Source: Neisseria bacilliformis | GTDB lineage: Bacteria > Pseudomonadota > Gammaproteobacteria > Burkholderiales > Neisseriaceae | DNA length: 64,000 nt | Reading direction: 5' to 3' | Assembly (NCBI RefSeq): GCF_014055025.1 | Contig: NZ_CP059571.1 | Coordinates: forward strand, 248,001 to 312,000 | Shown: in pieces, positions 1 through 64,000 of the stretch | Numbering within the stretch: the first letter of the stretch is position 1 | Layout of the letters: every line of letters begins with the position of its first letter | Made by a program: the position numbers and the translations under genes | Notes under the pieces: model-generated | What the model was told of the DNA's origin: nothing | Databases searched by the model: none | Seen by the model: only the letters and a program-made list of their open reading frames with translations

Positions 1-241
1 TGTCGAAGAGGCAGGGGGCGAGGCGGGCTTCGAGGGCGGCGAAGTCTGTTTCGTTCAGTGTGCCGTTTGCGAACAGTTGTCCGAGGGCGGTGAGGGCGGC
101 GGCAAGGACGGTGGCTTGTTCGTTGCGCCGCAAGAGGGGGGTGAGGTGTGCGGCGGCGCGGGCGGCTTCGGGGCTGCCGGGGGCGGCGCGGGTTTGTCCG
201 GCGGCGGCGGCTTGGGCGGCGCGGTCTTTGGTTTTTCCCAT
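1..241 (-). CDS. Hypothetical protein, partial (runs off left edge)
   Basis: Only the first 80 residues are visible because the gene reads leftward past the window edge. It starts at ATG 241-239, with an AAGGA ribosome-binding site a few bases upstream. The N terminus is polar and Ala-rich (MGKTKDRAAQAAAAGQ) and is followed by an Ala/Leu-rich, probably helical stretch. There is no signal peptide and I recognise no family. It lies about 90 bases downstream of the TPR-like gene on the same strand and may be co-transcribed with it. Confidence 0.55.
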   Translation of the reverse strand, partial: MGKTKDRAAQAAAAGQTRAAPGSPEAARAAAHLTPLLRRNEQATVLAAALTALGQLFANGTLNETDFAALEARLAPCLFD

Positions 242-331
242 TGTGTTCCTTGTTGTTGTGGCCGGGCGGGGGCTGCCGGTGTTTTGGGGTTCGGTTTTTT
301 GTTGTGTTTCGGCCGTGCCGAAGTTTTGTTT

Positions 332-898
332 TCAGACGGCCTTTAATGCTAATGCGCGCAGTGTTTGTGCGAGTTCGGAGGGGAAGGGGAGGTCGGTTTT
401 CCGGCTGCGTGCGATGTTGGCGAGGTGGCGGTTGAGGTGTTTTTCGAGGCGGCGGGTTTTGCCTAGGCGGATGCGGCAGCAGATTTTGATTTGTTCGAGG
501 TTGAGGTCGCGCCAGTGTTGGTTTTGTGCGGCAAATTGTCCGTATGGGAGGGTTTTTGCGGTTTGGAGGCTGAGGCGGTATTTGCCCGCTTCAAAGGCGG
601 CATAGGTGAGATGGGCGGCGGCGTAGGGGTCGGTCGGGTGCAGGGCGTGGGCTTTTTTGAAACGGCGCAGGGCTTTTTTGAGGTGTTTGTGTTTGCGGGT
701 TTGGCCGTAGAGGAGGTAGTGGGCATAACCGGCAAGGTAGTGTGCGCGGCGGCAGTCGGGCAGGGTGAGGGCGCGGCGCAGGAGTTTGCGCTGTGTTTTG
801 CCGGTGGTGAGTTCGGCAACTTCGAGTATCAGGGCAGGATTGCGGGTGTTGAGGACGCGGCAGGGGCGGTCGAGGTAGTCGAGGGGATTTTTTTCCAT
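332..898 (-). CDS. TPR-like helical repeat protein, function unknown
   Basis: This is a 188-residue basic protein without a signal peptide. The middle (about residues 35-130) looks like degenerate tetratricopeptide helices: an ALTLP-type turn, then YLAGYAHYLLYG, then ALRRFKKAHALHPTDPYAAA and FEAGKYRLSLQTA. TPR folds usually mediate protein-protein contacts, so a scaffold role is possible, but no partner is evident. The last codons, Ala-Val-stop, are formed by an AGGCCGTCTGAA uptake sequence, which therefore supplies the stop codon. It follows the Sel1-repeat gene on the same strand, separated by a DUS hairpin. Confidence 0.7.
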   Translation of the reverse strand: MEKNPLDYLDRPCRVLNTRNPALILEVAELTTGKTQRKLLRRALTLPDCRRAHYLAGYAHYLLYGQTRKHKHLKKALRRFKKAHALHPTDPYAAAHLTYAAFEAGKYRLSLQTAKTLPYGQFAAQNQHWRDLNLEQIKICCRIRLGKTRRLEKHLNRHLANIARSRKTDLPFPSELAQTLRALALKAV

Positions 899-996
899 GT
901 TGGCGCCGTTTGCGGATTGGGTTGTTCAGGCGGGTATGGGTTGGCTGCGTCGGTGGCTGCGCTGGGGCGGTGTTTTGGCTGCGCGGAAGCTGGGTT

Positions 997-1039
997 TTCA
1001 GACGGCCTGTTGTGCGGTGCGGGCGGGAGGCCGTCTGAA
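997..1039 (-). terminator. Inverted DUS pair, likely terminator of the Sel1-repeat gene
   Basis: TTCAGACGGCCT at 997-1008 pairs with AGGCCGTCTGAA at 1028-1039. The hairpin lies just past the Sel1 gene stop. Inverted DUS pairs are established terminators in Neisseria. Confidence 0.65.
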
Positions 1040-1048
1040 AAAGGGGCG

Positions 1049-2473
1049 TCAGTTGGTTTGCGCCTGCCATTGTTCGAGCATTTTGCGCAATTCTTCGGGG
1101 TGGTCGTGGCCGTTGTCGATGGCGGTTTGCAGCCATTTGCAGGCGACTTGGGTGTCTTGGGGGACGCCGGTGCCGGTGTAGCTGAGGCAGGCGAGGTTGT
1201 ATTGGGCGGTGGTGTCGCCCTGCATGGCGGCCTGGGTGAACCAGCGGGCGGCTTGTTTGGGGTCGGCTTCGACGCCTTCGCCGTTGTAGTACATCATGCC
1301 GAGGTTGGTTTGGGCTTTGGGGTGGCCGTTGCGGGCAGCCATGGAGTAGTAGGCGAACGCGCTTTCAAAGTCTTGGGCGACGCCGATGCCGTAGTGCAGG
1401 GCGAAGCCGGATTGGTAGTTGCGTTCGAGGCTTTGTTGGAATTCGAGGGTTTCGCGGTTGTAGGCGGGGTTGTCGGCGTGGCTGCGGGAGTCGAGCATCA
1501 GCAGCCGCTGCATGGCGACGAGGCTGCCGTATTTGACGGCGTGTTCGTAGTATTGGCGGGCTTTTTCGATGTCGGCCTGGATGCCGAGGCCGTATTGGCG
1601 GATGTCGCCCAAAAGGCAGAGGGCTTCGGGGTGGTTGTGGCGGGCGGCTTTGGCGGCGAAGAGGGCGGCTTTTTTGTAGTCGCGCACGAGGTGCTCGCCG
1701 GTGAGGTATTGTTTGGCGAGGAAGGCGCAGGCGTTGTCGTCTTCTTGGCGGACGGCTTTGTTGAGCCATTTGATGCCTTCGGCGGGGTCGGCGGGGAGGT
1801 GTTTGCCTTCGAGCAGGAGTTTGCCGAGCTCGGCTTGGGCGGCGGGGATGTCGGCTTGGGCGGCGATGCGCAGGTGGTAGAGTGCCTGGGTGTGGTTTTT
1901 GGGCACGCCCTGGCCGTAGAGGAATTGGTTGGCGAGCTGCCAGTGGGCGGAGACGATGCCTTGGGCGGCGGCCTGCTGGTAGAGGGCGTGGGCGGCGGGG
2001 AGGTTGGGGGCGGTGCTGTGCTGGTAGTGGCGGGCGAGGCAGATTTGCGCCTGGGGGTGGTGTTTGGCGGCGGCCTGGCGGGCCCAGTAGACGGCGCGGT
2101 CGTCGTTTTTTTCGGCGTAGTAGTGCATGACGCGCACTTGGGCTTCGGTGTGGCCTTCTTCGGCGAGGGCGAGGTAGGCGGGGAGGACGGTTTCGATGCC
2201 GACGCCGTTGTCTTCGCGCAGGAGGGCGAGGTTGTAGCGGGCGGTGGTGTGGCCGGCTTCGGCGGCTTTGCGCAGCCAGTAGGTGGCTTGGACGCGGTTG
2301 GGGTCGGTGCCCATGCCGTACTGCATGCAGCCGCCGAGCTGGAATGCGGCTTCGGCGTGGCCGGCTTCGGCGGCGGCCTCTAAGAGGGGGAGGGCGGCGG
2401 CGTAGTCGGGCGGCATGGCGGTGAGGTGCTGGCGTGCCTGTTGGAAGAGTGTTTCGGCGTTTTCGGTCGTCAT
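1049..2473 (-). CDS. Sel1-like repeat (SLR/TPR) protein
   Basis: This 474-residue protein is made almost entirely of Sel1-like repeats of about 36 residues. They show the usual A-x-x-x-L-G-x-x-x-x-x-G-x-G-V-x-x-D and A-x-x-W-x-x-x-A-A motifs, for example LGGCMQYGMGTDPNR, LGMMYYNGEGVEADPKQA and ARWFTQAAMQGDTTAQYNLA. Sel1 proteins are alpha/alpha solenoids that act as adaptors, often in envelope or stress responses. No signal peptide is visible, so a cytoplasmic place is likely. The start is ATG 2473. The partner is unknown. Confidence 0.85.
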   Translation of the reverse strand: MTTENAETLFQQARQHLTAMPPDYAAALPLLEAAAEAGHAEAAFQLGGCMQYGMGTDPNRVQATYWLRKAAEAGHTTARYNLALLREDNGVGIETVLPAYLALAEEGHTEAQVRVMHYYAEKNDDRAVYWARQAAAKHHPQAQICLARHYQHSTAPNLPAAHALYQQAAAQGIVSAHWQLANQFLYGQGVPKNHTQALYHLRIAAQADIPAAQAELGKLLLEGKHLPADPAEGIKWLNKAVRQEDDNACAFLAKQYLTGEHLVRDYKKAALFAAKAARHNHPEALCLLGDIRQYGLGIQADIEKARQYYEHAVKYGSLVAMQRLLMLDSRSHADNPAYNRETLEFQQSLERNYQSGFALHYGIGVAQDFESAFAYYSMAARNGHPKAQTNLGMMYYNGEGVEADPKQAARWFTQAAMQGDTTAQYNLACLSYTGTGVPQDTQVACKWLQTAIDNGHDHPEELRKMLEQWQAQTN

Positions 2474-2656
2474 GGGCGGCGGTTTTTGTCGTTATCGGAC
2501 TTGTGCTTGTCGGGCACGGTCAAGTGGCGGATTTTAACGGATAAACGCCGTTTGTGCCATCAATAAACCGTTCGGCATATGCAAAAGGCCGTCTGAAAAA
2601 ACCCGAATGCCGCCTTGAACTGTATCTGTCGCGTGACGAAAAATTCTACTCAGTGT

Positions 2657-2986
2657 TTAATCAATGGCGGCACCTTCATCTCTGATGTATTTTCCCTTTG
2701 TAATCCAGTTATATGAAATATCTAGGACTTTAGAAAAACTGCTGCCGCTGCATGCGGCAAACAGCCTGGTGGCTTCGGGACGGAGCGGTTCGTGTTCCGT
2801 TTTTACGGCATACCAGTCTTGATCAGAGCAGTTGCGGGTAAGGATAAAATCTGCCCGATTACTTTTCCCGAAGGCATCTTCATCATCAATCGAAAGTTTC
2901 CAGCCGGGAATTTTGATGGTTGAAAAACTTATGCCGTTTCCATGTTCCCAACATCCATCGCATTGCCTGACATACCATTTGTTCAT
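2657..2986 (-). CDS. Imm53-like immunity protein, orphan of the maf locus
   Basis: The 110-residue product carries the motif WYVRQCDGCWEHGNGI followed by PGWKLSIDD. This matches the W-Y-x-x-Q-C-D-G-x-W-E-H-x-x-G-I signature I know for the Imm53 family of polymorphic-toxin immunity proteins (family assignment from memory). The open frame extends upstream to a TTG at 3118 inside the insertion-sequence end, but the family signature begins right after ATG 2986, so I chose that start; no strong ribosome site precedes it. No toxin partner adjoins it. An orphan immunity gene fits the known habit of maf islands to keep spare mafI genes. Confidence 0.65.
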   Translation of the reverse strand: MNKWYVRQCDGCWEHGNGISFSTIKIPGWKLSIDDEDAFGKSNRADFILTRNCSDQDWYAVKTEHEPLRPEATRLFAACSGSSFSKVLDISYNWITKGKYIRDEGAAID

Positions 2987-3102
2987 TGCGCCGAGATAAT
3001 CAAATCCGCCCTGTTTCTTTACGGACAGCCCGAGCCACCCCGCAGCCGCGTGCAATAGGCAAAACAGATTGTTTCCGCCTATCCCGCAGGCCGAATAAAA
3101 AA

Positions 3103-3848
3103 GGAGCTTAGGAAGCAAAAATCATTTCAAAGGATCTTTTCGCAACATTTTCAGCAGCACTTTGTACAAATCATCATGCCTGTGATTAAAGCGGAATTCG
3201 GTTTCTTTCAAGTGCAGGTAAAACGTATGTCGTGCTACGCCGTGAAATTGTATCAGACGGTGTTTTGCATCACTCCAAAACGACTCGATACCGTTGATAT
3301 GCCGCGCTCCGCGGGCAAATTCATTCTGCCCGTGACGCACCCTGAAATGCTTTGCAAAACCCATATCAACCAAGCCGTGATAACCACGCCGGCCATCAGT
3401 ATTGATGACACTCCCAACAGAAATGTGCCCGCGTATTACCTTTTGCAGTGTGGCTTTGGACGCATCAGGAACGATTTCCGTATAGACCTTGCCGCCCCGT
3501 TTGAGTACGCCGGAAACGATGGTTTTGCCACCGGCACCGCGCCCGCGTTTACCACGGATGCGCTTTGCGCCAAAGTAAGATCCGTCAAGTTCCACAACGC
3601 CGTCAAAAGGGGTTTGCCGCTCGCTTTCGACAGCCAAACGCCGGCGCAATTTCAGAAAGGGCGTGTTGATGCTTCGGACGCTGATACCGGTTAGCCCGGC
3701 AGTATCGGAGGCGGTCAAATCCAAAGCAAACAGCCGCAGGATTTGACGAAATTGCGGTTCGGAAATTTTGCTGAACTTTTGATACTTGTTTTTTAATTTC
3801 ATTTCAGAAGCTTATCACTGTTTTTGGTGATTTTGCTTCCTAAACCCC
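3103..3848 (-). mobile_element. IS1595-family (IS1016-like) insertion sequence
   Basis: Imperfect terminal inverted repeats of about 18 bp enclose one transposase gene. The left end at 3103-3120 and the reverse of the right end at 3831-3848 share TTAGGAAGCAAAA and differ at two of 18 positions. No clear 8-bp target duplication flanks the ends, so either my boundaries are slightly off or the locus rearranged after insertion. The right end lies inside the reading frame of the maf immunity candidate. Confidence 0.75.
3122..3802 (-). CDS. IS1595-family transposase (IS1016-like)
   Basis: This 226-residue transposase has the ISXO2-like DDE-type core. The acidic and polar residues expected for the family's D-D-N-K/H arrangement are present in VELDGSYFGAK, INTDGRRGY and HINGIESFWSDAKHR. 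The N-terminal part resembles a zinc-less helical DNA-binding region (ISEPQFRQILRLFALDLTASDTA contains the helix-turn-helix-like segment). Full length with no stop or frameshift suggests the element could still be active. Start ATG 3802. Confidence 0.9.
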   Translation of the reverse strand: MKLKNKYQKFSKISEPQFRQILRLFALDLTASDTAGLTGISVRSINTPFLKLRRRLAVESERQTPFDGVVELDGSYFGAKRIRGKRGRGAGGKTIVSGVLKRGGKVYTEIVPDASKATLQKVIRGHISVGSVINTDGRRGYHGLVDMGFAKHFRVRHGQNEFARGARHINGIESFWSDAKHRLIQFHGVARHTFYLHLKETEFRFNHRHDDLYKVLLKMLRKDPLK

Positions 3849-4203
3849 TTATTTTTATATAAGGATCTGAATTAATCTCTATAAAACGTTCATGATTAAT
3901 GATCCTGCTAAGGAGTTCAATTATCATTAATTTATATATTGAATCTGTATAGCTATCAGATTGTAAATAATATATTTTTTTTATATTTACTTTTTTTCTT
4001 GTATTTTTTTGCATATGAATAACTCCTTCATATACCTGTTTTTTAATATTATTTTTAGTAATGGAAGGATTGGTGCTATTTAAATCCAAAGGTAGGAATT
4101 CTATCTCGCACGGTTTATCAGATAAAGCCAATGCTAAATAATTATCTGAATTTCCAGTGTTTCTTATGGCGATATACTTAATACCATCATGTAAAAAAAT
4201 CAT
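3799..4203 (-). CDS. Putative MafB immunity protein (MafI), 3' end replaced by IS sequence
   Basis: The gene starts at ATG 4203, which overlaps the mafB stop as ATGA, the same coupling seen between mafA and mafB; an ATG five codons upstream is also possible. The 134-residue product is AT-rich in codon use, Lys/Ile/Asn-rich and lacks a signal peptide, as expected for a cytoplasmic immunity protein. It shows no family I recognise. From about the codon at 3843 onward the frame reads into the insertion-sequence end, so the last dozen or so residues (GSKITKNSDKLLK) are not native. The protein is probably truncated and may not protect. Confidence 0.6.
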   Translation of the reverse strand: MIFLHDGIKYIAIRNTGNSDNYLALALSDKPCEIEFLPLDLNSTNPSITKNNIKKQVYEGVIHMQKNTRKKVNIKKIYYLQSDSYTDSIYKLMIIELLSRIINHERFIEINSDPYIKIRGLGSKITKNSDKLLK

Positions 4204-5657
4204 TTTTTTCCTTCCCATGGATTACCCGTCCATTTTTTTTCTGCTGCTTCATGTGCAGCAGAATATCCAGAGTCATGTTTTTTCTCATACCATCTCTCCG
4301 CAATTTCATGTTTCATCCAAGTAGTATCTTCTTTAGTAAAGTTACCTTGTTCCAATCTCTTCCAGGCTTGTGCTTGATTAATATCACTATCAAATCTTGC
4401 TCTAATAGGAGGGATTCCATAGTCTACATATTTATCCAATAAATGCTCATTATAAAATACATGATCCTTTATTTTTTGAATGTTTTGCACTTTATATCCC
4501 GTGTTTTTTGCAATGTCATAGATATCTTTTGTATTGTTTCTAATTTCTTCATATAACTCATCGGCAGATGAGGAGTTACTACCTCCTCCTGTTTGTTTGT
4601 ATCTATCATTATTTTCTTGTTCCCATCTCCCCTTTGCCGCATCAGCAAAATCACTACTTGCCGGTTTTTTCGTACTGAATCCGTATTTGGCCGCGTTGCG
4701 CAGGGCGAAACTTTCGGCGGCCGCGTCAAATACTTCGGCAATATTCGGATATTCCCGTGCCAGCTGCCGCGCCTTCGCATAGCCGCTTTGGGCGGCAAAG
4801 GCGGCATCGGCATAATTTTCAACGGCATGCAGGGCGGATTCGCGCGGCAGGCGGGAAAGCCCTTCATTGATATACTGGTCGGCTGCGCCTGCGGCGATTT
4901 CTTTGCCTTTGCCGACAAAGGCGGGAAGCCCCAATCCTTCAAATCCGGTGGCGAAGAAGTTGGTAATGCCCGCCCCGATCATGCCGCGCACAAGCTCTCC
5001 TGCATTACCCGCCATATTCAGCTTGGGATTGACCGGCACCATCAGTTCGTGGTTTTCCCGCATTCTGCGCATGTAATTGTCTGTTGCGCTGCGGTTGGCT
5101 TCCTGCCAGCGTTCGGAGAACGGGCGTTCGTCGATGGCGGGCGGCCTGATGCGGGTAATCGAGCCTTTCACATGGTAGCTGTAAATATCGCGCGCGCCTT
5201 TGGGCTTGGGATAGCCGCCGCCCTGCGGGCCGTCGTAGCCGTCGGCGGGGTGGACTTCCGAGCCTGTCCATTCGATGCGGTAAACGCCGAAGCCGTCGCT
5301 GAGGTCGGGCGCATCTTGGAATTTGCTGCGGCTGTCGTGCTGGTGAAAAGGCGCGTGTTCTTCATATCCGTGGTTGGAAAACCGGGTTTCGTAATGGACG
5401 ACGCCTTCATACTGGGCTCTGCCAACATTTAAGGCCGAATGGTATGCGGGGGTTAATGTGTTGAGGCGGTTTTTGACGCTGCCGCGCGCACTGCCGAACA
5501 GATGGTATTTGCCGCCCGGCTCAAAGTCGCGGGCTTTGATGTCCTGTTGCAGCCGCATCATGTCTGCCAGCGGATCGGCTAAGGCACCGGGCAGGATACC
5601 GAGAAAAAGGGTGGCGGCAATCAGCAGTGTTTGCAGTTTGTACAGGACTTGTTTCAT
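4200..5657 (-). CDS. mafB: MafB polymorphic toxin
   Basis: The 485-residue protein has a signal peptide ending near [10 protein letters not shown] and the MafB N-terminal domain (DUF1020), recognisable from [31 protein letters not shown] and [18 protein letters not shown]. MafB proteins are secreted neisserial toxins used in competition. The variable C-terminal toxin begins near residue 355 after a GGGSNSSSA linker. It has [41 protein letters not shown] and AAHEAAEKK, and I could not name its family. Base composition drops sharply from GC-rich to AT-rich at that junction, the usual sign of a swapped toxin tip. It overlaps mafA by ATGA upstream and the immunity candidate by ATGA downstream. 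Confidence 0.88.
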
Positions 5658-6628
5658 TTTTTATTCCCCTGTGCGTTTCTGCGCCGGTTGATGATGTCGT
5701 TGCCGACGGGCGTTTCGTTTTCTTCTTGTGCATTTTTGCCGCGTTCAAAGCCGCCGTATTCTTTTTCAGACGGCCTTTGTATTTCGCCGCCGTAAGGGCG
5801 GATGCCGGCAAAACCGATCATCAGGCCGTCGGCAGGTTTAACGGTTTTGACGGTTTTGAACGGACCTGTCCACAGGGCGTAGTTTTCGCGGTATTCGCTT
5901 TCGTAGGAGCTGGTTGTCGGGGCAATCAGCAGTTTTCTGCTGTTGCGGTCAACGGCGAAATATTCGAGTTTGGTTTGCGCTTTGAGGCTTTCGGCGTTGT
6001 AGAGGTGCAGTTCGGTGCGGCTGCGGATGGTGCCGAAGACATCGACGGTAACGAATACGTCGGTATCGGCGTAGGCACTCGGAACAATTTCCACGCCGCG
6101 CAGATAGAAGACGGTTTGGATCAGGTTGTCGAGAAAGGCGGTATCGCGCGGGTTGGCGGTGAGGGTTTCGTTGCGGTATTCGCCGAGGCCGTTGACGGCA
6201 ATGCCTGCCGAACGGCTGTTGCCGATGCCGCGTGTTTGGCTGCGCGAGCTTGCGGGAGCGTTGAGGACGGAGACGGCATCCGTCTGCCCGGTGAGGCCGG
6301 AAGATGCGGTGGTGGTGGAAGTGCGGACGGTGGGGTAGGCGTAGTCGCTGATGTTTTCGGGAGCGGCGGTGTATTCTCCGCGTATCAGCGCACTGAGGGA
6401 ATAGCGTCCGCCGCTGATTGTGCCCGAACCCTGATCGCCCATGACGGAAATATAGATGGCGGCTTTGCGTCCCTGCAAGGCGGACAGATCCATGTTTTTC
6501 ACTGCCGCACGTGCGGAGGCGGCGACGAGTTCCTGCTCGACGGCAAACCGTTTGCCGCCGCCGTGGGCGGGAATGCCGGTAAGCGTGCCGCAGGCAGAAA
6601 GTAGCAGGGCGAGGGCGGCTGCAAACAA
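5654..6628 (-). CDS. mafA: MafA lipoprotein (maf island), start codon uncertain
   Basis: MafA is the outer-membrane lipoprotein encoded ahead of mafB in neisserial maf islands. The lipobox LLSACG is followed by [60 protein letters not shown] and [19 protein letters not shown], all typical of the family, and the length of about 324 residues is normal. No ATG lies in frame. The expected first codon position (6643-6641) reads ATA, so translation must begin at ATA or at TTG 6628, and neither has a good ribosome site. A DUS inside the 3' part is translated as RPSEK. The gene overlaps mafB by 4 bases. Confidence 0.88.
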
Positions 6629-6744
6629 GAAATTAAAGCGTATATTTTTTTTGTTTTATTTGGTTGATTATTGGTTAAAAATTGTTTTCCCTTTCAGGGC
6701 GGCGAATTTTATCTTATGACCGATGGGTTGACAAATAATAAGAG

Positions 6745-6785
6745 AGGCCGTCTGAAAACCAGTTTTACCGGTTTTCAGACGGCCT
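6745..6785 (-). terminator. Inverted DUS pair downstream of kdsA
   Basis: AGGCCGTCTGAA (6745-6756) and TTCAGACGGCCT (6774-6785) form a long stem just past the kdsA stop. It also separates kdsA from the maf operon that starts downstream. Confidence 0.75.
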
Positions 6786-6808
6786 TTTGCGTGGTTTTTG
6801 CCTCGTGT

Positions 6809-8510
<1,702 letters not shown>

Positions 8511-8592
8511 TTGCTTGTCCTTTATATGCGTTTGGTTGGCCGGATAAAACGGGCGCGATTATAGCCGAGTTTGCACGGGCGCGTCGGCGGTT

Positions 8593-8620
8593 TTCAGACG
8601 GCCTTATTTTCAGACGGCCT
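8593..8620. repeat. Two same-orientation DUS copies between fabI and the peptide-binding protein gene
   Basis: TTCAGACGGCCT occurs at 8593-8604 and 8609-8620. Together with the two opposite-facing copies at 8669 and 8689, four DUS lie in about 110 bases. Confidence 0.9.
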
Positions 8621-8665
8621 CAAAAGACGGGCGGCAAAAGCGGTTAAAATGCCGCCTTCTTTTTA

Positions 8666-8705
8666 ATGAGGCCGTCTGAAAACCCATGAGGCCGTCTGAA
8701 AACCC
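8666..8705 (+). repeat. 20-bp perfect tandem repeat carrying DUS, forms two coupled mini-ORFs
   Basis: A 20-bp unit containing ATGAGGCCGTCTGAA is repeated exactly (8666-8685 and 8686-8705) immediately ahead of the peptide-binding protein start. The first ATG opens MRPSENP-stop, whose TGA overlaps the second ATG. The second opens MRPSENPP-stop, whose TGA overlaps the real start ATG at 8709. Whether either is translated is unknown. Confidence 0.8.
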
Positions 8706-8708
8706 GCC

Positions 8709-10496
8709 ATGAACGCCCTGCCTGCCTTTGCCGCCGCCCTTTTGTTTGCCGCCGCGCCCGCCTGCGCCGATTACGCGCTGGGCTTGGGGCAGAAGCCGCT
8801 GTATCCCGCCGGTTTCACCCATTTCGCCTACGCCGACCCCGCCGCGCCCAAGGGCGGCACCTTTGCCATGCCGCTGCCCGGCAGCTTCGACACGCTCAAC
8901 CCGTTCACGCTCAAAGGCACGCCCGAATCCGGCGTTTCCCTGCTCACGCTCGACACGCTGATGGCCGAAGGCGGCGACGACCCCTTCGCCATGTACGGCC
9001 TGATTGCCCGCGACGCCGCCGTCGCCCCCGACGGTCTTTCCGTAACCTTCACTCTCAACCCCGCCGCCCGCTTCCACAACGGCGACCCCGTGCTGGCCGC
9101 CGATGCCGCCGAATCCTTCCGCCTGCTCACCCGCGACGCCGCCGCCTCCCCGATGTGGAAACTGTATTGGGCGGATGTGGCTGCCGTGGAAACCCCCGCG
9201 CCGCGCACCCTGGTTTTCCGTTTCAAACGCAAAAACGCCGAACTGCCCCTCATCCTCGGCCAGCTCCCCGTGTTCTCGCGCAAAAGCTACCCGCAGGGGC
9301 TGGAAAAAGGCGGCGGCCAAGCCCCGATCGGCTCGGGCCCCTATCGTTTGGCCAAAACCGAATCCGGCCGCCTCGCCGTGTTCTCGCGCGACAAAAACTA
9401 CTGGGCGCAAAACCTGCCCGCGCGGCGCGGCATGTACAACTTCGACACCGTGCGCCTGCACTATGTGCGCGACAATGCCGTGCTGGCCGAAGGCGTGAAG
9501 GCCGGCCGCTACGACTTCTCGCAGGAAACCTCCGCCCGCGCCTGGGCGCGCGCCTACCCCGAGGCCGCCCTGCAAAAACGCGGCCTGGCCAAAGCCGAGC
9601 TGCCCCACAGCAACACCGCCGGCATGCAGGGCTTCGTGATGAACCAACGCCGCGCCGCCCTCGCCGACATCCGCGTGCGCCGCGCCCTCATCCTCAGCTT
9701 CGACTTTGAAAACGTCAACAGCCGCATGATGTACAACGCCTACCGCCGCAGCCCCAGCTTCTTCACCAACAGCCCGATGGCCGCCGCCGGCCTGCCCGAC
9801 GCCGCCGAAACCGCCCTGCTCGCCCCGCTGAAACAACACCTGCCCGAAGCAGTGTTCACCCAACCCGCCCCCGTTCCGCCCAAAAGCGACCCCGTCCTCG
9901 GCATCCGCCCCAACCTGATCGCCGCCCGCGCCCTGCTGCTGCAAGCGGGCTACCGCTACCGCAACGGCGTGCTTACCAACGCCAAAGGCGAGCCGCTGGT
10001 GTTGGAATTCCTCATCGGCAACAAACTCTTCGAGCGCGTCATCGCCAAATGGCAGCGCGACCTCGCCAAAATCGGCATCACCCTCAACGCCCGCACCGTC
10101 GATGCCTCCGTGTACCAAAAACGCCTCGACAACTTCGATTTCGACCTCACCACCGCCGTGTACGGCCAAAGCCAAAGCCCCGGCAACGAACAGGCCGGTT
10201 ATTTCTCCTGCGCCGCCGCCAAAACCCCCGGCAGCCGCAACCTCGCCGGCCTGTGCCATCCTGCCGTGGAAGCCCTGCTCCCCCGCTTCGGCCGCACCGC
10301 CGACCGCGCCGAACTCACCACCGCCGCCCGCGCCCTCGACCGCGTGCTGCGCCACCAGTACATCATCGTCCCCAACTGGTACACCGACCGCCACCGCGTC
10401 ATCCGCCGCGCCGCCCTCGGCGTTCCCGCCCGCCCGCCCAAGTATTACACCCCCGCCGCCTGGGCGTTGCAGACCTGGTGGGCAAAGGTAAAATAG
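8709..10496 (+). CDS. Extracellular solute-binding protein family 5 (YejA-like peptide binding)
   Basis: Family 5 binding proteins capture oligopeptides or other compounds in the periplasm for an ABC importer. The 595-residue protein has a signal peptide ending near APACA-DYALG. PLYPAGFTHFAYADPAAPKG and GSFDTLNPFTLKG are characteristic of the YejA branch, which serves a peptide/microcin C type importer. YFSCAAAKTPGSRNLAGLCH near residue 500 and the C-terminal NWYTDRHR also fit. No permease or ATPase genes adjoin, so the importer must be encoded elsewhere. The TAG stop overlaps the first base pairs of a DUS. Confidence 0.88.
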   Translation: MNALPAFAAALLFAAAPACADYALGLGQKPLYPAGFTHFAYADPAAPKGGTFAMPLPGSFDTLNPFTLKGTPESGVSLLTLDTLMAEGGDDPFAMYGLIARDAAVAPDGLSVTFTLNPAARFHNGDPVLAADAAESFRLLTRDAAASPMWKLYWADVAAVETPAPRTLVFRFKRKNAELPLILGQLPVFSRKSYPQGLEKGGGQAPIGSGPYRLAKTESGRLAVFSRDKNYWAQNLPARRGMYNFDTVRLHYVRDNAVLAEGVKAGRYDFSQETSARAWARAYPEAALQKRGLAKAELPHSNTAGMQGFVMNQRRAALADIRVRRALILSFDFENVNSRMMYNAYRRSPSFFTNSPMAAAGLPDAAETALLAPLKQHLPEAVFTQPAPVPPKSDPVLGIRPNLIAARALLLQAGYRYRNGVLTNAKGEPLVLEFLIGNKLFERVIAKWQRDLAKIGITLNARTVDASVYQKRLDNFDFDLTTAVYGQSQSPGNEQAGYFSCAAAKTPGSRNLAGLCHPAVEALLPRFGRTADRAELTTAARALDRVLRHQYIIVPNWYTDRHRVIRRAALGVPARPPKYYTPAAWALQTWWAKVK

Positions 10497-10535
10497 GCCG
10501 TCTGAAAAGGCCGAATGCTGTTTTTCAGACGGCCT
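10495..10535 (+). terminator. Inverted DUS pair overlapping the stop of the binding-protein gene
   Basis: AGGCCGTCTGAA at 10495-10506 begins within the TAG stop codon and pairs with TTCAGACGGCCT at 10524-10535. A third, unpaired DUS follows at about 10549. Confidence 0.7.
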
Positions 10536-10666
10536 GCACAATCAAAAAGGCCGTCTGAAAACGCGTTTCCCCTGCCCGCGCAAATGCTTGTTTTATCCTC
10601 ATCCGCCGTAAAACGCGGCCTCGGCGCAGCCGCAACACACATACCCGAAACACACACGGACACCCC

Positions 10667-10966
10667 ATGACCGCCCCCATGTACACCCTGCTCGCCCTTG
10701 CCTTCCTGCTGGCCAACCTCCCCTTCCTCACCCCCCGCCTGTTCGGCCTCAAACTCCTGCCGCGCAAACACGCCGGCCACCACCTGCTCGAACTGGCCGC
10801 CGCCTACGCCCTCACCGCCGCCCTGGCCTATCTGCTCGAAAGCCGCACCGGCCCCGTCCACCCGCAGGGCTGGGAGTTTTACGCCGTAACCGTCTGCCTC
10901 TTCGCCGTCGCTGCCTTCCCCGGCTTCGTTTGGCGTTACTTCTGGAAAGACCGCGACAAACAGTAA
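10667..10966 (+). CDS. DUF2818 family small membrane protein
   Basis: The 99-residue protein has two hydrophobic segments near residues 4-25 (YTLLALAFLLANLPFL) and about 70-90 (FYAVTVCLFAVAAFPGFVW), with PRLFGLKLLPRKHAGHHLLEL between them. This pattern and the closing WRYFWKDRD match DUF2818, a beta-proteobacterial inner-membrane family often found beside the NADH dehydrogenase (nuo) cluster. Here no nuo gene adjoins. The function is unknown. Confidence 0.75.
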   Translation: MTAPMYTLLALAFLLANLPFLTPRLFGLKLLPRKHAGHHLLELAAAYALTAALAYLLESRTGPVHPQGWEFYAVTVCLFAVAAFPGFVWRYFWKDRDKQ

Positions 10967-10988
10967 ACCCGCCACGCCATACGGCAAG

Positions 10989-11047
10989 AGGCCGTCTGAA
11001 AAGCGGAGCTTCGGCGCAGCCAAAACGCACAGCCTTTCAGACGGCCT
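10989..11047. repeat. DUS-bounded cassette with TTCGGCGCAGCCAAAA filler
   Basis: AGGCCGTCTGAA at 10989-11000 and TTCAGACGGCCT at 11036-11047 enclose GAGCTTCGGCGCAGCCAAAA. The same filler recurs inside other DUS pairs in this window. Confidence 0.85.
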
Positions 11048-11058
11048 CTTGCCGCTGC

Positions 11059-11089
11059 GTAGGGTGTGTGGCGCAAGCCACGCACGCGG
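11059..11089 (+). repeat. REP-like hairpin, GTAGGGTGTGT family
   Basis: GTAG followed by the imperfect palindrome GTGTGGCGCAAGCCACGCAC and then GCGG. Single copy. Confidence 0.8.
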
Positions 11090-11110
11090 ATACGGCTGTT
11101 TATTGCAAAA

Positions 11111-11193
11111 AGGCCGTCTGAAAGCGCAGCTTCAACGAAGTTAAAACAGGGTTTCGGCGCAGCCAAAAACAAAACCCGTTTTTCAGACGGCCT
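11111..11193. repeat. DUS-bounded cassette, long form
   Basis: DUS at 11111-11122 and inverted DUS at 11182-11193 enclose a filler with GCAGCTTCAACGAAG and TTTCGGCGCAGCCAAAAA. It is nearly the same as the cassette at 15619-15703. Confidence 0.85.
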
Positions 11194-11204
11194 CTTGCCA
11201 CTGT

Positions 11205-11235
11205 GTAGGCTGTATGGCGCAAGCCACGCACGCGG
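11205..11235 (+). repeat. REP-like hairpin, variant GTAGGCTGTAT form
   Basis: A diverged copy of the GTAGGGTGTGT family that keeps GGCGCAAGCCACGCACGCGG. Confidence 0.75.
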
Positions 11236-11301
11236 TCTCTGTTTTCTGCCAAGCGGCCGCCTGCAATCCTTGCAAAACCTCGGACACTTCCAAACGCCGT
11301 C

Positions 11302-11321
11302 ATTCCCGCCTGCACGGGAAT
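11302..11321. repeat. dRS3 element
   Basis: ATTCCC, eight bases, GGGAAT: an exact match to the neisserial dRS3 pattern. It is extended on both sides by CGCCGTC/GACGGCG into a longer palindrome. Confidence 0.85.
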
Positions 11322-11402
11322 GACGGCGCTTTTTTGTGTTTGGCGACGCAACGCCTCCACACCACGCAGTTTTGCCGCCTGTTTCCTGTTACGTTATACG
11401 CC

Positions 11403-11430
11403 TTGACAGTTTGCGTTCTTTTGATAAAAT
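11403..11430 (+). promoter_or_regulatory. Candidate sigma-70 promoter of the siderophore receptor, with Fur-like half sites
   Basis: TTGACA (11403-11408) and TAAAAT (11425-11430) are 16 bases apart. TGATAAA at 11422 and ATTATCA at 11445 resemble Fur half sites but are too far apart to form one 19-bp box, so iron control is only a guess. The start ATG is at 11475 behind TTAAGGAAC. Confidence 0.55.
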
Positions 11431-11474
11431 TTTTCCGTTTTTACATTATCACGCAAAATCTTTAAGGAACTGTC

Positions 11475-13646
11475 ATGCCCGCAAACCGCCCGTCCCACCT
11501 TGCGCAGGCCGTATCCGCCGCACTGCTCCTGCTGCCCGCCCTCGCCGCCGCCGAAACCCCCGCCGCCCCCGTTGAAAGCGGCGAAGTGGCCGACGTTTAT
11601 GTGCGCGAAACCGCCAAGCAGCACACGCGCAACTACACCGTGCCCGCCTCTTCCGCCGCCACCGGCATGAAGCTCACCCAGCGCGAAACACCGCAGTCCC
11701 TCTCCGTCATCACCGAAAAACAGATAGCCGACCAAAGCCTGGAAACCTTGCAGGAGGTGCTCAAACAAGTGCCGGGCGTGTATCACAGCAAAATGGGCAA
11801 CAACGCCACCGGCGACAGCCAGTTTGCTGCGCGCGGCGGCGCAATCGACAGCATCACGGTAGACGGCAAATCCAAATTCCTCTATGAAAGCAAAGCCATC
11901 CGCCGCGCCACCAACAATCTCGACAGCGCGTTATACGAAGAAGTGGCCGTGATACGCGGCGCAAGCGGCCTCGCCAACGGCGGCTGGGGCGAACCCTCCG
12001 GCACGATCGCGCTCACCCGCAAAAAGCCGCACGCCAAAGCCGAAACCACCATTGAAGCCGACATTGGCTCGTGGAAACACTACCGCCTGATGCTCGATGC
12101 CAACGCGCCCCTGAACGCCGCCAAAACCCTGCGCGGCCGCGCCGTGTTTGTCGGCGACCACGGCGGCGACTACCTGCCCCACACCTCGCGCCACAACCAC
12201 ACGCTCTACGGCATCCTCGCCTACGACCCCGCCCCGAACACCCAAATCAGCGCGGGCGCGGAAATCCACACCGACCGCAACAGGGGCAGCTCGCGTTTCG
12301 GCTTCCTCACCATCGCCGGCGACGAATACGACGGCTTCAAACCCTTTAACGCCGACCCGCGCAAAAACTCCTCCGCCCGCTGGGCATACGGCCGCGAAAA
12401 CTCCGCCGAACTGTTCGCCTCGCTGCGCCACGAATTCGGCAACGGCTGGACGCTCAAAGGCGATTACAGCTACATCCGCAACAAAAGCGAAATGCTCTCC
12501 GGCATCGCCGGCACCTACGAAATCGCCTCCGACTTTTCCAGCGTCGTCAGCGCCGATTTCGACAAAGGCCGTCTGAAAGAACACAATTTCTCGCTCAAAC
12601 TCGACGGCCAATACCCGCTGTTCGGCCGCAACCACGACTTTGCAGGCGGCATCAGCTATCTCAACAGCAAAGACACCCCCTCGTATTACACCGAGCCCGA
12701 AGTGCCCGTGCCCGATCTGCGCCTGTTTGACGGCAATGTCGCCAAACCCGACATTGCCTACCGCCGCGACGGCCTCGAACACAGCCGCAACCTTTCCGTT
12801 TTCGCCTCCACCCGCTTCAAACTCACCGGCAAATGGTCGCTGATTGCGGGCGGCCGCTGGACCGACTGGAAATACCGCTACATCACCAGCCGCAGCCGCT
12901 TCGTCGATACCAAACGCGGCAAAACCATCTTCGTGCCCTACCTCGCCGCAACCTACGACTTCACCCCCAACCTCACCGCCTACGCCAGCTACACCACCGT
13001 GTTCCGTCCGCAGGTGCGCTACCTCTCCGCCTCGGGCGACGCGCTCGACCCCCTCGAAGGCAAAACCTACGAGGCCGGCCTCAAAGGCGCGTGGTTTGAA
13101 GGCCGTCTGAACGCCGCCCTCTCGGTCTACCAAAACCGCCGCGACAACCTCGGCATCTATGCCGGACGCCTGCGCAACGGCGAAAGCTACTACCGCGCCA
13201 CCGACCACACCAAAAACACCGGCGGCGAAATCTCCCTCAGCGGCCGCCTCACCGACCGCTGGCTGATCAACACCTCCTACGCCCGCTCCAAAACCAAAGA
13301 CAGCCAGGGCAGGCAAATCAAAGCCTCCTACCCCGTGCACCTGTTCAAACTCTTCACCAGCTACGACCTAAGCGACCGCCTCACCCTCGGCGGCAACCTC
13401 AACTGGCAGAGTGCGATCACCGACGCCCTCAACCGCCCCGAAGTAAGCGAACCCGACGCCATAGCCGCCCTCACCCAGCGCGCCTACGCCACCGTCGATC
13501 TGATGGCCAAATACCGCGTCGGCAAAAGCACCACCGTATCGCTCTACGCCGAAAACATCGGCAACAAATACTACAAAACCATGCCCGACATCCACGTCTA
13601 CGGCACCCCGCGCAGCTACACCCTCTCGCTGCGGCATACCTTTTAA
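11475..13646 (+). CDS. TonB-dependent siderophore receptor (FhuE/FpvA-type)
   Basis: The 723-residue outer-membrane receptor has a signal peptide ending near LAAAE. The plug shows TQRETPQSLSVITEKQIADQ, LQEVLKQVPGVYHS, FAARGGAIDSITVDG and VAVIRGASGLANG...EPSGTIALTRKKP, the hallmarks of the hydroxamate-type (FhuE/FpvA/FoxA) receptor group. The barrel ends with SLYAENIGNKYY and a C-terminal Phe (LSLRHTF). It imports a ferric siderophore with TonB-ExbBD energy; the ligand cannot be told from sequence. A DUS core (GGCCGTCTGAA) is read within the barrel as GRLKE. No transport neighbour is present. Confidence 0.92.
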   Translation: MPANRPSHLAQAVSAALLLLPALAAAETPAAPVESGEVADVYVRETAKQHTRNYTVPASSAATGMKLTQRETPQSLSVITEKQIADQSLETLQEVLKQVPGVYHSKMGNNATGDSQFAARGGAIDSITVDGKSKFLYESKAIRRATNNLDSALYEEVAVIRGASGLANGGWGEPSGTIALTRKKPHAKAETTIEADIGSWKHYRLMLDANAPLNAAKTLRGRAVFVGDHGGDYLPHTSRHNHTLYGILAYDPAPNTQISAGAEIHTDRNRGSSRFGFLTIAGDEYDGFKPFNADPRKNSSARWAYGRENSAELFASLRHEFGNGWTLKGDYSYIRNKSEMLSGIAGTYEIASDFSSVVSADFDKGRLKEHNFSLKLDGQYPLFGRNHDFAGGISYLNSKDTPSYYTEPEVPVPDLRLFDGNVAKPDIAYRRDGLEHSRNLSVFASTRFKLTGKWSLIAGGRWTDWKYRYITSRSRFVDTKRGKTIFVPYLAATYDFTPNLTAYASYTTVFRPQVRYLSASGDALDPLEGKTYEAGLKGAWFEGRLNAALSVYQNRRDNLGIYAGRLRNGESYYRATDHTKNTGGEISLSGRLTDRWLINTSYARSKTKDSQGRQIKASYPVHLFKLFTSYDLSDRLTLGGNLNWQSAITDALNRPEVSEPDAIAALTQRAYATVDLMAKYRVGKSTTVSLYAENIGNKYYKTMPDIHVYGTPRSYTLSLRHTF

Positions 13647-13960
13647 ACCCACGGTTTGAAAACAAAAAAGGCCGTCTGAAAACCGGAATATCGGTTTTCA
13701 GACGGCCTCCGGCATGAGCCGCGCCCCAGGCAATGCCCGAACCATACGCAGGGTGTGCTGCCCCGAGGCGGCGCACGCGTTCCCTGTTCCGCACCAAATG
13801 CCCGCGTATCCCGCCAACCCGCAACCGCATGCGCGGCTTTTCCCGTTTAAAGCACGCCCGATTTCAGTCTGTCTAGCTTTGCCCCTTTCTCCCTTAATGA
13901 AAAATGAATTAAAATATCACCCCCTTAGCAAATCTTGTTTCAAATTAACAAAGGAAAATC
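13647..13960. other. 314-bp intergenic region: terminator, degenerate REP hairpin, promoter region
   Basis: It holds the DUS terminator and a decayed REP-like copy at about 13748-13779 (GCAGGGTGTGCTG...GGCGCACGCG). After about 13870 comes an AT-rich stretch that probably carries the promoter of the next gene, with AAAGGAAAATC as its ribosome site. Confidence 0.7.
13669..13708 (+). terminator. Inverted DUS pair after the siderophore receptor gene
   Basis: AGGCCGTCTGAA (13669-13680) and TTCAGACGGCCT (13697-13708). The stem is extended by AACCG/CGGTT. Confidence 0.75.
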
Positions 13961-15172
13961 ATGAAACAAACAATTCTGGCTGCCCTTGCCAGCCTGCTCC
14001 TCGCCCACCAAGCCCTTGCCGAAACCCTGCCCATGCCTGTAGAAAAGCTGGGCGAGGTGCAGGGCGTGCCGTTTTACAAAGGCTACGGCTCATCCATTGA
14101 TGCCGACCCGCAAAACCCCAACCGTTTCTACGGCTTAACCGACCGCGGCCCCAATGCCGACGGCGGTGAAGATGTCAAAATCTTCCTGCTGCCGCATTTC
14201 ACGCCCAGCATCGGGCATTTTGAAATCCAAGCCAATGGCAAAATTAAAAAACTGCGCGACATCCCGCTGAGAGACGCCCACGGCAAACCGCTCACCGGCC
14301 TGCCCAACCCCGCAGGCTACGGCACATCCAAAGAAACCGTAGTGGATGCAAACCACCAGCTTTTGCAGCGCGACAAAACCGGCATCGACAGCGAAGGGCT
14401 GGCGGTGATGCGCGACGGCACATTCTGGGTGTCCGACGAATACGGCCCGCACATCGTACATTTTGACCGCAACGGCATCGAGCTGGAACGCATGAGCCCG
14501 CGCGGCGTGCACACCACCGGCCGCCGCCTGCCTGCGATGCTCGGGCATCTGCGCCCCAATCGCGGCATGGAAGGCATCACCACCACGCCGAGCAACCGCG
14601 TGCTGGTGGGCATCATGCAGTCCGCGCTGTACAACCCGAGCAAGCAGGCGGTGGTAAATAAATCGGTAACGCGCATTTTGATGTTTGACCTGGCAACGGG
14701 CAAAACCAAACAATATCTGTATCAGCAAGGCGGCGATTTTTGGAAAAACTCCGAAATCCGCGCCATCGACGAGCACCGCTTTTTGGTGGACGAACACAAC
14801 GGCAAAGACGTGAAACACGTTTACCTGATTGATTTGAACGGCGCAACCGACGTGTCCGACCCCGCCGACAGCGCAACCGGCTTGAAAGTAAACGGCAAAG
14901 CCATCGAAGAAAATTCATGGGAAGAACTCGCCGCCGCAGGCATCAAACCCGTGCGCAAAACGCTGGTGAGCGACGTGAAAAAAGACGTGGACTTCCAGTC
15001 GTCCAAATTTGAAGGCATGTGGGTTGCCGACGGCGGCAAAACGCTGTGGATCATCAACGATGACGATTTCGGCATCGATTCCAAAGACGACCACACCATC
15101 GTTCCCAAACGCCTGCCCAACGGCCAAACCGACGCCACACGCCTGTACCGCATTCCGCTGAACATCAAATAA
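13961..15172 (+). CDS. Secreted esterase-like activity of phytase family protein
   Basis: The 403-residue protein starts with a signal peptide (MKQTILAALASLLLAHQALA). YGLTDRGPNADG, TGIDSEGLAVMRDGTFWVSDEYGPHI, NRGMEGIT and FEGMWVADGGKTLWIINDDDFG are the conserved blocks of the esterase-like/phytase-like beta-propeller family (PF13449). Members are exported hydrolases, often thought to act on phosphate esters, but the substrate is not known for this protein. Start ATG 13961 follows AAAGGAAA. It is a single-gene unit ending at a hairpin. Confidence 0.88.
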   Translation: MKQTILAALASLLLAHQALAETLPMPVEKLGEVQGVPFYKGYGSSIDADPQNPNRFYGLTDRGPNADGGEDVKIFLLPHFTPSIGHFEIQANGKIKKLRDIPLRDAHGKPLTGLPNPAGYGTSKETVVDANHQLLQRDKTGIDSEGLAVMRDGTFWVSDEYGPHIVHFDRNGIELERMSPRGVHTTGRRLPAMLGHLRPNRGMEGITTTPSNRVLVGIMQSALYNPSKQAVVNKSVTRILMFDLATGKTKQYLYQQGGDFWKNSEIRAIDEHRFLVDEHNGKDVKHVYLIDLNGATDVSDPADSATGLKVNGKAIEENSWEELAAAGIKPVRKTLVSDVKKDVDFQSSKFEGMWVADGGKTLWIINDDDFGIDSKDDHTIVPKRLPNGQTDATRLYRIPLNIK

Positions 15173-15204
15173 GGACGTGCAGGGTACACCGTACCGGCGG
15201 AACA

Positions 15205-15250
15205 AAGCAGCCTGAAAACCGGCATTTCGGTTTTCAGGCTGCTTTTGCTT
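15205..15250 (+). terminator. Terminator made of an inverted pair of Kingella-type uptake sequence
   Basis: AAGCAGCCTGAA (15205-15216) and TTCAGGCTGCTT (15233-15244) form a perfect stem with a T-rich tail. The arms match the AGGCAGCCTGAA dialect rather than the AG-DUS that dominates the window. Confidence 0.75.
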
Positions 15251-15293
15251 TGACTAGACTTTATATAGCGGATACAGATCAAAAGTATCTGAT

Positions 15294-15362
15294 GTAGGCC
15301 GGGCTTCAGCCCGGCAAAATATCGGATAAATAGTGAGTTAGCCGGGCTGAAGCCCGGCCTAC
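15294..15362. repeat. REPIN-like element, GTAGGYYGGG family (69 bp)
   Basis: Two hairpins in inverted orientation: GTAGGCCGGGCTTCAGCCC at the left and its mirror ending GGCCTAC at the right. GTAG lies at both outer ends. It has the same length as the element at 59471-59539. Confidence 0.8.
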
Positions 15363-15390
15363 GATGGGTATCTTTTATTTTGTTCGACTA

Positions 15391-15563
15391 TAACGCCGCC
15401 GGCACTTTCGCCGCCGCCTCTTCCACCGCCACGCTTTGCGCTTGGCTGTCGGTGCGGCGGGCGTATTCGACTTTGCCCTCTTTCAGGCTGCGGTCGCCAA
15501 TCACGATGTGGTGCGGGATGCCGAGCAGCTCGGAATCGGCCGGCAGCATGTCCGCGCCAAATG
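15391..15563 (-). pseudogene. Decayed copy of the proS 3' end
   Basis: Read leftward it encodes [20 protein letters not shown] and [20 protein letters not shown], which match the last ~60 residues of the intact ProS at 16419-18134 with a few changes. Eleven codons ([11 protein letters not shown]) are missing between two short CAGCA repeats, and there is no upstream part. It cannot make a working enzyme. The fragment lies in the same orientation as proS, with one gene between them. Confidence 0.85.
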
Positions 15564-15578
15564 CCCGTGCCCCCGCAA

Positions 15579-15608
15579 CCGCGTGCGCGGCTTGCGCATA
15601 CACCCTAC
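15579..15608 (-). repeat. REP-like hairpin, GTAGGGTGTGT family, inverted
   Basis: Ends in CACCCTAC at 15601-15608; the body reads CCGCGTGCGCGGCTTGCGCA. Confidence 0.75.
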
Positions 15609-15618
15609 ACAGCGGCAG

Positions 15619-15703
15619 AGGCCGTCTGAAAGCGGAGCTTCAACAAAGTTAAAACGCAGTTTCGGCGCAGCCAAAAACCGTTTTGCCGTTTTTCAGACGG
15701 CCT
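15619..15703. repeat. DUS-bounded cassette, long form
   Basis: DUS at 15619-15630 and inverted DUS at 15692-15703 enclose GAGCTTCAACAAAG and TTTCGGCGCAGCCAAAAA. The right-hand DUS supplies the stop codon of the membrane-protein gene. Confidence 0.85.
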
Positions 15704-16355
15704 CATCGTGTTTGGCGGCGGGGTGGGTGGCGCGGCTGCGGATGACTTTGGCCAGCGCGTAGGCGGTGTCGCATTGGCGGGTGAAGGGATAGCTCGGGGT
15801 AATGAGCAGCAGATCCAGGCAGGTTTCGGCGGTGATGATGCGGTTGGAGCCGTAGCGGCGCGCGTCGTGTTCGATATACAGGAAAAGTTCCAGCAGTGAT
15901 CCCTCGCCGCTCCTATAACAAAGTACTTTTGCATTGCAGATGTGTTCCCAGCGTAAAAAACGCTTGCCGCTGGTCAGGGTGTCGAAGCGGATGCCGTCGT
16001 CTTCGAGGCGGATGAATTCGCGCCGTTTTCGGGTGTATTGCCAGACGGGATCGAAATACAGGATCAGCAGCGACAGGCCGCCGCAGGAAAAGGTGAAAAC
16101 GAGCAGTACCAGTGTCGAAACAATGTTCAAATCGCTGCCCCCGCCGCCGCTGAACACGATGCGGGAGTCGGGATATTTGACAAAGAACGTAATGTCAATA
16201 AGGAATCTTGACAGGCAGAGCATGCAAACCAGCATGCAGATATAAAACCATATCGGGATGTGGTCGGAGAACGCCCATTCGCGCACTTCGGCGGGATCGG
16301 GCGGGGGATGGCTGCGTAGCAGCTTCGGTTGCGATTCCGGCGTGGGTTCGGTCAT
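15693..16355 (-). CDS. Hypothetical protein with two membrane segments
   Basis: The 220-residue protein has a proline-rich cytoplasmic N terminus, hydrophobic segments at about residues 35-58 (IWFYICMLVCMLCLSRFLID) and 78-101 (VSTLVLLVFTFSCGGLSLLI), and a soluble C-terminal half with a PH-like pattern (FIRLEDDGIRFDTL, RFLRWEHI). I recognise no family. I chose ATG 16355; the frame also offers TTG one codon earlier. The closing Glu-Ala-Val-stop is provided by a DUS. The gene sits between proS and a duplicated proS tail, as if inserted. Confidence 0.65.
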   Translation of the reverse strand: MTEPTPESQPKLLRSHPPPDPAEVREWAFSDHIPIWFYICMLVCMLCLSRFLIDITFFVKYPDSRIVFSGGGGSDLNIVSTLVLLVFTFSCGGLSLLILYFDPVWQYTRKRREFIRLEDDGIRFDTLTSGKRFLRWEHICNAKVLCYRSGEGSLLELFLYIEHDARRYGSNRIITAETCLDLLLITPSYPFTRQCDTAYALAKVIRSRATHPAAKHDEAV

Positions 16356-16377
16356 CAACGGAACGCCTGTTATGTTT

Positions 16378-16411
16378 AGGCCGTCTGAAAAACGTGTTTT
16401 TCAGACGGCCT
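16378..16411 (-). terminator. Inverted DUS pair downstream of proS
   Basis: AGGCCGTCTGAA (16378-16389) and TTCAGACGGCCT (16400-16411), 8 bases past the proS stop. Confidence 0.75.
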
Positions 16412-16418
16412 GTTTGTT

Positions 16419-18134
16419 TTACGCCCGCAAAGCCGCCAATACTTTCGCTGCCGCTTCTTCCACCGCCACGCTTTGCGCCTCGCTGTCGGTGCGGCGGGCG
16501 TATTCGACTTTGCCCTCTTTCAGGCCGCGGTCGCCGATCACAATGCGGTGCGGGATGCCGAGCAGTTCGGAGTCGGCCAGCAGCACGCCGGCGCGTTCGT
16601 CGCGGTCGTCCAGCAGCACGTCCGCGCCGGCAGCGCAGAGTTCGGCGTAAATTTTGTCGGCGGCTTCGCGCACGGCGTCGGATTTTTTGTAGTTCATCGG
16701 CACGATGACGGCTTGGAAGGGTGCCATCGCGTCGGTCCAGATGATGCCGCGCCCGTCGTTGTTCTGCTCGATGGCGGCGGCGACGATGCGGGTGATGCCG
16801 ATGCCGTAGCAGCCCATTTCCATGATTTGCGACTTGCCGTTGCTGTCCAAAAACGCGGCGTTCATGGCGGCGGAGTATTTGTCGCGCAGTTGGAACACGT
16901 GGCCGACTTCGATGCCGCGCGCCAGTTTCAGGCTGCCTTTGCCGCACGGGCTGGGGTCGCCCTCAACCACGTTGCGCAAATCGGCAAATTCGGGCTCGGC
17001 GGCGTCGCGGCCGAAGTTGAAACCGGTGTAGTGCCAGCCGTTGTCGTTGGCACCGATCACCCAGTCCGCGCCTTTTTCGACGGCGAAATCGGCGTAAACC
17101 TTGCCTTTAAAGCCGACCGGGCCGAGCGAGCCGCCGTCCGCGCCGAATTGGGCGCGGATAAGTTCGGGCGCGGCGAAGGTGAGCGGGGCTTTTACGCCCG
17201 CGAGCTTTTCGGCTTTGATGTCGTTGAACTCGTGGTCGCCGCGCAGCAGCAGCAGCACGATTTCGCCCTCGTTTTCGCCCTCGACCACGATGGATTTCAG
17301 CGTCTGCTCGACGGGAATGTTCAAAAACCGCACCAGCGATTCGATGGTTTTCACATTCGGGGTGGACACTTTTTCCAACGCTTTTTCAGACGGCCTCCTC
17401 TCGCCCTGCAAGCGCAGGGTCTGCGCCAGCTCGATATTGGCGGCGTAGTCGGATGCGTCGCTGTATGCGATGACGTCTTCGCCGCTCTCGGCCAGCACTT
17501 GGAACTCGTGCGAACCCGTGCCGCCGATGCTGCCGGTGTCGGCGGCCACGGGGCGGTAGTTCAGGCCGAGTCGGTCGAAGATGCGGCAGTAGGCGTCGTA
17601 CATGGGCTGGTAGCCGTCGCGCACCAGCGATTCGTAGTCGGCGTGGAAGGAGTAGGCGTCTTTCATCACAAATTCGCGCGCGCGCATCACGCCGAAACGC
17701 GGGCGCACTTCGTCGCGGAATTTGGTTTGGATGTGGTAGAAGTTTTTGGGAAGCTGCTTGTAGCTGGTGATTTCTTTGCGCACGATGTCGGTAATGACTT
17801 CTTCGCAGGTCGGCCCCATGCAGAAATCGCGCTCGTGGCGGTCTTTCAGGCGCAAGAGTTCCTTGCCGTAAAACTCCCAGCGGCCGGATTCCTGCCACAA
17901 TTCGGCGGGCTGGACGACGGGCATCAGCAGCTCGACGCTGCCCGCGCGTTCCATCTCTTCGCGCACCACGCGCTCGACTTTGCGCAACACGCGCAAGCCC
18001 ATCGGCATCCAGGTGTAGAGGCCGGAGGCGTTGGCTTTGATGAGACCCGCGCGGATCATCAGCTTGTGGCTGGCCAGCGCGGCTTCGGCGGGAGCTTCTT
18101 TGAGGGTGGAGATGAAGAATCGGGAGGCTTTCAT
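16419..18134 (-). CDS. proS: Prolyl-tRNA synthetase
   Basis: ProS charges tRNA-Pro. At 571 residues it is the bacterial class II type with an editing insertion. [37 protein letters not shown], the [14 protein letters not shown] motif and [21 protein letters not shown] mark the catalytic core. The inserted editing domain spans roughly residues 240-380, and the C-terminal anticodon-binding domain carries [12 protein letters not shown] and [21 protein letters not shown] is translated inside the protein as RPSEK near residue 250. Start ATG 18134. The 3' end is duplicated at 15391-15563. Confidence 0.97.
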
Positions 18135-18490
18135 AGTGGCGGTCTCTCTTTTGTTGTGGGATTTGTTAAGAAATGATGGCAGATTGTAGCGTGAAACGGC
18201 GGATTTTGGCGGGCGTTTTCCACCCTTATTTGCGGCCGTCTGAAAATTTTCTGCCGCGTTTTTGCGGCGGCGGCGCGGGCGGGAAACGGGTCTGTCAAGC
18301 GGGTTTTATGCACATTTTTCCACCGCTTTGTTTTGCTTGGCAATTTGCTTTTTTCAGACGGCCTCTGATGCGGGTTTTGCTTTATCTGTTTGATTTTAAA
18401 TGTTTTATAGTTTGTATGTTTTTTGGGCAGGGCGGCTCGGGCGGTTGCGGGCAAAGGGTTTTTGCCGCTTGCCCATAGTTTGCCCACAGA

Positions 18491-18515
18491 CTTATCCACA
18501 GATTTTGTGGGTAAG
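18491..18515. promoter_or_regulatory. DnaA-box-like palindrome
   Basis: CTTATCCACA (18491-18500) is followed by TTGTGGGTAAG (18505-18515). The left arm contains the consensus DnaA box TTATCCACA, and the right arm is a one-mismatch copy on the other strand. A third half-match, TTTGCCCACA, lies at 18479-18488. Confidence 0.45.
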
Positions 18516-18532
18516 CGCGGCGCAATGGAAAG

Positions 18533-18573
18533 AGGCCGTCTGAAAACGCCGAAGCTGCGCTTTCAGACGGCCT
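18533..18573 (-). terminator. Inverted DUS pair downstream of brnQ
   Basis: AGGCCGTCTGAA (18533-18544) and TTCAGACGGCCT (18562-18573). A further DUS at 18583-18594 forms the brnQ stop codon. Confidence 0.7.
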
Positions 18574-18583
18574 CTGCGCCTGT

Positions 18584-19996
18584 TCAGACGGCCTGTTTCT
18601 TCACAAAGATTTTCGCCAGCACCAGCCCGATGAGGAAACCGGCGGCGGCGGGCAGCATCCAGCCCAAGCCCTGCGGGTAGAGCGGCAGCGCGCCGGTGAG
18701 GTAGGCGTCGGCCTGCATAATCCAGTCGTCTTTGGACTGCTCCAACATGCCGTGCAGAGTGCGCCAGCCGTCGATGATGGCGACGGGGGCGGTGCCGAGC
18801 ATGGTGGCGGCGTACACGATGCGCCGAGAGCCGAAGAATTTATCCAAAAAGGCCAGGATAATCAGCACCATCGTCAGCGGGTACAGCAGCATCAGCGCGG
18901 GCACGGAGAATTTCACGATGCCGGTGAGGCCGACATTGGCAAAGGCCAGCGAAACCAGGGTGAAGATGATGATCCAGTTGCGGTAGGACACCTGCGGAAT
19001 CAGGCGGGCGAAGTATTCGCCGCAGGAGGTAATCAGGCCGACGGAGGTGGAGAGGCAGGCCAGCAGCACAATCACCGCCAAGAGGATGTTGCCCGGCGCG
19101 CCGAAATAGAAATTCGCCGCTTTGGCCAGCACCACCGCGCCGTTTTCCTGCATGCCGATTTGGCCGACGCTGCTCGCGCCCATGTAGGCGACAAAGGCGT
19201 ACACCAGCGCGAGGAAGGTGATGGCGACGATGCCGGCGCGGGAGGTGAGGTAGAGCACCTCTTCTTTTTTCTCGTAGCCCATGCCGCGCACCGCGTCAAT
19301 CACGATGATGGCGAACACCAGCGAGGCGAGCGCGTCCATCGTGCCGTAGCCCGCAATCAGCCCCTTCACCATCGGGGTTGCGGCGTATTCGGCCGAGGGC
19401 GGCTGCAAGGGAGCCATCGGGAAAATCGCGGCGTACACCACCAAAACGGCGATGGACAGCAGCAGCGCGGGGGTGAGCACCTTGCCCACGCGGTCCACCA
19501 GCTTGCCGGGCGACACCGACAGCCAGTAGCTCACGGCGAAAAACAGTGTGGCAAAGCCCGCCAGCCATGCCTGCAATTCGGAAATCTGATATTTCCCCAA
19601 CGAAAACAGAATGTTGGTCGAACGCGCTTTCAGTTGCGCATCGTCGCCCAAAAAGGGCTGGATGGCGATGTCGAAGGCAACCGTGGCATTGCGCGGCGAC
19701 ACAAACAGGGGGCCGATGGCCAGATACAGCACCACGGCAAACACAATGCCGTACCACTTGGCCACGCGTCCGGCCAGGTCCTGCACGTCGTGCGAATTGG
19801 AGTAGGCAATCGCCAGCACGCCCATCAGCGGCAGCCCCACGCCGGTAATCAGAAAGCCCAGCGTGGCGGGCAGGATGGCCGAACCGGCGTTCTGCCCCAT
19901 CGTGGGCGGGTAAATCAGGTTGCCCGAGCCGAAAAACAGCGCGAACAGCATCAGGCCGGTGGCCAGAAAGGCCGATTTTTTGGTGTTTGAGGTCAT
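18584..19996 (-). CDS. brnQ: Branched-chain amino acid:cation symporter, BrnQ/LIVCS family
   Basis: BrnQ imports leucine, isoleucine and valine with Na+ or H+ across the inner membrane. The 470-residue protein has about 12 hydrophobic segments. LFALFFGSGNLIYPPTMGQNAG near the N terminus, GYGTMDALASLVFAIIVIDA in the middle and LACLSTSVGLITSCGEYF are the LIVCS family's conserved blocks. Start ATG 19996. The C terminus KKQAV-stop is formed by a DUS. Confidence 0.94.
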   Translation of the reverse strand: MTSNTKKSAFLATGLMLFALFFGSGNLIYPPTMGQNAGSAILPATLGFLITGVGLPLMGVLAIAYSNSHDVQDLAGRVAKWYGIVFAVVLYLAIGPLFVSPRNATVAFDIAIQPFLGDDAQLKARSTNILFSLGKYQISELQAWLAGFATLFFAVSYWLSVSPGKLVDRVGKVLTPALLLSIAVLVVYAAIFPMAPLQPPSAEYAATPMVKGLIAGYGTMDALASLVFAIIVIDAVRGMGYEKKEEVLYLTSRAGIVAITFLALVYAFVAYMGASSVGQIGMQENGAVVLAKAANFYFGAPGNILLAVIVLLACLSTSVGLITSCGEYFARLIPQVSYRNWIIIFTLVSLAFANVGLTGIVKFSVPALMLLYPLTMVLIILAFLDKFFGSRRIVYAATMLGTAPVAIIDGWRTLHGMLEQSKDDWIMQADAYLTGALPLYPQGLGWMLPAAAGFLIGLVLAKIFVKKQAV

Positions 19997-20133
19997 GATT
20001 CAGATACCTGTTTGAAACAAGAAGGCCGCCCTCGGGCGGTGTGTGCGGGGCAATATAGCAGATTCCGCCTGCAAAGTGAGGGTTTTTATCAAGTTATGTG
20101 AGTTTGTGTTACTAAAGGGGCGGGATGGGGCAG

Positions 20134-20195
20134 AAGCCGTCTGAAAGCGCAGCTTCGGCGCAGCCAAAAGCGTATTTTGATTTTTCAGACGGCCT
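20134..20195. repeat. DUS-bounded cassette
   Basis: AAGCCGTCTGAA (one-base variant) at 20134-20145 and TTCAGACGGCCT at 20184-20195 enclose GCAGCTTCGGCGCAGCCAAA. Confidence 0.85.
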
Positions 20196-20206
20196 ATATT
20201 GTTGGG

Positions 20207-20237
20207 GTAGGGTGTGTGGCGTAAGCCACGCACGCGG
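20207..20237 (+). repeat. REP-like hairpin, GTAGGGTGTGT family
   Basis: GTAGGGTGTGTGGCGTAAGC followed by CACGCACGCGG, directly after the DUS cassette, as at 11059 and 11205. Confidence 0.8.
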
Positions 20238-20322
20238 TTTGGGTTTGGGAGGAGAGCGCGAATTTGGTTGGCGGCAGAGACTGCGCGCGCCGCTGGGGCG
20301 ACAAGTCCCAGTCCAATATCAA

Positions 20323-20376
20323 AGGCCGTCTGAAAACACAGTTTCGGCGTAGCTAAAACCGGTTTTCAGACGGCCT
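20323..20376 (-). terminator. DUS-bounded cassette acting as relA terminator
   Basis: DUS at 20323-20334 and inverted DUS at 20365-20376 enclose AGTTTCGGCGTAGCTAAAAC. It sits 9 bases past the relA stop. Confidence 0.7.
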
Positions 20377-20385
20377 CCAAACCGT

Positions 20386-22596
20386 TTACAGCCGCGTAAC
20401 CGACAGCACGCCGCGTATGCCGCCAAGGTCGGCCAGCACGCGCGACAGGTCGTTTACCTGCCTGATTTCCAAGGTGAAACGCATGCTGGCTTCCAAATCG
20501 CGCGACTGGGTTTGCACGCCGGTTACGTTGATTTTGTGCCGCGCCAGATTGTCGGACACGTCGCGCAAGAGGCCGCTGCGGTCTTGGGCGCGGATTTCGA
20601 TGTCCACGGCGAACACCTGGCTGCCGTCCGCCCCGCTCCATGCGGCGGGCAGCACTTTTTCCGGCGATTGGGCGGCCAGCTTTTGCAGCGACGGGCAGCT
20701 TGCGCGGTGGACGGAAATGCCTTTGGTGCGGGTAACGAAGCCGACGATGTCGTCGGGCGGCGCGGGTTTGCAGCATTTGGCCAGCGTGGTCAGCAGGCCG
20801 TCTTCGCCGTCCACCAGAATGCCGTTGCGGCTGCTTTTTTGGATTTTCGACTGCCGCACGATGTTTTCTTCGCTGACGGCTTCGGGCTGCGGTTCGGCCA
20901 GTGCGCCGCAGGCTTTCTGCACGGCGCGGGCGGAGATTTCGCCTTGTCCGACGGCGGTGTAGAGCTCGTCGGTTTTTTTGAAGCCGAGGTTTTCGGCCAG
21001 GTCTTGCAGATTGGGTTTGGGGTGGATTTTGGCGAGCAGGCGGTCGAGTTGGGCGCGGCCGTTTTCGCGCACGGCATCGGCGTTTTGGCGGCGGATGTAG
21101 GCGCGGATTTTTGCAATCGCTTTGTTGGATTTCACCCAGCCTTCGTAGAGCCAGTTGACCGACGGCTCGCCCTCTTTGGCGGTGATGATTTCGACGCGCT
21201 GGCCGTTTTCCAGCGGGGTGGACAGCGGCACGATCTGGCCTTCGACTTTCGCGCCGCGACAGCGGTCGCCGATGCTGCTGTGCAGGGCATAGGCAAAATC
21301 GATGGGTGTTGCGCCGGTGGGCAGCGACAACACTTTGCCGTGCGGCGTTAACACATAAATGGTGTCGTTGAAGAGTTCGGTTTTGAAGGCGGCGGCGAGG
21401 TCTTCTTTGCCGCTTTCGGCCATGTTTTCGCGCCAGTCGAGCAGTTGGCGCAGCCAGGCGATTTTCTGTTCGTAGGCCGCGTCGCCCTTGCCGCCTTCTT
21501 TGTAACGCCAGTGGGCGGCCACGCCGAATTCGTTGAACTGGTGCATTTCAAAGGTGCGGATCTGCACTTCCACGCCTTTGTCTTCGGGGCCGACAATCAC
21601 GGTGTGCAGCGACTGGTAGCCGTTGCCTTTGGGGTTGGCGATGTAGTCGTCAAACTCGCCGGGAATCGGCTGCCACAGGCTGTGGACGATGCCCAGCGTG
21701 GTGTAGCACTCGGCCACGCTGTCCACCAGAATGCGCACGGCGCGGATGTCGTACAGGCCGTCGAAATCCAGCTTTTTCTTGACCATCTTTTTATAGATGG
21801 AATAGATGTGCTTGGGGCGGCCGGCCAGGTCGTAATGGCGCACGCCGTGCCGCGCCAGCTCGGTGCGCAGTGTGTCGAGGAAATGGTCGATGTATTCGAG
21901 CCGCTCGGTGCGCTTTTCGTCCAAAAGGCGGGCGATGCGGCGGTATTCTTCAGGATTTTGATGGCGGAAGCCCAAGTCTTCGAGCTGCCATTTGAGCTGC
22001 CACACGCCCAAACGGTTGGCCAGCGGCGCGAAAATGTCGAGCGTTTCCTTGGCGATGGCGCGTTTTTCGGGGCTGTCGGGCACGCCGCCGAGAAAATGCA
22101 GGGTTTGCGTGCGCATCGCCAGTTTGATGATGACCACGCGGATGTCGGACACCATCGCCAGCAGCATCTTGCGCATGGTTTCCGCCTGCGCCGCGCGTTC
22201 TTCGGGCGTGGCGAGGCTGTCCATGCGGGCGAAATGGGTGAGCTTTTGCACCTCGTCGATGCCGCGCACCAGATCGGCCACGGTTTTGCCGCATTTCTCC
22301 GCCACCTCTTCATACCAGCCTTCGCGGTAGGACGATACGTCGGCCAGCACGGCGGCGGCGGCGGCTTCGGGCAGCAGATCGATCTGCGCCACCGTCCGCG
22401 CCGTTTCCAAAAGGTGCGCCAGCAGCGGCTCGCCCATCGGCGTGGCGGCATCGGCGGGGTAGGCGGCCTGCGCCAGAGCCAGTGCCTGTTCCAGCATCGT
22501 CTGCTGCGCCGCATCCTGCGCGGCGGCATATTGCGCAAACCATGAAGAGGCCGTCTGAAAATCCTCTTTGCCGTTGGGCGAAACCGTGCCAACCAT
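20386..22596 (-). CDS. relA: GTP pyrophosphokinase (RelA, (p)ppGpp synthetase I)
   Basis: RelA senses uncharged tRNA on stalled ribosomes and makes (p)ppGpp. The 736-residue protein has a degenerate HD hydrolase domain: the position of the catalytic His-Asp reads LADVSSY, so it should synthesise but not degrade. The synthetase domain shows GRPKHIYSIYKKMVKK and DIRAVRILVDSVAECYTTLG. TGS (LPTGATPIDFAYALHSSIGD), the CC/zinc-finger-like domain (KCCKPAPPDDIVGFVTRTKG) and a C-terminal ACT domain follow. Start ATG 22596 has GGAGTG upstream. A DUS in the N terminus is translated as DFQTAS. Confidence 0.95.
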   Translation of the reverse strand: MVGTVSPNGKEDFQTASSWFAQYAAAQDAAQQTMLEQALALAQAAYPADAATPMGEPLLAHLLETARTVAQIDLLPEAAAAAVLADVSSYREGWYEEVAEKCGKTVADLVRGIDEVQKLTHFARMDSLATPEERAAQAETMRKMLLAMVSDIRVVIIKLAMRTQTLHFLGGVPDSPEKRAIAKETLDIFAPLANRLGVWQLKWQLEDLGFRHQNPEEYRRIARLLDEKRTERLEYIDHFLDTLRTELARHGVRHYDLAGRPKHIYSIYKKMVKKKLDFDGLYDIRAVRILVDSVAECYTTLGIVHSLWQPIPGEFDDYIANPKGNGYQSLHTVIVGPEDKGVEVQIRTFEMHQFNEFGVAAHWRYKEGGKGDAAYEQKIAWLRQLLDWRENMAESGKEDLAAAFKTELFNDTIYVLTPHGKVLSLPTGATPIDFAYALHSSIGDRCRGAKVEGQIVPLSTPLENGQRVEIITAKEGEPSVNWLYEGWVKSNKAIAKIRAYIRRQNADAVRENGRAQLDRLLAKIHPKPNLQDLAENLGFKKTDELYTAVGQGEISARAVQKACGALAEPQPEAVSEENIVRQSKIQKSSRNGILVDGEDGLLTTLAKCCKPAPPDDIVGFVTRTKGISVHRASCPSLQKLAAQSPEKVLPAAWSGADGSQVFAVDIEIRAQDRSGLLRDVSDNLARHKINVTGVQTQSRDLEASMRFTLEIRQVNDLSRVLADLGGIRGVLSVTRL

Positions 22597-22790
22597 AAAA
22601 CACTCCGAATCCGAATGCGGAAAAAAGACGGGGCATTGTAGCCCAAAGGCCGCCGCTGCGCTAAGCCGGCGGGCGTTTGCAGGCGGCCTTTGCGCCTTCT
22701 ATGCAGGCCGTCTCCGCCGACGCGGGGATGCCGTTTCTGAAAACAAAAAAGCATCCGGAAAAACCGGATGCCTTCGGGCGGAAAATCGGA

Positions 22791-23147
22791 TTAGCTGAGG
22801 TTGCGTTCCACGTCGACCAAAGAGCGGCGGGCAAGAGCCAGGTTGGATTTGGATTTGTCCAATACGGAGTAGAGGAACAGGCCTTCGTGTTTTTTCAGAG
22901 GGCGGATGAGGTGGTATTGTTTGCCCAAGGTAATCAGGATGTCTTCGATCACATCGTTGAGGCCGAGCATTTTCATGGTTTTCATCTTCGCGCTGACCAC
23001 TTCGGTGTTGCCTGCAGCGGCGATTTCGAGGTCGATGGAGGGCGAGCCGCCGCCGGCCAGCATCATGCCGCTTTCAAAATCGACAACGGCCGCAGCCAGT
23101 GCGCCGTCCACGTTCAACATTTCCGATACTGCTTTATCGTAATTCAT
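22791..23147 (-). CDS. Roadblock/LC7 domain protein
   Basis: The 118-residue protein is a single roadblock/LC7 fold: LNVDGALAAAVVDFESGMML, then the long helix region and KQYHLIRPLKKHEGLFLYSVLDKSKSNLALA. In bacteria such proteins (MglB-like) regulate small Ras-like GTPases or act as dimeric scaffolds. No GTPase gene is nearby, so the partner is unknown. I chose ATG 23147, which has TTTGGAGTG upstream, over an in-frame TTG four codons earlier. Confidence 0.85.
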   Translation of the reverse strand: MNYDKAVSEMLNVDGALAAAVVDFESGMMLAGGGSPSIDLEIAAAGNTEVVSAKMKTMKMLGLNDVIEDILITLGKQYHLIRPLKKHEGLFLYSVLDKSKSNLALARRSLVDVERNLS

Positions 23148-23589
23148 AATACACTCCAAAGGATAACAAGTTAGTAAGGGAAACCGGACTGCTGCTGAAC
23201 CAAGCCGACGGTTTCCGCCGTTTCGATAATGTGATGTGGTTTTTATGCCGGACCGCCCGGCAACGGTTACCGGCCGGAGGGGCGGCGGTAAAGTTGGGCG
23301 CAGTATATGCCTGCGGTTTAATTAAGTAAACCGCCGCGCTGCTTAAATTTCAGGCAACATAGCCTGCCATTAGTCGGGTTTTCCTGCCGTTTGTTTATTT
23401 TTGAAAAAATACCCCATAAAAAACAACAATAAACATTTGATTAAATTTTCAGCACATATTTTGTAAAAAATAGTTAATTGTTTATTTGAAACAACGCTTT
23501 GGCAACCTGCCGGTTTGGCGGTATGATTCGCGCGGCCTTCGGCGGCGGCCTGTTTCCCCGTTTTGCCGCCCCAGCAAGGAGACAAAAAA
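23148..23589. other. 442-bp divergent intergenic region
   Basis: This AT-rich region separates the roadblock gene and grxB. It has a hairpin at 23313-23334 (GCGGTTTA, six bases, TAAACCGC) and a strongly AT-rich block at about 23385-23500. Promoters for both flanking genes must lie here, but I cannot place them with confidence. It contains no DUS or REP. Confidence 0.6.
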
Positions 23590-24234
23590 ATGAAATTCTA
23601 CATCTACGACCACTGCCCCTTCTGCGTGCGCGCCCGCATGATTTTCGGCCTGCGCGGCGTGGCGGTGCAGCAGATTTTTTTGCAAAACGATGATGAAGCC
23701 ACCCCCATCCGCATGATCGGGGCGAAACAGCTTCCGATTCTGGAAAAAGACGACGGCACGTTTATGGGCGAGAGCCTCGACATCGTGCGCCATATCGATG
23801 AAACTGCGGGCAAAGGCCGTCTGAAAGAGGCCGTGCGCCCCGAAATTCAGGCATGGTTGGACAAAGTCGGCCAATACGCCAACAAACTCATCCAGCCGCG
23901 CGACGTGCTGGCCGGTTTCCCCGAATTCGCCACGCCCTCGGCGGTTGCCTATTTCACCGAACGCAAACAAAAGCTGATCGGGGATTTCGCCGAAAATCTG
24001 GAAGCGACCGGCCGCTATCTGGCGCAGCTCGATGCCGACCTGGCGGAGCTGGAACCCCTGATTGCCACGCCCGCATCGGCCGAAGCGGCGGGGATGGAAG
24101 ACATCCTGCTGTTCCCGCTCCTGCGCAACCTCACCATCGTGCGCGGCCTGGTGCTGCCGCCGAAAACGGCGGCCTACGTTGCGGCGGTGTCGGCCATGAG
24201 CGGCGTGCCGCTTTTGACGGATAAGGCAGTCTGA
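23590..24234 (+). CDS. grxB: Glutaredoxin 2 (GrxB, GST-fold)
   Basis: GrxB-type glutaredoxins reduce protein disulfides with glutathione in the cytoplasm and have a GST-like two-domain fold. The 214-residue protein starts MKFYIYDHCPFCVRARMIFG with the CPFC active site at residues 9-12. IGAKQLPILEKDDG holds the cis-proline, and the all-helical C-terminal domain follows. ATG 23590 is preceded by AAGGAGAC, which decides the start. The stop is provided by a one-base variant of the DUS (GGCAGTCTGAA). Confidence 0.92.
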   Translation: MKFYIYDHCPFCVRARMIFGLRGVAVQQIFLQNDDEATPIRMIGAKQLPILEKDDGTFMGESLDIVRHIDETAGKGRLKEAVRPEIQAWLDKVGQYANKLIQPRDVLAGFPEFATPSAVAYFTERKQKLIGDFAENLEATGRYLAQLDADLAELEPLIATPASAEAAGMEDILLFPLLRNLTIVRGLVLPPKTAAYVAAVSAMSGVPLLTDKAV

Positions 24235-24256
24235 AAAGATTGCCGCCCAAGCGCAG

Positions 24257-24289
24257 AGGCCGTCTGAAAACGCAGCTTTCAGACGGCCT
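24257..24289 (+). terminator. Inverted DUS pair after grxB
   Basis: AGGCCGTCTGAA (24257-24268) and TTCAGACGGCCT (24278-24289). Confidence 0.75.
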
Positions 24290-24294
24290 TTCGT

Positions 24295-24322
24295 GTAGGT
24301 CGGGCATAAATGCCCGACCTAC
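24295..24322. repeat. REP-like hairpin, GTAGGYYGGG family
   Basis: GTAGGTCGGGCAT and ATGCCCGACCTAC form a perfect stem around two bases. Confidence 0.85.
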
Positions 24323-24346
24323 AGAACTTGGAGTAGGTTCAATCAG

Positions 24347-24411
24347 GTAGGTTGGGTTCCGACCCGACATCATCGGACGATCGGGAAGTGTTGGGTCAAG
24401 ACCCAACCTAC
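24347..24411. repeat. REPIN-like element, GTAGGYYGGG family
   Basis: Left arm GTAGGTTGGGTTCCGACCC and right arm GGGTCAAGACCCAACCTAC in inverted orientation, with GTAG at both outer ends. Confidence 0.8.
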
Positions 24412-24430
24412 TACCGTCTGATGCAGCGGG

Positions 24431-24534
24431 GTAGGGTGTGTCGCCCTGAGGCGGCGCACGCGTTTTCTGCCGCCCGACAAATTTGCGCGTTTCCACAGCC
24501 CAAACCGCGTGCGTGGCTGCGCCACACACCCTAC
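24431..24534. repeat. REPIN-like element, GTAGGGTGTGT family (104 bp)
   Basis: The left hairpin begins GTAGGGTGTGTCGCC and the right ends GGCTGCGCCACACACCCTAC. About 40 bases lie between the two hairpins. Confidence 0.85.
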
Positions 24535-24545
24535 AAAGCGGCAAA

Positions 24546-24578
24546 AGGCCGTCTGAAAAACAGATTTTCAGACGGCCT
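24546..24578 (-). terminator. Inverted DUS pair downstream of the RNB-family gene
   Basis: AGGCCGTCTGAA (24546-24557) and TTCAGACGGCCT (24567-24578). Confidence 0.75.
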
Positions 24579-24597
24579 TTTTAACGGGCGGGCGGCC

Positions 24598-26433
24598 TTA
24601 TGCCACGGCGTTGAGGTAGTTCAGGGCGATGAAGCGGTTTTCGGGGTCGAGGCCGGTGATGCGCAGTTTGACGGTGGTGCGCGGGGGCAGTTCGACGGGG
24701 AGGCCGGTGGCGCGGACGGTGAGGGGCAGGCCGGTGAGGCGGACGAGGTCGTCTTTGAGGACGGCGGCTTCGGTTTCGGCGGCGTTGTTCTGTTGCAGCC
24801 AGACGAGGCTCCAATAGTGTTCGAGTTCGCGCTGGAAGTCCTGGCAGGCGGTGTAGGCGGTTTCAAAGTCGCGCAGTTGGGCGAAGAGGGCGGGGTCGTT
24901 TTTTTCAAAACGGGGTTCGCTGCCGCCGGTCAGGGCGATGAGCTGCCGCTGGTTGACCCAGTCGGCGGCGCGGCGCAGGGGGGAGGTGAACCAGCCGTAG
25001 TGGGCAACGCCCATGCCGATGTGGGCTTCGGCGCGGGTGCTCATGCGCACTTTGCCGGGGGCGGGTTGGACGCGGAAGAGGCCGGGCAGGCCGGCTTCGT
25101 CGAGCATTTGCGCCCAGGTGCTGTTGGCGAGGATCATCATTTCGCTGACGAGGGTGTCGATGGGGGAGTTGCGCTCGCGTCGGGTTACGGCGACGCGGCC
25201 GTCGGGGAGCAGTTCGATGCCGCAGTCGTATTGCACGGGGCGGTCGGGTTCGTATCTGCCGCGCTGTTTTTGCCGTTCTATGGCGAGGCGGTAAAGCCAG
25301 GCGAGGTCGTTGTGATGGGGGAAGGCGTTGCCGCCCTGTGTGCCGGTTTCGCGGTTGAAGTGGGGTTCGATGTGTTGGATGCGCAGGTTGTGGGCGATGG
25401 CGACGCGTTCGGTTTTGCAGACGGGGTTGGTGATTTGGAAGTCGGCGTCTACGTCGAAATAGAGGCTGAGGGCGGGCGGAGTGCGTCCGGCGTCGAGGCT
25501 GAATGCGGCGATCCAGTTGTCGGGCAGCATGGTGATTTTGCCGCCGGGGAAGTAGGCGGTGCTTTGGCGTTGGAAGACGGTGGCTTCGATGGCTTCGGAA
25601 AGGGCGGGGGCGGCGATGTGGATGCCGACGCGTTTTTTTCCGTCGGGCAGGTCTTGTACGGAGAGGGCGTCGTCCACTTCGGTGGTGGATTCGTCGTCGA
25701 TAGAGAAGGCGCGCACGTTTTCGGCAAGGGGCAGCTCGGGCAGTTCGGGCAGGGGGGTGGCGGGGGGCTGCACGCCTTGGGGGTATTGGCGCAGCTCGAA
25801 GCCTTCGCGCAGGTATTGGGGCAGGGAGGGGATGCCGCCGGTGTGTCGCGCCAGTTCGTAGTGGCTGAGTTTGAGCGCGTCGGCGGCTTTGGCGAAGGCT
25901 TTGTAGGCGGGGCTTTGTTTGTCGGGGGCGTGGAGGATGGTTTTGAGTTCGACGGCGATTTCGGCGGGCAGTTCGCCGTTTTTCAGACGGCCTGTCCAGT
26001 CTTCGATTTGCGCGTCCTGCTGTTTTTTGCGCTCGATGGCGGCCAGGGCTTGTTTGAGGGTGTCTTCGGGGGCGGCTTTGAAGATGCCTTTGCCCTTTTT
26101 GTAGAAGTACATCGGGGCGGCGTAGAGGGCGATGAGGGTGGCGGCCAGCTCGGTTTTGGACGGGGCGCGGCCGTAGTATTCGGCGGCGGCTTCGGCGGCG
26201 GTGAATTCTTCCGCGCCGCCGGTTTCCCACAGCAGGCCGGTATCGATCTGCGCGGCTTCGGCCTGCGCGGCGGCGAGGAAGGCGGCGGGGTCGCCGTCGA
26301 ATTCGGTGAAGACGTTGGCGGCTTTGATTTTGGCGCGTTTGCCGCTGAGGGTGTCGGCCTGGTAGGCGGCTTCGGTTTTTTGGACGATGCGGGCGGTTTT
26401 GAATTGTCCGGATTCTTCGTAAAAGATGTTCAT
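24598..26433 (-). CDS. RNB-family exoribonuclease (RNase II-like)
   Basis: RNB enzymes degrade RNA 3' to 5'. The 611-residue protein has an N-terminal region starting NIFYEESGQFKTARIVQK that replaces the usual cold-shock domains, then the RNB core. The metal motif reads FSIDDESTTEVDDALSV, with Glu where RNase II usually has the second Asp. Later blocks are PDNWIAAFSLDAGRTPPALS, VSEMMILANSTWAQ and YGWFTSPLRRAADWVNQRQL, the last being the conserved T-S-P-[IL]-R-R region. The frame opens at TTG 26493, inside the MITE-like element, but ATG 26433 is the plausible start. A DUS in the N-terminal third is read as GRLKNGE. Confidence 0.88.
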   Translation of the reverse strand: MNIFYEESGQFKTARIVQKTEAAYQADTLSGKRAKIKAANVFTEFDGDPAAFLAAAQAEAAQIDTGLLWETGGAEEFTAAEAAAEYYGRAPSKTELAATLIALYAAPMYFYKKGKGIFKAAPEDTLKQALAAIERKKQQDAQIEDWTGRLKNGELPAEIAVELKTILHAPDKQSPAYKAFAKAADALKLSHYELARHTGGIPSLPQYLREGFELRQYPQGVQPPATPLPELPELPLAENVRAFSIDDESTTEVDDALSVQDLPDGKKRVGIHIAAPALSEAIEATVFQRQSTAYFPGGKITMLPDNWIAAFSLDAGRTPPALSLYFDVDADFQITNPVCKTERVAIAHNLRIQHIEPHFNRETGTQGGNAFPHHNDLAWLYRLAIERQKQRGRYEPDRPVQYDCGIELLPDGRVAVTRRERNSPIDTLVSEMMILANSTWAQMLDEAGLPGLFRVQPAPGKVRMSTRAEAHIGMGVAHYGWFTSPLRRAADWVNQRQLIALTGGSEPRFEKNDPALFAQLRDFETAYTACQDFQRELEHYWSLVWLQQNNAAETEAAVLKDDLVRLTGLPLTVRATGLPVELPPRTTVKLRITGLDPENRFIALNYLNAVA

Positions 26434-26479
26434 GACGGCTTTGGGCGGGCTGGTGTAAACGGCGGGATTATACAGATTA

Positions 26480-26639
26480 GGGTCTGTTGACAATCAACGT
26501 TTCGGCGGCTTTTACGCCCTAAACGGCATCTGCCGCGTTGCAAATCCCCGCAAGGTGTCCAACCTTGCTGCGGTTTGCGCCTTGCATCTGCCGTTTTATG
26601 ACGCAAAATCCGCTGCAAAAGTCGAATGTCAACAGACCC
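26480..26639. repeat. MITE-like element, 160 bp
   Basis: A perfect 13-bp terminal inverted repeat GGGTCTGTTGACA (26480-26492; TGTCAACAGACCC at 26627-26639) continues imperfectly inward (ATCAACG/TTCGACT). The interior has CCGCAAGGTGTCCAACCTTG and no coding capacity. A nonautonomous transposable element is the simplest reading; the parent element is not in this window. Confidence 0.65.
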
Positions 26640-26651
26640 CGGCTACAACAG

Positions 26652-26684
26652 AGGCCGTCTGAAAAACATTTTTTCAGACGGCCT
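26652..26684 (-). terminator. Inverted DUS pair downstream of dksA
   Basis: AGGCCGTCTGAA (26652-26663) and TTCAGACGGCCT (26673-26684). Confidence 0.7.
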
Positions 26685-26725
26685 TTTCGGTATGGGCGGT
26701 GCGCCGGGACGGTGAATACGGGTTT

Positions 26726-27142
26726 TTAGTCGGCGAACTGTTTTTTCATGCGTTCGCGCCGCTCCTGCGCTTCGACGGACAGGGTGGCGGTGGGGCGGGC
26801 GAGCAGGCGTTTGAGGCCGATGGGTTCGCCGGTGTCGCGGCAGTAGCCGTATTCGCCCTGGTCGATGAGGCGGATGGTGTCTTGGATTTTGTTCAGCAGT
26901 TTGCGTTCGCGGTCGCGGGTGCGCAATTCCAGCGCGTATTCTTCTTCCTGCGTGGCGCGGTCGGCGGGGTCGGGGGCGGTTTCGTGTTTTTTCAACTCGG
27001 CGGCGGTGTCGGTTGCGTTGGCAATCAGTTCTTCCTGTTGTTTGAGCAGCAGCTCGCGGAAGAATGCAAGCTGGTCTTCGTTCATGTATTCGTCTTCCGG
27101 GCCGTTCCAGTCGATGATGTCCTGTTCGGTCAGTTTGGCCAT
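26726..27142 (-). CDS. dksA: RNA polymerase-binding transcription factor DksA
   Basis: DksA binds the RNA polymerase secondary channel and works with ppGpp made by RelA (encoded 4 kb away) to control rRNA and amino-acid promoters. The 138-residue protein has the coiled-coil tip DPADRATQEEEY with the two acidic tip residues Asp58 and Asp61, and the C-terminal GYCRDTGEPIGLKRLLARPT. Only one of the four zinc-finger cysteines remains (Cys101; the others are Thr104, Ser122, Ala125), so it should not bind zinc in the classical way. Start ATG 27142, well downstream of the open-frame start, matches the family N terminus. Confidence 0.93.
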   Translation of the reverse strand: MAKLTEQDIIDWNGPEDEYMNEDQLAFFRELLLKQQEELIANATDTAAELKKHETAPDPADRATQEEEYALELRTRDRERKLLNKIQDTIRLIDQGEYGYCRDTGEPIGLKRLLARPTATLSVEAQERRERMKKQFAD

Positions 27143-27332
27143 GGTTGCCTCTCTATCGGTTTGTGATAAAACTTTTTTAATCAATATGATGTGGCGCATC
27201 GCACCGAAAAAAACCACCCGTGCTCCGACGGGTGGCGCGCATGATAGCACGGATTATCCTTTTAACTTTTGTTTTGCAATCCGCTTACATTTCTTAATCG
27301 GCAGGGCATGCGGCGTGCCGCAGCCGCGTTTT

Positions 27333-28127
27333 TCAGACGGCCTGAAACTGTTGTTCCATTTCCCGCGAACGCGCCACGCAGGCTGCCGCGCCTTTGGCAA
27401 TGGCTTCGGCGACGTGTTCGGCTTTGAAGGTTTCGACGGCCTCGTGGGTGGTGCCGCCTTTGGAGGTAACGTTTTGGCGCAATACTGTGAAGTCTTCGCC
27501 GGTTTGCGCGGCCAGTTCGACCGCGCCTCGGAAGGTGGCGAGGCTGAGTTTGCGTGCGTCTTCGCGGCTGAATCCTTGTTGTTCGGCGGCGGTTTGCAGG
27601 GCTTCGAGCAGGTAGAAGACATAGGCCGGGCCGCTGCCGCTGATGCCGGTGATGTTGTGCATTTTGTCTTCGCTCTCGAGCCAGACGGTTTGGCCGACGC
27701 TTTGCATGATGCGCTCGGCCACGGCCTTGTCGGCATCGGAGAGGCCGTCTGAAAACAGGCCGGAGACGCCCATGCCGATTTTGGCGGGGGTGTTGGGCAT
27801 CACGCGCACAATGCGGCGCGTGCCGCCGAGATAAGCGGAAAGGGTGGCAATGCTCAAACCGGCGGCCACGGAGAGCACCAGCGCGCCGCCGGTTTTCACG
27901 CCCGCGCAGGCGGCCTGCATGTCCTGCGGTTTGACGGCCAGTACCAGCACGTCGTCCGCGCCCAATTCGGGCAGGGTTTCGGACACGGACACGCCGAGTT
28001 CTTTCACCAAGCGTTCGCGTGTGGCTGCGCTGCGGTCGGCAAGGTGCACCTTGTAGCCGCCCTGTTTCACCAAACCGCCCGCAATGGCGGAGGCCATATT
28101 GCCGCCGCCGAGGAAATAGATGTTCAT
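27333..28127 (-). CDS. proC: Pyrroline-5-carboxylate reductase
   Basis: ProC reduces pyrroline-5-carboxylate to proline with NAD(P)H. The 264-residue protein begins MNIYFLGGGNMASAIAGGL, with the Rossmann glycine motif, and has the signature ITGISGSGPAYVFYLLEAL and TSKGGTTHEAV near the C terminus. One DUS is read as LFSDGLSD inside the protein, and another provides the stop (FQAV-stop). ATG 28127 overlaps the upstream gene's TGA as ATGA but also has its own AAGGAGCG ribosome site. Confidence 0.96.
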   Translation of the reverse strand: MNIYFLGGGNMASAIAGGLVKQGGYKVHLADRSAATRERLVKELGVSVSETLPELGADDVLVLAVKPQDMQAACAGVKTGGALVLSVAAGLSIATLSAYLGGTRRIVRVMPNTPAKIGMGVSGLFSDGLSDADKAVAERIMQSVGQTVWLESEDKMHNITGISGSGPAYVFYLLEALQTAAEQQGFSREDARKLSLATFRGAVELAAQTGEDFTVLRQNVTSKGGTTHEAVETFKAEHVAEAIAKGAAACVARSREMEQQFQAV

Positions 28128-28546
28128 GTTTCGCTCCTTATATATATTATATATATATATAGAAATCGGTTTTGCATGGTTGAGGCCGTCTGAAAAACAG
28201 TTTTTTCAGACGGCCTTTGCCAAAGGTTTGCCGTAGAAATCCGTGTCCAAACCGTCGGCGTAGGGGTGGTATCGGTTTGCCAAACCTGCGCGCCGCGTCT
28301 CAGCCATTCGGTGTAGGCGCAAAGCTCTGCGGCGTGTTCGGGCGCGGCGGCGAAAATGCCGTTATGGCGGTGGGATTCGGCGATGTGTTCCAGCAGCGCA
28401 AGGAGGTTTCCGTTGCAGCGCAGTTTGTGCGGCGCAAGCCGCAACAGGGTGCGGATGAAGCGCAGCTCGTCGGCAAAATCGAGAACGGTCGGCAGGGTCT
28501 GCGCTTCGGCGCACAGCGCGGCAAGGGTTTGGTCGGCCGTTTGCAT
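28124..28546 (-). CDS. Hypothetical protein between yggS-type gene and proC
   Basis: The 140-residue frame begins ATG 28546, directly after the YggS-type gene, and ends in an ATGA overlap with proC. The first ~108 residues look like a real helical protein (LDFADELRFIRTLLRLAPHK, LLALLEHIAESHRHNG). The last 30 are the read-through of an inverted DUS pair (RPSEKTVFQTAS) and of a TA-repeat (FLYIYIIYIRSET), so the native end was probably earlier. I recognise no family. Confidence 0.5.
   Translation of the reverse strand: MQTADQTLAALCAEAQTLPTVLDFADELRFIRTLLRLAPHKLRCNGNLLALLEHIAESHRHNGIFAAAPEHAAELCAYTEWLRRGAQVWQTDTTPTPTVWTRISTANLWQRPSEKTVFQTASTMQNRFLYIYIIYIRSET
28139..28161. repeat. TA dinucleotide repeat upstream of proC
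   Basis: An almost pure (TA)n run, broken once as TATTATA, lies 12 bases beyond the proC start and inside the tail of the upstream frame. Confidence 0.85.
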
Positions 28547-28549
28547 TTT

Positions 28550-29266
28550 TCAGACGGACTTTTGCCTTGCGGCCGCCCCGTAGTCGCGCCGCCCGAATAC
28601 CGCGCTGCCGATGCGCACATGCGTCGCGCCGCAGGCAACCGCCGTTTCCCAGTCGCCCGACATGCCCATCGACAGCACGTCCGCCGCCACGCCCACCGCG
28701 TTCAAATCCGCCAGCAGCTTTTGCATTGTGCCGAACTGTTCGGCCAACGCCGCCCCGTCCGCTCCCGCTTCGGCCACGCACATCAGCCCGCGCACGCGCA
28801 GATTGGGCAGTTTGGCAACCTCGCAAGCCAGCGCGACGGCCTCTGCGGGCGGCACGCCGTGTTTAGCCGCCTCACCCGCAATGTTCACTTCGACGCACAC
28901 CTGCAAAGGCGGCATTTCAGACGGCCGCTGCGCACTCAGCCGCTGCGCGGTTTTCAGACGGCCTATGGTGTGCACCCAATGGGCGCGCTCGGCCACGGCT
29001 TTGGTTTTGTTCGACTGCACGTCGCCGATAATGTGCCACACAATATCGGGCAGATCGGCCAGATCGTCGGCTTTGGCCAGCCATTCCTGTATATAGTTTT
29101 CGCCGAAATCGCGCGCTCCGGCGGCATACACCGCGCGGATGTCGTCCGCCGGAAAGGTTTTCGACACCGCCACCAGGCGCACGCTTTCAGACGGCCTGCC
29201 CGCCTTTTGCGCCGCCGCCGCCAGCTTTTGCACCAGATTCTGATAATTGTGTTGCAGGGTTACCAT
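28550..29266 (-). CDS. YggS-family pyridoxal phosphate homeostasis protein (PLPBP)
   Basis: This family (YggS/PROSC) binds pyridoxal phosphate and balances free PLP in the cytoplasm; it is commonly next to proC, as here. The 238-residue TIM-barrel protein has Lys36 in LVAVSKTFP as the PLP lysine, followed by DFGENYIQEWLAK, WHIIGDVQSNK, LRVRGLMCVAEAG, LSMGMSGDWETAV and THVRIGSAVFG. Two DUS occur in the coding part (GRLKTAQ and QRPSEMP), and a degenerate one forms the stop. Start ATG 29266. Confidence 0.93.
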   Translation of the reverse strand: MVTLQHNYQNLVQKLAAAAQKAGRPSESVRLVAVSKTFPADDIRAVYAAGARDFGENYIQEWLAKADDLADLPDIVWHIIGDVQSNKTKAVAERAHWVHTIGRLKTAQRLSAQRPSEMPPLQVCVEVNIAGEAAKHGVPPAEAVALACEVAKLPNLRVRGLMCVAEAGADGAALAEQFGTMQKLLADLNAVGVAADVLSMGMSGDWETAVACGATHVRIGSAVFGRRDYGAAARQKSV

Positions 29267-29394
29267 GATAATTGCCTGATTGGACTGGAATTTACCGATT
29301 TGTGCAGATTTGCATGGAATAAAACGGCGTTCTTAATTAAAATGGGCGTTATTTTTTGCAAGAAATTGTAACTGAAAAAGACAAGGGCCACATT

Positions 29395-30432
29395 ATGCAA
29401 ATTACCGACTTGCTCGCATTCGGCGTGAAAAACAAAGCGTCCGACTTACACCTCTCCTCCGGCCTGCCGCCGATGATCCGCGTTCACGGCGACATCCGCC
29501 GCATCAACCTGCCGGAAATGAACGCCGAAGAAGTCGGCCACATGGTAACGTCGGTGATGAACGACTTGCAGCGCAAAAACTACCAGCAAAACCTGGAAAC
29601 CGACTTCTCCTTTGAGCTGCCCAACGTCGCCCGCTTCCGTGTCAACGCCTTCAACACCAACCGCGGCCCCGCCGCCGTGTTCCGTACCATTCCCAGCAAA
29701 GTGCTGACGCTCGACGACCTCAAAGCCCCGCGCATCTTCCAGAAAATCTCCGACAACCCGCGCGGCCTCGTGCTGGTTACCGGCCCTACCGGCTCGGGCA
29801 AATCCACCACGCTGGCGGCCATGATCAACTACGTCAACGAAACCCAGTCCTCCCACATCCTCACCATCGAAGACCCGATCGAGTTTGTCCACGAGAGCAA
29901 AAAATGCCTCATCAACCAGCGCGAGCTGCACGAACACACCCACAGCTTCGCCAACGCCCTGCGCTCCGCCCTGCGTGAAGACCCGGATGTTATCCTCGTG
30001 GGCGAGATGCGCGACCCCGAAACCATCGGCCTCGCCCTCACCGCCGCCGAAACCGGCCACCTGGTGTTCGGCACCCTGCACACCACCGGCGCGGCCAAAA
30101 CCGTCGACCGTATCGTGGACGTATTCCCCGCCGGCGAAAAAGAAATGGTGCGCTCCATGCTGTCCGAATCCCTGCGTGCCGTTATTTCGCAAACCCTGCT
30201 GAAAACCCGCGACGGACAAGGCCGCGTCGCCGCCCACGAAATCCTGATTTCCACCGCCGCCGTGCGCAACCTCATCCGCGAAAACAAAATCGCCCAAATC
30301 GGCTCCGCCCTGCAAACCGGCCAGCAGTACGGCATGCAGACCCTCGACCAGTCGCTGCAAAACCTCGTGCGCACCGGCGTGATTTCCCAGGAAACCGCCC
30401 GCGCCAAAGCACAAAACGCCGACTACATGTAA
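29395..30432 (+). CDS. pilT: Type IV pilus retraction ATPase PilT
   Basis: PilT powers pilus retraction, needed for twitching and for the DNA uptake that uses the DUS. The 345-residue protein begins MQITDLLAFGVKNKASDLHL. It has Walker A GPTGSGKS (residues 130-137), the Asp box TIEDPIEFVH, the Walker B region LREDPDVILVGEMRDPETI, the His box TGHLVFGTLHTTGA and the C-terminal AVRNLIRE motif needed for retraction. The start ATG 29395 matches the family; an upstream in-frame codon at 29356 would add 13 residues. pilU follows 26 bases on. Confidence 0.97.
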   Translation: MQITDLLAFGVKNKASDLHLSSGLPPMIRVHGDIRRINLPEMNAEEVGHMVTSVMNDLQRKNYQQNLETDFSFELPNVARFRVNAFNTNRGPAAVFRTIPSKVLTLDDLKAPRIFQKISDNPRGLVLVTGPTGSGKSTTLAAMINYVNETQSSHILTIEDPIEFVHESKKCLINQRELHEHTHSFANALRSALREDPDVILVGEMRDPETIGLALTAAETGHLVFGTLHTTGAAKTVDRIVDVFPAGEKEMVRSMLSESLRAVISQTLLKTRDGQGRVAAHEILISTAAVRNLIRENKIAQIGSALQTGQQYGMQTLDQSLQNLVRTGVISQETARAKAQNADYM

Positions 30433-30458
30433 CCCGCAACGGATCACGGAGAACCACC

Positions 30459-31694
30459 ATGAGCTCAATCCCGCAAGACCTCAACGGCCTGTTGAACGAA
30501 ATCGTGTCCGACTACTCGTCCGACAATAACCCCCACCTCGCCAACGAAAGCCCCGCCGCCATCGGCCAGCACCTGCACCCCATCCTGGCGCGCATGTGCG
30601 AAGAAGCCGAAAAACGCGGCGCGTCCGACATCTTCATCAGCTCCGGCTTTCCCCCCTCGGTAAAAATCGACGGCAACCTCATCCCCGTGCCCCTGCCCGC
30701 CCTCACCCCCGCCGAAACCGAGCAGATTGTCGCCTCCACCATGAACGCCGCCCAGCGCGAAGAATACGTCCGCGCCCACGAAATCAACTATTCCGTGCAG
30801 TCCAAAGGCAACGTGCGCTACCGCGTCAACTCCTACCACGAACAAGGTCGCTGCGGCCTCGTCATGCGCCGCATCAACACCGAAATCCCCTCCGTGGAAG
30901 ATCTCGCCCTGCCCCTCAAACTCAAAGAACTCGTCATGCAGAAACGCGGCCTGCTCATCCTGGCGGGCGCGACCGGCTCCGGTAAATCCACCTCCATGGC
31001 CGCCATGCTCGACCACCGCAACCGCAACCTTCCCGGCCACATCATCACCATCGAAGACCCCATCGAGTATCTGCACGTCCCCCGCCGCTCGATCATCACC
31101 CAGCGCGAAATCGGCATCGACACCGAAAGCTGGGAAATCGCCGTGCAAAGCGCGATGCGCCAAGCCCCCGACGTCGTCTGCGTCGGCGAGGTGCGTTCCG
31201 TGGAAAGCATGGAATACGCCCTCCAACTTGCCCAAACCGGCCACCTCTGCATCTTCACCATCCACGCCACCACCGCCAACCAAACCATCGAACGCATTAT
31301 GAACCTGTACCCCGAAGAGCGGCACAAACAGGTTCTGATCGACCTGGCCATGAACCTCGTCGGCATCATCGGCCAGCGTCTCGTCGTCAAAAAAGGCGGC
31401 AAAGGCCGCACCGCCATCGTCGATTTGATGATCAACACCCCCGCCGTGCAGGATTTGGTATTCAAAGGCGACCTGTTGGGCATCAAAGACCTCATGACGC
31501 GCGGCCAGGGCGACGGCATGCAAACCTTCGACCAACACCTCTTCGACCTCTATGTCGCCGGCACCATAGACTACGACGAAGCCATCCGCCAGGCCGACTC
31601 CGCCAACGACCTGCGCCTGCGCATCCAGCTCTACGAAGAAGGCAACAAGCCCGACCACATCTTCGACCGCGTCAGCGACCTCAACCTCATCTGA
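30459..31694 (+). CDS. pilU: PilT-dependent accessory retraction ATPase PilU
   Basis: PilU is the PilT paralogue that assists retraction. The 411-residue protein has Walker A GATGSGKS (170-177), TIEDPIEYLHVPRRSIITQREIG, the Walker B region APDVVCVGEVRSVESMEYAL and His box TGHLCIFTIHATTANQ. The C-terminal NDLRLRIQLYEEGNKP is typical of PilU. It is 26 bases after pilT and probably in the same transcript, ending at the terminator just downstream. Confidence 0.96.
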   Translation: MSSIPQDLNGLLNEIVSDYSSDNNPHLANESPAAIGQHLHPILARMCEEAEKRGASDIFISSGFPPSVKIDGNLIPVPLPALTPAETEQIVASTMNAAQREEYVRAHEINYSVQSKGNVRYRVNSYHEQGRCGLVMRRINTEIPSVEDLALPLKLKELVMQKRGLLILAGATGSGKSTSMAAMLDHRNRNLPGHIITIEDPIEYLHVPRRSIITQREIGIDTESWEIAVQSAMRQAPDVVCVGEVRSVESMEYALQLAQTGHLCIFTIHATTANQTIERIMNLYPEERHKQVLIDLAMNLVGIIGQRLVVKKGGKGRTAIVDLMINTPAVQDLVFKGDLLGIKDLMTRGQGDGMQTFDQHLFDLYVAGTIDYDEAIRQADSANDLRLRIQLYEEGNKPDHIFDRVSDLNLI

Positions 31695-31708
31695 CACGGA
31701 TGTTTTTC

Positions 31709-31740
31709 AGATGGCCTGCCCCGCGCAGGCCGTCTTTTTT
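31709..31740 (+). terminator. Rho-independent terminator of pilTU
   Basis: AGATGGCCTGC and GCAGGCCGTCT form a stem followed by a run of T. The arms look like decayed DUS. Confidence 0.75.
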
Positions 31741-31750
31741 GTGTAAACAG

Positions 31751-31782
31751 AGGCCGTCTGAAAACCTGCTTTCAGACGGCCT
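31751..31782. terminator. Inverted DUS pair, second terminator
   Basis: AGGCCGTCTGAA (31751-31762) and TTCAGACGGCCT (31771-31782). Confidence 0.65.
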
Positions 31783-32186
31783 CTTAACCGATACGGGCGG
31801 AAAAACAACAAACTCACCACCGTTAGTAACATTGCTACGCCTTTTTATCATAAAAGGTTGCAAAAGGTTTGGAATATGCATATAAGCTCGGCCAGCCCGT
31901 TTGCTGTATCCGTGAAACACAGGCGGGAACAAATCCGAAAATCTGCGAAATCCGGCCGGAAAACGTCATATCGTGCTAAACCTCCGCAAACGGGGCGAAC
32001 AAGAAAAAAAAGCCGTCTGAAAACCCTTTGGGCATGAGCCGAAAGAAATTTTCAAACGGAGGCGGGCAGGAAAAGTGCGATGGCACGAAATTTGCAGCAA
32101 AGTTTGGTTGCGATGCAGCCGCTGCCGCCGTGGCAAAACACGGCAGGTGCCGGCGGCAGAAAAGTTTTAACAAAAAGGAAGTCAAA

Positions 32187-35100
32187 ATGAACAAAATCTA
32201 TCGTACTGTTTACAATGAAACGACCAACACATGGACGGCCGTGGCCGAAATTGCCAAGGCGAAAGGGAAGTCCAAATCCAGTAAAACCGCCATAGCGAGT
32301 GTTGCCGTGGCCGGTGCACTGCTTTCCTCTGCCGCCGTGCAGGCAGAAGGGCTTAAATGGGGAAACGGTGCGACCGCAGAAGGCGACGAATCCATCGCCA
32401 TGGGCGTGAACAGCACGGCCAAAAGCAAGTACACAATCACATTGGGAGCGAGAGCGAAAAACGAAACCAACGGCGAAGCTGCCGTTATCATTGGTAACGA
32501 TGCCAAGGCAATAGCGGATGTAAACGCCAGCACTGCGGCAAATACAATGGGTCAGCAGGTTGCCATCGGTGAGGCAAGCGTCGCCAACAGCCAATCCGTC
32601 GCGCTGGGTGCGCAAACCTATGCGACCGGACAGGCTTCGATTGCCATCGGTGGCGACGATTTGGGTAATAACGACAGTAAAACGTCCGCCGGAAAATATA
32701 CCGGGGCAGATGCATGGCGCAATTACGCCGGTCAGCCGATTACTGTGGAAGGCGTTACCACCAAAGACGCTTCCGACCCCGCAATCGGCTTTACCAGTAC
32801 CACGGCAAGCGGACGCGGTTCGATTGCTTTGGGTCATATGGGGCAGTCCACCGGCAAAGCCTCCGTTGCAATCGGTGCGGATTCCCACGCGGAAGCCGAC
32901 GGTGCAATTGCCGCAGGCATGGTGTCGCAGGCCACAGGCGCGGCCGCAGTGGCGGTCGGTGTCGGTGCGCAGGCTAAAAAAGACCATGCAACGGCCATCG
33001 GCCTGAAAGCAGTGGCTTCCGAGACCAATTCGTTTGCGGCAGGAACTAATGCGCAAGCGTCAAAAACCGGCGCAACTGCCGTCGGCGTGGACAGCAATGC
33101 GTTGGCAGAGCATTCCATCGCCATCGGCAGCAATGCGAAAGTCAGCCAGACCGCGCCGACAACCACTCAAAACACCAAAGGCGTTTCCGACGCATCCATC
33201 GCCATCGGCCAGACTTCGTATGCCGAAGGTTTGGCAGCCGTTGCCGTCGGTGCGAAAACCAAGGCAATCGAACATGCCGTAGCCATCGGCACGGAAACCA
33301 AGGCCGAAGGTCTGAGTGCCGTGGCCATCGGCTCGAACAGCCAGGCAACCACTACCAACTCCGTCGCCGTTGGTACGACCAGTAAGGCTTCGGGTGCAAA
33401 TGCAACCGCGCTGGGTCAGGCGACACAGGCATTGGGTCAGTCGTCCGTTGCCGTCGGCGACGGTGCTGTTTCCACAGCGGCCGGCTGGGGTACGGCTGTC
33501 GGCAATTCGTCCGAAGCGCGTTACGGTGCGTCTGCTTACGGCCATCTGGCCAAAGCCACTGGCGAGAAAAGCGTAGCCATCGGCGACAGTGCCAACGGTG
33601 CGGGAAACAATGCCGTGGCCGTCGGCAATACCGCCGCCGGACAAGGTGAAAATGCCGTGGCAATCGGCAATACCGCCGCCGCATCCGCCTCTAACGGCAT
33701 CGCGGTCGGCAACAATGCCAAAGCGAAAGCTGTCGCTGCGGTTGCCATTGGCGCAAGCGCAGGTCTGACTTCCGACGAAACCACCAAAAACACCAACACC
33801 CGCGCCGTTATGATCGGTGTCAGTGCAGGTCATAGCGCACGCGATATTAACGATTCCGTGTTGATCGGCTGGGAAGCCGGTAAAGATTTAGGCAAAGCCA
33901 ACCAGTCCAGCAGCAACAATATCGGTTTGGGTGCGCGCGCGTTGTCGGGTGCAAACGGCAGTACCAACGTTGCCTTGGCAACCCAGGCCGGATTGGGCGC
34001 AACCGGCAACAACAACTTCTTCGGTCAAGTAAACGCAGGTTCATACGTAACCGGCGACAACAACGTTGCCATCGGCAAAAACGCCTTGAAAGGCACGGAT
34101 GCGGCCAAGCTCACCGTCAGCGATGCCGTTGCATTGGGTACGGACGCTACGGCAAACAAAGACAAAGCCGTCGCTTTGGGTGCAGGCGCAAGCACGGCCA
34201 CCGAAGCCAAACAAATCAGCACGGCCACTGTCGGCTCGACCACTTACGGCGGCTTTGTCGGCAAAGTAAACGCCACCGGCTACCAAGTCTCCGTCGGCGC
34301 GAAAGATGCCGAACGCCAGCTCAAACACGTTGCCCCGGGCGAAATCTCCTCCACCAGCACCGATGCCATCAACGGCAGCCAGCTTTACAGCGTGGCCAGC
34401 GGCCTGCAAACGCAGATTGCCAACATCTCTTCTTCCGGCGGCAATGTACATTTCTATCATGTAAACGGCGCATCTACCGACAACAACTACAACAACGACG
34501 GCGCGACCGGCGCGAAGGCGATGGCCGCAGGCATCAATGCCAAAGCCAAGGGCGCAAGCTCGATTGCCATCGGTAATGCAACCGTTGAAAAGGAATCCAC
34601 TGCCAACGGCGCGGGGACAGCCAAAACCGAATCCGAAGGTGCGATTGCCATCGGCGATACTTCCTATGCCGCCGGCACACATGCGATTGCCATGGGACAG
34701 GCACGCGCCGAGCAGAAGGATTCCATTGCCGTAGGCTCGAATGCCCGCTCCACCGCCGAATACACCGTCGCCATCGGTCAAAACGCGGTATCCTCGAAAC
34801 AAAATGCCATTTCCATCGGCAGCAGCTCCAATACCGCAGCCGACAACAGCATCGCCATCGGCAGCAACAGCTCCACATCATCCAACGGCTCGGTAGCCTT
34901 GGGTCACGGCTCGCAGGCAACCCGCGACGCCATCAATGCGACTGCCGTCAAAGCTACGTCCACTGCCGCTGTGGCGCAGAACCAGGTTTATGCTTTGGAT
35001 GCGGCCAGCAATACCGATAAAAACAACATCGCCGCTACGGTTAAAGGCGCGTCCGGCGCGGTTTCCGTCGGTACGCAGCAGGATACCCGCCAAATCATCA

Positions 35101-38100
35101 ACGTGGCCGCCGGTACGGAAGACTCCGATGCGGTAAACGTGGCGCAGTTGAAATCCGTCGCCAATCTGGTGAAAAACACCACGCCGACCAAAGTCGCCCC
35201 GGCAACAGGCAGCAAAATCACAGTTAACAACAAAGGCACGGCCACCGCGCCCGATTATGAATTGGATCTGTCCGCAGATGCCAAAACCAGCCTGAACAAA
35301 GCCGATACGGCGATGCAGAACTTCAAAGTCGCCACCGTTCCGAGCAAAGGCGGTACACAGACTGCCGGAGAGAACGTAGGCAACGGCGAAACCCTGACTT
35401 TTGAAGCCGGCGACAATGTCAGCATCAGCCAAACCGGCAAAAAAATCACTATCAATGCCACAGGCTCAGGCGCAAGCAAAGTCGAAGCCGCAACAAACAG
35501 CCCGATTACCGTGGGCGGCACAGGCACAGCCACCGATCCTTATAAAGTCGGTGTAAGCACTGTCGCGCTGACCCATACTGCACGCGGCGTGGTCAACACG
35601 CCGGCTGCAACCGACGCAGGCAAGCTGGTTACCGCCGGCGAAATCGCCAAAGCCATTAATAATTCCGGCTTCATCGCCACTTCCGGCAAGAGCGGAACGG
35701 GTCAGGTGAGCGGTACGAGCGAAGAGCTTGTAAACCCCGGTGATATCGTGAAATTTACTGCGGGCAACGGCATTAAAATCGAACAAAACAAGGGTGAGTT
35801 CACCATCAGCAATATCGCCGGCGGTGCTTCCGGTACGCCCAGCGTAGTTGAAGCGGCAACCAACAACCCGATTACCGTGGGCGGTACAGGTACGGCCGCC
35901 GATCCGTACAAAGTCGGCGTAAGCACCGTTGCATTGACCAACTCGGCAACCGGTACGGTTAATGCGCCGAATGCGACCGACTCAGGCAAACTGGTTACCG
36001 CCGGCGAAGTTGCCAAAGCCATCAACGGCAGCGGCTTCACGCTGAAAACTTCCGCAGTCAGTGGCGAGGGTGAAAAAGATGCCGCATCAACCACCGATGA
36101 AATCGTCAACCCCGGCGATGCCGTGGAAATGATTGCCGGCAAAAACCTGAAAGTGAAACAGTCTGCCGACGGAAAAGTAACCTACTCGACCAAAGACGCG
36201 GTTCAGTTTAATACCGTAACTGTCGGTGGTGTCAGCATTGACCAGAATAACGGCATCAATGCGGGCAGCAAAAAAATCACCAATGTTGCAGCAGGATCGG
36301 TCAGTGCAACGAGTCGCGATGCCGTAAACGGCAGCCAGCTGTACGCCGTTGCCAACAACCCGCTGACCTTCGCAGGCGACAGCGGCACGAACGTTGAACG
36401 CAAACTGGGCAGCACCGTGAACGTCAAAGGCGGCGTAACCGACGCGGCCAAACTGAGCGACAACAACATCGGCGTAGTAGCCAACGGCACAGACGGGTTG
36501 AACGTCAAACTGGCCAAAGAGCTCAAAGACCTGACCAGCGCCGAGTTCAAAGACGCTGCGGGCAACGTGACCAAAGTTGGCGGCAACGGCGTTACCATCA
36601 CGCCGAAAGCTGCGGGCAAGAAACCGGTGAGCCTGACTTCAAACGGCCTCAACAACGGCGGCAACACCGTTACCGGCGTAGGTTCCGCACTGAACCTCTA
36701 CCCTGCCGGTACACCCAAAACAGCCGGACTGCTCGACCTCTCCAACCTGAGTGCCGACCAGAAAGCCAGCGCGGCCACCGCAGGCGATCTGGCCAACATG
36801 GGCTGGGTAGTCAGCTCCGACAAAACCACTGGTAACGAAAGCCAGGCATTCAGCGGCCAGGTTAAAAACGCAGGCGAAGTCGAATTTGTCGGCACAGGCG
36901 CGGCCAACGTCTCCGCCAAAACCGTCAACGGCAAACACACCGTAACCGTCGGCGTAGACAGCGCCAGCATTGCCGACAGCATTGCCCAGCCCGTCGTCTA
37001 CACCAAAGCCGACGGCAGCAAAGCCTACAAACGCGGCAACAAATTCTACGACGCGCAAACCGGCGGCAACGAAATCCAACCCGCCGACGTCATCGCCTCC
37101 ATGAACAACGCCGCGGGCAGCACCACCGCCCCGATGACCCTTGCCAACGTCAAAGACAACCTCAAAGACGCAGCCAACGGCAAAGCGGTCAGCACACTGG
37201 CAGGCGGCAGCCGTGCCGACCTGACCAAAGGCAAAGGCGGCAGCAATGCGGCGACCGTCAACGACGTACTCAACGCAGGCTTCACCGTCCAAGGCAACGG
37301 CGTAGCGAAAGACTTCGTAACCCACGGCGACACCGTCAACTTCGCCAACGGCCAAGGCACAGTCGCCAAAGTCGAAAGCAAAGACGGCGTAACCAAAGTC
37401 AGCTTCGACACCCCGATGCAGTACGTTGACAACACCGGCAGAGCCAGCACCGATCCGACCAACACCGTCAGCCTCGTCGGCAAAGACAGCGGCAAACCCG
37501 TACAGGTTAAAAACGTCGCAGCCGGCACACTGAGCAACACCAGCACCGATGCCGTAAACGGCAGCCAGCTGTACGCCGTTGCCAACAACCCGCTGACCTT
37601 CGCAGGCGACAGCGGCACGAACGTTGAACGCAAACTGGGCAGCACCGTGAACGTCAAAGGCGGCGTAACCGACGCGGCCAAACTGAGCGACAACAACATC
37701 GGCGTAGTAGCCAACGGCACAGACGGGTTGAACGTCAAACTGGCCAAAGAGCTCAAAGACCTGACCAGCGCCGAGTTCAAAGACGCTGCGGGCAACGTGA
37801 CCAAAGTTGGCGGCAACGGCGTTACCATCACGCCGAAAGCTGCGGGCAAGAAACCGGTGAGCCTGACTTCAAACGGCCTCAACAACGGCGGCAACACCGT
37901 TACCGGCGTAGGTTCCGCACTGAACCTCTACCCTGCCGGTACACCCAAAACAGCCGGACTGCTCGACCTCTCCAACCTGAGTGCCGACCAGAAAGCCAGC
38001 GCGGCCACCGCAGGCGATCTGGCCAACATGGGCTGGGTAGTCAGCTCCGACAAAACCACTGGTAACGAAAGCCAGGCATTCAGCGGCCAGGTTAAAAACG

Positions 38101-41100
38101 CAGGCGAAGTCGAATTTGTCGGCACAGGCGCGGCCAACGTCTCCGCCAAAACCGTCAACGGCAAACACACCGTAACCGTCGGCGTAGACAGCGCCAGCAT
38201 TGCCGACAGCATTGCCCAGCCCGTCGTCTACACCAAAGCCGACGGCAGCAAAGCCTACAAACGCGGCAACAAATTCTACGACGCGCAAACCGGCGGCAAC
38301 GAAATCCAACCCGCCGACGTCATCGCCTCCATGAACAACGCCGCGGGCAGCACCACCGCCCCGATGACCCTTGCCAACGTCAAAGACAACCTCAAAGACG
38401 CAGCCAACGGCAAAGCGGTCAGCACACTGGCAGGCGGCAGCCGTGCCGACCTGACCAAAGGCAAAGGCGGCAGCAATGCGGCGACCGTCAACGACGTACT
38501 CAACGCAGGCTTCACCGTCCAAGGCAACGGCGTAGCGAAAGACTTCGTAACCCACGGCGACACCGTCAACTTCGCCAACGGCCAAGGCACAGTCGCCAAA
38601 GTCGAAAGCAAAGACGGCGTAACCAAAGTCAGCTTCGACACCCCGATGCAGTACGTTGACAACACCGGCAGAGCCAGCACCGATCCGACCAACACCGTCA
38701 GCCTCGTCGGCAAAGACAGCGGCAAACCCGTACAGGTTAAAAACGTCGCAGCCGGCACACTGAGCAACACCAGCACCGATGCCGTAAACGGCAGCCAGCT
38801 GTACGCCGTTGCCAACAACCCGCTGACCTTCGCAGGCGACAGCGGCACGAACGTTGAACGCAAACTGGGCAGCACCGTGAACGTCAAAGGCGGCGTAACT
38901 GACGCGGCCAAACTGAGCGACAACAACATCGGCGTAGTAGCCAACGGCACAGACGGGTTGAACGTCAAACTGGCCAAAGAGCTCAAAGACCTGACCAGCG
39001 CCGAGTTCAAAGACGCTGCGGGCAACGTGACCAAAGTTGGCGGCAACGGCGTTACCATCACGCCGAAAGCTGCGGGCAAGAAACCGGTGAGCCTGACTTC
39101 AAACGGCCTCAACAACGGCGGCAACAGAATCACCAATGTTGCGCCGGGCACAGCCGATACCGATGCAGTCAACGTTTCCCAGTTGAACCAGGCGGCAGCG
39201 AAAGCGGCCAACAAAGTTGAAGCGGGCAGCAACATTGTCGTTACCCCGACTCAGAACAAAGACGGCAGCACCACTTACAAAGTGGCCACCGCCAACGATC
39301 TGAAAGCCAACAGCTTCACTGCGGGCGGCGTATCGCTTTCTGCCAAAGGCATCAACGCTGGCAACAAAGCCATCACCAACGTTGCCGCCGGTGTGAACAA
39401 CACCGACGCAGCCAACGTCGGCCAGGTGAAAGCGGCGAAAACCGAAGTCAAAGCCGGCACCAATATTGCTAGCGTTGTGGAAACCAAAGGCAGCAACGGC
39501 CAAAGCATTTACACCGTGAATGCCGACGGGGCGAGCGTTTCGGCCGGCTCTACCGCCCTCACCGTTACCAAAGGCAGGAAAAACGCCAACAACGTAACCG
39601 ACTACGCCGTGGATCTGTCGGCCAAAACCAAAGCCGACATCGCCAAAGGTGCGGCCGCGAAAGACGCGCTGGACACCAAAGGCCTGACCTTCACCGGCGA
39701 CACCGGCACAACCGGCGTGAAAAAACTGGGCAGCCAGGTAGCCGTAACCGGCGACAGCAACATCACCACCAAAGCCGACGCTTCGGGTGTGAATGTCGCC
39801 CTCAAACGCGATCTGAACGTGGACAGCGTTACCGCCGGCAACACCACCGTGAACAACGGCGGCGTTACCATCAAATCGCCGACCACCGGTAATCCGAACA
39901 ACACCGTGAACCTGACCGCAAACGGTCTGAGCAACGGCGGCAAGCAGATTACCAATGTTGCCAGCGGTTTGAACGGCAGAACCGTCGCCCAGATCAAAGC
40001 CGAAGGCAGCAAGGCGGCAGAATGGAACAATGCGGCGACCGTTGGCGACTTGACCCAGGTTGAAAACAACGTAACCAATATTTCCAACAATTACAGCAAA
40101 ACCCTCGGCGGCGACAACAACCAGTATGTCGACAACACCGGCAAGCTGACCCCCGCCGGCAAAGTTGCCCTAAAAACCTACAACGTTTCCGGACAAAAAG
40201 AGTACGTCAACAACTCGGTCATTTCCGCCATCAAAAACATGAACGAACAAGGCATCAAGTTCTTCCATGTGAACGACGGACAAACCCAGATCGACCAGGC
40301 CACCAACACCGAGGATTCCAGCGCGTCCGGCAGATACGCCGTTGCTATCGGCTACCAGGCCAAAGGCAACGGTGTGGATGCCGTAGCGATGGGCAGCCAG
40401 TCTGTGGCTTCCGGCCAGAACGGCATCGCCATCGGCAAAGGCGCGCAGGCAACCGGCAAGAATTCCATCTCCATCGGTACAGGCAACAAGGTATCGGGAG
40501 CGAATTCCGGCGCGTTCGGCGACCCGACCATTATGGACGGAGCCAACAGCTACAGCGTCGGTAACAACAACACCGTCGCCACAGACAACACCTTTGTCTT
40601 GGGCAACAACGTTACCGCCACCAAAGCCAACTCCGCGTTCTTGGGCAACAAGTCGGGCAGCTTCTCGCAAACCGGCTCGACCACCGACGCAACCACCGGC
40701 GTACATAAAGCCGTATCCGGCAGCAGCAACTACACCTACCTGGGTGCGAACGACGCCAATGTTGCGGGCGTAAGCGACACAGTCGGCATCGTCAGCGTCG
40801 GCAACGCAAGCGAAACCCGCCAGGTACAAGGCGTGGCCGCAGGCGTGATTTCCGCCACCAGCACCGACGCCATCAACGGCAGCCAGCTGTACTACACCAA
40901 CCAGGCCATCAACCAAAACATCAACAACCAAGTGGTCAACATGGGCAACCAGTTGAACCAGAAAATTGACGATGTGGCGGCCGACTCCAAAGCCGGAACG
41001 GCTGCGGCGATGGCAGTGGCCGGTCTGCCTCAAGCCTACCTGCCCGGTAAGAGCATGATGGCCGTCGGCGGCAGCGTGTACCGCGGCGCAAGCGGTTACG

Positions 41101-41213
41101 CCATCGGCTACTCCAGCATTTCCGACGGCGGAAACTGGATCATCAAAGGCACCGTAACCGGCAACTCGCGCGGCCATGTCGGCGGCACCGCTGCCGTAGG
41201 CTACCAGTGGTAA
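32187..41213 (+). CDS. Giant trimeric autotransporter adhesin (YadA/Hia-type, type Vc)
   Basis: The 3,008-residue protein begins with the extended signal peptide region MNKIYRTVYNETTNTWTAVA and a signal sequence cut near residue 53 (AAVQA-EGLK). The head is rich in YadA-type SVAIG repeats (residues ~60-600 and ~780-940). Neck motifs of the form TSTDAINGSQLY recur. The stalk has Trp-ring-like (AGDLANMGWVVSS) and KG-like (VLNAGFTVQGNGVAKDF) modules, many in an exact tandem duplication. More SVAIG head repeats lie near the C terminus. The protein ends with the beta-barrel anchor GTAAVGYQW. It should form a homotrimeric surface fibre for adhesion. The start is ATG 32187 with AAGGAAG upstream. Two further genes follow, probably in the same operon. 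Confidence 0.95.
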   Translation: MNKIYRTVYNETTNTWTAVAEIAKAKGKSKSSKTAIASVAVAGALLSSAAVQAEGLKWGNGATAEGDESIAMGVNSTAKSKYTITLGARAKNETNGEAAVIIGNDAKAIADVNASTAANTMGQQVAIGEASVANSQSVALGAQTYATGQASIAIGGDDLGNNDSKTSAGKYTGADAWRNYAGQPITVEGVTTKDASDPAIGFTSTTASGRGSIALGHMGQSTGKASVAIGADSHAEADGAIAAGMVSQATGAAAVAVGVGAQAKKDHATAIGLKAVASETNSFAAGTNAQASKTGATAVGVDSNALAEHSIAIGSNAKVSQTAPTTTQNTKGVSDASIAIGQTSYAEGLAAVAVGAKTKAIEHAVAIGTETKAEGLSAVAIGSNSQATTTNSVAVGTTSKASGANATALGQATQALGQSSVAVGDGAVSTAAGWGTAVGNSSEARYGASAYGHLAKATGEKSVAIGDSANGAGNNAVAVGNTAAGQGENAVAIGNTAAASASNGIAVGNNAKAKAVAAVAIGASAGLTSDETTKNTNTRAVMIGVSAGHSARDINDSVLIGWEAGKDLGKANQSSSNNIGLGARALSGANGSTNVALATQAGLGATGNNNFFGQVNAGSYVTGDNNVAIGKNALKGTDAAKLTVSDAVALGTDATANKDKAVALGAGASTATEAKQISTATVGSTTYGGFVGKVNATGYQVSVGAKDAERQLKHVAPGEISSTSTDAINGSQLYSVASGLQTQIANISSSGGNVHFYHVNGASTDNNYNNDGATGAKAMAAGINAKAKGASSIAIGNATVEKESTANGAGTAKTESEGAIAIGDTSYAAGTHAIAMGQARAEQKDSIAVGSNARSTAEYTVAIGQNAVSSKQNAISIGSSSNTAADNSIAIGSNSSTSSNGSVALGHGSQATRDAINATAVKATSTAAVAQNQVYALDAASNTDKNNIAATVKGASGAVSVGTQQDTRQIINVAAGTEDSDAVNVAQLKSVANLVKNTTPTKVAPATGSKITVNNKGTATAPDYELDLSADAKTSLNKADTAMQNFKVATVPSKGGTQTAGENVGNGETLTFEAGDNVSISQTGKKITINATGSGASKVEAATNSPITVGGTGTATDPYKVGVSTVALTHTARGVVNTPAATDAGKLVTAGEIAKAINNSGFIATSGKSGTGQVSGTSEELVNPGDIVKFTAGNGIKIEQNKGEFTISNIAGGASGTPSVVEAATNNPITVGGTGTAADPYKVGVSTVALTNSATGTVNAPNATDSGKLVTAGEVAKAINGSGFTLKTSAVSGEGEKDAASTTDEIVNPGDAVEMIAGKNLKVKQSADGKVTYSTKDAVQFNTVTVGGVSIDQNNGINAGSKKITNVAAGSVSATSRDAVNGSQLYAVANNPLTFAGDSGTNVERKLGSTVNVKGGVTDAAKLSDNNIGVVANGTDGLNVKLAKELKDLTSAEFKDAAGNVTKVGGNGVTITPKAAGKKPVSLTSNGLNNGGNTVTGVGSALNLYPAGTPKTAGLLDLSNLSADQKASAATAGDLANMGWVVSSDKTTGNESQAFSGQVKNAGEVEFVGTGAANVSAKTVNGKHTVTVGVDSASIADSIAQPVVYTKADGSKAYKRGNKFYDAQTGGNEIQPADVIASMNNAAGSTTAPMTLANVKDNLKDAANGKAVSTLAGGSRADLTKGKGGSNAATVNDVLNAGFTVQGNGVAKDFVTHGDTVNFANGQGTVAKVESKDGVTKVSFDTPMQYVDNTGRASTDPTNTVSLVGKDSGKPVQVKNVAAGTLSNTSTDAVNGSQLYAVANNPLTFAGDSGTNVERKLGSTVNVKGGVTDAAKLSDNNIGVVANGTDGLNVKLAKELKDLTSAEFKDAAGNVTKVGGNGVTITPKAAGKKPVSLTSNGLNNGGNTVTGVGSALNLYPAGTPKTAGLLDLSNLSADQKASAATAGDLANMGWVVSSDKTTGNESQAFSGQVKNAGEVEFVGTGAANVSAKTVNGKHTVTVGVDSASIADSIAQPVVYTKADGSKAYKRGNKFYDAQTGGNEIQPADVIASMNNAAGSTTAPMTLANVKDNLKDAANGKAVSTLAGGSRADLTKGKGGSNAATVNDVLNAGFTVQGNGVAKDFVTHGDTVNFANGQGTVAKVESKDGVTKVSFDTPMQYVDNTGRASTDPTNTVSLVGKDSGKPVQVKNVAAGTLSNTSTDAVNGSQLYAVANNPLTFAGDSGTNVERKLGSTVNVKGGVTDAAKLSDNNIGVVANGTDGLNVKLAKELKDLTSAEFKDAAGNVTKVGGNGVTITPKAAGKKPVSLTSNGLNNGGNRITNVAPGTADTDAVNVSQLNQAAAKAANKVEAGSNIVVTPTQNKDGSTTYKVATANDLKANSFTAGGVSLSAKGINAGNKAITNVAAGVNNTDAANVGQVKAAKTEVKAGTNIASVVETKGSNGQSIYTVNADGASVSAGSTALTVTKGRKNANNVTDYAVDLSAKTKADIAKGAAAKDALDTKGLTFTGDTGTTGVKKLGSQVAVTGDSNITTKADASGVNVALKRDLNVDSVTAGNTTVNNGGVTIKSPTTGNPNNTVNLTANGLSNGGKQITNVASGLNGRTVAQIKAEGSKAAEWNNAATVGDLTQVENNVTNISNNYSKTLGGDNNQYVDNTGKLTPAGKVALKTYNVSGQKEYVNNSVISAIKNMNEQGIKFFHVNDGQTQIDQATNTEDSSASGRYAVAIGYQAKGNGVDAVAMGSQSVASGQNGIAIGKGAQATGKNSISIGTGNKVSGANSGAFGDPTIMDGANSYSVGNNNTVATDNTFVLGNNVTATKANSAFLGNKSGSFSQTGSTTDATTGVHKAVSGSSNYTYLGANDANVAGVSDTVGIVSVGNASETRQVQGVAAGVISATSTDAINGSQLYYTNQAINQNINNQVVNMGNQLNQKIDDVAADSKAGTAAAMAVAGLPQAYLPGKSMMAVGGSVYRGASGYAIGYSSISDGGNWIIKGTVTGNSRGHVGGTAAVGYQW
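36318..39125 (+). repeat. Tandem in-frame duplication in the adhesin: two full 1,230-bp units plus a partial third
   Basis: The block starting GATGCCGTAAACGGCAGCCA recurs at 36318, 37548 and 38778. Units one and two appear identical over 1,230 bp (410 codons). The third is identical for about 345 bp except for one silent change (GTAACC to GTAACT at about 38900) and then diverges at GGCAACA. Each unit carries one Trp-ring-like module, one KG-like module and one neck. Confidence 0.93.
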
Positions 41214-41226
41214 TGTCGTAAACGTT

Positions 41227-41262
41227 TTCAGACGGCCTCTTTTATAATAGAGGCCGTCTGAA
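41227..41262 (+). terminator. Inverted DUS hairpin between adhesin and lipoprotein genes
   Basis: TTCAGACGGCCT (41227-41238) and AGGCCGTCTGAA (41251-41262) flank a short loop that contains TATAAT at 41243-41248. It could attenuate transcription out of the adhesin gene and hold a -10 box for the next gene, though no matching -35 is evident. Confidence 0.5.
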
Positions 41263-41286
41263 AACCAAACTTAAAGGATTTGAAAC

Positions 41287-41811
41287 ATGAAAAATACACA
41301 ATTTCTGAAAACGGGCGCGGCACTGGCCGCCGCCTGCCTCCTGGCTGCCTGCGCCACCAAAAGCAAAATTACCGCCGAGGGCACGACCGACAACCCCGTG
41401 TTCCCCAAACCCTATTCCCTCACCTTCAACAAAGACCGGGGCACCTTCCCCACCTATGACGAGCTGGACAAAATGCGCCCCGGTCTGACCAAAGACGACA
41501 TCTACAAAATCCTCGGCCGCCCGCACTACGACGAAGGCATGTACGGCGTGCGCGAATGGGACTACCTCTTCCACTTCTACACCCCCGGTGTCGGCGTCGA
41601 TCCCGACAACACCTCCGGCGTGGACGGCATCACCACCTGCCAGTACAAAGTGATTTTCGACAAACACAAATTCGCCCGCAGCTTCCACTGGAATCCCGTA
41701 TTCCCGCAAGGCGCGGTCTGCCCGCCGCCGCAGCCCGAGCCGCCCAAAGCCGAGCCGCAGGTCATCATCCGCGAAGTCGAAGCCGCCCCGGCGAAAAAAA
41801 TCCGCCAGTAA
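41287..41811 (+). CDS. SmpA/OmlA (BamE-like) lipoprotein linked to the adhesin, TpgA-like
   Basis: The 174-residue lipoprotein has lipobox LLAAC (Cys about residue 21). It carries a BamE/OmlA-type domain seen in PTYDELDKMRPGLTKDDIYK, ILGRPHYDEGMYGVREWDYL and CQYKVIFDKHKFARSFHW. The same arrangement forms the N-terminal half of TpgA, which is encoded beside the trimeric autotransporter Ata in Acinetobacter and anchors it to peptidoglycan through an OmpA-like domain. Here the protein stops after a proline-rich linker (CPPPQPEPPKAEPQVIIREV) with no OmpA domain. The next gene starts 12 bases on. It is probably in the outer membrane facing the periplasm. The role in adhesin assembly is inferred. 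Confidence 0.8.
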   Translation: MKNTQFLKTGAALAAACLLAACATKSKITAEGTTDNPVFPKPYSLTFNKDRGTFPTYDELDKMRPGLTKDDIYKILGRPHYDEGMYGVREWDYLFHFYTPGVGVDPDNTSGVDGITTCQYKVIFDKHKFARSFHWNPVFPQGAVCPPPQPEPPKAEPQVIIREVEAAPAKKIRQ

Positions 41812-41823
41812 GACCGCAGCGCG

Positions 41824-42252
41824 ATGTTGAGAACCTTATGGGCACTGATGCTGCTGGGCGCGGGCCTTACCGCTTCCGCCTCCGGCAGCATCGATGATTT
41901 CAAACAGAGCAGAAAAGTGGTGGTCGATACCGCCAATGCCGAACTCTGCTTCGCCGACAGCGGACAATGCCATCCCGTTCTGGTGGGCAAAACCACGCCG
42001 AAAGGCCGGTTTGACATGAAAATCTACAAAACCGACAAGCGCGGCTACGGCGGCGACATCATCGGTTTCAAGCAGGAAAAAGACTTCCTCTTCGCCCTGC
42101 ACCGCGTGTGGACGCTCAAACCTTCGGAACGCCGTTTGGAACGCATCAAATCGCCGCTGGCCGCCGACCGCATCATGACCAACGGCTGCATCAACGTCAG
42201 CGACGACGTGTACGAACAGCTTAAACAGTATTTCGTATTGGAAGTTATCTGA
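41824..42252 (+). CDS. YkuD-type L,D-transpeptidase-like protein
   Basis: The 142-residue protein has an N-terminal signal peptide or anchor (WALMLLGAGLTASASG) and a compact YkuD fold. VGKTTPKGRFDMKIYK is followed by His93 in FALHRVW and the catalytic-type Cys122 in MTNGCINVSDDVY. The usual motif is S-x-G-C-[IV]-R; here Thr replaces Ser and Asn replaces Arg, so activity is uncertain. L,D-transpeptidases cross-link peptidoglycan or attach proteins to it in the periplasm. Placed 12 bases after the TpgA-like gene, it may supply the cell-wall link that gene lacks. A strong terminator follows. Confidence 0.82.
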   Translation: MLRTLWALMLLGAGLTASASGSIDDFKQSRKVVVDTANAELCFADSGQCHPVLVGKTTPKGRFDMKIYKTDKRGYGGDIIGFKQEKDFLFALHRVWTLKPSERRLERIKSPLAADRIMTNGCINVSDDVYEQLKQYFVLEVI

Positions 42253-42258
42253 CCAAAG

Positions 42259-42283
42259 CGGGGCGCAAGCCCCGTTTTTTTTT
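42259..42283 (+). terminator. Rho-independent terminator of the adhesin operon
   Basis: CGGGGC, loop GCAA, GCCCCG, then nine T, 6 bases past the stop of the transpeptidase-like gene. It is independent of DUS. Confidence 0.9.
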
Positions 42284-42337
42284 GCGTCTGCGCGGCCGCC
42301 GGAGCGAAACCCGGCGGCGGGCGGGCAGTATGGAAAG

Positions 42338-42379
42338 AGGCCGTCTGAAAAACACCGGCAGGTGTTTTTCAGACGGCCT
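42338..42379. terminator. Inverted DUS pair
   Basis: AGGCCGTCTGAA (42338-42349) and TTCAGACGGCCT (42368-42379), with the stem extended by AAACACC/GGTGTTT. Confidence 0.65.
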
Positions 42380-42389
42380 TGTCCCGCAG

Positions 42390-42499
42390 GTAGGGTGTGT
42401 GGCGCAAGCCACGCACGCGGTTTCAGGCTGTGCGGCGGAGGGACGCAATCTGTGATGCGGCAGAAAACGCGTGCGTTGCCTTGGGGAGACACACCCTAC
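42390..42499. repeat. REPIN-like element, GTAGGGTGTGT family (110 bp)
   Basis: The left hairpin is GTAGGGTGTGTGGCGCAAGC plus CACGCACGCGG. The right hairpin begins ACGCGTGCGTTGCC and ends GAGACACACCCTAC. Confidence 0.85.
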
Positions 42500-42509
42500 G
42501 TCAACGGGG

Positions 42510-42549
42510 AGGCCGTCTGAAAATCCGTAAAACGTTTTTCAGACGGCCG
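42510..42549 (-). terminator. Inverted DUS pair downstream of nadD
   Basis: AGGCCGTCTGAA (42510-42521) and TTCAGACGGCCG (42538-42549). Confidence 0.7.
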
Positions 42550-42558
42550 CAAATGTTT

Positions 42559-43185
42559 TCACGGCGTGTCGGTGTCATCGGTGTACAGGCCGTGGCGGCG
42601 GATGTAGGCGGCAACGGCGGGGTCGAGCAGGCCGGCGGTGCTTTTCCCGGTTTTCAGACGGCCTCTGATGTCGGTGGAGCTGATGTTGTCGGGCGGGGCG
42701 GACAGGAGGTGCAGGCTGCCGTCGGCGAGTGCCTGCGCCGCCCAGTGGTGCAGCGGCTGGGGCAGGGCGGTGGGGGTGAAGCCGTTGCGGGGGGCGGCGG
42801 CGATGCCGGTTTGGCGCACGAGGGTCTGCCAGTCTTTCCAGGTGTGCAGGGCGGCGAGGCTGTCTGCGCCGACGAGCCACCAGAGGGCGGCGGCGGGGTA
42901 GTGCTGGCGGAAGATGCGGACGGTGTCGGCGGTGTAGGTTGCGCCGCTGCGGACGATGTCGAGGTCGGAGACGGCGAAGCGGGGGTCGGCGGCTGCGGCG
43001 GCCCGGGTCATGGCGAGGCGGTCGGCGGCGGGGGCGCGGGGGGCGGTTTTGTGGTAGGGGTCGCCGGCGGGGAGAAAGATGACGGTGTCGAGGGCGAGTT
43101 GGTCGGCGAAGGCGCGGGCGATGCGGGTGTGGCCGAGGTGGGGGGGGTCGAAGGTGCCGCCGAAAAGGCCGATGCGGCGGTTCAT
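42559..43185 (-). CDS. nadD: Nicotinate-nucleotide adenylyltransferase
   Basis: NadD adenylates nicotinate mononucleotide in NAD synthesis. The 208-residue protein shows GLFGGTFDPPHLGH (residues 6-19, with the nucleotidyltransferase H-x-G-H), the substrate loop LPAGDPYHK, and ISSTDIRGRLKTG near the C terminus (the S-S-T-x-I-R motif). Its ATG 43185 overlaps the carbonic anhydrase TGA as ATGA, so the two are translationally coupled; the start is inside a longer open frame and is fixed by the motif. A DUS is read through in RGRLKTG. Confidence 0.94.
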   Translation of the reverse strand: MNRRIGLFGGTFDPPHLGHTRIARAFADQLALDTVIFLPAGDPYHKTAPRAPAADRLAMTRAAAAADPRFAVSDLDIVRSGATYTADTVRIFRQHYPAAALWWLVGADSLAALHTWKDWQTLVRQTGIAAAPRNGFTPTALPQPLHHWAAQALADGSLHLLSAPPDNISSTDIRGRLKTGKSTAGLLDPAVAAYIRRHGLYTDDTDTP

Positions 43186-43763
43186 GGGTTTTGCGCTCCG
43201 TGGCCGGGGTCGTCGGTTACGGGGGTGAGTTTGCCGGTGGTGGGGTGGATGACGAGGCCGTGGATGGCGATGTTGGCGGGCATGAGGGGGTGGCGGCGGA
43301 TGGTTTGGACGGTGTGGCGGACGCTGTCTTCGACGTTGGTGAAGCCGGTGAGCCAGTTGTCGAGGTTGATGCCGGCGTTGCGCAGGGTGTCGATGCGGTC
43401 GGCGGGGATGCCGAAGGCTTCGGTGTGGGCGAGGAATTCGGCGGGGTTCATGCCGCGCATGCCGCAGTCGTGGTGGGCGATGACCATGATTTCGCTTACG
43501 CGCAGCTCGTACACGGCGACGAGCAGGCTGCGCATGACGGAGCCCCAGGGGTGGGAGACGACTGCGCCGGCGTTTTTGATGAGTTTGGCGTCGCCGTTTT
43601 TGAGGCCGAGGGCGCGGGGGAGGAGTTCGGAGAGGCGGGTGTCCATGCAGGAGAGGATGGCGAGGCCGCGTTCGGGGTATTTGCCGCTGAAAAATTGGGC
43701 GTATTCGCCGGATTCGACGAAGTTGTTGTTGAATTCGAGGATTTCTTTGAGGGTGTCGCTCAT
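43182..43763 (-). CDS. Beta-carbonic anhydrase
   Basis: Beta-carbonic anhydrases interconvert CO2 and bicarbonate, supplying bicarbonate to carboxylases in the cytoplasm. The 193-residue protein has the zinc ligands and catalytic dyad in LSCMDTRL (Cys39, Asp41, Arg43) and AHHDCGM (His97, Cys100), and the conserved GDAKLIKNAGAVV. ATG 43763 was chosen because the family N terminus (SDTLKEILEFNNNFV) begins there, though the open frame runs much further upstream. It is coupled to nadD. Confidence 0.93.
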   Translation of the reverse strand: MSDTLKEILEFNNNFVESGEYAQFFSGKYPERGLAILSCMDTRLSELLPRALGLKNGDAKLIKNAGAVVSHPWGSVMRSLLVAVYELRVSEIMVIAHHDCGMRGMNPAEFLAHTEAFGIPADRIDTLRNAGINLDNWLTGFTNVEDSVRHTVQTIRRHPLMPANIAIHGLVIHPTTGKLTPVTDDPGHGAQNP

Positions 43764-43815
43764 GGTGTGTTCCTTTTTGTGTGCGGGAAGGTTCGGGTTG
43801 CATCGAAGCGGTGTT

Positions 43816-43851
43816 TTCAGACGGCCTGCGGGGATTTGGAGGCCGTGTGAA
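43816..43851 (-). terminator. Imperfect inverted DUS pair downstream of the flavin reductase gene
   Basis: TTCAGACGGCCT (43816-43827) and the one-mismatch AGGCCGTGTGAA (43840-43851). Confidence 0.6.
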
Positions 43852-43855
43852 AGGT

Positions 43856-44353
43856 TCAGGCGAGGGTAGCGAAGCGGCGGCGGAAGTAGACGAGGGGGGG
43901 GGTGTCGGCGGTGTGGGGCGGGAGGGCGATTTCGTCGATTTCGGCCATAAACACCCAGTGGGTGCCGACTTCGTTTTGGGCGGCGATGCGTCCGTGCAGG
44001 TGGGCGAGCGCGCCTTCCACTTGGAGCTGGCCGAGGCGGCCTCTGTGCCAGATGTGGTAGGCGAAGCGTTCTTCGTGGGAGAGGGCGGTGAGGCCGGCGA
44101 AGTGTTCGGCAACGTCCTGCTGGCCGGCGGCGAGGACGTTGGCGCACAGGGCGCGGTTTTGCAGCAGGACGGGGACGATGCCGGCCTGTTTGTTGATACA
44201 GAGCATGAGGGTGGGGGGCTCGTCGGTTACGGGGGCGACGGCGGTCATGGTGATGCCGTAGCGTCCGGCTTCGCCGTCGGTGGTGATGACGTGCACGCCG
44301 CCGGCGCAGGCGGACATGGCGTTGCGGAAGGGTTGTTGCAGGGGGTGGGGCAT
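43856..44353 (-). CDS. Flavin reductase family protein (HpaC-like)
   Basis: These small flavoproteins reduce FMN or FAD with NAD(P)H to feed a partner monooxygenase. The 165-residue protein has the split-barrel pattern FRNAMSACAGGVHVITTDG, GITMTAVAPVTDEPPTLMLC, FAGLTALSHEERF and GTHWVFMAEIDEIAL. No oxygenase is nearby. It lies downstream of the MarR-type regulator on the same strand. A run of nine C (43894-43902 on the plus strand as G) sits near the C terminus, where slippage would change the last dozen residues. Confidence 0.85.
   Translation of the reverse strand: MPHPLQQPFRNAMSACAGGVHVITTDGEAGRYGITMTAVAPVTDEPPTLMLCINKQAGIVPVLLQNRALCANVLAAGQQDVAEHFAGLTALSHEERFAYHIWHRGRLGQLQVEGALAHLHGRIAAQNEVGTHWVFMAEIDEIALPPHTADTPPLVYFRRRFATLA
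43894..43902 (-). repeat. C9 homopolymer in the flavin reductase gene
   Basis: Nine consecutive G on the plus strand encode Thr-Pro-Pro-Leu in TADTPPLVYF. The tract length is in the range that can slip in Neisseria. Confidence 0.8.
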
Positions 44354-44481
44354 GGGGTAAGTGTGCCGGAAGCGGTGTTTTTAATTTTTCAGACGGCCTT
44401 TTCGGGGCGGTTGCGCCGCAGCGGAACGCGAAAACGCGGCAGGCGGGATTGTACCCGACACTGCCGCACGGCAAAACGCAA

Positions 44482-44928
44482 TCAGGCTTTCGGGGCGGAC
44501 TCTTGCGGTTTGAGGGCGGCCATTTCTTCGAGCAGTGTGTGCAGGCTGTGCATTTTTTCGCTGGTCATGCGCCGTTCGATGTCTTCGTAGCATTTGTCCA
44601 CCTGCACGCGGATGTTTTCAAAAATGCGCACGCCGCTGCCGGTGAGTTTGAGGAACACGCGGCGTTGGTCGTTGGAGGGCTTCATGCGGATGAGCAGGCC
44701 GCTTTGTTCGAGGCGGTTGAGGATGCCGGTGAGGCTGGGGCGCAGGATGCACGCCTGCGCGGCGAGGTCTTGGAAATCCATGGTACCGTTTTCGGCCAGC
44801 AGGCGGATGATGCGCCACTGCTGGTCGGTGATGCCCGCGCCGTTGAATATCGGGCGGAAGTACGACAGCAGCACGTCGCGTGCCTGCAACATGGTGATAT
44901 TGATGGAATTGCGTTTGTAACTGCCCAT
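44482..44928 (-). CDS. farR: MarR-family regulator, FarR/HpaR type
   Basis: FarR of gonococci and meningococci is a MarR-type repressor of the farAB fatty-acid efflux pump and of an adhesin. The 148-residue protein aligns closely from memory with FarR: ITDQQWRIIRLLAENGTMDF, QDLAAQACILRPSLTGIL and MKPSNDQRRVFLKLT in the winged helix. ATG 44928 was chosen as the family start; the open frame continues upstream without conserved sequence. The flavin reductase follows on the same strand 128 bases on; HpaR-HpaC pairs show similar partners. Confidence 0.85.
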   Translation of the reverse strand: MGSYKRNSINITMLQARDVLLSYFRPIFNGAGITDQQWRIIRLLAENGTMDFQDLAAQACILRPSLTGILNRLEQSGLLIRMKPSNDQRRVFLKLTGSGVRIFENIRVQVDKCYEDIERRMTSEKMHSLHTLLEEMAALKPQESAPKA

Positions 44929-44954
44929 AACCGTGTCCTTTGCGGAATTGTCCG

Positions 44955-44969
44955 TTATTAAGTGAATAA
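44955..44969. promoter_or_regulatory. Candidate FarR operator
   Basis: The palindrome TTATT-AAGTG-AATAA lies 27 bases upstream of the farR start in an AT-rich patch. MarR regulators usually bind such palindromes in their own promoters. Confidence 0.35.
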
Positions 44970-45044
44970 TGTTTATTTTAACTGATTGCCGCCACAAAAT
45001 CCACATTGCATAAGGCGGGCGCGACGCAGGTTTGAAACGGCTTC

Positions 45045-45710
45045 TTACAGCGTTTGGCCGACGCTTTCCACGCGCCAGACGCCGTTTTCGTCCGAGCGCA
45101 GGCGCGATACGGAAAGATTGGGCACGCTGCGGTATTCCGTGGCGGCGGGGTCGATGTTTTTCAAAATGGCGGTAATCGTCATGCCGTGCGCCACCGCCAG
45201 CACGCGGCGGCAGCCCCGCGCGGCGCGGCGCAGCTCTTCCAGCGCGGCGGCGGTGCGCGCGGCGAAACGCTCGTGGTCTTCGGCCAGAGCCAGCGGATCG
45301 GCCTGCGCGGCCGCGTCGAGAAACAGAAAACGGTCTGCGCCGCGTATGGCCGTCTGAAAAGCCTGCGCGTCCGCATAGCCCTGCCGCTCGGCCAAAAGCG
45401 CGTACAGCGTCTGCACATATTCCCCTTCAAAGCCGCCGAAACAGCATTCGCGCAGGCCGTCTGAAAAACGCAGCGGCACATCCTCCTGCCCCGCGTGGCT
45501 CAGCAGCAGACGGGCGGTTTTCACCGCGCGCGGCGCGGTGCTGGCGAAGGCCGCGTCAAAACGCGTGCCCGAGGCCGCCAGCCGCATGCCCAAATCCGCC
45601 GCCGCCGCGCAGCCCTCGGGCGTAAGCGGCGAATCGCTCCACCCCTGCAAACGCCCCAGCGTGTTGAACACCGTCTTGCCGTGGCGCACCAGCCAGAGTT
45701 CCAAAGTCAT
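45045..45710 (-). CDS. Histidine phosphatase family protein (phosphoglycerate mutase-like)
   Basis: The 221-residue protein has the family's phosphohistidine motif LVRHGKT (residues 7-13), LQGWSDSPLTPEG, the acid region SDGLRECCFGGFEG and the second histidine in VLAVAHGMT. Such enzymes remove phosphate from small metabolites or from proteins; the substrate is unknown. A DUS is read as RFSDGLRE at the acid region, so an uptake sequence codes for part of the active site. Start ATG 45710 behind GGAGGACG. Confidence 0.88.
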   Translation of the reverse strand: MTLELWLVRHGKTVFNTLGRLQGWSDSPLTPEGCAAAADLGMRLAASGTRFDAAFASTAPRAVKTARLLLSHAGQEDVPLRFSDGLRECCFGGFEGEYVQTLYALLAERQGYADAQAFQTAIRGADRFLFLDAAAQADPLALAEDHERFAARTAAALEELRRAARGCRRVLAVAHGMTITAILKNIDPAATEYRSVPNLSVSRLRSDENGVWRVESVGQTL

Positions 45711-45841
45711 CGCGTCCTCCTGAAACGAAAAAAAAGCCCGCAGGCCGTCTGAAAACAGATTCCGCCGCCGAAATCCGCTGTCGGCGGCACAGAAACCGCG
45801 TTTTCAGACGGCCTGTATCACTCAAATAAGCCGTGCGCCGC

Positions 45842-46348
45842 CTACTGCGCCCCGTCGTAAAAATCCGCCGCCTCCTGCCGCCGCGCAAGCCGATACCAGC
45901 CCGCCAGCCGCCACAGGCACAAAAAGGCAATCGGCGGCTGGCACAGCGCGGCCGCCAGATAACGCGGATTGGCCGCCGACACCACCGGCTCGCCCCCCGC
46001 CAGCCGTGCCAAAGCCCAGCCCCATTCCCACACCGACACCAGCGAAAACGCCAGCACCGCCAGCAGCCCCAGCACCGAAAACACCCCCAGCGGCACCGCC
46101 TCGCCGCGCGGCACCGTGCGGTTCAGCCGCAGCAGCACCAAGAGGCCGAAGCCGATTACCAGCACCATCCCCCCGTTGGCCAACACCTGCAAACCGTTAA
46201 AAGCCGTCTCCGGCGACACCGGCAGCCCGTCCGCAGGCCGCGCCGCCCCGCGCCCCGCCGCGAAAAACTGCATCACATTGAGCACAAACGTGCAGACCAT
46301 ATCGGCCAGCATCAGCCACACCGGCAGCGCGAAAACAAAACGCATCAT
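45842..46348 (-). CDS. Hypothetical four-helix membrane protein
   Basis: The 168-residue protein has about four hydrophobic segments: VFALPVWLMLADMVCTFVLN, GGMVLVIGFGLLVLLRL, VFSVLGLLAVLAFSLVSVW and YLAAALCQPPIAFLCLW. It has no charged catalytic motif and no family I recognise. Two ATG codons in tandem (46348, 46345) follow a purine-rich GGGAGAGGG ribosome site. It is probably inner-membrane. Confidence 0.7.
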   Translation of the reverse strand: MMRFVFALPVWLMLADMVCTFVLNVMQFFAAGRGAARPADGLPVSPETAFNGLQVLANGGMVLVIGFGLLVLLRLNRTVPRGEAVPLGVFSVLGLLAVLAFSLVSVWEWGWALARLAGGEPVVSAANPRYLAAALCQPPIAFLCLWRLAGWYRLARRQEAADFYDGAQ

Positions 46349-46703
46349 GCCCTCTCCCGAAAAAAAACGGCGGGCAGTTTAGCAGAAACGGCGTGAGGAT
46401 TTCAGCCGGCGGCAGACAGAGGCCGTCTGAAAAACGGGTTGCGCGTTTTTCAGACGGCCTTTCCCTTGCCGCGCATCTCCGCCGCATAGGTAGGGTGTGT
46501 GGCGCAGCCACGCACGCGGTTTCGGCGGGCGGCGGTTTTGGGGTGCGTTGGAAAACTGCAGGCCGCCTGAAAACCGTGTGCGGAAATTTTCAGACGGCCT
46601 CCGGCTGCATAAAATTGTCTGCAATCCGCTGACAATCCATTACAATACCGCCTTTTCCGCGCCTGCCTTCGGGTGCGGAGCGGTTTGAGTAACGAGGTTT
46701 CAT
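46349..46703. other. 355-bp divergent intergenic region
   Basis: It holds an inverted DUS pair (46420-46460), a single REP-like hairpin and a further DUS at about 46588-46600. The AT-rich segment CTGACAATCCATTACAAT at 46629-46646 has a -10-like TACAAT, but spacing to a -35 is poor. No gene was seen. Confidence 0.65.
46490..46519 (+). repeat. REP-like hairpin, GTAGGGTGTGT family
   Basis: GTAGGGTGTGTGGCGCAGCC followed by ACGCACGCGG. Single copy. Confidence 0.8.
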
Positions 46704-48116
46704 ATGATTGATTTGATTCACCGGTGGGTGCAGGAAGTCAACACCCCGCTGTGGAACGGGCTGATTTTCCTGCTCTTGGGCACGGGTTTGTTTTTCACGC
46801 TGGCGACGGGCTTTGTGCAGTTCCGCCTGTTCGGCCGCAGCGTGCGCGAGATGCTCGGCGGGCGCAGGGCGGCGGAAGATCCGCACGGCATCACGCCCTT
46901 TCAGGCGTTTGTAACCGGGCTGGCCAGCCGCGTGGGCGTGGGCAACATCGCCGGCGTGGCGATTGCGATTGCCAACGGCGGGCCGGGCGCAGTGTTTTGG
47001 ATGTGGGTAACCGCGCTGATCGGCATGAGTTCGGCCTTTGCCGAGTCGTCGCTGGCGCAGCTTTTCAAAATCCGCGACCATAAAAACGGCCATTTTCGCG
47101 GCGGGCCGGCCTATTACATCCGCCAGGGTTTGAAACAGAACTGGATGGCCGTGGCCTTTTCGCTGAGCCTGATTTTCTGCTTCGGGCTGGTTTATAACGC
47201 CGTGCAGTCCAACACCATGGTGGTGGCGGCCAAAAGCTCGTGGGGCTGGAACGAAAACGCGGTGGGCGTGGCCTTGGTGATCCTCACCGCGCCGATTATT
47301 TTCGGCGGCATCCGCCGCGTTTCGCGTGTGGCTGAAATGATGGTGCCGGTGATGGCCGTGCTGTATTTGCTGATGGCCTTGTATATCGTCGGCACCAATC
47401 TGGGTGAAGTGCCGCGCGTGTTCGGCCTGATTTTCGGCAACGCCTTCACGCTGAACGCGGCCGGCGGCGGCTTTCTCGGCGGCCTGATTTCGATTGCGAT
47501 GGAGCAGGGCATCAAACGCGGCCTGTATTCCAACGAGGCCGGCCAGGGCTCCGCGCCCAACGCGGCGGCGGCGGCGGATGTGAAACACCCCGTGTCGCAG
47601 GGCATGATCCAGATGCTCGGCGTGTTTGTGGACACCCTGATTGTCTGCTCCTGCACCGCCTTTATCGTGCTGCTCTCCGACCCCCCCGCCGGCCTCAGCG
47701 GCGTGGAGCTGACGCAGGCGGCCATCGTCGGCCATGTGGGCGCGTGGGGCGCGGACTTCCTCACCATCATGCTGTTTCTCTTCGCCTTTTCCACCATTAT
47801 CGGCAACTATGCCTACGCCGAATCCAACATCCAGTTTATCAACGGCCACTGGCTCACCATCTCGCTGTTCCGCATGGCCGTGCTGGGCATGGTGTATTTC
47901 GGCGCGGTGGCCAAAGTGCCGGTGGTGTGGGACATGGCCGATTTGAGCATGGGCATCATGGCACTGATCAACCTGATCGCCATCCTGCTGCTCTCGCCGT
48001 TGGTGTTCCTGCTCTTGAAAGACTACACCGCCAAGCTGCGCATGGGGCGCGACCCGCAGTTCAAACTCTCCGAACACCCCAGCCTGAAACGGCGGATTAA
48101 GTCGGACATTTGGTAA
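46704..48116 (+). CDS. Alanine/glycine:cation symporter (AGCS family)
   Basis: AGCS carriers import alanine or glycine with Na+ across the inner membrane. The 470-residue protein has around ten or more membrane segments and the family blocks FVTGLASRVGVGNIAGVAIA, GPGAVFWMWVTALIGM, LYSNEAGQGSAPNAAAAA and FLFAFSTIIGNYAYAE. Start ATG 46704; the length is normal. It stands alone between terminators. Confidence 0.93.
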   Translation: MIDLIHRWVQEVNTPLWNGLIFLLLGTGLFFTLATGFVQFRLFGRSVREMLGGRRAAEDPHGITPFQAFVTGLASRVGVGNIAGVAIAIANGGPGAVFWMWVTALIGMSSAFAESSLAQLFKIRDHKNGHFRGGPAYYIRQGLKQNWMAVAFSLSLIFCFGLVYNAVQSNTMVVAAKSSWGWNENAVGVALVILTAPIIFGGIRRVSRVAEMMVPVMAVLYLLMALYIVGTNLGEVPRVFGLIFGNAFTLNAAGGGFLGGLISIAMEQGIKRGLYSNEAGQGSAPNAAAAADVKHPVSQGMIQMLGVFVDTLIVCSCTAFIVLLSDPPAGLSGVELTQAAIVGHVGAWGADFLTIMLFLFAFSTIIGNYAYAESNIQFINGHWLTISLFRMAVLGMVYFGAVAKVPVVWDMADLSMGIMALINLIAILLLSPLVFLLLKDYTAKLRMGRDPQFKLSEHPSLKRRIKSDIW

Positions 48117-48137
48117 ACCGCCCGCCGTATGGCACAG

Positions 48138-48177
48138 AGGCCGTCTGAAAACCTGTTTTACGGTTTTCAGACGGCCT
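48138..48177 (+). terminator. Inverted DUS pair after the symporter gene
   Basis: AGGCCGTCTGAA (48138-48149) and TTCAGACGGCCT (48166-48177). Confidence 0.75.
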
Positions 48178-48203
48178 TTGGCGTTTTTTCCCAACGCCCC
48201 AAA

Positions 48204-48322
48204 CCGCGTGCGTGGCTGCGCCACACACCCTCCTATGCGGCGGACACGCGCTGAACCGGTTTCATGCTTTTCAGACGGCCTCTGCCGCTAAGGTAGGGTG
48301 TGTGGCGCAGCGACGCACGCGG
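48204..48322. repeat. Two REP-like hairpins with their feet facing inward
   Basis: An inverted copy of the GTAGGGTGTGT family (48204-48233, ending CACACACCCTCC) is followed by a direct copy at 48293-48322 (GTAGGGTGTGTGGCGCAGCG). Unlike the REPINs, the GTAG ends face each other here. Confidence 0.75.
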
Positions 48323-48336
48323 TCTGTGCCGCCCAA

Positions 48337-48377
48337 AGGCCGTCTGAAATCCCGTTTCAACGGTTTTCAGACGGCCT
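48337..48377 (-). terminator. Inverted DUS pair at the ribD stop
   Basis: AGGCCGTCTGAA (48337-48348) and TTCAGACGGCCT (48366-48377). The second arm also encodes the ribD stop codon. Confidence 0.7.
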
Positions 48378-49491
48378 CTGTGCGCCGCAGCACCCATTTG
48401 ATGCCGCTGCCGAGCGTTTCGACGGATTGGGTCTGCCAGTGCGGTGCGGCGTGCAGGGCGGCGGGGTTTTCGGGTGTGGCGAACAGGCCGCGTGCGGGTG
48501 CGCCGAGGATTTTTGCGGCTTGGTACAGCACGATTTCGTCAACCAAATCCGCCCGCAGCAGCGCGCCGGAGAGTGTCGCGCCGGTTTCGGCCAGCACTTC
48601 GCCTATGCCCTCCCGCGCCAACAGGGCGAGGGCGGCGGGCAGGCTGATGAGGCCGTCTGAAAGCGGCACGGTATGGACGGACACATGCGCGAAGCGGGCG
48701 AAGGCGGCGTGTTTGGCGGGGTCGGCCTCGCCGGTGAGCAGCAGCACGGGGGCGGAGGGGTCGGCCAAGAGTTTGGCGGTTTGCGGCAGGCGCAGGCGGC
48801 TGTCGAGGACGACGCGGGCGGGTGCTCGGACAACGGGGAAGCCGCGCACGGTGAGCAGTGGGTCGTCGGCGAGCACGGTGCCGATGCCGGTGAGCACGGC
48901 GCAGCTTTCGGCGCGCAGGATGTGCACGTCGGCGCGGGTGGCTTCGTCGGTGATCCATTGGCTCTGGCCGTCTGAAAGGGCGGTTTTGCCGTCGAGCGAG
49001 GCGGCGCATTTGAGGCGCAGGAAGGGGCGGCCGCGTTCGATGCGCGACAGAAATCCGTGGTTGAGTTCGCGGGCTTCGGCCTCAAACAGGCCGCATTCGG
49101 CGGCGATGCCCGCCGCCGCGAGCATGGCCAGTCCTTTGCCCGCCACCTGCGGGTTGGGGTCGGAGACGGCGGCGACCACGCGCGAGACGCCCGCCGCAAT
49201 CAGGGCTTGGGCGCAGGGCGGGGTGCGGCCGTGGTGGGCGCAGGGTTCGAGGGTAACGTAGGCGGTTGCGCCGCGCGCGAGTTCACCTGCCTGGCGCAGG
49301 GCGTGCACTTCGGCGTGCGGTTCGCCCGCGCGGAGGTGGAAGCCTTGTCCGACAATCTGTCCGCCACGGGCGATGACGCAGCCGACGCGGGGGTTGGGCG
49401 AGGTGGTGAAACGGCCTTCGCGGGCGAGGGCGAGGGCGGTGCGCATGTGACGGCGGTCGGTGTCGGAGAAGTTCGGCAGGGCGGGGGGCAT
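48367..49491 (-). CDS. ribD: Bifunctional riboflavin deaminase/reductase RibD
   Basis: RibD carries out the deaminase and reductase steps of riboflavin synthesis after GTP cyclohydrolase II. The 374-residue protein has the deaminase zinc site in GEPHAEVHAL (His59-Ala-Glu61) and LEPCAHHGRTPPC (Cys84, Cys93). The C-terminal reductase domain shows RPFLRLKCAASLDGKTAL, QWITDEATRADVHILRA and EVLAETGATLSGALL. Three DUS are read through in frame, and the last gives the C terminus TEAV-stop. ATG 49491 lies directly after another DUS, which leaves no clear ribosome site; an internal Met at residue 16 is an alternative. Confidence 0.94.
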   Translation of the reverse strand: MPPALPNFSDTDRRHMRTALALAREGRFTTSPNPRVGCVIARGGQIVGQGFHLRAGEPHAEVHALRQAGELARGATAYVTLEPCAHHGRTPPCAQALIAAGVSRVVAAVSDPNPQVAGKGLAMLAAAGIAAECGLFEAEARELNHGFLSRIERGRPFLRLKCAASLDGKTALSDGQSQWITDEATRADVHILRAESCAVLTGIGTVLADDPLLTVRGFPVVRAPARVVLDSRLRLPQTAKLLADPSAPVLLLTGEADPAKHAAFARFAHVSVHTVPLSDGLISLPAALALLAREGIGEVLAETGATLSGALLRADLVDEIVLYQAAKILGAPARGLFATPENPAALHAAPHWQTQSVETLGSGIKWVLRRTEAV

Positions 49492-49534
49492 TTTTTCAGA
49501 CGGCCTTTCGGGTTTTGCGCCGCTTGGGCGGCAG

Positions 49535-49607
49535 AGGCCGTCTGAAAACGCGGTTTCGGCGCGGCCAAACGGTTTTGACTGCGCCGAAGCTGTTTTTCAG
49601 ACGGCCT
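49535..49607 (-). terminator. DUS-bounded cassette downstream of the lipoprotein gene
   Basis: DUS at 49535-49546 and inverted DUS at 49596-49607 enclose GGTTTCGGCGCGGCCAAA and its partial inverse TGCGCCGAAGC, giving a long stem. Confidence 0.7.
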
Positions 49608-49645
49608 CTTGCTTCGGGGGATTTTCGGGGAATCGGAAACGTGGT

Positions 49646-50248
49646 CTACATCGCTTTTTTCAGCAGTTTCACGTCTTTGAGCGTGTCGGCCAGCTGCGGG
49701 GCGGCGGCGGTGGCGGAGGCGGCGCAGACGGTGTAGAGGTTTTCCGGATGGTAGATGGCGATGCAGTTTTCGCCGCCGCCGTCGGGGTAGGAGAAGGAAT
49801 AATCCATGCGGTTTTCGGTGGCCGCGCCCACTTTCAAATCGGCCAGGCCGCCGGCTTCGAGGGCGGATTTGAGGCCGGCGTAGTAGTCTTTGGCGGGCTT
49901 GGCGGGCTTGCCCAGGTTGGTAACGGAGAGGGTGATGTCCGCGTCGTCATCGCGTTGCAGCAGGGTAACTTCTTCGGCATTCGCGCCTTCGGGCAGCAGC
50001 GCGGCGTTGCCGCTTTGGTCTTGGAAGTTGCCCGACACGGACACGCTCACGGCATTGTCGCGGCTGGTGAGGGTTTGCGGCGCGGCCTCGGCGGGCGGCA
50101 CGGCGGCTTCGGTTGCGGAAGAAGCGGCTTCGGCGGCGGGCGCGGCAGAAGATGCGGCGGCTTCGGCCTGCGGGTTGGACACTTTGGTTTCGCAGGCGGC
50201 CAGCGCGAGCAGGGCGGCGGACAGGAGGGCGGCAAAGCGGATATTCAT
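49646..50248 (-). CDS. Hypothetical lipoprotein with Ala-rich linker
   Basis: The 200-residue protein has a lipoprotein signal (FAALLSAALLALAAC) and an Ala/Ser/Glu-rich low-complexity linker (residues ~25-58). Its globular domain contains VSVSVSGNFQDQSG, KDYYAGLKSALEAGGLADLK and GENCIAIYHPENLYTVCAAS, with two cysteines that may pair. I recognise no family name. I chose ATG 50248, which has GGAAAACAACGC upstream; an in-frame ATG five codons earlier is also open. Confidence 0.75.
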   Translation of the reverse strand: MNIRFAALLSAALLALAACETKVSNPQAEAAASSAAPAAEAASSATEAAVPPAEAAPQTLTSRDNAVSVSVSGNFQDQSGNAALLPEGANAEEVTLLQRDDDADITLSVTNLGKPAKPAKDYYAGLKSALEAGGLADLKVGAATENRMDYSFSYPDGGGENCIAIYHPENLYTVCAASATAAAPQLADTLKDVKLLKKAM

Positions 50249-50461
50249 TGCGTTGTTTTCCATTTGTACGTTGTTTTTCGGGGCGGGCAGTATAGCAAAT
50301 TATCCGCAATATGACGCACAGGCCGTCTGAAAACCGGTTCTGAAAACAAGCGCGCAAGCCATGCGGATGCGCGTTATTCCCGTTTTGCTTGGCAAATCGT
50401 TTACATTGGTTTATATTCCACCCTTGTTGTGCAAAAAAATCTTTACAAAGGAAAGACTGCA

Positions 50462-52681
50462 ATGTCCCGCAAAACATCCCTCTATCCCCTGGCCGTGCTG
50501 CCGCTCGCCCTCGCGGGCGCGTTCGCGCAGGCCGCCGACGAAGCCGCCAGCGAAGGCGGCGAGCTTGAAACCGTTTACGTAACCGCGCAACGCCAGCTTC
50601 AACAGTCGCTGGGCGTGTCGAAAATCACCGCCAAGGATTTGGAAACCCGTCCGGCGGTGAACGACATTTCCGACATCGTGCGCACCATGCCGGGCGTGAA
50701 CCTCACCGGCAACACCGCCTCCGGCGAGCGCGGCAACAAACGCCAGATCGACATTCGCGGCATGGGGCCGGAAAACACGCTGATTCTGATCGACGGCCGC
50801 CCCGTTACCTCGCGCAACGCCGAACGTTACAGCTGGCGCGGCGAGCGCAACACGCGCGGCGACAGCAACTGGGTGCCGGCGGAAGACATCGAATCCATCA
50901 CCGTGCTGCGCGGCCCCGCCGCCGCCCGCTACGGCTCGGGCGCGGCCGGCGGCGTGGTGAACATTGTTACCAAAAAAGTCAGCAGCGAGCTGCACGGCTC
51001 GCTCAACCTGTTCGCCAACCTGCCGCAGGACAGCAAAGAGGGCAAAACCAAGCGCATCGGCTTCAACCTCAGCGGCCCCATTGTGCAGGACAAACTCGGC
51101 TTCCGCATTTACGGCAGTTTGAACAAAACCGATGCGGATGCGGCCGACATTAATCCGACTGTGGTCAGCTACGTCAACCGTGGCGGCCGCTTGGTACGCA
51201 GCGAAACCATGGGCGCAGGCCGCGACGGCGTGCGCAACCGTGACTTTTCCAGCCGCCTCGCCTGGCGCATCACCCCCGAGCAGACGCTCACTTGGGACGC
51301 CATGTACAGCCGCCAGGGCAACATCTACGCGGGCGACAACCAAAACAACAACCCCAATGCCTTCACCAACTCGCTCTACGGCGAAGAAACCGCCCGCCTC
51401 AAACGCATCAGCAACGCTCTCACCCACGAAGGCGTGTGGAGCTGGGGCGACACCAAAGTCGTCGCCCAGTTCGACCGTACCGAAAACGAACACTTGGTGG
51501 AAGGTCTGATGGGCGGCCCGGAAGGCCAGTACCAGTCGCCCAAGCAGTTCACAGAAAGCACCCTGAAAACTGGCCGCCTCGCCGCCGAAGCCAATATCCC
51601 GTTCACACTCGGCGCGGAACACGTCGTAACCGTCGGCACGGAATACACCAACGACCACTTGGACGACCAAGGCTCGATGACGCAGGGCTTCACCGACCAA
51701 GGCCGCACCGACGTATTCGCCGGCCTCACCACCGGCCGCAGCAGCAAATCCAGCCAACGCAACTTCGCTGTGTACGTAGAAGACCACATCCGCTTCGGAC
51801 AAGGCACCCAGCTGATTCCCGCCCTGCGCTTCGACCACAACAGCAAATCCGGCGGTAATTGGAGCCCCGCGCTGAATTTCGTGCAGAAAATCAACGACAA
51901 CTGGAACATCAAAGGCGGCATCGCCCGCGCCTACAAAGCCCCCAACCTGTATCAGAGCAACCCCAACTACATCCTATACACACGCGGCCAGGGCTGCAAA
52001 GTCGGCACCGCCAACGGCATCCGTTGCTACCTGATCGGCAACGAAAACCTCAAACCCGAAACCAGCATCAACAAAGAAATCGGCTTCGAGTTCGCCAAAA
52101 ACGGCTATCAGGCATCGGCGGCCTACTTCCGCAACGACTACCGCAACAAAATCGTTGCCGGTGACGAAGCCATCGCCCTGAGCAATCTGGGCAACTATCT
52201 GTACCGCTGGACTAACGCCAATAAAGCCTTGGTCGAAGGCTTCGAGGGCAACCTCACCCTGCCGCTGCACCGCACGCTCAAATGGACGACAAACTTCACC
52301 TATATGCGCAAATCGGTGAACAAGGACACCGGCAACCCCCTGTCGGTGATTCCCAAATACACCATCAACAGCAGCCTGAATTGGCAGCCCAACGAGAAAC
52401 TCGATGCCGCGCTCAACGTTACCTACTACGGCAAACAGGAAGCGCGCACCGTGATTTTGAACAACGCCGAGCGCAACACCGGATTGTCGAAAGAATCCGT
52501 CAGCCCCTACGGCCTGGTCGGCATCAGCGCGGGCTACCGTTTCAACAAAAACCTCAACGCCCGCCTCGGCATCAACAACCTGTTCGACAAACAGCTCTAC
52601 CGCAGTGCCAACAACAGCAGCGCGCAAAGCTACAACGAACCCGGCCGCGCCTACTACGGCAGCCTGAAACTCTCGTTCTAA
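50462..52681 (+). CDS. TonB-dependent siderophore receptor, FepA/BfeA type
   Basis: The 739-residue receptor has a signal peptide ending LAGAFAQA-ADEA. The plug shows the FepA-family blocks ISDIVRTMPGVNLTGNTASG, NKRQIDIRGMGPENTLILID, RYSWRGERNTRGDSNWVPAE and VLRGPAAARYGSGAAGGVVN. A paired-cysteine loop is seen in GQGCKVGTANGIRCYLIG. The barrel ends in GSLKLSF with terminal Phe. The family imports ferric enterobactin and similar catecholates; it is not the neisserial FetA. ATG 50462 was chosen as the signal-peptide start. Confidence 0.92.
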   Translation: MSRKTSLYPLAVLPLALAGAFAQAADEAASEGGELETVYVTAQRQLQQSLGVSKITAKDLETRPAVNDISDIVRTMPGVNLTGNTASGERGNKRQIDIRGMGPENTLILIDGRPVTSRNAERYSWRGERNTRGDSNWVPAEDIESITVLRGPAAARYGSGAAGGVVNIVTKKVSSELHGSLNLFANLPQDSKEGKTKRIGFNLSGPIVQDKLGFRIYGSLNKTDADAADINPTVVSYVNRGGRLVRSETMGAGRDGVRNRDFSSRLAWRITPEQTLTWDAMYSRQGNIYAGDNQNNNPNAFTNSLYGEETARLKRISNALTHEGVWSWGDTKVVAQFDRTENEHLVEGLMGGPEGQYQSPKQFTESTLKTGRLAAEANIPFTLGAEHVVTVGTEYTNDHLDDQGSMTQGFTDQGRTDVFAGLTTGRSSKSSQRNFAVYVEDHIRFGQGTQLIPALRFDHNSKSGGNWSPALNFVQKINDNWNIKGGIARAYKAPNLYQSNPNYILYTRGQGCKVGTANGIRCYLIGNENLKPETSINKEIGFEFAKNGYQASAAYFRNDYRNKIVAGDEAIALSNLGNYLYRWTNANKALVEGFEGNLTLPLHRTLKWTTNFTYMRKSVNKDTGNPLSVIPKYTINSSLNWQPNEKLDAALNVTYYGKQEARTVILNNAERNTGLSKESVSPYGLVGISAGYRFNKNLNARLGINNLFDKQLYRSANNSSAQSYNEPGRAYYGSLKLSF

Positions 52682-52703
52682 ACCGCGCGGTCGTTAAAAA
52701 AAG

Positions 52704-52744
52704 AGGCCGTCTGAAAACCTGTTTTACGGGTTTTCAGACGGCCT
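52704..52744 (+). terminator. Inverted DUS pair after the FepA-type receptor gene
   Basis: AGGCCGTCTGAA (52704-52715) and TTCAGACGGCCT (52733-52744). Confidence 0.75.
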
Positions 52745-52765
52745 CTTTGCATCCGCCGAAGCCGA

Positions 52766-52795
52766 GTAGGGGGTGTGGCTCTGCCACGCACGCGG
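52766..52795 (+). repeat. REP-like hairpin, GTAGGGTGTGT family variant
   Basis: GTAGGGGGTGTGGCTCTGCC followed by ACGCACGCGG. Confidence 0.75.
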
Positions 52796-52820
52796 TTTTT
52801 TGGTTTTGGTGAAACAGTGC

Positions 52821-52846
52821 GTAGGGTGGGTCTTGACCCACCCTAC
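52821..52846. repeat. REP-like hairpin, GTAGG family
   Basis: GTAGGGTGGGTC and GACCCACCCTAC with a two-base loop; perfect stem. Confidence 0.8.
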
Positions 52847-52919
52847 CCGGGCTCAGGCTGCCTTTGAGGCCGTCTGAAAACGTGATTCGGGCTTTTTTCA
52901 AACGGCCTCCGATACTAAG

Positions 52920-52951
52920 GTAGGGTGTGTCGCCCCAAGGCGATGCACGCG
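52920..52951 (+). repeat. REP-like hairpin, GTAGGGTGTGT family
   Basis: GTAGGGTGTGTCGCCCCAAG followed by GCGATGCACGCG. Confidence 0.75.
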
Positions 52952-53010
52952 TTCCCTGCCGCCCGACGAATCTGCGCCTTACCCTCCGTGCGCCCCCGCC
53001 TGCGCGCAAG

Positions 53011-53072
53011 CGGCCGTCTGAAAACGCAGTTTCGGCGCAGCCAAAAAGCGAAACCGCCTTTTCAGACGGCCT
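53011..53072. repeat. DUS-bounded cassette
   Basis: CGGCCGTCTGAA (53011-53022) and TTCAGACGGCCT (53061-53072) enclose GCAGTTTCGGCGCAGCCAAA. Confidence 0.85.
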
Positions 53073-53136
53073 CAAATGCAGCCCGCCCCCGCCTGCGTTA
53101 TAATTCCCACTTCAAATCATAAGGAAAGAGGCAGAA

Positions 53137-53940
53137 ATGACCACCCCCGCCCACCCCGAAGAAATCGTCATCTACGGCACAACAAGCAGCGGCAAAACCT
53201 TCCGCCCGAGCGACTGGGCCGAACGCCTGTGCGGCATCCTCTCCTCCTTCGACAAAGACCACCGCCTCGCCTACCACCAATGGGTGCGCCCGCTTCTGGT
53301 CGGCAAAATCCGCAGCGTCGCCGTCGGCCGCCAGCTCGAAACCATCAACCCGCCCATGTTCCGCTTCCTGATGGACTTCGCCGCTGACAACGACCTGCGC
53401 GTCCTCGATGCCGACGCGCTCGCCGCCCTCGAAGCCGCGCCGCCCGCCGCCGCTCCACCGCAAACCGCCCCCGAACCGGCACCCGCGCCGCCGCCCGAAG
53501 AAGCCCGTTTCACCGTGCGTGAAATCACCGCCGGCAACACCGCCGCCGCCCATGCCGCCCTCGCCGTCCTGCATCCCGACCTCGGCGACGCGCACCGTTT
53601 CGCCGAACACGTCGACACCGAACTGCGCCCCGCCGACTACCGCCTGTTCGGCGTGTTTGAAAGCGGCAAAAACAACGCTGCCGCCGTCTGCGGCCTGCGC
53701 ACCCTCACCGGCCTCGGCGCGCTTAGGCGCATCCTTATCGAAGACCTCGCCACCGTGCCGCAGATGCGCCGCAAAGGCTGCGCTGCTCTGCTGCTGCACG
53801 CCGTAGCCGATCTGGCCGATGCCGAACACGCCGCCCTCTGCGCCGATTTGCCCGCCGATGCCGACCCCCAAGTGCAAAGGTTGTTTTTCCGCCACGGCTT
53901 CACCGCCCGCGCCCTGCATTTCGCCCGCCCGATCACATAA
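53137..53940 (+). CDS. DUF3579 domain fused to a GNAT acetyltransferase
   Basis: The 267-residue protein joins two parts. Residues ~8-90 match DUF3579 (EIVIYGTTSSGKTFRPSDWA, RLCGILSSFD, YHQWVRPLLVGKIRSVAVGR), a beta-proteobacterial family of unknown role. A Pro/Ala linker follows (PPAAAPPQTAPEPAPAPPPE). Residues ~130-267 look like a GNAT fold, with the acetyl-CoA loop in IEDLATVPQMRRKGCAALLL and a closing FFRHGFTARALHF. It may acetylate a small molecule or protein; the substrate is unknown. ATG 53137. Confidence 0.8.
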   Translation: MTTPAHPEEIVIYGTTSSGKTFRPSDWAERLCGILSSFDKDHRLAYHQWVRPLLVGKIRSVAVGRQLETINPPMFRFLMDFAADNDLRVLDADALAALEAAPPAAAPPQTAPEPAPAPPPEEARFTVREITAGNTAAAHAALAVLHPDLGDAHRFAEHVDTELRPADYRLFGVFESGKNNAAAVCGLRTLTGLGALRRILIEDLATVPQMRRKGCAALLLHAVADLADAEHAALCADLPADADPQVQRLFFRHGFTARALHFARPIT

Positions 53941-53968
53941 ACCGCACCGCTGCCGACCCCAGGCTTTG

Positions 53969-54031
53969 AGGCCGTCTGAAAACGCAGTTTCGGCGCAGCC
54001 AAAAAGCGCAACCCCCCTTTTCAGACGGCCT
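53969..54031. terminator. DUS-bounded cassette after the GNAT fusion gene
   Basis: DUS at 53969-53980 and inverted DUS at 54020-54031 enclose GCAGTTTCGGCGCAGCCAAA, the same filler as in the cassette 950 bases upstream. Confidence 0.75.
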
Positions 54032-54097
54032 CAAAGCAGCCGTTTGCCGAAACGCGCTATAATCGCCGCCGTTTTCATTACTTACCGGCCAACCGCT

Positions 54098-54874
54098 ATG
54101 GCAGTCATCATCCACACCCCCGAAGAAATTGAAAAAATGCGCGAACTCGGCCGCCTCGCCGCCGAAGCCCTCGACTACATCGGACAATTCGTCCGCCCCG
54201 GTGTTACCACCAACGAAATCGACCAAAAAATCTACGACTACCACGTCAACGTGCAGGGCGGCTACCCCGCGCCGCTCAACTACGGCAACCCGCCCTATCC
54301 CAAATCCTGCTGCACCTCCGTCAACAACGTCATCTGCCACGGCATCCCCAACGACAAACCTCTGAAAAACGGCGACATCGTCAACATCGACGTAACCATC
54401 AAAAAAGACGGCTTCCACGGCGATTCCAGCCGCATGTACGCCGTCGGCAGCATCTCCCCCGTCGCCCAACGCCTGATCGACGTAACCCACGAAGCAATGA
54501 TGGCCGGCATCCGCGAAGTCAAACCCGGCGCGACGCTGGGCGACGTCGGCCACGCCTGCCAAACGGTTGCCGAAAACGCGGGCTATTCCGTGGTGCAGGA
54601 ATTCTGCGGCCACGGCATCGGCCGCGCCTTCCACTGCGAACCGCAGGTGCTGCACTACGGCCGCAAAGGGCAGGGGCTGGTGTTGCAGCCGGGCATGATT
54701 TTCACCGTAGAGCCGATGATCAACCAGGGCAAACGCCACCTGCGCATCCTCGCCGACGGCTGGACGGTGGTTACCAAAGACCGCAGCCTCTCCGCCCAAT
54801 GGGAACACGAAGTACTGGTTACCGAAACCGGCTACGAAATCCTCACCGTCAGTCCCGCGAGCGGCAAACCGTAA
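54098..54874 (+). CDS. map: Type I methionine aminopeptidase
   Basis: MetAP removes the N-terminal methionine from new proteins. The 258-residue type I enzyme has His81 in NNVICHGIPN and the metal ligands Asp98 (NIDVT), Asp109 (HGDSS), His172 (CGHGIGRAFH), Glu205 (FTVEPM) and Glu236 (AQWEHEVL). ATG 54098 begins MAVIIHTPEEIEKMRELG, the usual start; the frame is open far upstream without conserved sequence. Confidence 0.96.
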   Translation: MAVIIHTPEEIEKMRELGRLAAEALDYIGQFVRPGVTTNEIDQKIYDYHVNVQGGYPAPLNYGNPPYPKSCCTSVNNVICHGIPNDKPLKNGDIVNIDVTIKKDGFHGDSSRMYAVGSISPVAQRLIDVTHEAMMAGIREVKPGATLGDVGHACQTVAENAGYSVVQEFCGHGIGRAFHCEPQVLHYGRKGQGLVLQPGMIFTVEPMINQGKRHLRILADGWTVVTKDRSLSAQWEHEVLVTETGYEILTVSPASGKP

Positions 54875-55311
54875 AGGCACGCGGCAGATGCGGCGCGAAC
54901 TTCGCCGAAAATACAGCATCTGCCGCTAAAATACGTTAATTTACCCCCGATAAATCACCCGACGTTATTAATTTATACAAAATCGCAGCTTGTGCCGCCT
55001 GTTGTAAAAAAAAGCCTTTTGTTTTTGCAATAGTTACTTTATACTACATAGCAAGTTTGGTTTGCTTGAGAAAAAATATGTTTTCCGCATTTAATTTTTG
55101 TGATTCGCGCAGACCGAAAACGCTGTTTCGGTTACCGCTGCCAAAAAAAATAAATTTTAGGTAAGCTGTTGAAAACAGGTATTTTAATCTGAATATCCCG
55201 TCTCTATAATTCCCACATGTGCAATGGGTAAATCCCCCTTGCCGCTTTTTTCAGACGGCCTGAAACACCCGAACACAAGAAAATTCATTTGTTTTATTAA
55301 GGAATTTAAGA
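54875..55311. other. 437-bp AT-rich intergenic region upstream of the XRE regulator
   Basis: From about 54940 to 55215 the DNA is far more AT-rich than its surroundings (runs such as AAAAAAAAGCCTTTTGTTTT and TTTATACTACATAGC). It holds one inverted DUS near 55251 and no REP. It probably contains the promoter and operator of the small regulator. I found no gene. Confidence 0.6.
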
Positions 55312-55605
55312 ATGTCCACATTTCCACAATTATCAAACATACGAGAAATACGCAAAAAGCTGGGGCTGAACCAAAGCGAGTTTTGGAGCAAAATCGGCGT
55401 AACCCAATCCGGCGGCTCGCGCTACGAGTCCGGCCGCAATATGCCCAAGCCCGTGCGCGAACTGCTGCGGCTGGTGCATATCGAGCGGATGGATTTGGAA
55501 AAAATCAACGGGCGCGACTATCGCCTGCTCAAACTGTTGAAAGAACAGGAAGCGGAAACCTACCACCGCCTGCTCAAACAGCTTGATACCAACGACAACG
55601 CCTAA
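55312..55605 (+). CDS. Small XRE-family helix-turn-helix regulator
   Basis: The 97-residue protein has a helix-turn-helix in residues ~8-60 (NIREIRKKLGLNQSEFWSKI, GVTQSGGSRYESGRNMPKPV) followed by an acidic helical tail (LLKLLKEQEAETYHRLLKQL) that could dimerise. It resembles single-domain HTH proteins that bind palindromes in their own promoters. No toxin gene is beside it. The long AT-rich region upstream is its likely target. Confidence 0.82.
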   Translation: MSTFPQLSNIREIRKKLGLNQSEFWSKIGVTQSGGSRYESGRNMPKPVRELLRLVHIERMDLEKINGRDYRLLKLLKEQEAETYHRLLKQLDTNDNA

Positions 55606-55744
55606 ACCATTCCCAACCGCCCCGCTTCGGCGTTTTCCGTAAACCCGCGCCGCCCGCGAACGCATCCCCGCGTTTGCGGGCGGCTTTTTTCAGACGGCCT
55701 TTGCTATAATCCGCCGCTTTCGTTCTCTCTATAAAGCCTCCATC

Positions 55745-58573
55745 ATGCTCGACAAATACAACCCCGCCGAAATCGAATCCAAACACTATCAAAACTGGGA
55801 AGCCAAAGGCTATTTCGCTCCCGATATGGATTTGGCGAAACCCTCGTTTGCCATCCAGCTTCCGCCGCCCAACGTAACCGGCACGCTGCACATGGGGCAC
55901 GCGTTCAACCAGACGATTATGGACGGCCTTACGCGCTATTACCGCATGAAAGGCTGCAACACCGCTTGGATTCCGGGTACCGACCACGCAGGCATCGCCA
56001 CGCAGATTGTGGTGGAGCGGCAATTGGCCGCCGAGGGCGTGTCGCGCCACGATTTGGGGCGCGAAGCGTTTTTGGAAAAAGTATGGGCGTGGAAAAACAT
56101 TTCCGGCGGCACGATTACGCAGCAAATGCGCCGCGTCGGCTGCTCGGCCGATTGGCAGCGCGAGTATTTCACGATGGACGAGGCGCGCGCGCAAACCGTT
56201 ACCGAAGTGTTCGTGCGCCTGTTTGAGCAGGGTTTGATTTACCGTGGCAAACGGCTGGTGAACTGGGATCCCGTGCTGGGCACGGCGGTGTCGGATTTGG
56301 AAGTGGAAAGCGTGGAAGAACAAGGCTCGATGTGGCACATCCGCTATCCGCTGGCCGACGGTTCAGACGGCCTCATCGTCGCCACTACCCGCCCCGAAAC
56401 CATGCTGGGCGACGTGGCGGTGGCCGTGCATCCCGAAGACGAACGCTACGCGCACTTCATCGGCAAAGAGCTGGTACTGCCGCTGACAGGCCGCACCATT
56501 CCCGTGATTGCCGACGAATACGTGGAAAAAGATTTCGGCACGGGCTGCGTGAAAATCACGCCCGCGCACGATTTCAACGACTACGAAGTGGGCAAACGCC
56601 ACGACACCAAGCTGGTAAACGTGTTTGATTTAACGGCGAAAGTGCTGCCCGAAGCCGAAGTGTTCAACTACAAAGGCGAAGCGCAAGCCGGTTTCAGGCT
56701 GCCTGAAGCCTACGCGGGGCTAGACCGCTTTGCCGCGCGCAAACAAATCGTCGCCGACCTGCAAGCACAAGGCTACCTGAAAGAAATCAAAGCCCACACG
56801 CTGATGACCCCCAAAGGCGACCGCACCGGCAGCGTGATTGAGCCTATGCTCACCAGCCAATGGTTTGTCGCCATGAGCGCGAAGCCCAACGGCGGCGAAC
56901 CCGAATCCGAATTCAAAGGCTTGAGCCTCGCCGACAAAGCCAAACGCGCGGTGGACAGCGGCGCGGTGCGCTTTATCCCCGAAAACTGGGTCAATACCTA
57001 CAACCAATGGATGAACAACATCCAAGACTGGTGCATCTCGCGCCAACTTTGGTGGGGGCATCAAATCCCCGCGTGGTACGACGAAGCAGGCAATGTGTAC
57101 GTTGCCCGCAATCAGGCGGAAGCCGAAAAACAAGCCGACAAAACAGGATTGACCCGTGAAGAAGACGTATTGGACACATGGTTCTCCTCCGCGCTCGTGC
57201 CGTTCTCCACGCTCGGCTGGCCGTCTGAAACCGACGAACTCAAAGCCTTCCTGCCCAGCAACGTATTGGTAACCGGCTACGAAATCATCTTCTTCTGGGT
57301 GGCCCGCATGATTATGATGACCACGCATTTCACCGGCAAAGTGCCGTTTAAAGACGTGTACATCCACGGCATCGTGCGCGACCACGAAGGCAAAAAAATG
57401 TCCAAATCCGAAGGCAACGTCATCGACCCCGTTGACCTTATCGATGGCATCGGCTTGGACGAACTGCTCGTCAAACGCACCACAGGCTTACGCAAGCCCG
57501 AAACCGCCCCCGCCGTCAGAAAAGCCACCGAAAAACTGTTCCCCGAAGGCATACCTGCCATGGGCGCAGACGCACTCCGTTTCACCATGGCAAGCTACGC
57601 CAGCCTAGGGCGCAGCGTGAATTTTGATTTTAAGCGTGCCGAAGGCTACCGCAATTTCTGCAACAAACTGTGGAACGCCACCAACTTCGTGCTGATGAAC
57701 ACCGAAGGGCAGGATTGCGGCCAAGACGAAACCCAGCCGCTGGCATACACCTTTGCCGACCAATGGATTATCGGCAAACTCCAACAAACCGAAGCCGCCG
57801 CCGCCGAAGCCTTTGAAACCTACCGCTTCGACCTTGCCGCGCAAACCCTCTACGAATTTGTGTGGAACGAATACTGCGACTGGTATATCGAGCTGGCCAA
57901 AGTGCAAATTCAAACCGGCTGCCCCACCACCCGGCGCACCACCCGCCGCACCCTCGTGCGCGTACTCGAAGCCATCCTGCGCCTCTTGCACCCCATCATG
58001 CCCTTCATCACCGAAGAGCTGTGGCAAACCGTCGCCCCGCTGGCCAACGCCAAAACCGCCGACAGCATCATGCTCGCCGCCTACCCCGTGGCCGACCAGG
58101 ACAAAATCGTCCCCGCCGCCTTCGACAAAATGGCCAGCCTGAAAGATTTGGCCGACGAAGTGCGCAAACTGCGCGGCGAAATGGGCATTGCGCCAAACGT
58201 CAAAGCCCCGCTGTTTGTCGAAGGCGGCAGCGAACTGGCCGACCTGCTCAAATACCTGCCCGCCCTCGCACGGCTCACCGAAGCCAAACTGGTGGACAAA
58301 CTGCCCGAAGCCGACGACGCCCCCATCGCCGTCTGCAACGGCGCACGCCTGATGCTCAAAGTGGAAATCGACAAAGCCGCCGAAACCGCCCGTTTGACCA
58401 AAGAAGCCGAAAAACTGCAAAAGGCGTTGGACAAACTCAACGCCAAACTCACCAAACCCGGCTACACCGACAAAGCCCCCGCGCATCTGGTGGAGAAAGA
58501 TAAGGCGGATTTGGCGGAGTTGCAGGATAAGATGGGGAAAGTGGAAGGGCAGTTGGCGAAGTTGAAAAACTGA
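55745..58573 (+). CDS. valS: Valyl-tRNA synthetase
   Basis: ValS charges tRNA-Val and edits threonine. The 942-residue class I enzyme has [16 protein letters not shown] (HIGH motif, residues 49-52), the editing domain with [38 protein letters not shown] (KMSKS) and a C-terminal coiled coil ([20 protein letters not shown]). Within the gene there is an uptake sequence of the AGGCAGCCTGAA dialect (56694-56705), besides AG-DUS cores. Start ATG 55745. Confidence 0.97.
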
Positions 58574-58597
58574 TTGCTTGGTTGATTAAGTGGGAAA

Positions 58598-58635
58598 AGG
58601 CAGCCTGAAAATGGTTAGTGGTTTTCAGGCTACCT
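58598..58635 (+). terminator. Inverted pair of AGGCAGCCTGAA-type uptake sequences after valS
   Basis: AGGCAGCCTGAA (58598-58609) and TTCAGGCTACCT (58624-58635), followed by a T-rich stretch. The arms belong to the Kingella/Eikenella-type dialects. Confidence 0.7.
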
Positions 58636-58679
58636 TTCTCTACTAAATTATTTTATAGATAAATAGGAGAACTAAAAAA

Positions 58680-59474
58680 ATGTCTAGAACCAAAACCAAT
58701 TTTAACGTAGTAGAAGAAAAGGCTGTACGTTTGGCTGTATTAATTGATGCAGACAATGCTTCTGCTCGCGATATAGCGGCTATTTTGGACGAGGTTACCA
58801 AATTCGGAGATGCTACCGTTAAGCGGACTTACGGTAATTTTGTCGGTGATAATGGGCAATGGAAGCAAGTTATCAATGATTACGCTATCAAACCGATGCA
58901 GCAGTTTGCCTTTACCACAGGAAAAAACGCAACCGATGGTTTTATGATTATTGATGCCATGGATTTATTGTACAGCGACCGATTGGACGGATTTTGTATT
59001 GTATCCAGCGACAGCGATTTTACGGCTTTGGCAATCCGTTTGAAAGAACAGGGAATGCCCGTGTACGGCTTTGGTAGAAAGCAAACGCCCAAAGCTTTTA
59101 TCAATGCCTGTACGCAGTTTATCTATGTGGAAAACCTTATATCAGAAGAAATTAAAAACGATAACAAAAGCAGCGTTTCCGTCCAAACTGATACGGCAAT
59201 ACAAACGGAACAACCAACAGCTAATCATCAAACGGCGGTTTTGCCCATAGATACGATTAGAAAAATCTTTGAACAGTTTGACAGCGAATGGGTTGCCATG
59301 ACTGCATTTGGTTCAACATGGCGGCGGTTGCAGGCAGATTTTGACCCACGCAATTATGGCTGTGCCAAATTCACAACTTTGGTTAAAAAACACCCCGAGA
59401 TATTTGAATATGAAATACGAAAAAATATAGAAAGTAACCAAGAACATATGTATGTAAAACTTAAGCAAGCGTAG
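58680..59474 (+). CDS. NYN-domain (LabA-like) nuclease with C-terminal OST-HTH/LOTUS domain
   Basis: The 264-residue protein has an N-terminal NYN/PIN-like ribonuclease domain with the acidic residues in AVLIDADNAS, DGFMIIDAMDLLYS and VSSDSDFTALAIRLKEQG. A polar linker (residues ~157-190) and a LOTUS-type winged helix (LPIDTIRKIFEQFDSEWVAM to FTTLVKKHPEIFEY) follow. Such proteins are thought to cut or bind RNA. The codon use is clearly more AT-rich than in the neighbours, and the flanks carry a foreign uptake-sequence dialect, which suggests transfer. Confidence 0.88.
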   Translation: MSRTKTNFNVVEEKAVRLAVLIDADNASARDIAAILDEVTKFGDATVKRTYGNFVGDNGQWKQVINDYAIKPMQQFAFTTGKNATDGFMIIDAMDLLYSDRLDGFCIVSSDSDFTALAIRLKEQGMPVYGFGRKQTPKAFINACTQFIYVENLISEEIKNDNKSSVSVQTDTAIQTEQPTANHQTAVLPIDTIRKIFEQFDSEWVAMTAFGSTWRRLQADFDPRNYGCAKFTTLVKKHPEIFEYEIRKNIESNQEHMYVKLKQA

Positions 59475-59539
59475 GTTGGGTCGAGACCCAACAGCTTCTT
59501 AGAATTCCCAAGAAATGTTGGGTTTGCAACCCAACCTAC
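59471..59539. repeat. REPIN-like element, GTAGGYYGGG family (69 bp)
   Basis: Left arm GTAGGTTGGGTCGAGACCC and right arm GGGTTTGCAACCCAACCTAC. It starts at the last codon of the NYN gene, whose TAG stop lies in GTAG. Confidence 0.85.
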
Positions 59540-59544
59540 CTAAA

Positions 59545-59577
59545 AGGCCGTCTGAAAACCTGTTTTTCAGACGGCCT
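59545..59577 (+). terminator. Inverted DUS pair after the NYN gene
   Basis: AGGCCGTCTGAA (59545-59556) and TTCAGACGGCCT (59566-59577). Confidence 0.7.
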
Positions 59578-59696
59578 CCCTGTTTTCAGGCTGCCTTGCC
59601 GTCGGGATACGGCTAAAATACTGCCAACAATCTCGCAACCCAGAGCAGCCTGAAACCACCCCGACTTTTCAGGTAGCCTCAAACGGAAATTCTGCT

Positions 59697-60689
59697 ATGG
59701 ACAACCTAATCATCTACAACACCGACGACGGCCAAAGCCATGTTTCCCTGCTGGTGTCCGACGGCGAAGCCTGGCTCACGCAAAACCAGCTTGCCGAACT
59801 TTTTGCCACCTCTGTGCAAAATATATCCGAGCACATAAATAATATATTGTCAGACAAAGAGTTAGATGAAAATTCAGTTATCAAGTATTTCCTGATAACT
59901 GCCCAAGACGGCAAGCAGTATCAGGTCAAGCATTACGCGCTGGATATGATTCTGGCCGTCGGTTTCCGCGTCCGCAGCCCGCGCGGCGTGCAGTTCCGCC
60001 GCTGGGCGAATACGCAGCTTCGCGCCTATTTGGACAAGGGTTTTGTGCTGGACAAAGAGCGGCTGAAAAATCCGCAGGGGCGTTTCGACCATTTTGACGA
60101 ACTGCTGGCGGAAATCCGCGAAATCCGCGCCAGCGAAGCGCGGTTTTATCAGAAGGTGCGCGATTTGTTCGCCTTATCGAGCGATTACGCTAAAACCGAC
60201 AAGGCGGCGCAGATGTTTTTTGCCGAAACGCAAAACAAGCTGATTTTCGCCGTTACCCGCCAAACGGCGGCTGAACTGGTCTGCACCCGCGCCGATGCCG
60301 CGCTGCCGAATATGGGTTTGACGGCGTGGAAAGGCAAAGTGGTGCGCAAAGGCGATATTGTGGTGGCGAAAAACTATCTGTCTGCCGACGAGTTGGACAC
60401 GCTCAACCGTTTGGTGATGATTTTCTTGGAAAGCGCGGAACTGCGCGTGAAAAACCGCCAAGACCTGACGCTGGATTTCTGGCGCGGCAATGTGGATAGT
60501 CTGATTGGTTTCAACGGTTTCCCCGTATTGCAAGACAAAGGCGGCTGCACGCACCGCCAAATGGAGCTGTTCGTCCAAGAACAATACGCGCTGTTTAACC
60601 AAGCACGCGAAGCTGCCAAACTGGCCGCCGACGAAGCCGAAGACTTGCGCGAACTGGAAAGCTGGCAGAAAGCATTGGAAAAACGCTGA
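59697..60689 (+). CDS. RhuM-family protein
   Basis: The 330-residue protein matches the RhuM family (first named from a Salmonella pathogenicity island): DGEAWLTQNQLAELFATSVQ, NISEHINNIL, VIKYFLITAQDGKQYQVKHY, FRRWANTQLRAYLDKGFVLD and FFAETQNKLIFAVTRQTAAE. The N-terminal part looks like a Bro-N/KilA-type DNA-binding domain. The family is spread on mobile and accessory DNA and its activity is unproven; some members sit with toxin-antitoxin or restriction genes. It stands alone here, between uptake sequences of two dialects. Confidence 0.88.
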   Translation: MDNLIIYNTDDGQSHVSLLVSDGEAWLTQNQLAELFATSVQNISEHINNILSDKELDENSVIKYFLITAQDGKQYQVKHYALDMILAVGFRVRSPRGVQFRRWANTQLRAYLDKGFVLDKERLKNPQGRFDHFDELLAEIREIRASEARFYQKVRDLFALSSDYAKTDKAAQMFFAETQNKLIFAVTRQTAAELVCTRADAALPNMGLTAWKGKVVRKGDIVVAKNYLSADELDTLNRLVMIFLESAELRVKNRQDLTLDFWRGNVDSLIGFNGFPVLQDKGGCTHRQMELFVQEQYALFNQAREAAKLAADEAEDLRELESWQKALEKR

Positions 60690-60693
60690 TGTA

Positions 60694-60726
60694 AGGCCGT
60701 CTGAAAACCCGTTTTTCAGACGGCCT
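60694..60726 (+). terminator. Inverted DUS pair after rhuM
   Basis: AGGCCGTCTGAA (60694-60705) and TTCAGACGGCCT (60715-60726). Confidence 0.75.
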
Positions 60727-60817
60727 CTCTGTTTTCAGGCTGCCTGCATACAAGGCAGCCTGAACCTTTGCCAAACCTCCAAAGCAGCCTGAAAACCAAA
60801 CCCGCCCTGCCGCCGTC

Positions 60818-60928
60818 ATTCCCGCGCAGGCGGGAATCTTGGCGGGGTTTGAGCAAGGGTTTGTTTTATCAGAATATTGCCGAACAACAAAGCAGAACAA
60901 CAAACAGGATTCCCGCCTGCGCGGGAAT
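60818..60928. repeat. NIME-like unit: two dRS3 repeats flanking a 71-bp spacer
   Basis: ATTCCC-N8-GGGAAT occurs at 60818-60837 and 60909-60928. The outer flanks CCGTC and GACGG are inverted, so the whole unit is a long imperfect palindrome. This is the architecture of neisserial intergenic mosaic elements. Confidence 0.85.
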
Positions 60929-60975
60929 GACGGTGTTTGCTGCATTTCAGACGGCCTCTTTTGCCAAAATAGGGC

Positions 60976-61063
60976 GTAGGTCGGATTCTTGAATCCGACA
61001 GATCACCACAAGGAAAACCCCGCTGTTTTGCAAACAGCCGTCGGATTCAAGAATCCGACCTAC
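60976..61063. repeat. REPIN-like element, GTAGGTCGG family (88 bp)
   Basis: Left hairpin GTAGGTCGGATTCTTGAATC and right hairpin ending GATTCAAGAATCCGACCTAC. Confidence 0.85.
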
Positions 61064-61103
61064 AAAATTGCAATACGTCGGTTTTGAACGCCAAGCTGCA
61101 CAA

Positions 61104-61137
61104 AGGCCGTCTGAAAAACTTGTTTTTCAGACGGCCT
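61104..61137 (-). terminator. Inverted DUS pair downstream of the lipoprotein gene
   Basis: AGGCCGTCTGAA (61104-61115) and TTCAGACGGCCT (61126-61137). A Kingella-type sequence follows at about 61143. Confidence 0.65.
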
Positions 61138-61176
61138 TTGTTTTCAGGCTGCCTCAAATGCAGTATGGCAAACCTA

Positions 61177-61635
61177 CTACTGCACCCACGAAGTATGGTC
61201 GCTTTCGCGGTAGTCGCGGATGATGTGGTTGTTGTCGGTAATCAGATAGCGGAAGCGGGTGGAGTTGGTGACGCCCTGCTTGTAGTAGTCGGTGCGGTCG
61301 CCGTAATTGTTATACCCGCTGCCGACATAATAGGGCGTGGCGCGGTTTTCGCTGTACACCTGCCAGGTGTAAACATAGCCTTCCTGCCCTTTCATCCGAC
61401 CCTGCTGGATGATGCCGTGCTCGATGTTGTCGGCGTTGCCGTATTCCTTATAGGCGGCGACTATGTGTTTGCCGCGAAAGCGCGACCCGGCCACGCCTTT
61501 GCGTGCGGCGTTGATCATGGCGTGGGGCGAAATATCGGTGGTCATGATTTTGTCTACGGTTTCGCAGCCGGACAAGGCCAGCACGGCGGCAGAAAGCAGC
61601 AAAACGGGTTTCAGGCGCAATTTTGGTGAAAACAT
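61177..61635 (-). CDS. Hypothetical lipoprotein
   Basis: The 152-residue protein has a lipoprotein signal with lipobox LALSGC. The mature part is rich in Tyr, Asn and Gly (HIVAAYKEYGNADNIEHGII, YTWQVYSENRATPYYVGSGY, NNYGDRTDYYKQG) and ends FRYLITDNNHIIRDYRESDH. I recognise no family. ATG 61635 with GGAAGAGAAG upstream is preferred over an in-frame upstream codon at 61671. It is divergent from the DUF4189 pair. Confidence 0.75.
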   Translation of the reverse strand: MFSPKLRLKPVLLLSAAVLALSGCETVDKIMTTDISPHAMINAARKGVAGSRFRGKHIVAAYKEYGNADNIEHGIIQQGRMKGQEGYVYTWQVYSENRATPYYVGSGYNNYGDRTDYYKQGVTNSTRFRYLITDNNHIIRDYRESDHTSWVQ

Positions 61636-61811
61636 CTTCTCTTCCAAACTAAAAAACAGAAAAACCGGCAAGCCGTATCGTCAGACTGTGCATTATATGA
61701 CATATGCCGCTGCGGCAGGGACACAAAGTAATGCGCCCGGCATGGGCGGGACGGTATAATCCGCGCCACATTACAGCAATCTGTTTTAACCACCGCGAAT
61801 AAAGGAAAATT

Positions 61812-62468
61812 ATGCTGTCTCACAAAAAACACCTGCTGGCCGCCGCCGCGCTGGCTACGCTGCTGGCGGGCTGCCAAAACACCCTCGGTTACGAGCTGTT
61901 TCAGGCTGCCAAGCCGAGCGACGCGCCCACTTCCGCGCATGAAGTGGAAGCCATGATGCCGGTTATCGGGGAAATGGGCGCGCTGCCCTCCAAAGCGGAA
62001 CTGGCCAAGCGCAAAATTCGTCCGCGCAAATGGGGCGCATACGCCGCCGACCCCAATGGAAAAATGCTGTGGGCAACCGACAAACCCTACGACACCCCCG
62101 AAGCCGCCTCGGCAGACGCGCTGAAAGAATGCCGCGCCAAAGACGGCCCCAACTGCCAAATCTACAACATTTACAGCAATCTGTGCTTTGCCGTGGCGCA
62201 GGGGCAGCGCAGCGGCAAACCCTTTACCGCCTTCGGCTACGGCCCCACCGAAAAGATCGCCAAAAGCGTAGGCGTGGCCAACTGCCGCGACCAGGGCGCG
62301 CAAAACTGCGAACCCGTCCCCGGCGCGCCCGCCTCCTGCGCCGTGCCCTGCAACCTTGTTACCGACAAAACCTGCCGCTACGAAGACCCCGCCTATATCG
62401 TGCCCAGCAAAGGCAAGCGAATGCACAAAATGCCTGCGCTGCTGACGCGTCCGGAGCCGGGCAAATAA
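61812..62468 (+). CDS. DUF4189-type lipoprotein, first copy of a tandem pair
   Basis: The 218-residue protein has a lipoprotein signal (HLLAAAALATLLAGC). Its domain contains KWGAYAADPNGKMLWATDKP, EAASADALKECRAKDGPNCQ and FAVAQGQRSGKPFTAFGYGP, plus several cysteines in the C-terminal half (NCEPVPGAPASCAVPCNLVT). This is the pattern of DUF4189, whose members are exported and of unknown function. The next gene is a close paralogue. Start ATG 61812 after AAAGGAAAATT. Confidence 0.82.
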   Translation: MLSHKKHLLAAAALATLLAGCQNTLGYELFQAAKPSDAPTSAHEVEAMMPVIGEMGALPSKAELAKRKIRPRKWGAYAADPNGKMLWATDKPYDTPEAASADALKECRAKDGPNCQIYNIYSNLCFAVAQGQRSGKPFTAFGYGPTEKIAKSVGVANCRDQGAQNCEPVPGAPASCAVPCNLVTDKTCRYEDPAYIVPSKGKRMHKMPALLTRPEPGK

Positions 62469-62524
62469 GGCGGCCTGTCCTTTAACCCCATCGATTTTTT
62501 AACCACCATAAATAAGGAATGATT

Positions 62525-63153
62525 ATGCTGTCTCACTGCTGGCCGCCGCCGCGCTGAGCACCTTGCTGGCAGGCTGCCAGGGCTCGCTTGCCTACGAACT
62601 GTTGCAGGCTGCCAAGGGCAACAACGCCCCCACTTCCGCGCAGGAAGTCGAATCCATGATGCCGGTTGTGGAAGCAATGAAAGATTTGCCTTCCAAAGCG
62701 GAACTGGCCACGCGCAAAATGCACCCGCGCAAATGGGGCGGATATGCCGGTTCGCCCGAAATCAAAATGCTGTGGACAACCGACAAAGCCTTCGACACCC
62801 CCGAAGCCGCCTCGGCAGACGCGCTCAAACAATGCCGCCAGGCCGGCGGCAAAAACTGCAAAACCGTCGTCCTTTACAGCAATCTGTGCTTTACTCTGGC
62901 GCAGGGACGGCGCAACGGCAAACTCTTTGACGCCATCGGCTACGGCCCCACCCACGAGTTTGCCAAAATAACGGCAACGGGCAACTGCCAAAACCAGGGC
63001 GGCCAGGGCTGCCACCCCACCGTCGGGGCAACTCCCTCCTGCGCCGTCCCTTGCAACGTCATCACCAACACATCCTGCCGCTACGAAGACCCGGGGATCA
63101 TCTTCCCTGAAAAAGGTATGAAAATTAAAAAGATACCGTCGTTTTTCCGCTAG
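62525..63153 (+). pseudogene. DUF4189-type lipoprotein, second copy, frameshifted in the signal peptide
   Basis: Upstream bases and ATG CTG TCT CAC match the first copy, but a 10-base stretch (AAAAAACACC in copy one) is missing, so the frame from ATG 62525 stops at TGA 62555. The rest of the gene is intact in another frame from 62563: LAGCQGSLAYELLQAAKGNN, KWGGYAGSPEIKMLWTTDKA, then NCQNQGGQGCHPTVGATPSC to the end. Without the deleted bases there is no hydrophobic signal before the lipobox Cys. The protein is either not made or stays in the cytoplasm; slippage could restore it. Confidence 0.8.
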
Positions 63154-63172
63154 GCGGGTTTGAAAGGATTGG

Positions 63173-63226
63173 AGGCCGTCTGAAAACCGGTTTCGGCTGC
63201 GCCGGAACGGCGTTTTCAGACGGCCT
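63173..63226 (+). terminator. Inverted DUS pair with TTTCGGCTGCGCC filler
   Basis: AGGCCGTCTGAA (63173-63184) and TTCAGACGGCCT (63215-63226). Confidence 0.7.
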
Positions 63227-63236
63227 CTGCCGTGAT

Positions 63237-63345
63237 GTAGGGTGTGTGGCGCAGCCACGCACGCGGTTTCAGGGTTTTCGGGGAGGACTCGGATTTGGTG
63301 ATGCGGCAGAGAACGCGTGCGTCGCCTTGGGGCAACACACCCTAC
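63237..63345. repeat. REPIN-like element, GTAGGGTGTGT family (109 bp)
   Basis: Left hairpin GTAGGGTGTGTGGCGCAGCC plus ACGCACGCGG; right hairpin begins ACGCGTGCGTCGCC and ends CAACACACCCTAC. The middle contains GATGCGGCAGA, shared with the element at 42390-42499. Confidence 0.85.
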
Positions 63346-63405
63346 CTTAATGTCGGAGGCCGTCTGAAAAGGAGGACGGGCGTTGTAAACGGGTATTTCG
63401 GATTG

Positions 63406-63460
63406 AGGCCGTCTGAAAAACGAATTTTCGCCGTGCCGAAACTGCGTTTTCAGACGGCCT
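63406..63460. repeat. DUS-bounded cassette
   Basis: DUS at 63406-63417 and inverted DUS at 63449-63460 enclose TTTTCGCCGTGCCGAAACTG, a variant of the common filler. It ends 15 bases before the next start codon. Confidence 0.8.
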
Positions 63461-63475
63461 TTTAAAGGAACAACG

Positions 63476-63985
63476 ATGAAATCCAAACTGTTCAAGCTGC
63501 TCAAACAAGCCGCGCAAATCCTGCTGGTGGTTTCGGCGGTGGGTTTCGGCGCGGACTGGCTGCGCCGTCCCGATGTGCCCGCCGATGCGGCGCAGATGGC
63601 CGTGCCCGCCGCCGACGGGCAGACGGCGACGCTGGCGCAAATCAGCGCGGGGCGAACCGCCGTGCTGTATTTTTGGGGAAGCTGGTGCGGCATCTGCAAA
63701 CACACTTCGCCCGCCGTGCAGCGGCTGCATGAAAACGGCACGCCCGTAGTCGGCGTGGCCTTGCGCTCGGGCAGCGCGGCGGAAGTGCGCGGCTATATGC
63801 GGCGGCAGGGGCTGGATTTCGCCACGGCCGACGACCCGCAGGGCGACATCGCGCGGTGGTGGGGCGTGCGAGTTACGCCGACCATTGTGCTGGTGAAAAA
63901 CGGCAGAATCGTCCACAGCACCACGGGCATCGCCAGCTATTGGGGCTTAGCGGCGCGGGTGTGGCTGGCCGACCGGTTGGGCTGA
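63476..63985 (+). CDS. Membrane-anchored thioredoxin-fold protein (ScsD/TlpA-like)
   Basis: The 169-residue protein has an N-terminal membrane anchor (QAAQILLVVSAVGFGADWL) and a periplasmic thioredoxin domain with active site WCGIC in FWGSWCGICKHTSPAV (residues ~65-80) and the cis-proline in GVRVTPTIVLVKNG. Such proteins reduce or oxidise disulfides of exported proteins or help cytochrome c maturation. ATG 63476 follows AAAGGAAC. The gene ends 15 bases from the window edge, so its operon is not visible. Confidence 0.88.
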   Translation: MKSKLFKLLKQAAQILLVVSAVGFGADWLRRPDVPADAAQMAVPAADGQTATLAQISAGRTAVLYFWGSWCGICKHTSPAVQRLHENGTPVVGVALRSGSAAEVRGYMRRQGLDFATADDPQGDIARWWGVRVTPTIVLVKNGRIVHSTTGIASYWGLAARVWLADRLG

Positions 63986-64000
63986 CGCAAGGTTCGAGGC

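Follow-up and report, generated by a model that had tools for sequence, protein, structure and literature searches.

How is a giant trimeric autotransporter adhesin held to the cell wall when the gene behind it encodes a lipoprotein with a BamE-type domain and no OmpA domain, and the next gene encodes a small YkuD-like protein? This arrangement is found in Neisseria bacilliformis, in a stretch of 64,000 nucleotides (here called the window) that spans positions 248001-312000 of a genome assembled as a single 2.49-Mb contig. A preliminary description had read the three genes as a possible module for anchoring and assembling the adhesin. We find that the triad is more than a chance neighbourhood and that the idea of a module survives in broad terms, as a putative split version of the Acinetobacter protein TpgA. 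It does not hold as a fixed operon, and the parts would have to act in trans.

Gene content of the locus

The adhesin open reading frame extends over 32028-41213, and its ATG yields the 3,008-residue product described before. Pfam matches to ESPR, YadA_head, YadA_stalk, Trp_ring and YadA_anchor confirm that it is a type Vc adhesin. Tandem Repeats Finder, with its period limit of 500, reported no repeats in the gene, and a repeat search found three copies spaced 1230 bases.

Table 1 Features of the adhesin locus, in window coordinates
Feature	Position	Strand	Basis or remarks
Giant trimeric autotransporter adhesin (type Vc), 3008 aa	32187..41213	+	Pfam domains; class A barrel
C-terminal membrane-anchor part of the adhesin, 68 aa, with PGK lysine and SDG aspartate	41007..41210	+	Alignment with AtaA K3576 and D3601
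Inverted pair of DNA-uptake sequences, 17-pair hairpin	41224..41265	.	Between adhesin and lipoprotein
TpgA-N/BamE-type lipoprotein, short form, 174 aa	41287..41811	+	Lipobox; BamE domain at residues 52-132; proline-rich linker; conserved tail
Small YkuD-like protein, 142 aa	41824..42252	+	TNGCINV motif; invariant H93, C122, C42 and C49
Intrinsic-terminator-like hairpin, 10-pair stem followed by a T run	42255..42278	+	Terminator scan

The lipoprotein has the lipobox LLAAC and matches PF04355 (BamE/SmpA-OmlA) with 57 bits against a cut-off of 23.2, in agreement with the SmpA/OmlA domain and proline-rich tail first noted from the sequence. A Pfam scan of the protein gave no match to PF00691 (OmpA). 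The place of that domain is occupied by a C-terminal tail, IIREV...[R/K]IRQ, in which Ile160, Arg162, Glu163 and Arg173 are invariant across 30 aligned short forms (rows chosen from the 49 tail lipoproteins of the tree described below, with near-duplicates left out by eye). In a sequence search of the PDB, the top match was TpgA (9vnj_B), with an E value of 7.7e-18 for an alignment query and 1e-8 for the single protein. The comparison with TpgA made in the preliminary description is thus well placed, and the lipoprotein is related to TpgA-N. It scores 49 bits against the TpgA model NF047726, whose curated cut-off is 350, and six long Neisseriaceae forms also fall below that value (133.6-169.5 bits). 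Against the BamE equivalog NF008585 it reaches 13.8 bits (cut-off 93), and the host genome has a distinct BamE-domain gene at G000:C1:1785764. We take the lipoprotein to correspond to meningococcal NMB1898. The latter is listed as a putative lipoprotein that is up-regulated in blood (excerpt of PMC3088726).

The YkuD-like gene lies where it was first placed, its start codon 12 bases past the lipoprotein stop, with Cys122 in the motif reported. Its product has an N-terminal signal-like stretch (by eye) and scores 19.3 bits against PF03734, just below the cut-off of 23.4; two relatives score 29.3 bits (L097) and 14.0 bits (L066).

The hairpin between adhesin and lipoprotein has a predicted energy of -32.1 kcal/mol (z -6.4) and no U tract, and the DNA-uptake sequence from which it is built occurs in 105 copies in the window. 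Adhesin-lipoprotein gaps measure 56-94 bases in 17 of the 20 gaps listed, several of which carry a similar inverted repeat when inspected by eye. Since a strong hairpin sits in this gap, co-transcription of the adhesin with the lipoprotein and ykuD-like genes is doubtful. We saw no comparable hairpin between the latter two genes in the window, and therefore treat them as a likely transcription unit with the adhesin as a neighbour. The strong terminator said to close the unit is present as a stem and T run, but the scan found four terminator-like sites in the region against a shuffle mean of 3.1, which is weak evidence when taken alone.

The tail and the YkuD-like gene co-occur across Neisseriaceae

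We surveyed 83 Neisseriaceae genomes, 46 of them from the genus Neisseria. Two layouts of the lipoprotein recur: short forms, mostly about 150-180 aa, with a proline-rich linker and the conserved tail, and long forms that join BamE to OmpA in the TpgA layout. The label "long" was set by length; twelve long forms were aligned, and PF00691 was detected in all six that were scanned. Relatives of the YkuD-like protein are present in 35 of the 46 genus genomes and in 37 of the 83 family genomes (38 copies). Tail-bearing lipoproteins and YkuD-like genes occupy identical sets of 37 of the 83 genomes (Fisher p 2e-24, ignoring relatedness), one of which, G014, counts as tail-bearing through the tail of a broken lipoprotein gene. 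Of the 46 family genomes lacking the YkuD-like gene, 26 carry long lipoproteins alone, and in the other 20 neither form is present. The earlier remark that a separate gene stands in for the absent OmpA part is therefore borne out at the level of the family, where YkuD tracks the absence of OmpA.

This co-occurrence is also one of position. In the genus, each of the 35 YkuD-like genes follows a short lipoprotein gene (broken in two cases) at a distance of 13-85 bases, and none of the long forms found in the genus has an adjoining YkuD-like gene. Only one of the 38 family copies lies away from a lipoprotein, a second copy in G057 that sits beside a canonical-looking L,D-transpeptidase gene. Among the 37 YkuD-bearing Neisseriaceae genomes, 16 have the three genes side by side in the order singled out in the preliminary description, but this arrangement is far from constant: within the genus, an adhesin lies immediately upstream of 14 of the 35 pairs, and the other 21 have no adjacent adhesin, six of these lying between leuS-like and ppk-like genes (by eye). 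In view of the stand-alone pairs, we rejected the idea that the three genes function as one fixed operon. In addition, 11 genus genomes contain two intact tail lipoproteins and one YkuD-like gene, so that the enzyme would be shared, which points to action in trans.

Outside the family, Nicoletella semolina (Pasteurellaceae) has the full triad, with the tail IIREI...LIRQ, which suggests transfer of the triad between families. The scan of named genomes that covered this species relied on two short peptide patterns. Among the 20 loci that it gave, a few are only distant relatives, and the actual distribution could therefore be broader. A search across 399 genomes of the order gave matches in 22, ten from the genus and 12 from outside the family; each of these 12 is a partial match lying within a larger open frame, with best E values from 2e-11 to 4e-7.

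The two architectures have been swapped repeatedly, six to eight times on a tree built from 86 BamE domains (49 with the tail, 37 long). The minimum number of tail/long changes is eight, of which six are forced by well-supported branches, on an alignment of only 104 columns with long-branch warnings. Left out of this tree were three BamE-like proteins with neither tail nor OmpA (G005x, G029x and G041x), the G015 remnant of less than 100 aa, and two long forms (one of those in G038, and that in G062). The long form of G001 nests within the short-form clade that contains the window lipoprotein. Genome counts are not phylogenetically independent, and we also compared independent pairs, for which genomes with both forms are uninformative. 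Across six pairs, YkuD changed the same way as the tail in 3.6 on average and the other way in none, with 2.4 undecided (median p 0.125, not significant).

The lipoprotein pairs across genomes with one class of adhesin barrel

We aligned all 123 YadA-type anchors found in the 46 genus genomes, every one of which has some anchor of this type, and named two barrel classes for this analysis. Class A comprises 41 anchors in 40 genomes, and the adjoining lipoprotein, where present, is of the window type or one of its long relatives. Class B comprises 21 anchors, 20 of which adjoin a second short lipoprotein that is about 50% identical. All 40 class-A genomes of the genus also encode an intact lipoprotein of matching type (Fisher p 9e-5, ignoring relatedness and counting the divergent long lipoprotein of G009 as a non-matching type).

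The preliminary description had held that a pair conserved where no trimeric autotransporter is present would speak against its module. Many pairs do lack an adjacent adhesin, but a YadA-type anchor is present in 46 of 46 genus genomes, and for 19 of the 21 stand-alone pairs, those whose lipoprotein is intact, a class-A barrel is encoded at another place in the same genome. No class-A barrel was found for the remaining two, whose lipoprotein is broken, by an internal stop in G014 and down to a remnant in G015; both genomes are draft assemblies of about 70 and 200 contigs, in which a barrel may have been missed. G014 retains an open YkuD-like gene nonetheless, which speaks against strict coupling. 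Two further genomes (G030 and G033, 68% and 81% complete) have the lipoprotein and no class-A barrel that we could find. Beyond the genus the pairing is looser, with a class-A-like barrel and no lipoprotein in G078 and the reverse in G059. The partnership of lipoprotein and adhesin thus appears to persist, but not as a fixed operon, and would have to work in trans.

TpgA-N has been solved in complex with the AtaA barrel (excerpt of PMC13082670). In this complex (PDB 9VNJ), salt bridges join AtaA K3576 to TpgA D65 and AtaA D3601 to TpgA K64 (same excerpt). With chain A counted from residue 3523, a numbering inferred from that excerpt, AtaA K3576 aligns with the PGK lysine of the window barrel and D3601 with the SDG aspartate. 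Barrels that adjoin a lipoprotein have both residues in 40 of 42 cases, and unlinked barrels from the other classes in 9 of 59, a comparison in which 22 class A or B barrels without an adjacent lipoprotein belong to neither arm. Hia also has the PGK lysine, together with an SDN aspartate, and for Hia no partner of this kind has been reported (excerpt of PMC13082670); the two barrel residues are therefore not diagnostic alone. On the lipoprotein side, K69 and D70 align with the K-D pair of TpgA, taken as K64/D65, and K-D is found in 29 of the 30 short forms. The BamE of the same genome has R-D at this place, and we dropped K69/D70 as diagnostic contact residues because the signal is weak. Binding of the lipoprotein to the adhesin barrel is predicted from homology and from the conserved contact residues.

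The YkuD-like protein departs from canonical L,D-transpeptidases

Four residues of the YkuD-like protein, His93, Cys122, Cys42 and Cys49, are invariant in 29 of 29 aligned rows (chosen from 38 hits, with near-duplicates left out by eye), and His93 and Cys122 form the putative catalytic pair. The cysteine motif reads TNGCINV in 28 of these rows and THGCINV in one, and SHGCxR, the usual L,D-transpeptidase motif, does not occur among them. A canonical-looking member of the family in the same genome (L127) has SHGCVR, with Arg where the YkuD-like protein has Asn. The spacing from His to Cys is 29 residues, versus 16 in L127 and 22 in a YafK-like protein (L128) of the same genome (by eye). In many L,D-transpeptidases an Arg close to the Cys is exposed; in relatives that act as hydrolases, loops L1 and L3 are longer and L3 includes a helical segment (excerpt of PMC10653827). 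Because of the Asn in place of the L127 Arg and the 29-residue spacing, we lean toward a hydrolase or a specialised transferase over a standard cross-linker. A PDB sequence search with the YkuD-like protein gave chance-level hits only and did not place its class.

A proposed split TpgA and its alternatives

We give about even odds (roughly 0.5) to the reading that the locus encodes a split TpgA, in which the putative barrel cap is the same and the OmpA domain is replaced by the tail and the YkuD-like protein, acting in trans. The BamE-type domain of the lipoprotein would cap the periplasmic loops of the adhesin barrel trimer, as TpgA-N does on AtaA. The wall-holding role of the TpgA OmpA domain would be divided between two parts, a flexible proline-rich arm that carries the conserved tail at its end and a dedicated cysteine enzyme of YkuD type. 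The tail would most likely dock to the YkuD-like protein, which may act on wall peptide stems at the site of the adhesin, and a single such enzyme would serve all tail-bearing lipoproteins of the cell.

The same BamE-type domain, paired across genomes with one barrel class, could also belong to a helper of assembly, with the lipoprotein aiding trimerisation of the barrel or its release from the assembly machinery in a SadB-like way, and the YkuD-like protein only trimming wall peptides for passage of the adhesin. A motif that lacks the Arg found in L127 and in many transpeptidases is consistent with such trimming, and in simulations TpgA-N reinforces the barrel even without coupling to the wall (excerpt of PMC13082670). 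We nevertheless consider a pure helper rather unlikely: the position that holds the tail repeatedly holds OmpA, a wall-binding type of domain, an indication that contact with the wall is the task of the exchanged part. Were the pair instead devoted to general maintenance between outer membrane and wall, with the adhesin neighbourhood incidental, the stand-alone pairs, including those between leuS-like and ppk-like genes, would find a ready explanation. However, no class-A barrel of the genus lacks a lipoprotein (0 of 40 genomes), the two pair-only genomes in which no such barrel was found both have a broken lipoprotein, and the triad recurs in the family and in Nicoletella; we regard this as the least probable of the alternatives, and improbable in itself.

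Covalent attachment of the kind known from Braun's lipoprotein, in which the YkuD-like protein would join the lipoprotein tail to a peptidoglycan stem and so tether the adhesin, would account for a tail that is found only where YkuD is found, and enzymes of the YkuD family do tether lipoproteins and outer-membrane proteins (excerpt of PMC12729407). At least one Lys is present in the linker or tail of 29 of the 30 short forms, and in 19 it lies four or five residues from the end. Such a Lys near the end is absent from the other 11, however, and L086 has none beyond the residue after the last Trp of the domain. Of the 30 forms, 27 end in Gln and none in Lys (outside this set, G006 does), and the cysteine motif departs from the usual one. 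No lysine holds a fixed position across the 30 aligned forms; attachment through a conserved tail lysine was rejected on these grounds, and Braun-type attachment, being disfavoured for the same reason, is in our judgement decidedly unlikely.

Returning to the split TpgA, we suggest more tentatively, and as less likely than not, that Neisseriaceae may combine one barrel-binding domain with either of two interchangeable wall anchors, an OmpA domain that acts non-covalently or a tail with a dedicated YkuD-type enzyme that works by an undescribed linkage or docking. If so, wall anchoring of giant adhesins would be modular, with either a binding domain or a tail plus enzyme set on one barrel-binding domain, and the repeated natural swaps would make their functional equivalence directly testable. 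A role would then also be at hand for the lipoprotein-YkuD pair, which has been little studied although 35 of the 46 Neisseria genomes searched contain it, 21 of them with no adhesin gene next to it.

Comparison with known systems

The YkuD family includes L,D-transpeptidases, L,D-carboxypeptidases and DpaA/YafK, with which the protein studied here shares a YkuD-like domain and an invariant Cys and His. It differs from them in having TNGCIN in place of SHGCxR, a longer His-Cys spacing and two further invariant cysteines. Another lipoprotein that helps a trimeric autotransporter is SadB of Salmonella, the partner of SadA, and to this extent it resembles the lipoprotein of the window; SadB is reportedly itself a trimeric lipoprotein (Grin et al. 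2014, by its title), in which it differs, and we know of no YkuD partner for it.

The closest likeness is to TpgA, the partner of AtaA/Ata in Acinetobacter, which has a BamE/SmpA-OmlA domain and is encoded directly after the trimeric autotransporter, a position that the lipoprotein gene shares in the window and in 14 of the 35 YkuD-linked cases of the genus. TpgA carries an OmpA domain, whereas here a conserved tail and a separate YkuD-like gene are found. The long TpgA-type lipoproteins of Neisseriaceae have a related BamE domain (up to 82% identical, in G001) and go with the same barrel class, but they carry OmpA, and those of the genus have no adjoining YkuD-like gene. In the literature searched, whose coverage is incomplete, we found no description of the lipoprotein-YkuD form, which does not establish it as undescribed. 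Pairs of trimeric autotransporter and TpgA-like protein have been placed by bioinformatics in Neisseria among other genera (excerpt of PMC13082670). Our preferred reading of the lipoprotein-YkuD set is a variant TpgA system, with the same putative barrel cap and a different part for the wall.

Other trimeric autotransporter barrels

The window's own genome (G000) encodes a second giant trimeric autotransporter, L125, whose barrel belongs to a different class from that of the window adhesin and lacks the contact lysine, the PGK lysine that aligns with AtaA K3576. No lipoprotein gene adjoins L125. Genome G078 carries a barrel resembling class A, the class of the window adhesin (L275, 66% identical), and no lipoprotein match to accompany it was found in the fetched 3.5 kb or genome-wide at E 0.001.

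Repeats and uptake sequences in the window

The adhesin gene contains three near-identical repeat copies with a period of exactly 1230 bases. Across the window (1-64000), the DNA-uptake sequence GCCGTCTGAA occurs in 105 exact copies vs 0.14 expected, with no exact copy inside the three genes from 32187 onward.

Coordinates of the second autotransporter and of the adhesin-gene repeats
Feature	Location	Remark
Second giant trimeric autotransporter, L125	G000:C1:1795082-1795264	
Adhesin-gene repeat, copy 1	window 36282-36581	Reference for identity
Adhesin-gene repeat, copy 2	window 37512-37811	95% like copy 1
Adhesin-gene repeat, copy 3	window 38742-39041	94% like copy 1

Related lipoprotein and YkuD genes

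Small BamE-like proteins of a third group are present in G005, G025, G028, G029, G040 and G041 (e.g. L272, L273, L274), with open frames of 147-191 aa; in the three whose sequences were fetched, the conserved C-terminal tail is missing and the length falls outside that of an OmpA-bearing protein. Two genomes retain an open YkuD frame although their lipoprotein gene is damaged: in G014 (L084) an internal stop interrupts the lipoprotein, and in G015 (L089) a remnant of it is left. Genome G057 has a small, divergent second YkuD copy (L144), which adjoins a canonical-looking L,D-transpeptidase gene, not a lipoprotein gene. In three genomes, a gene of a single cluster (L069, L070, L082) lies directly upstream of the stand-alone lipoprotein-YkuD pair; the one member inspected, L069, appears by eye to have an OmpA-like C-terminus.
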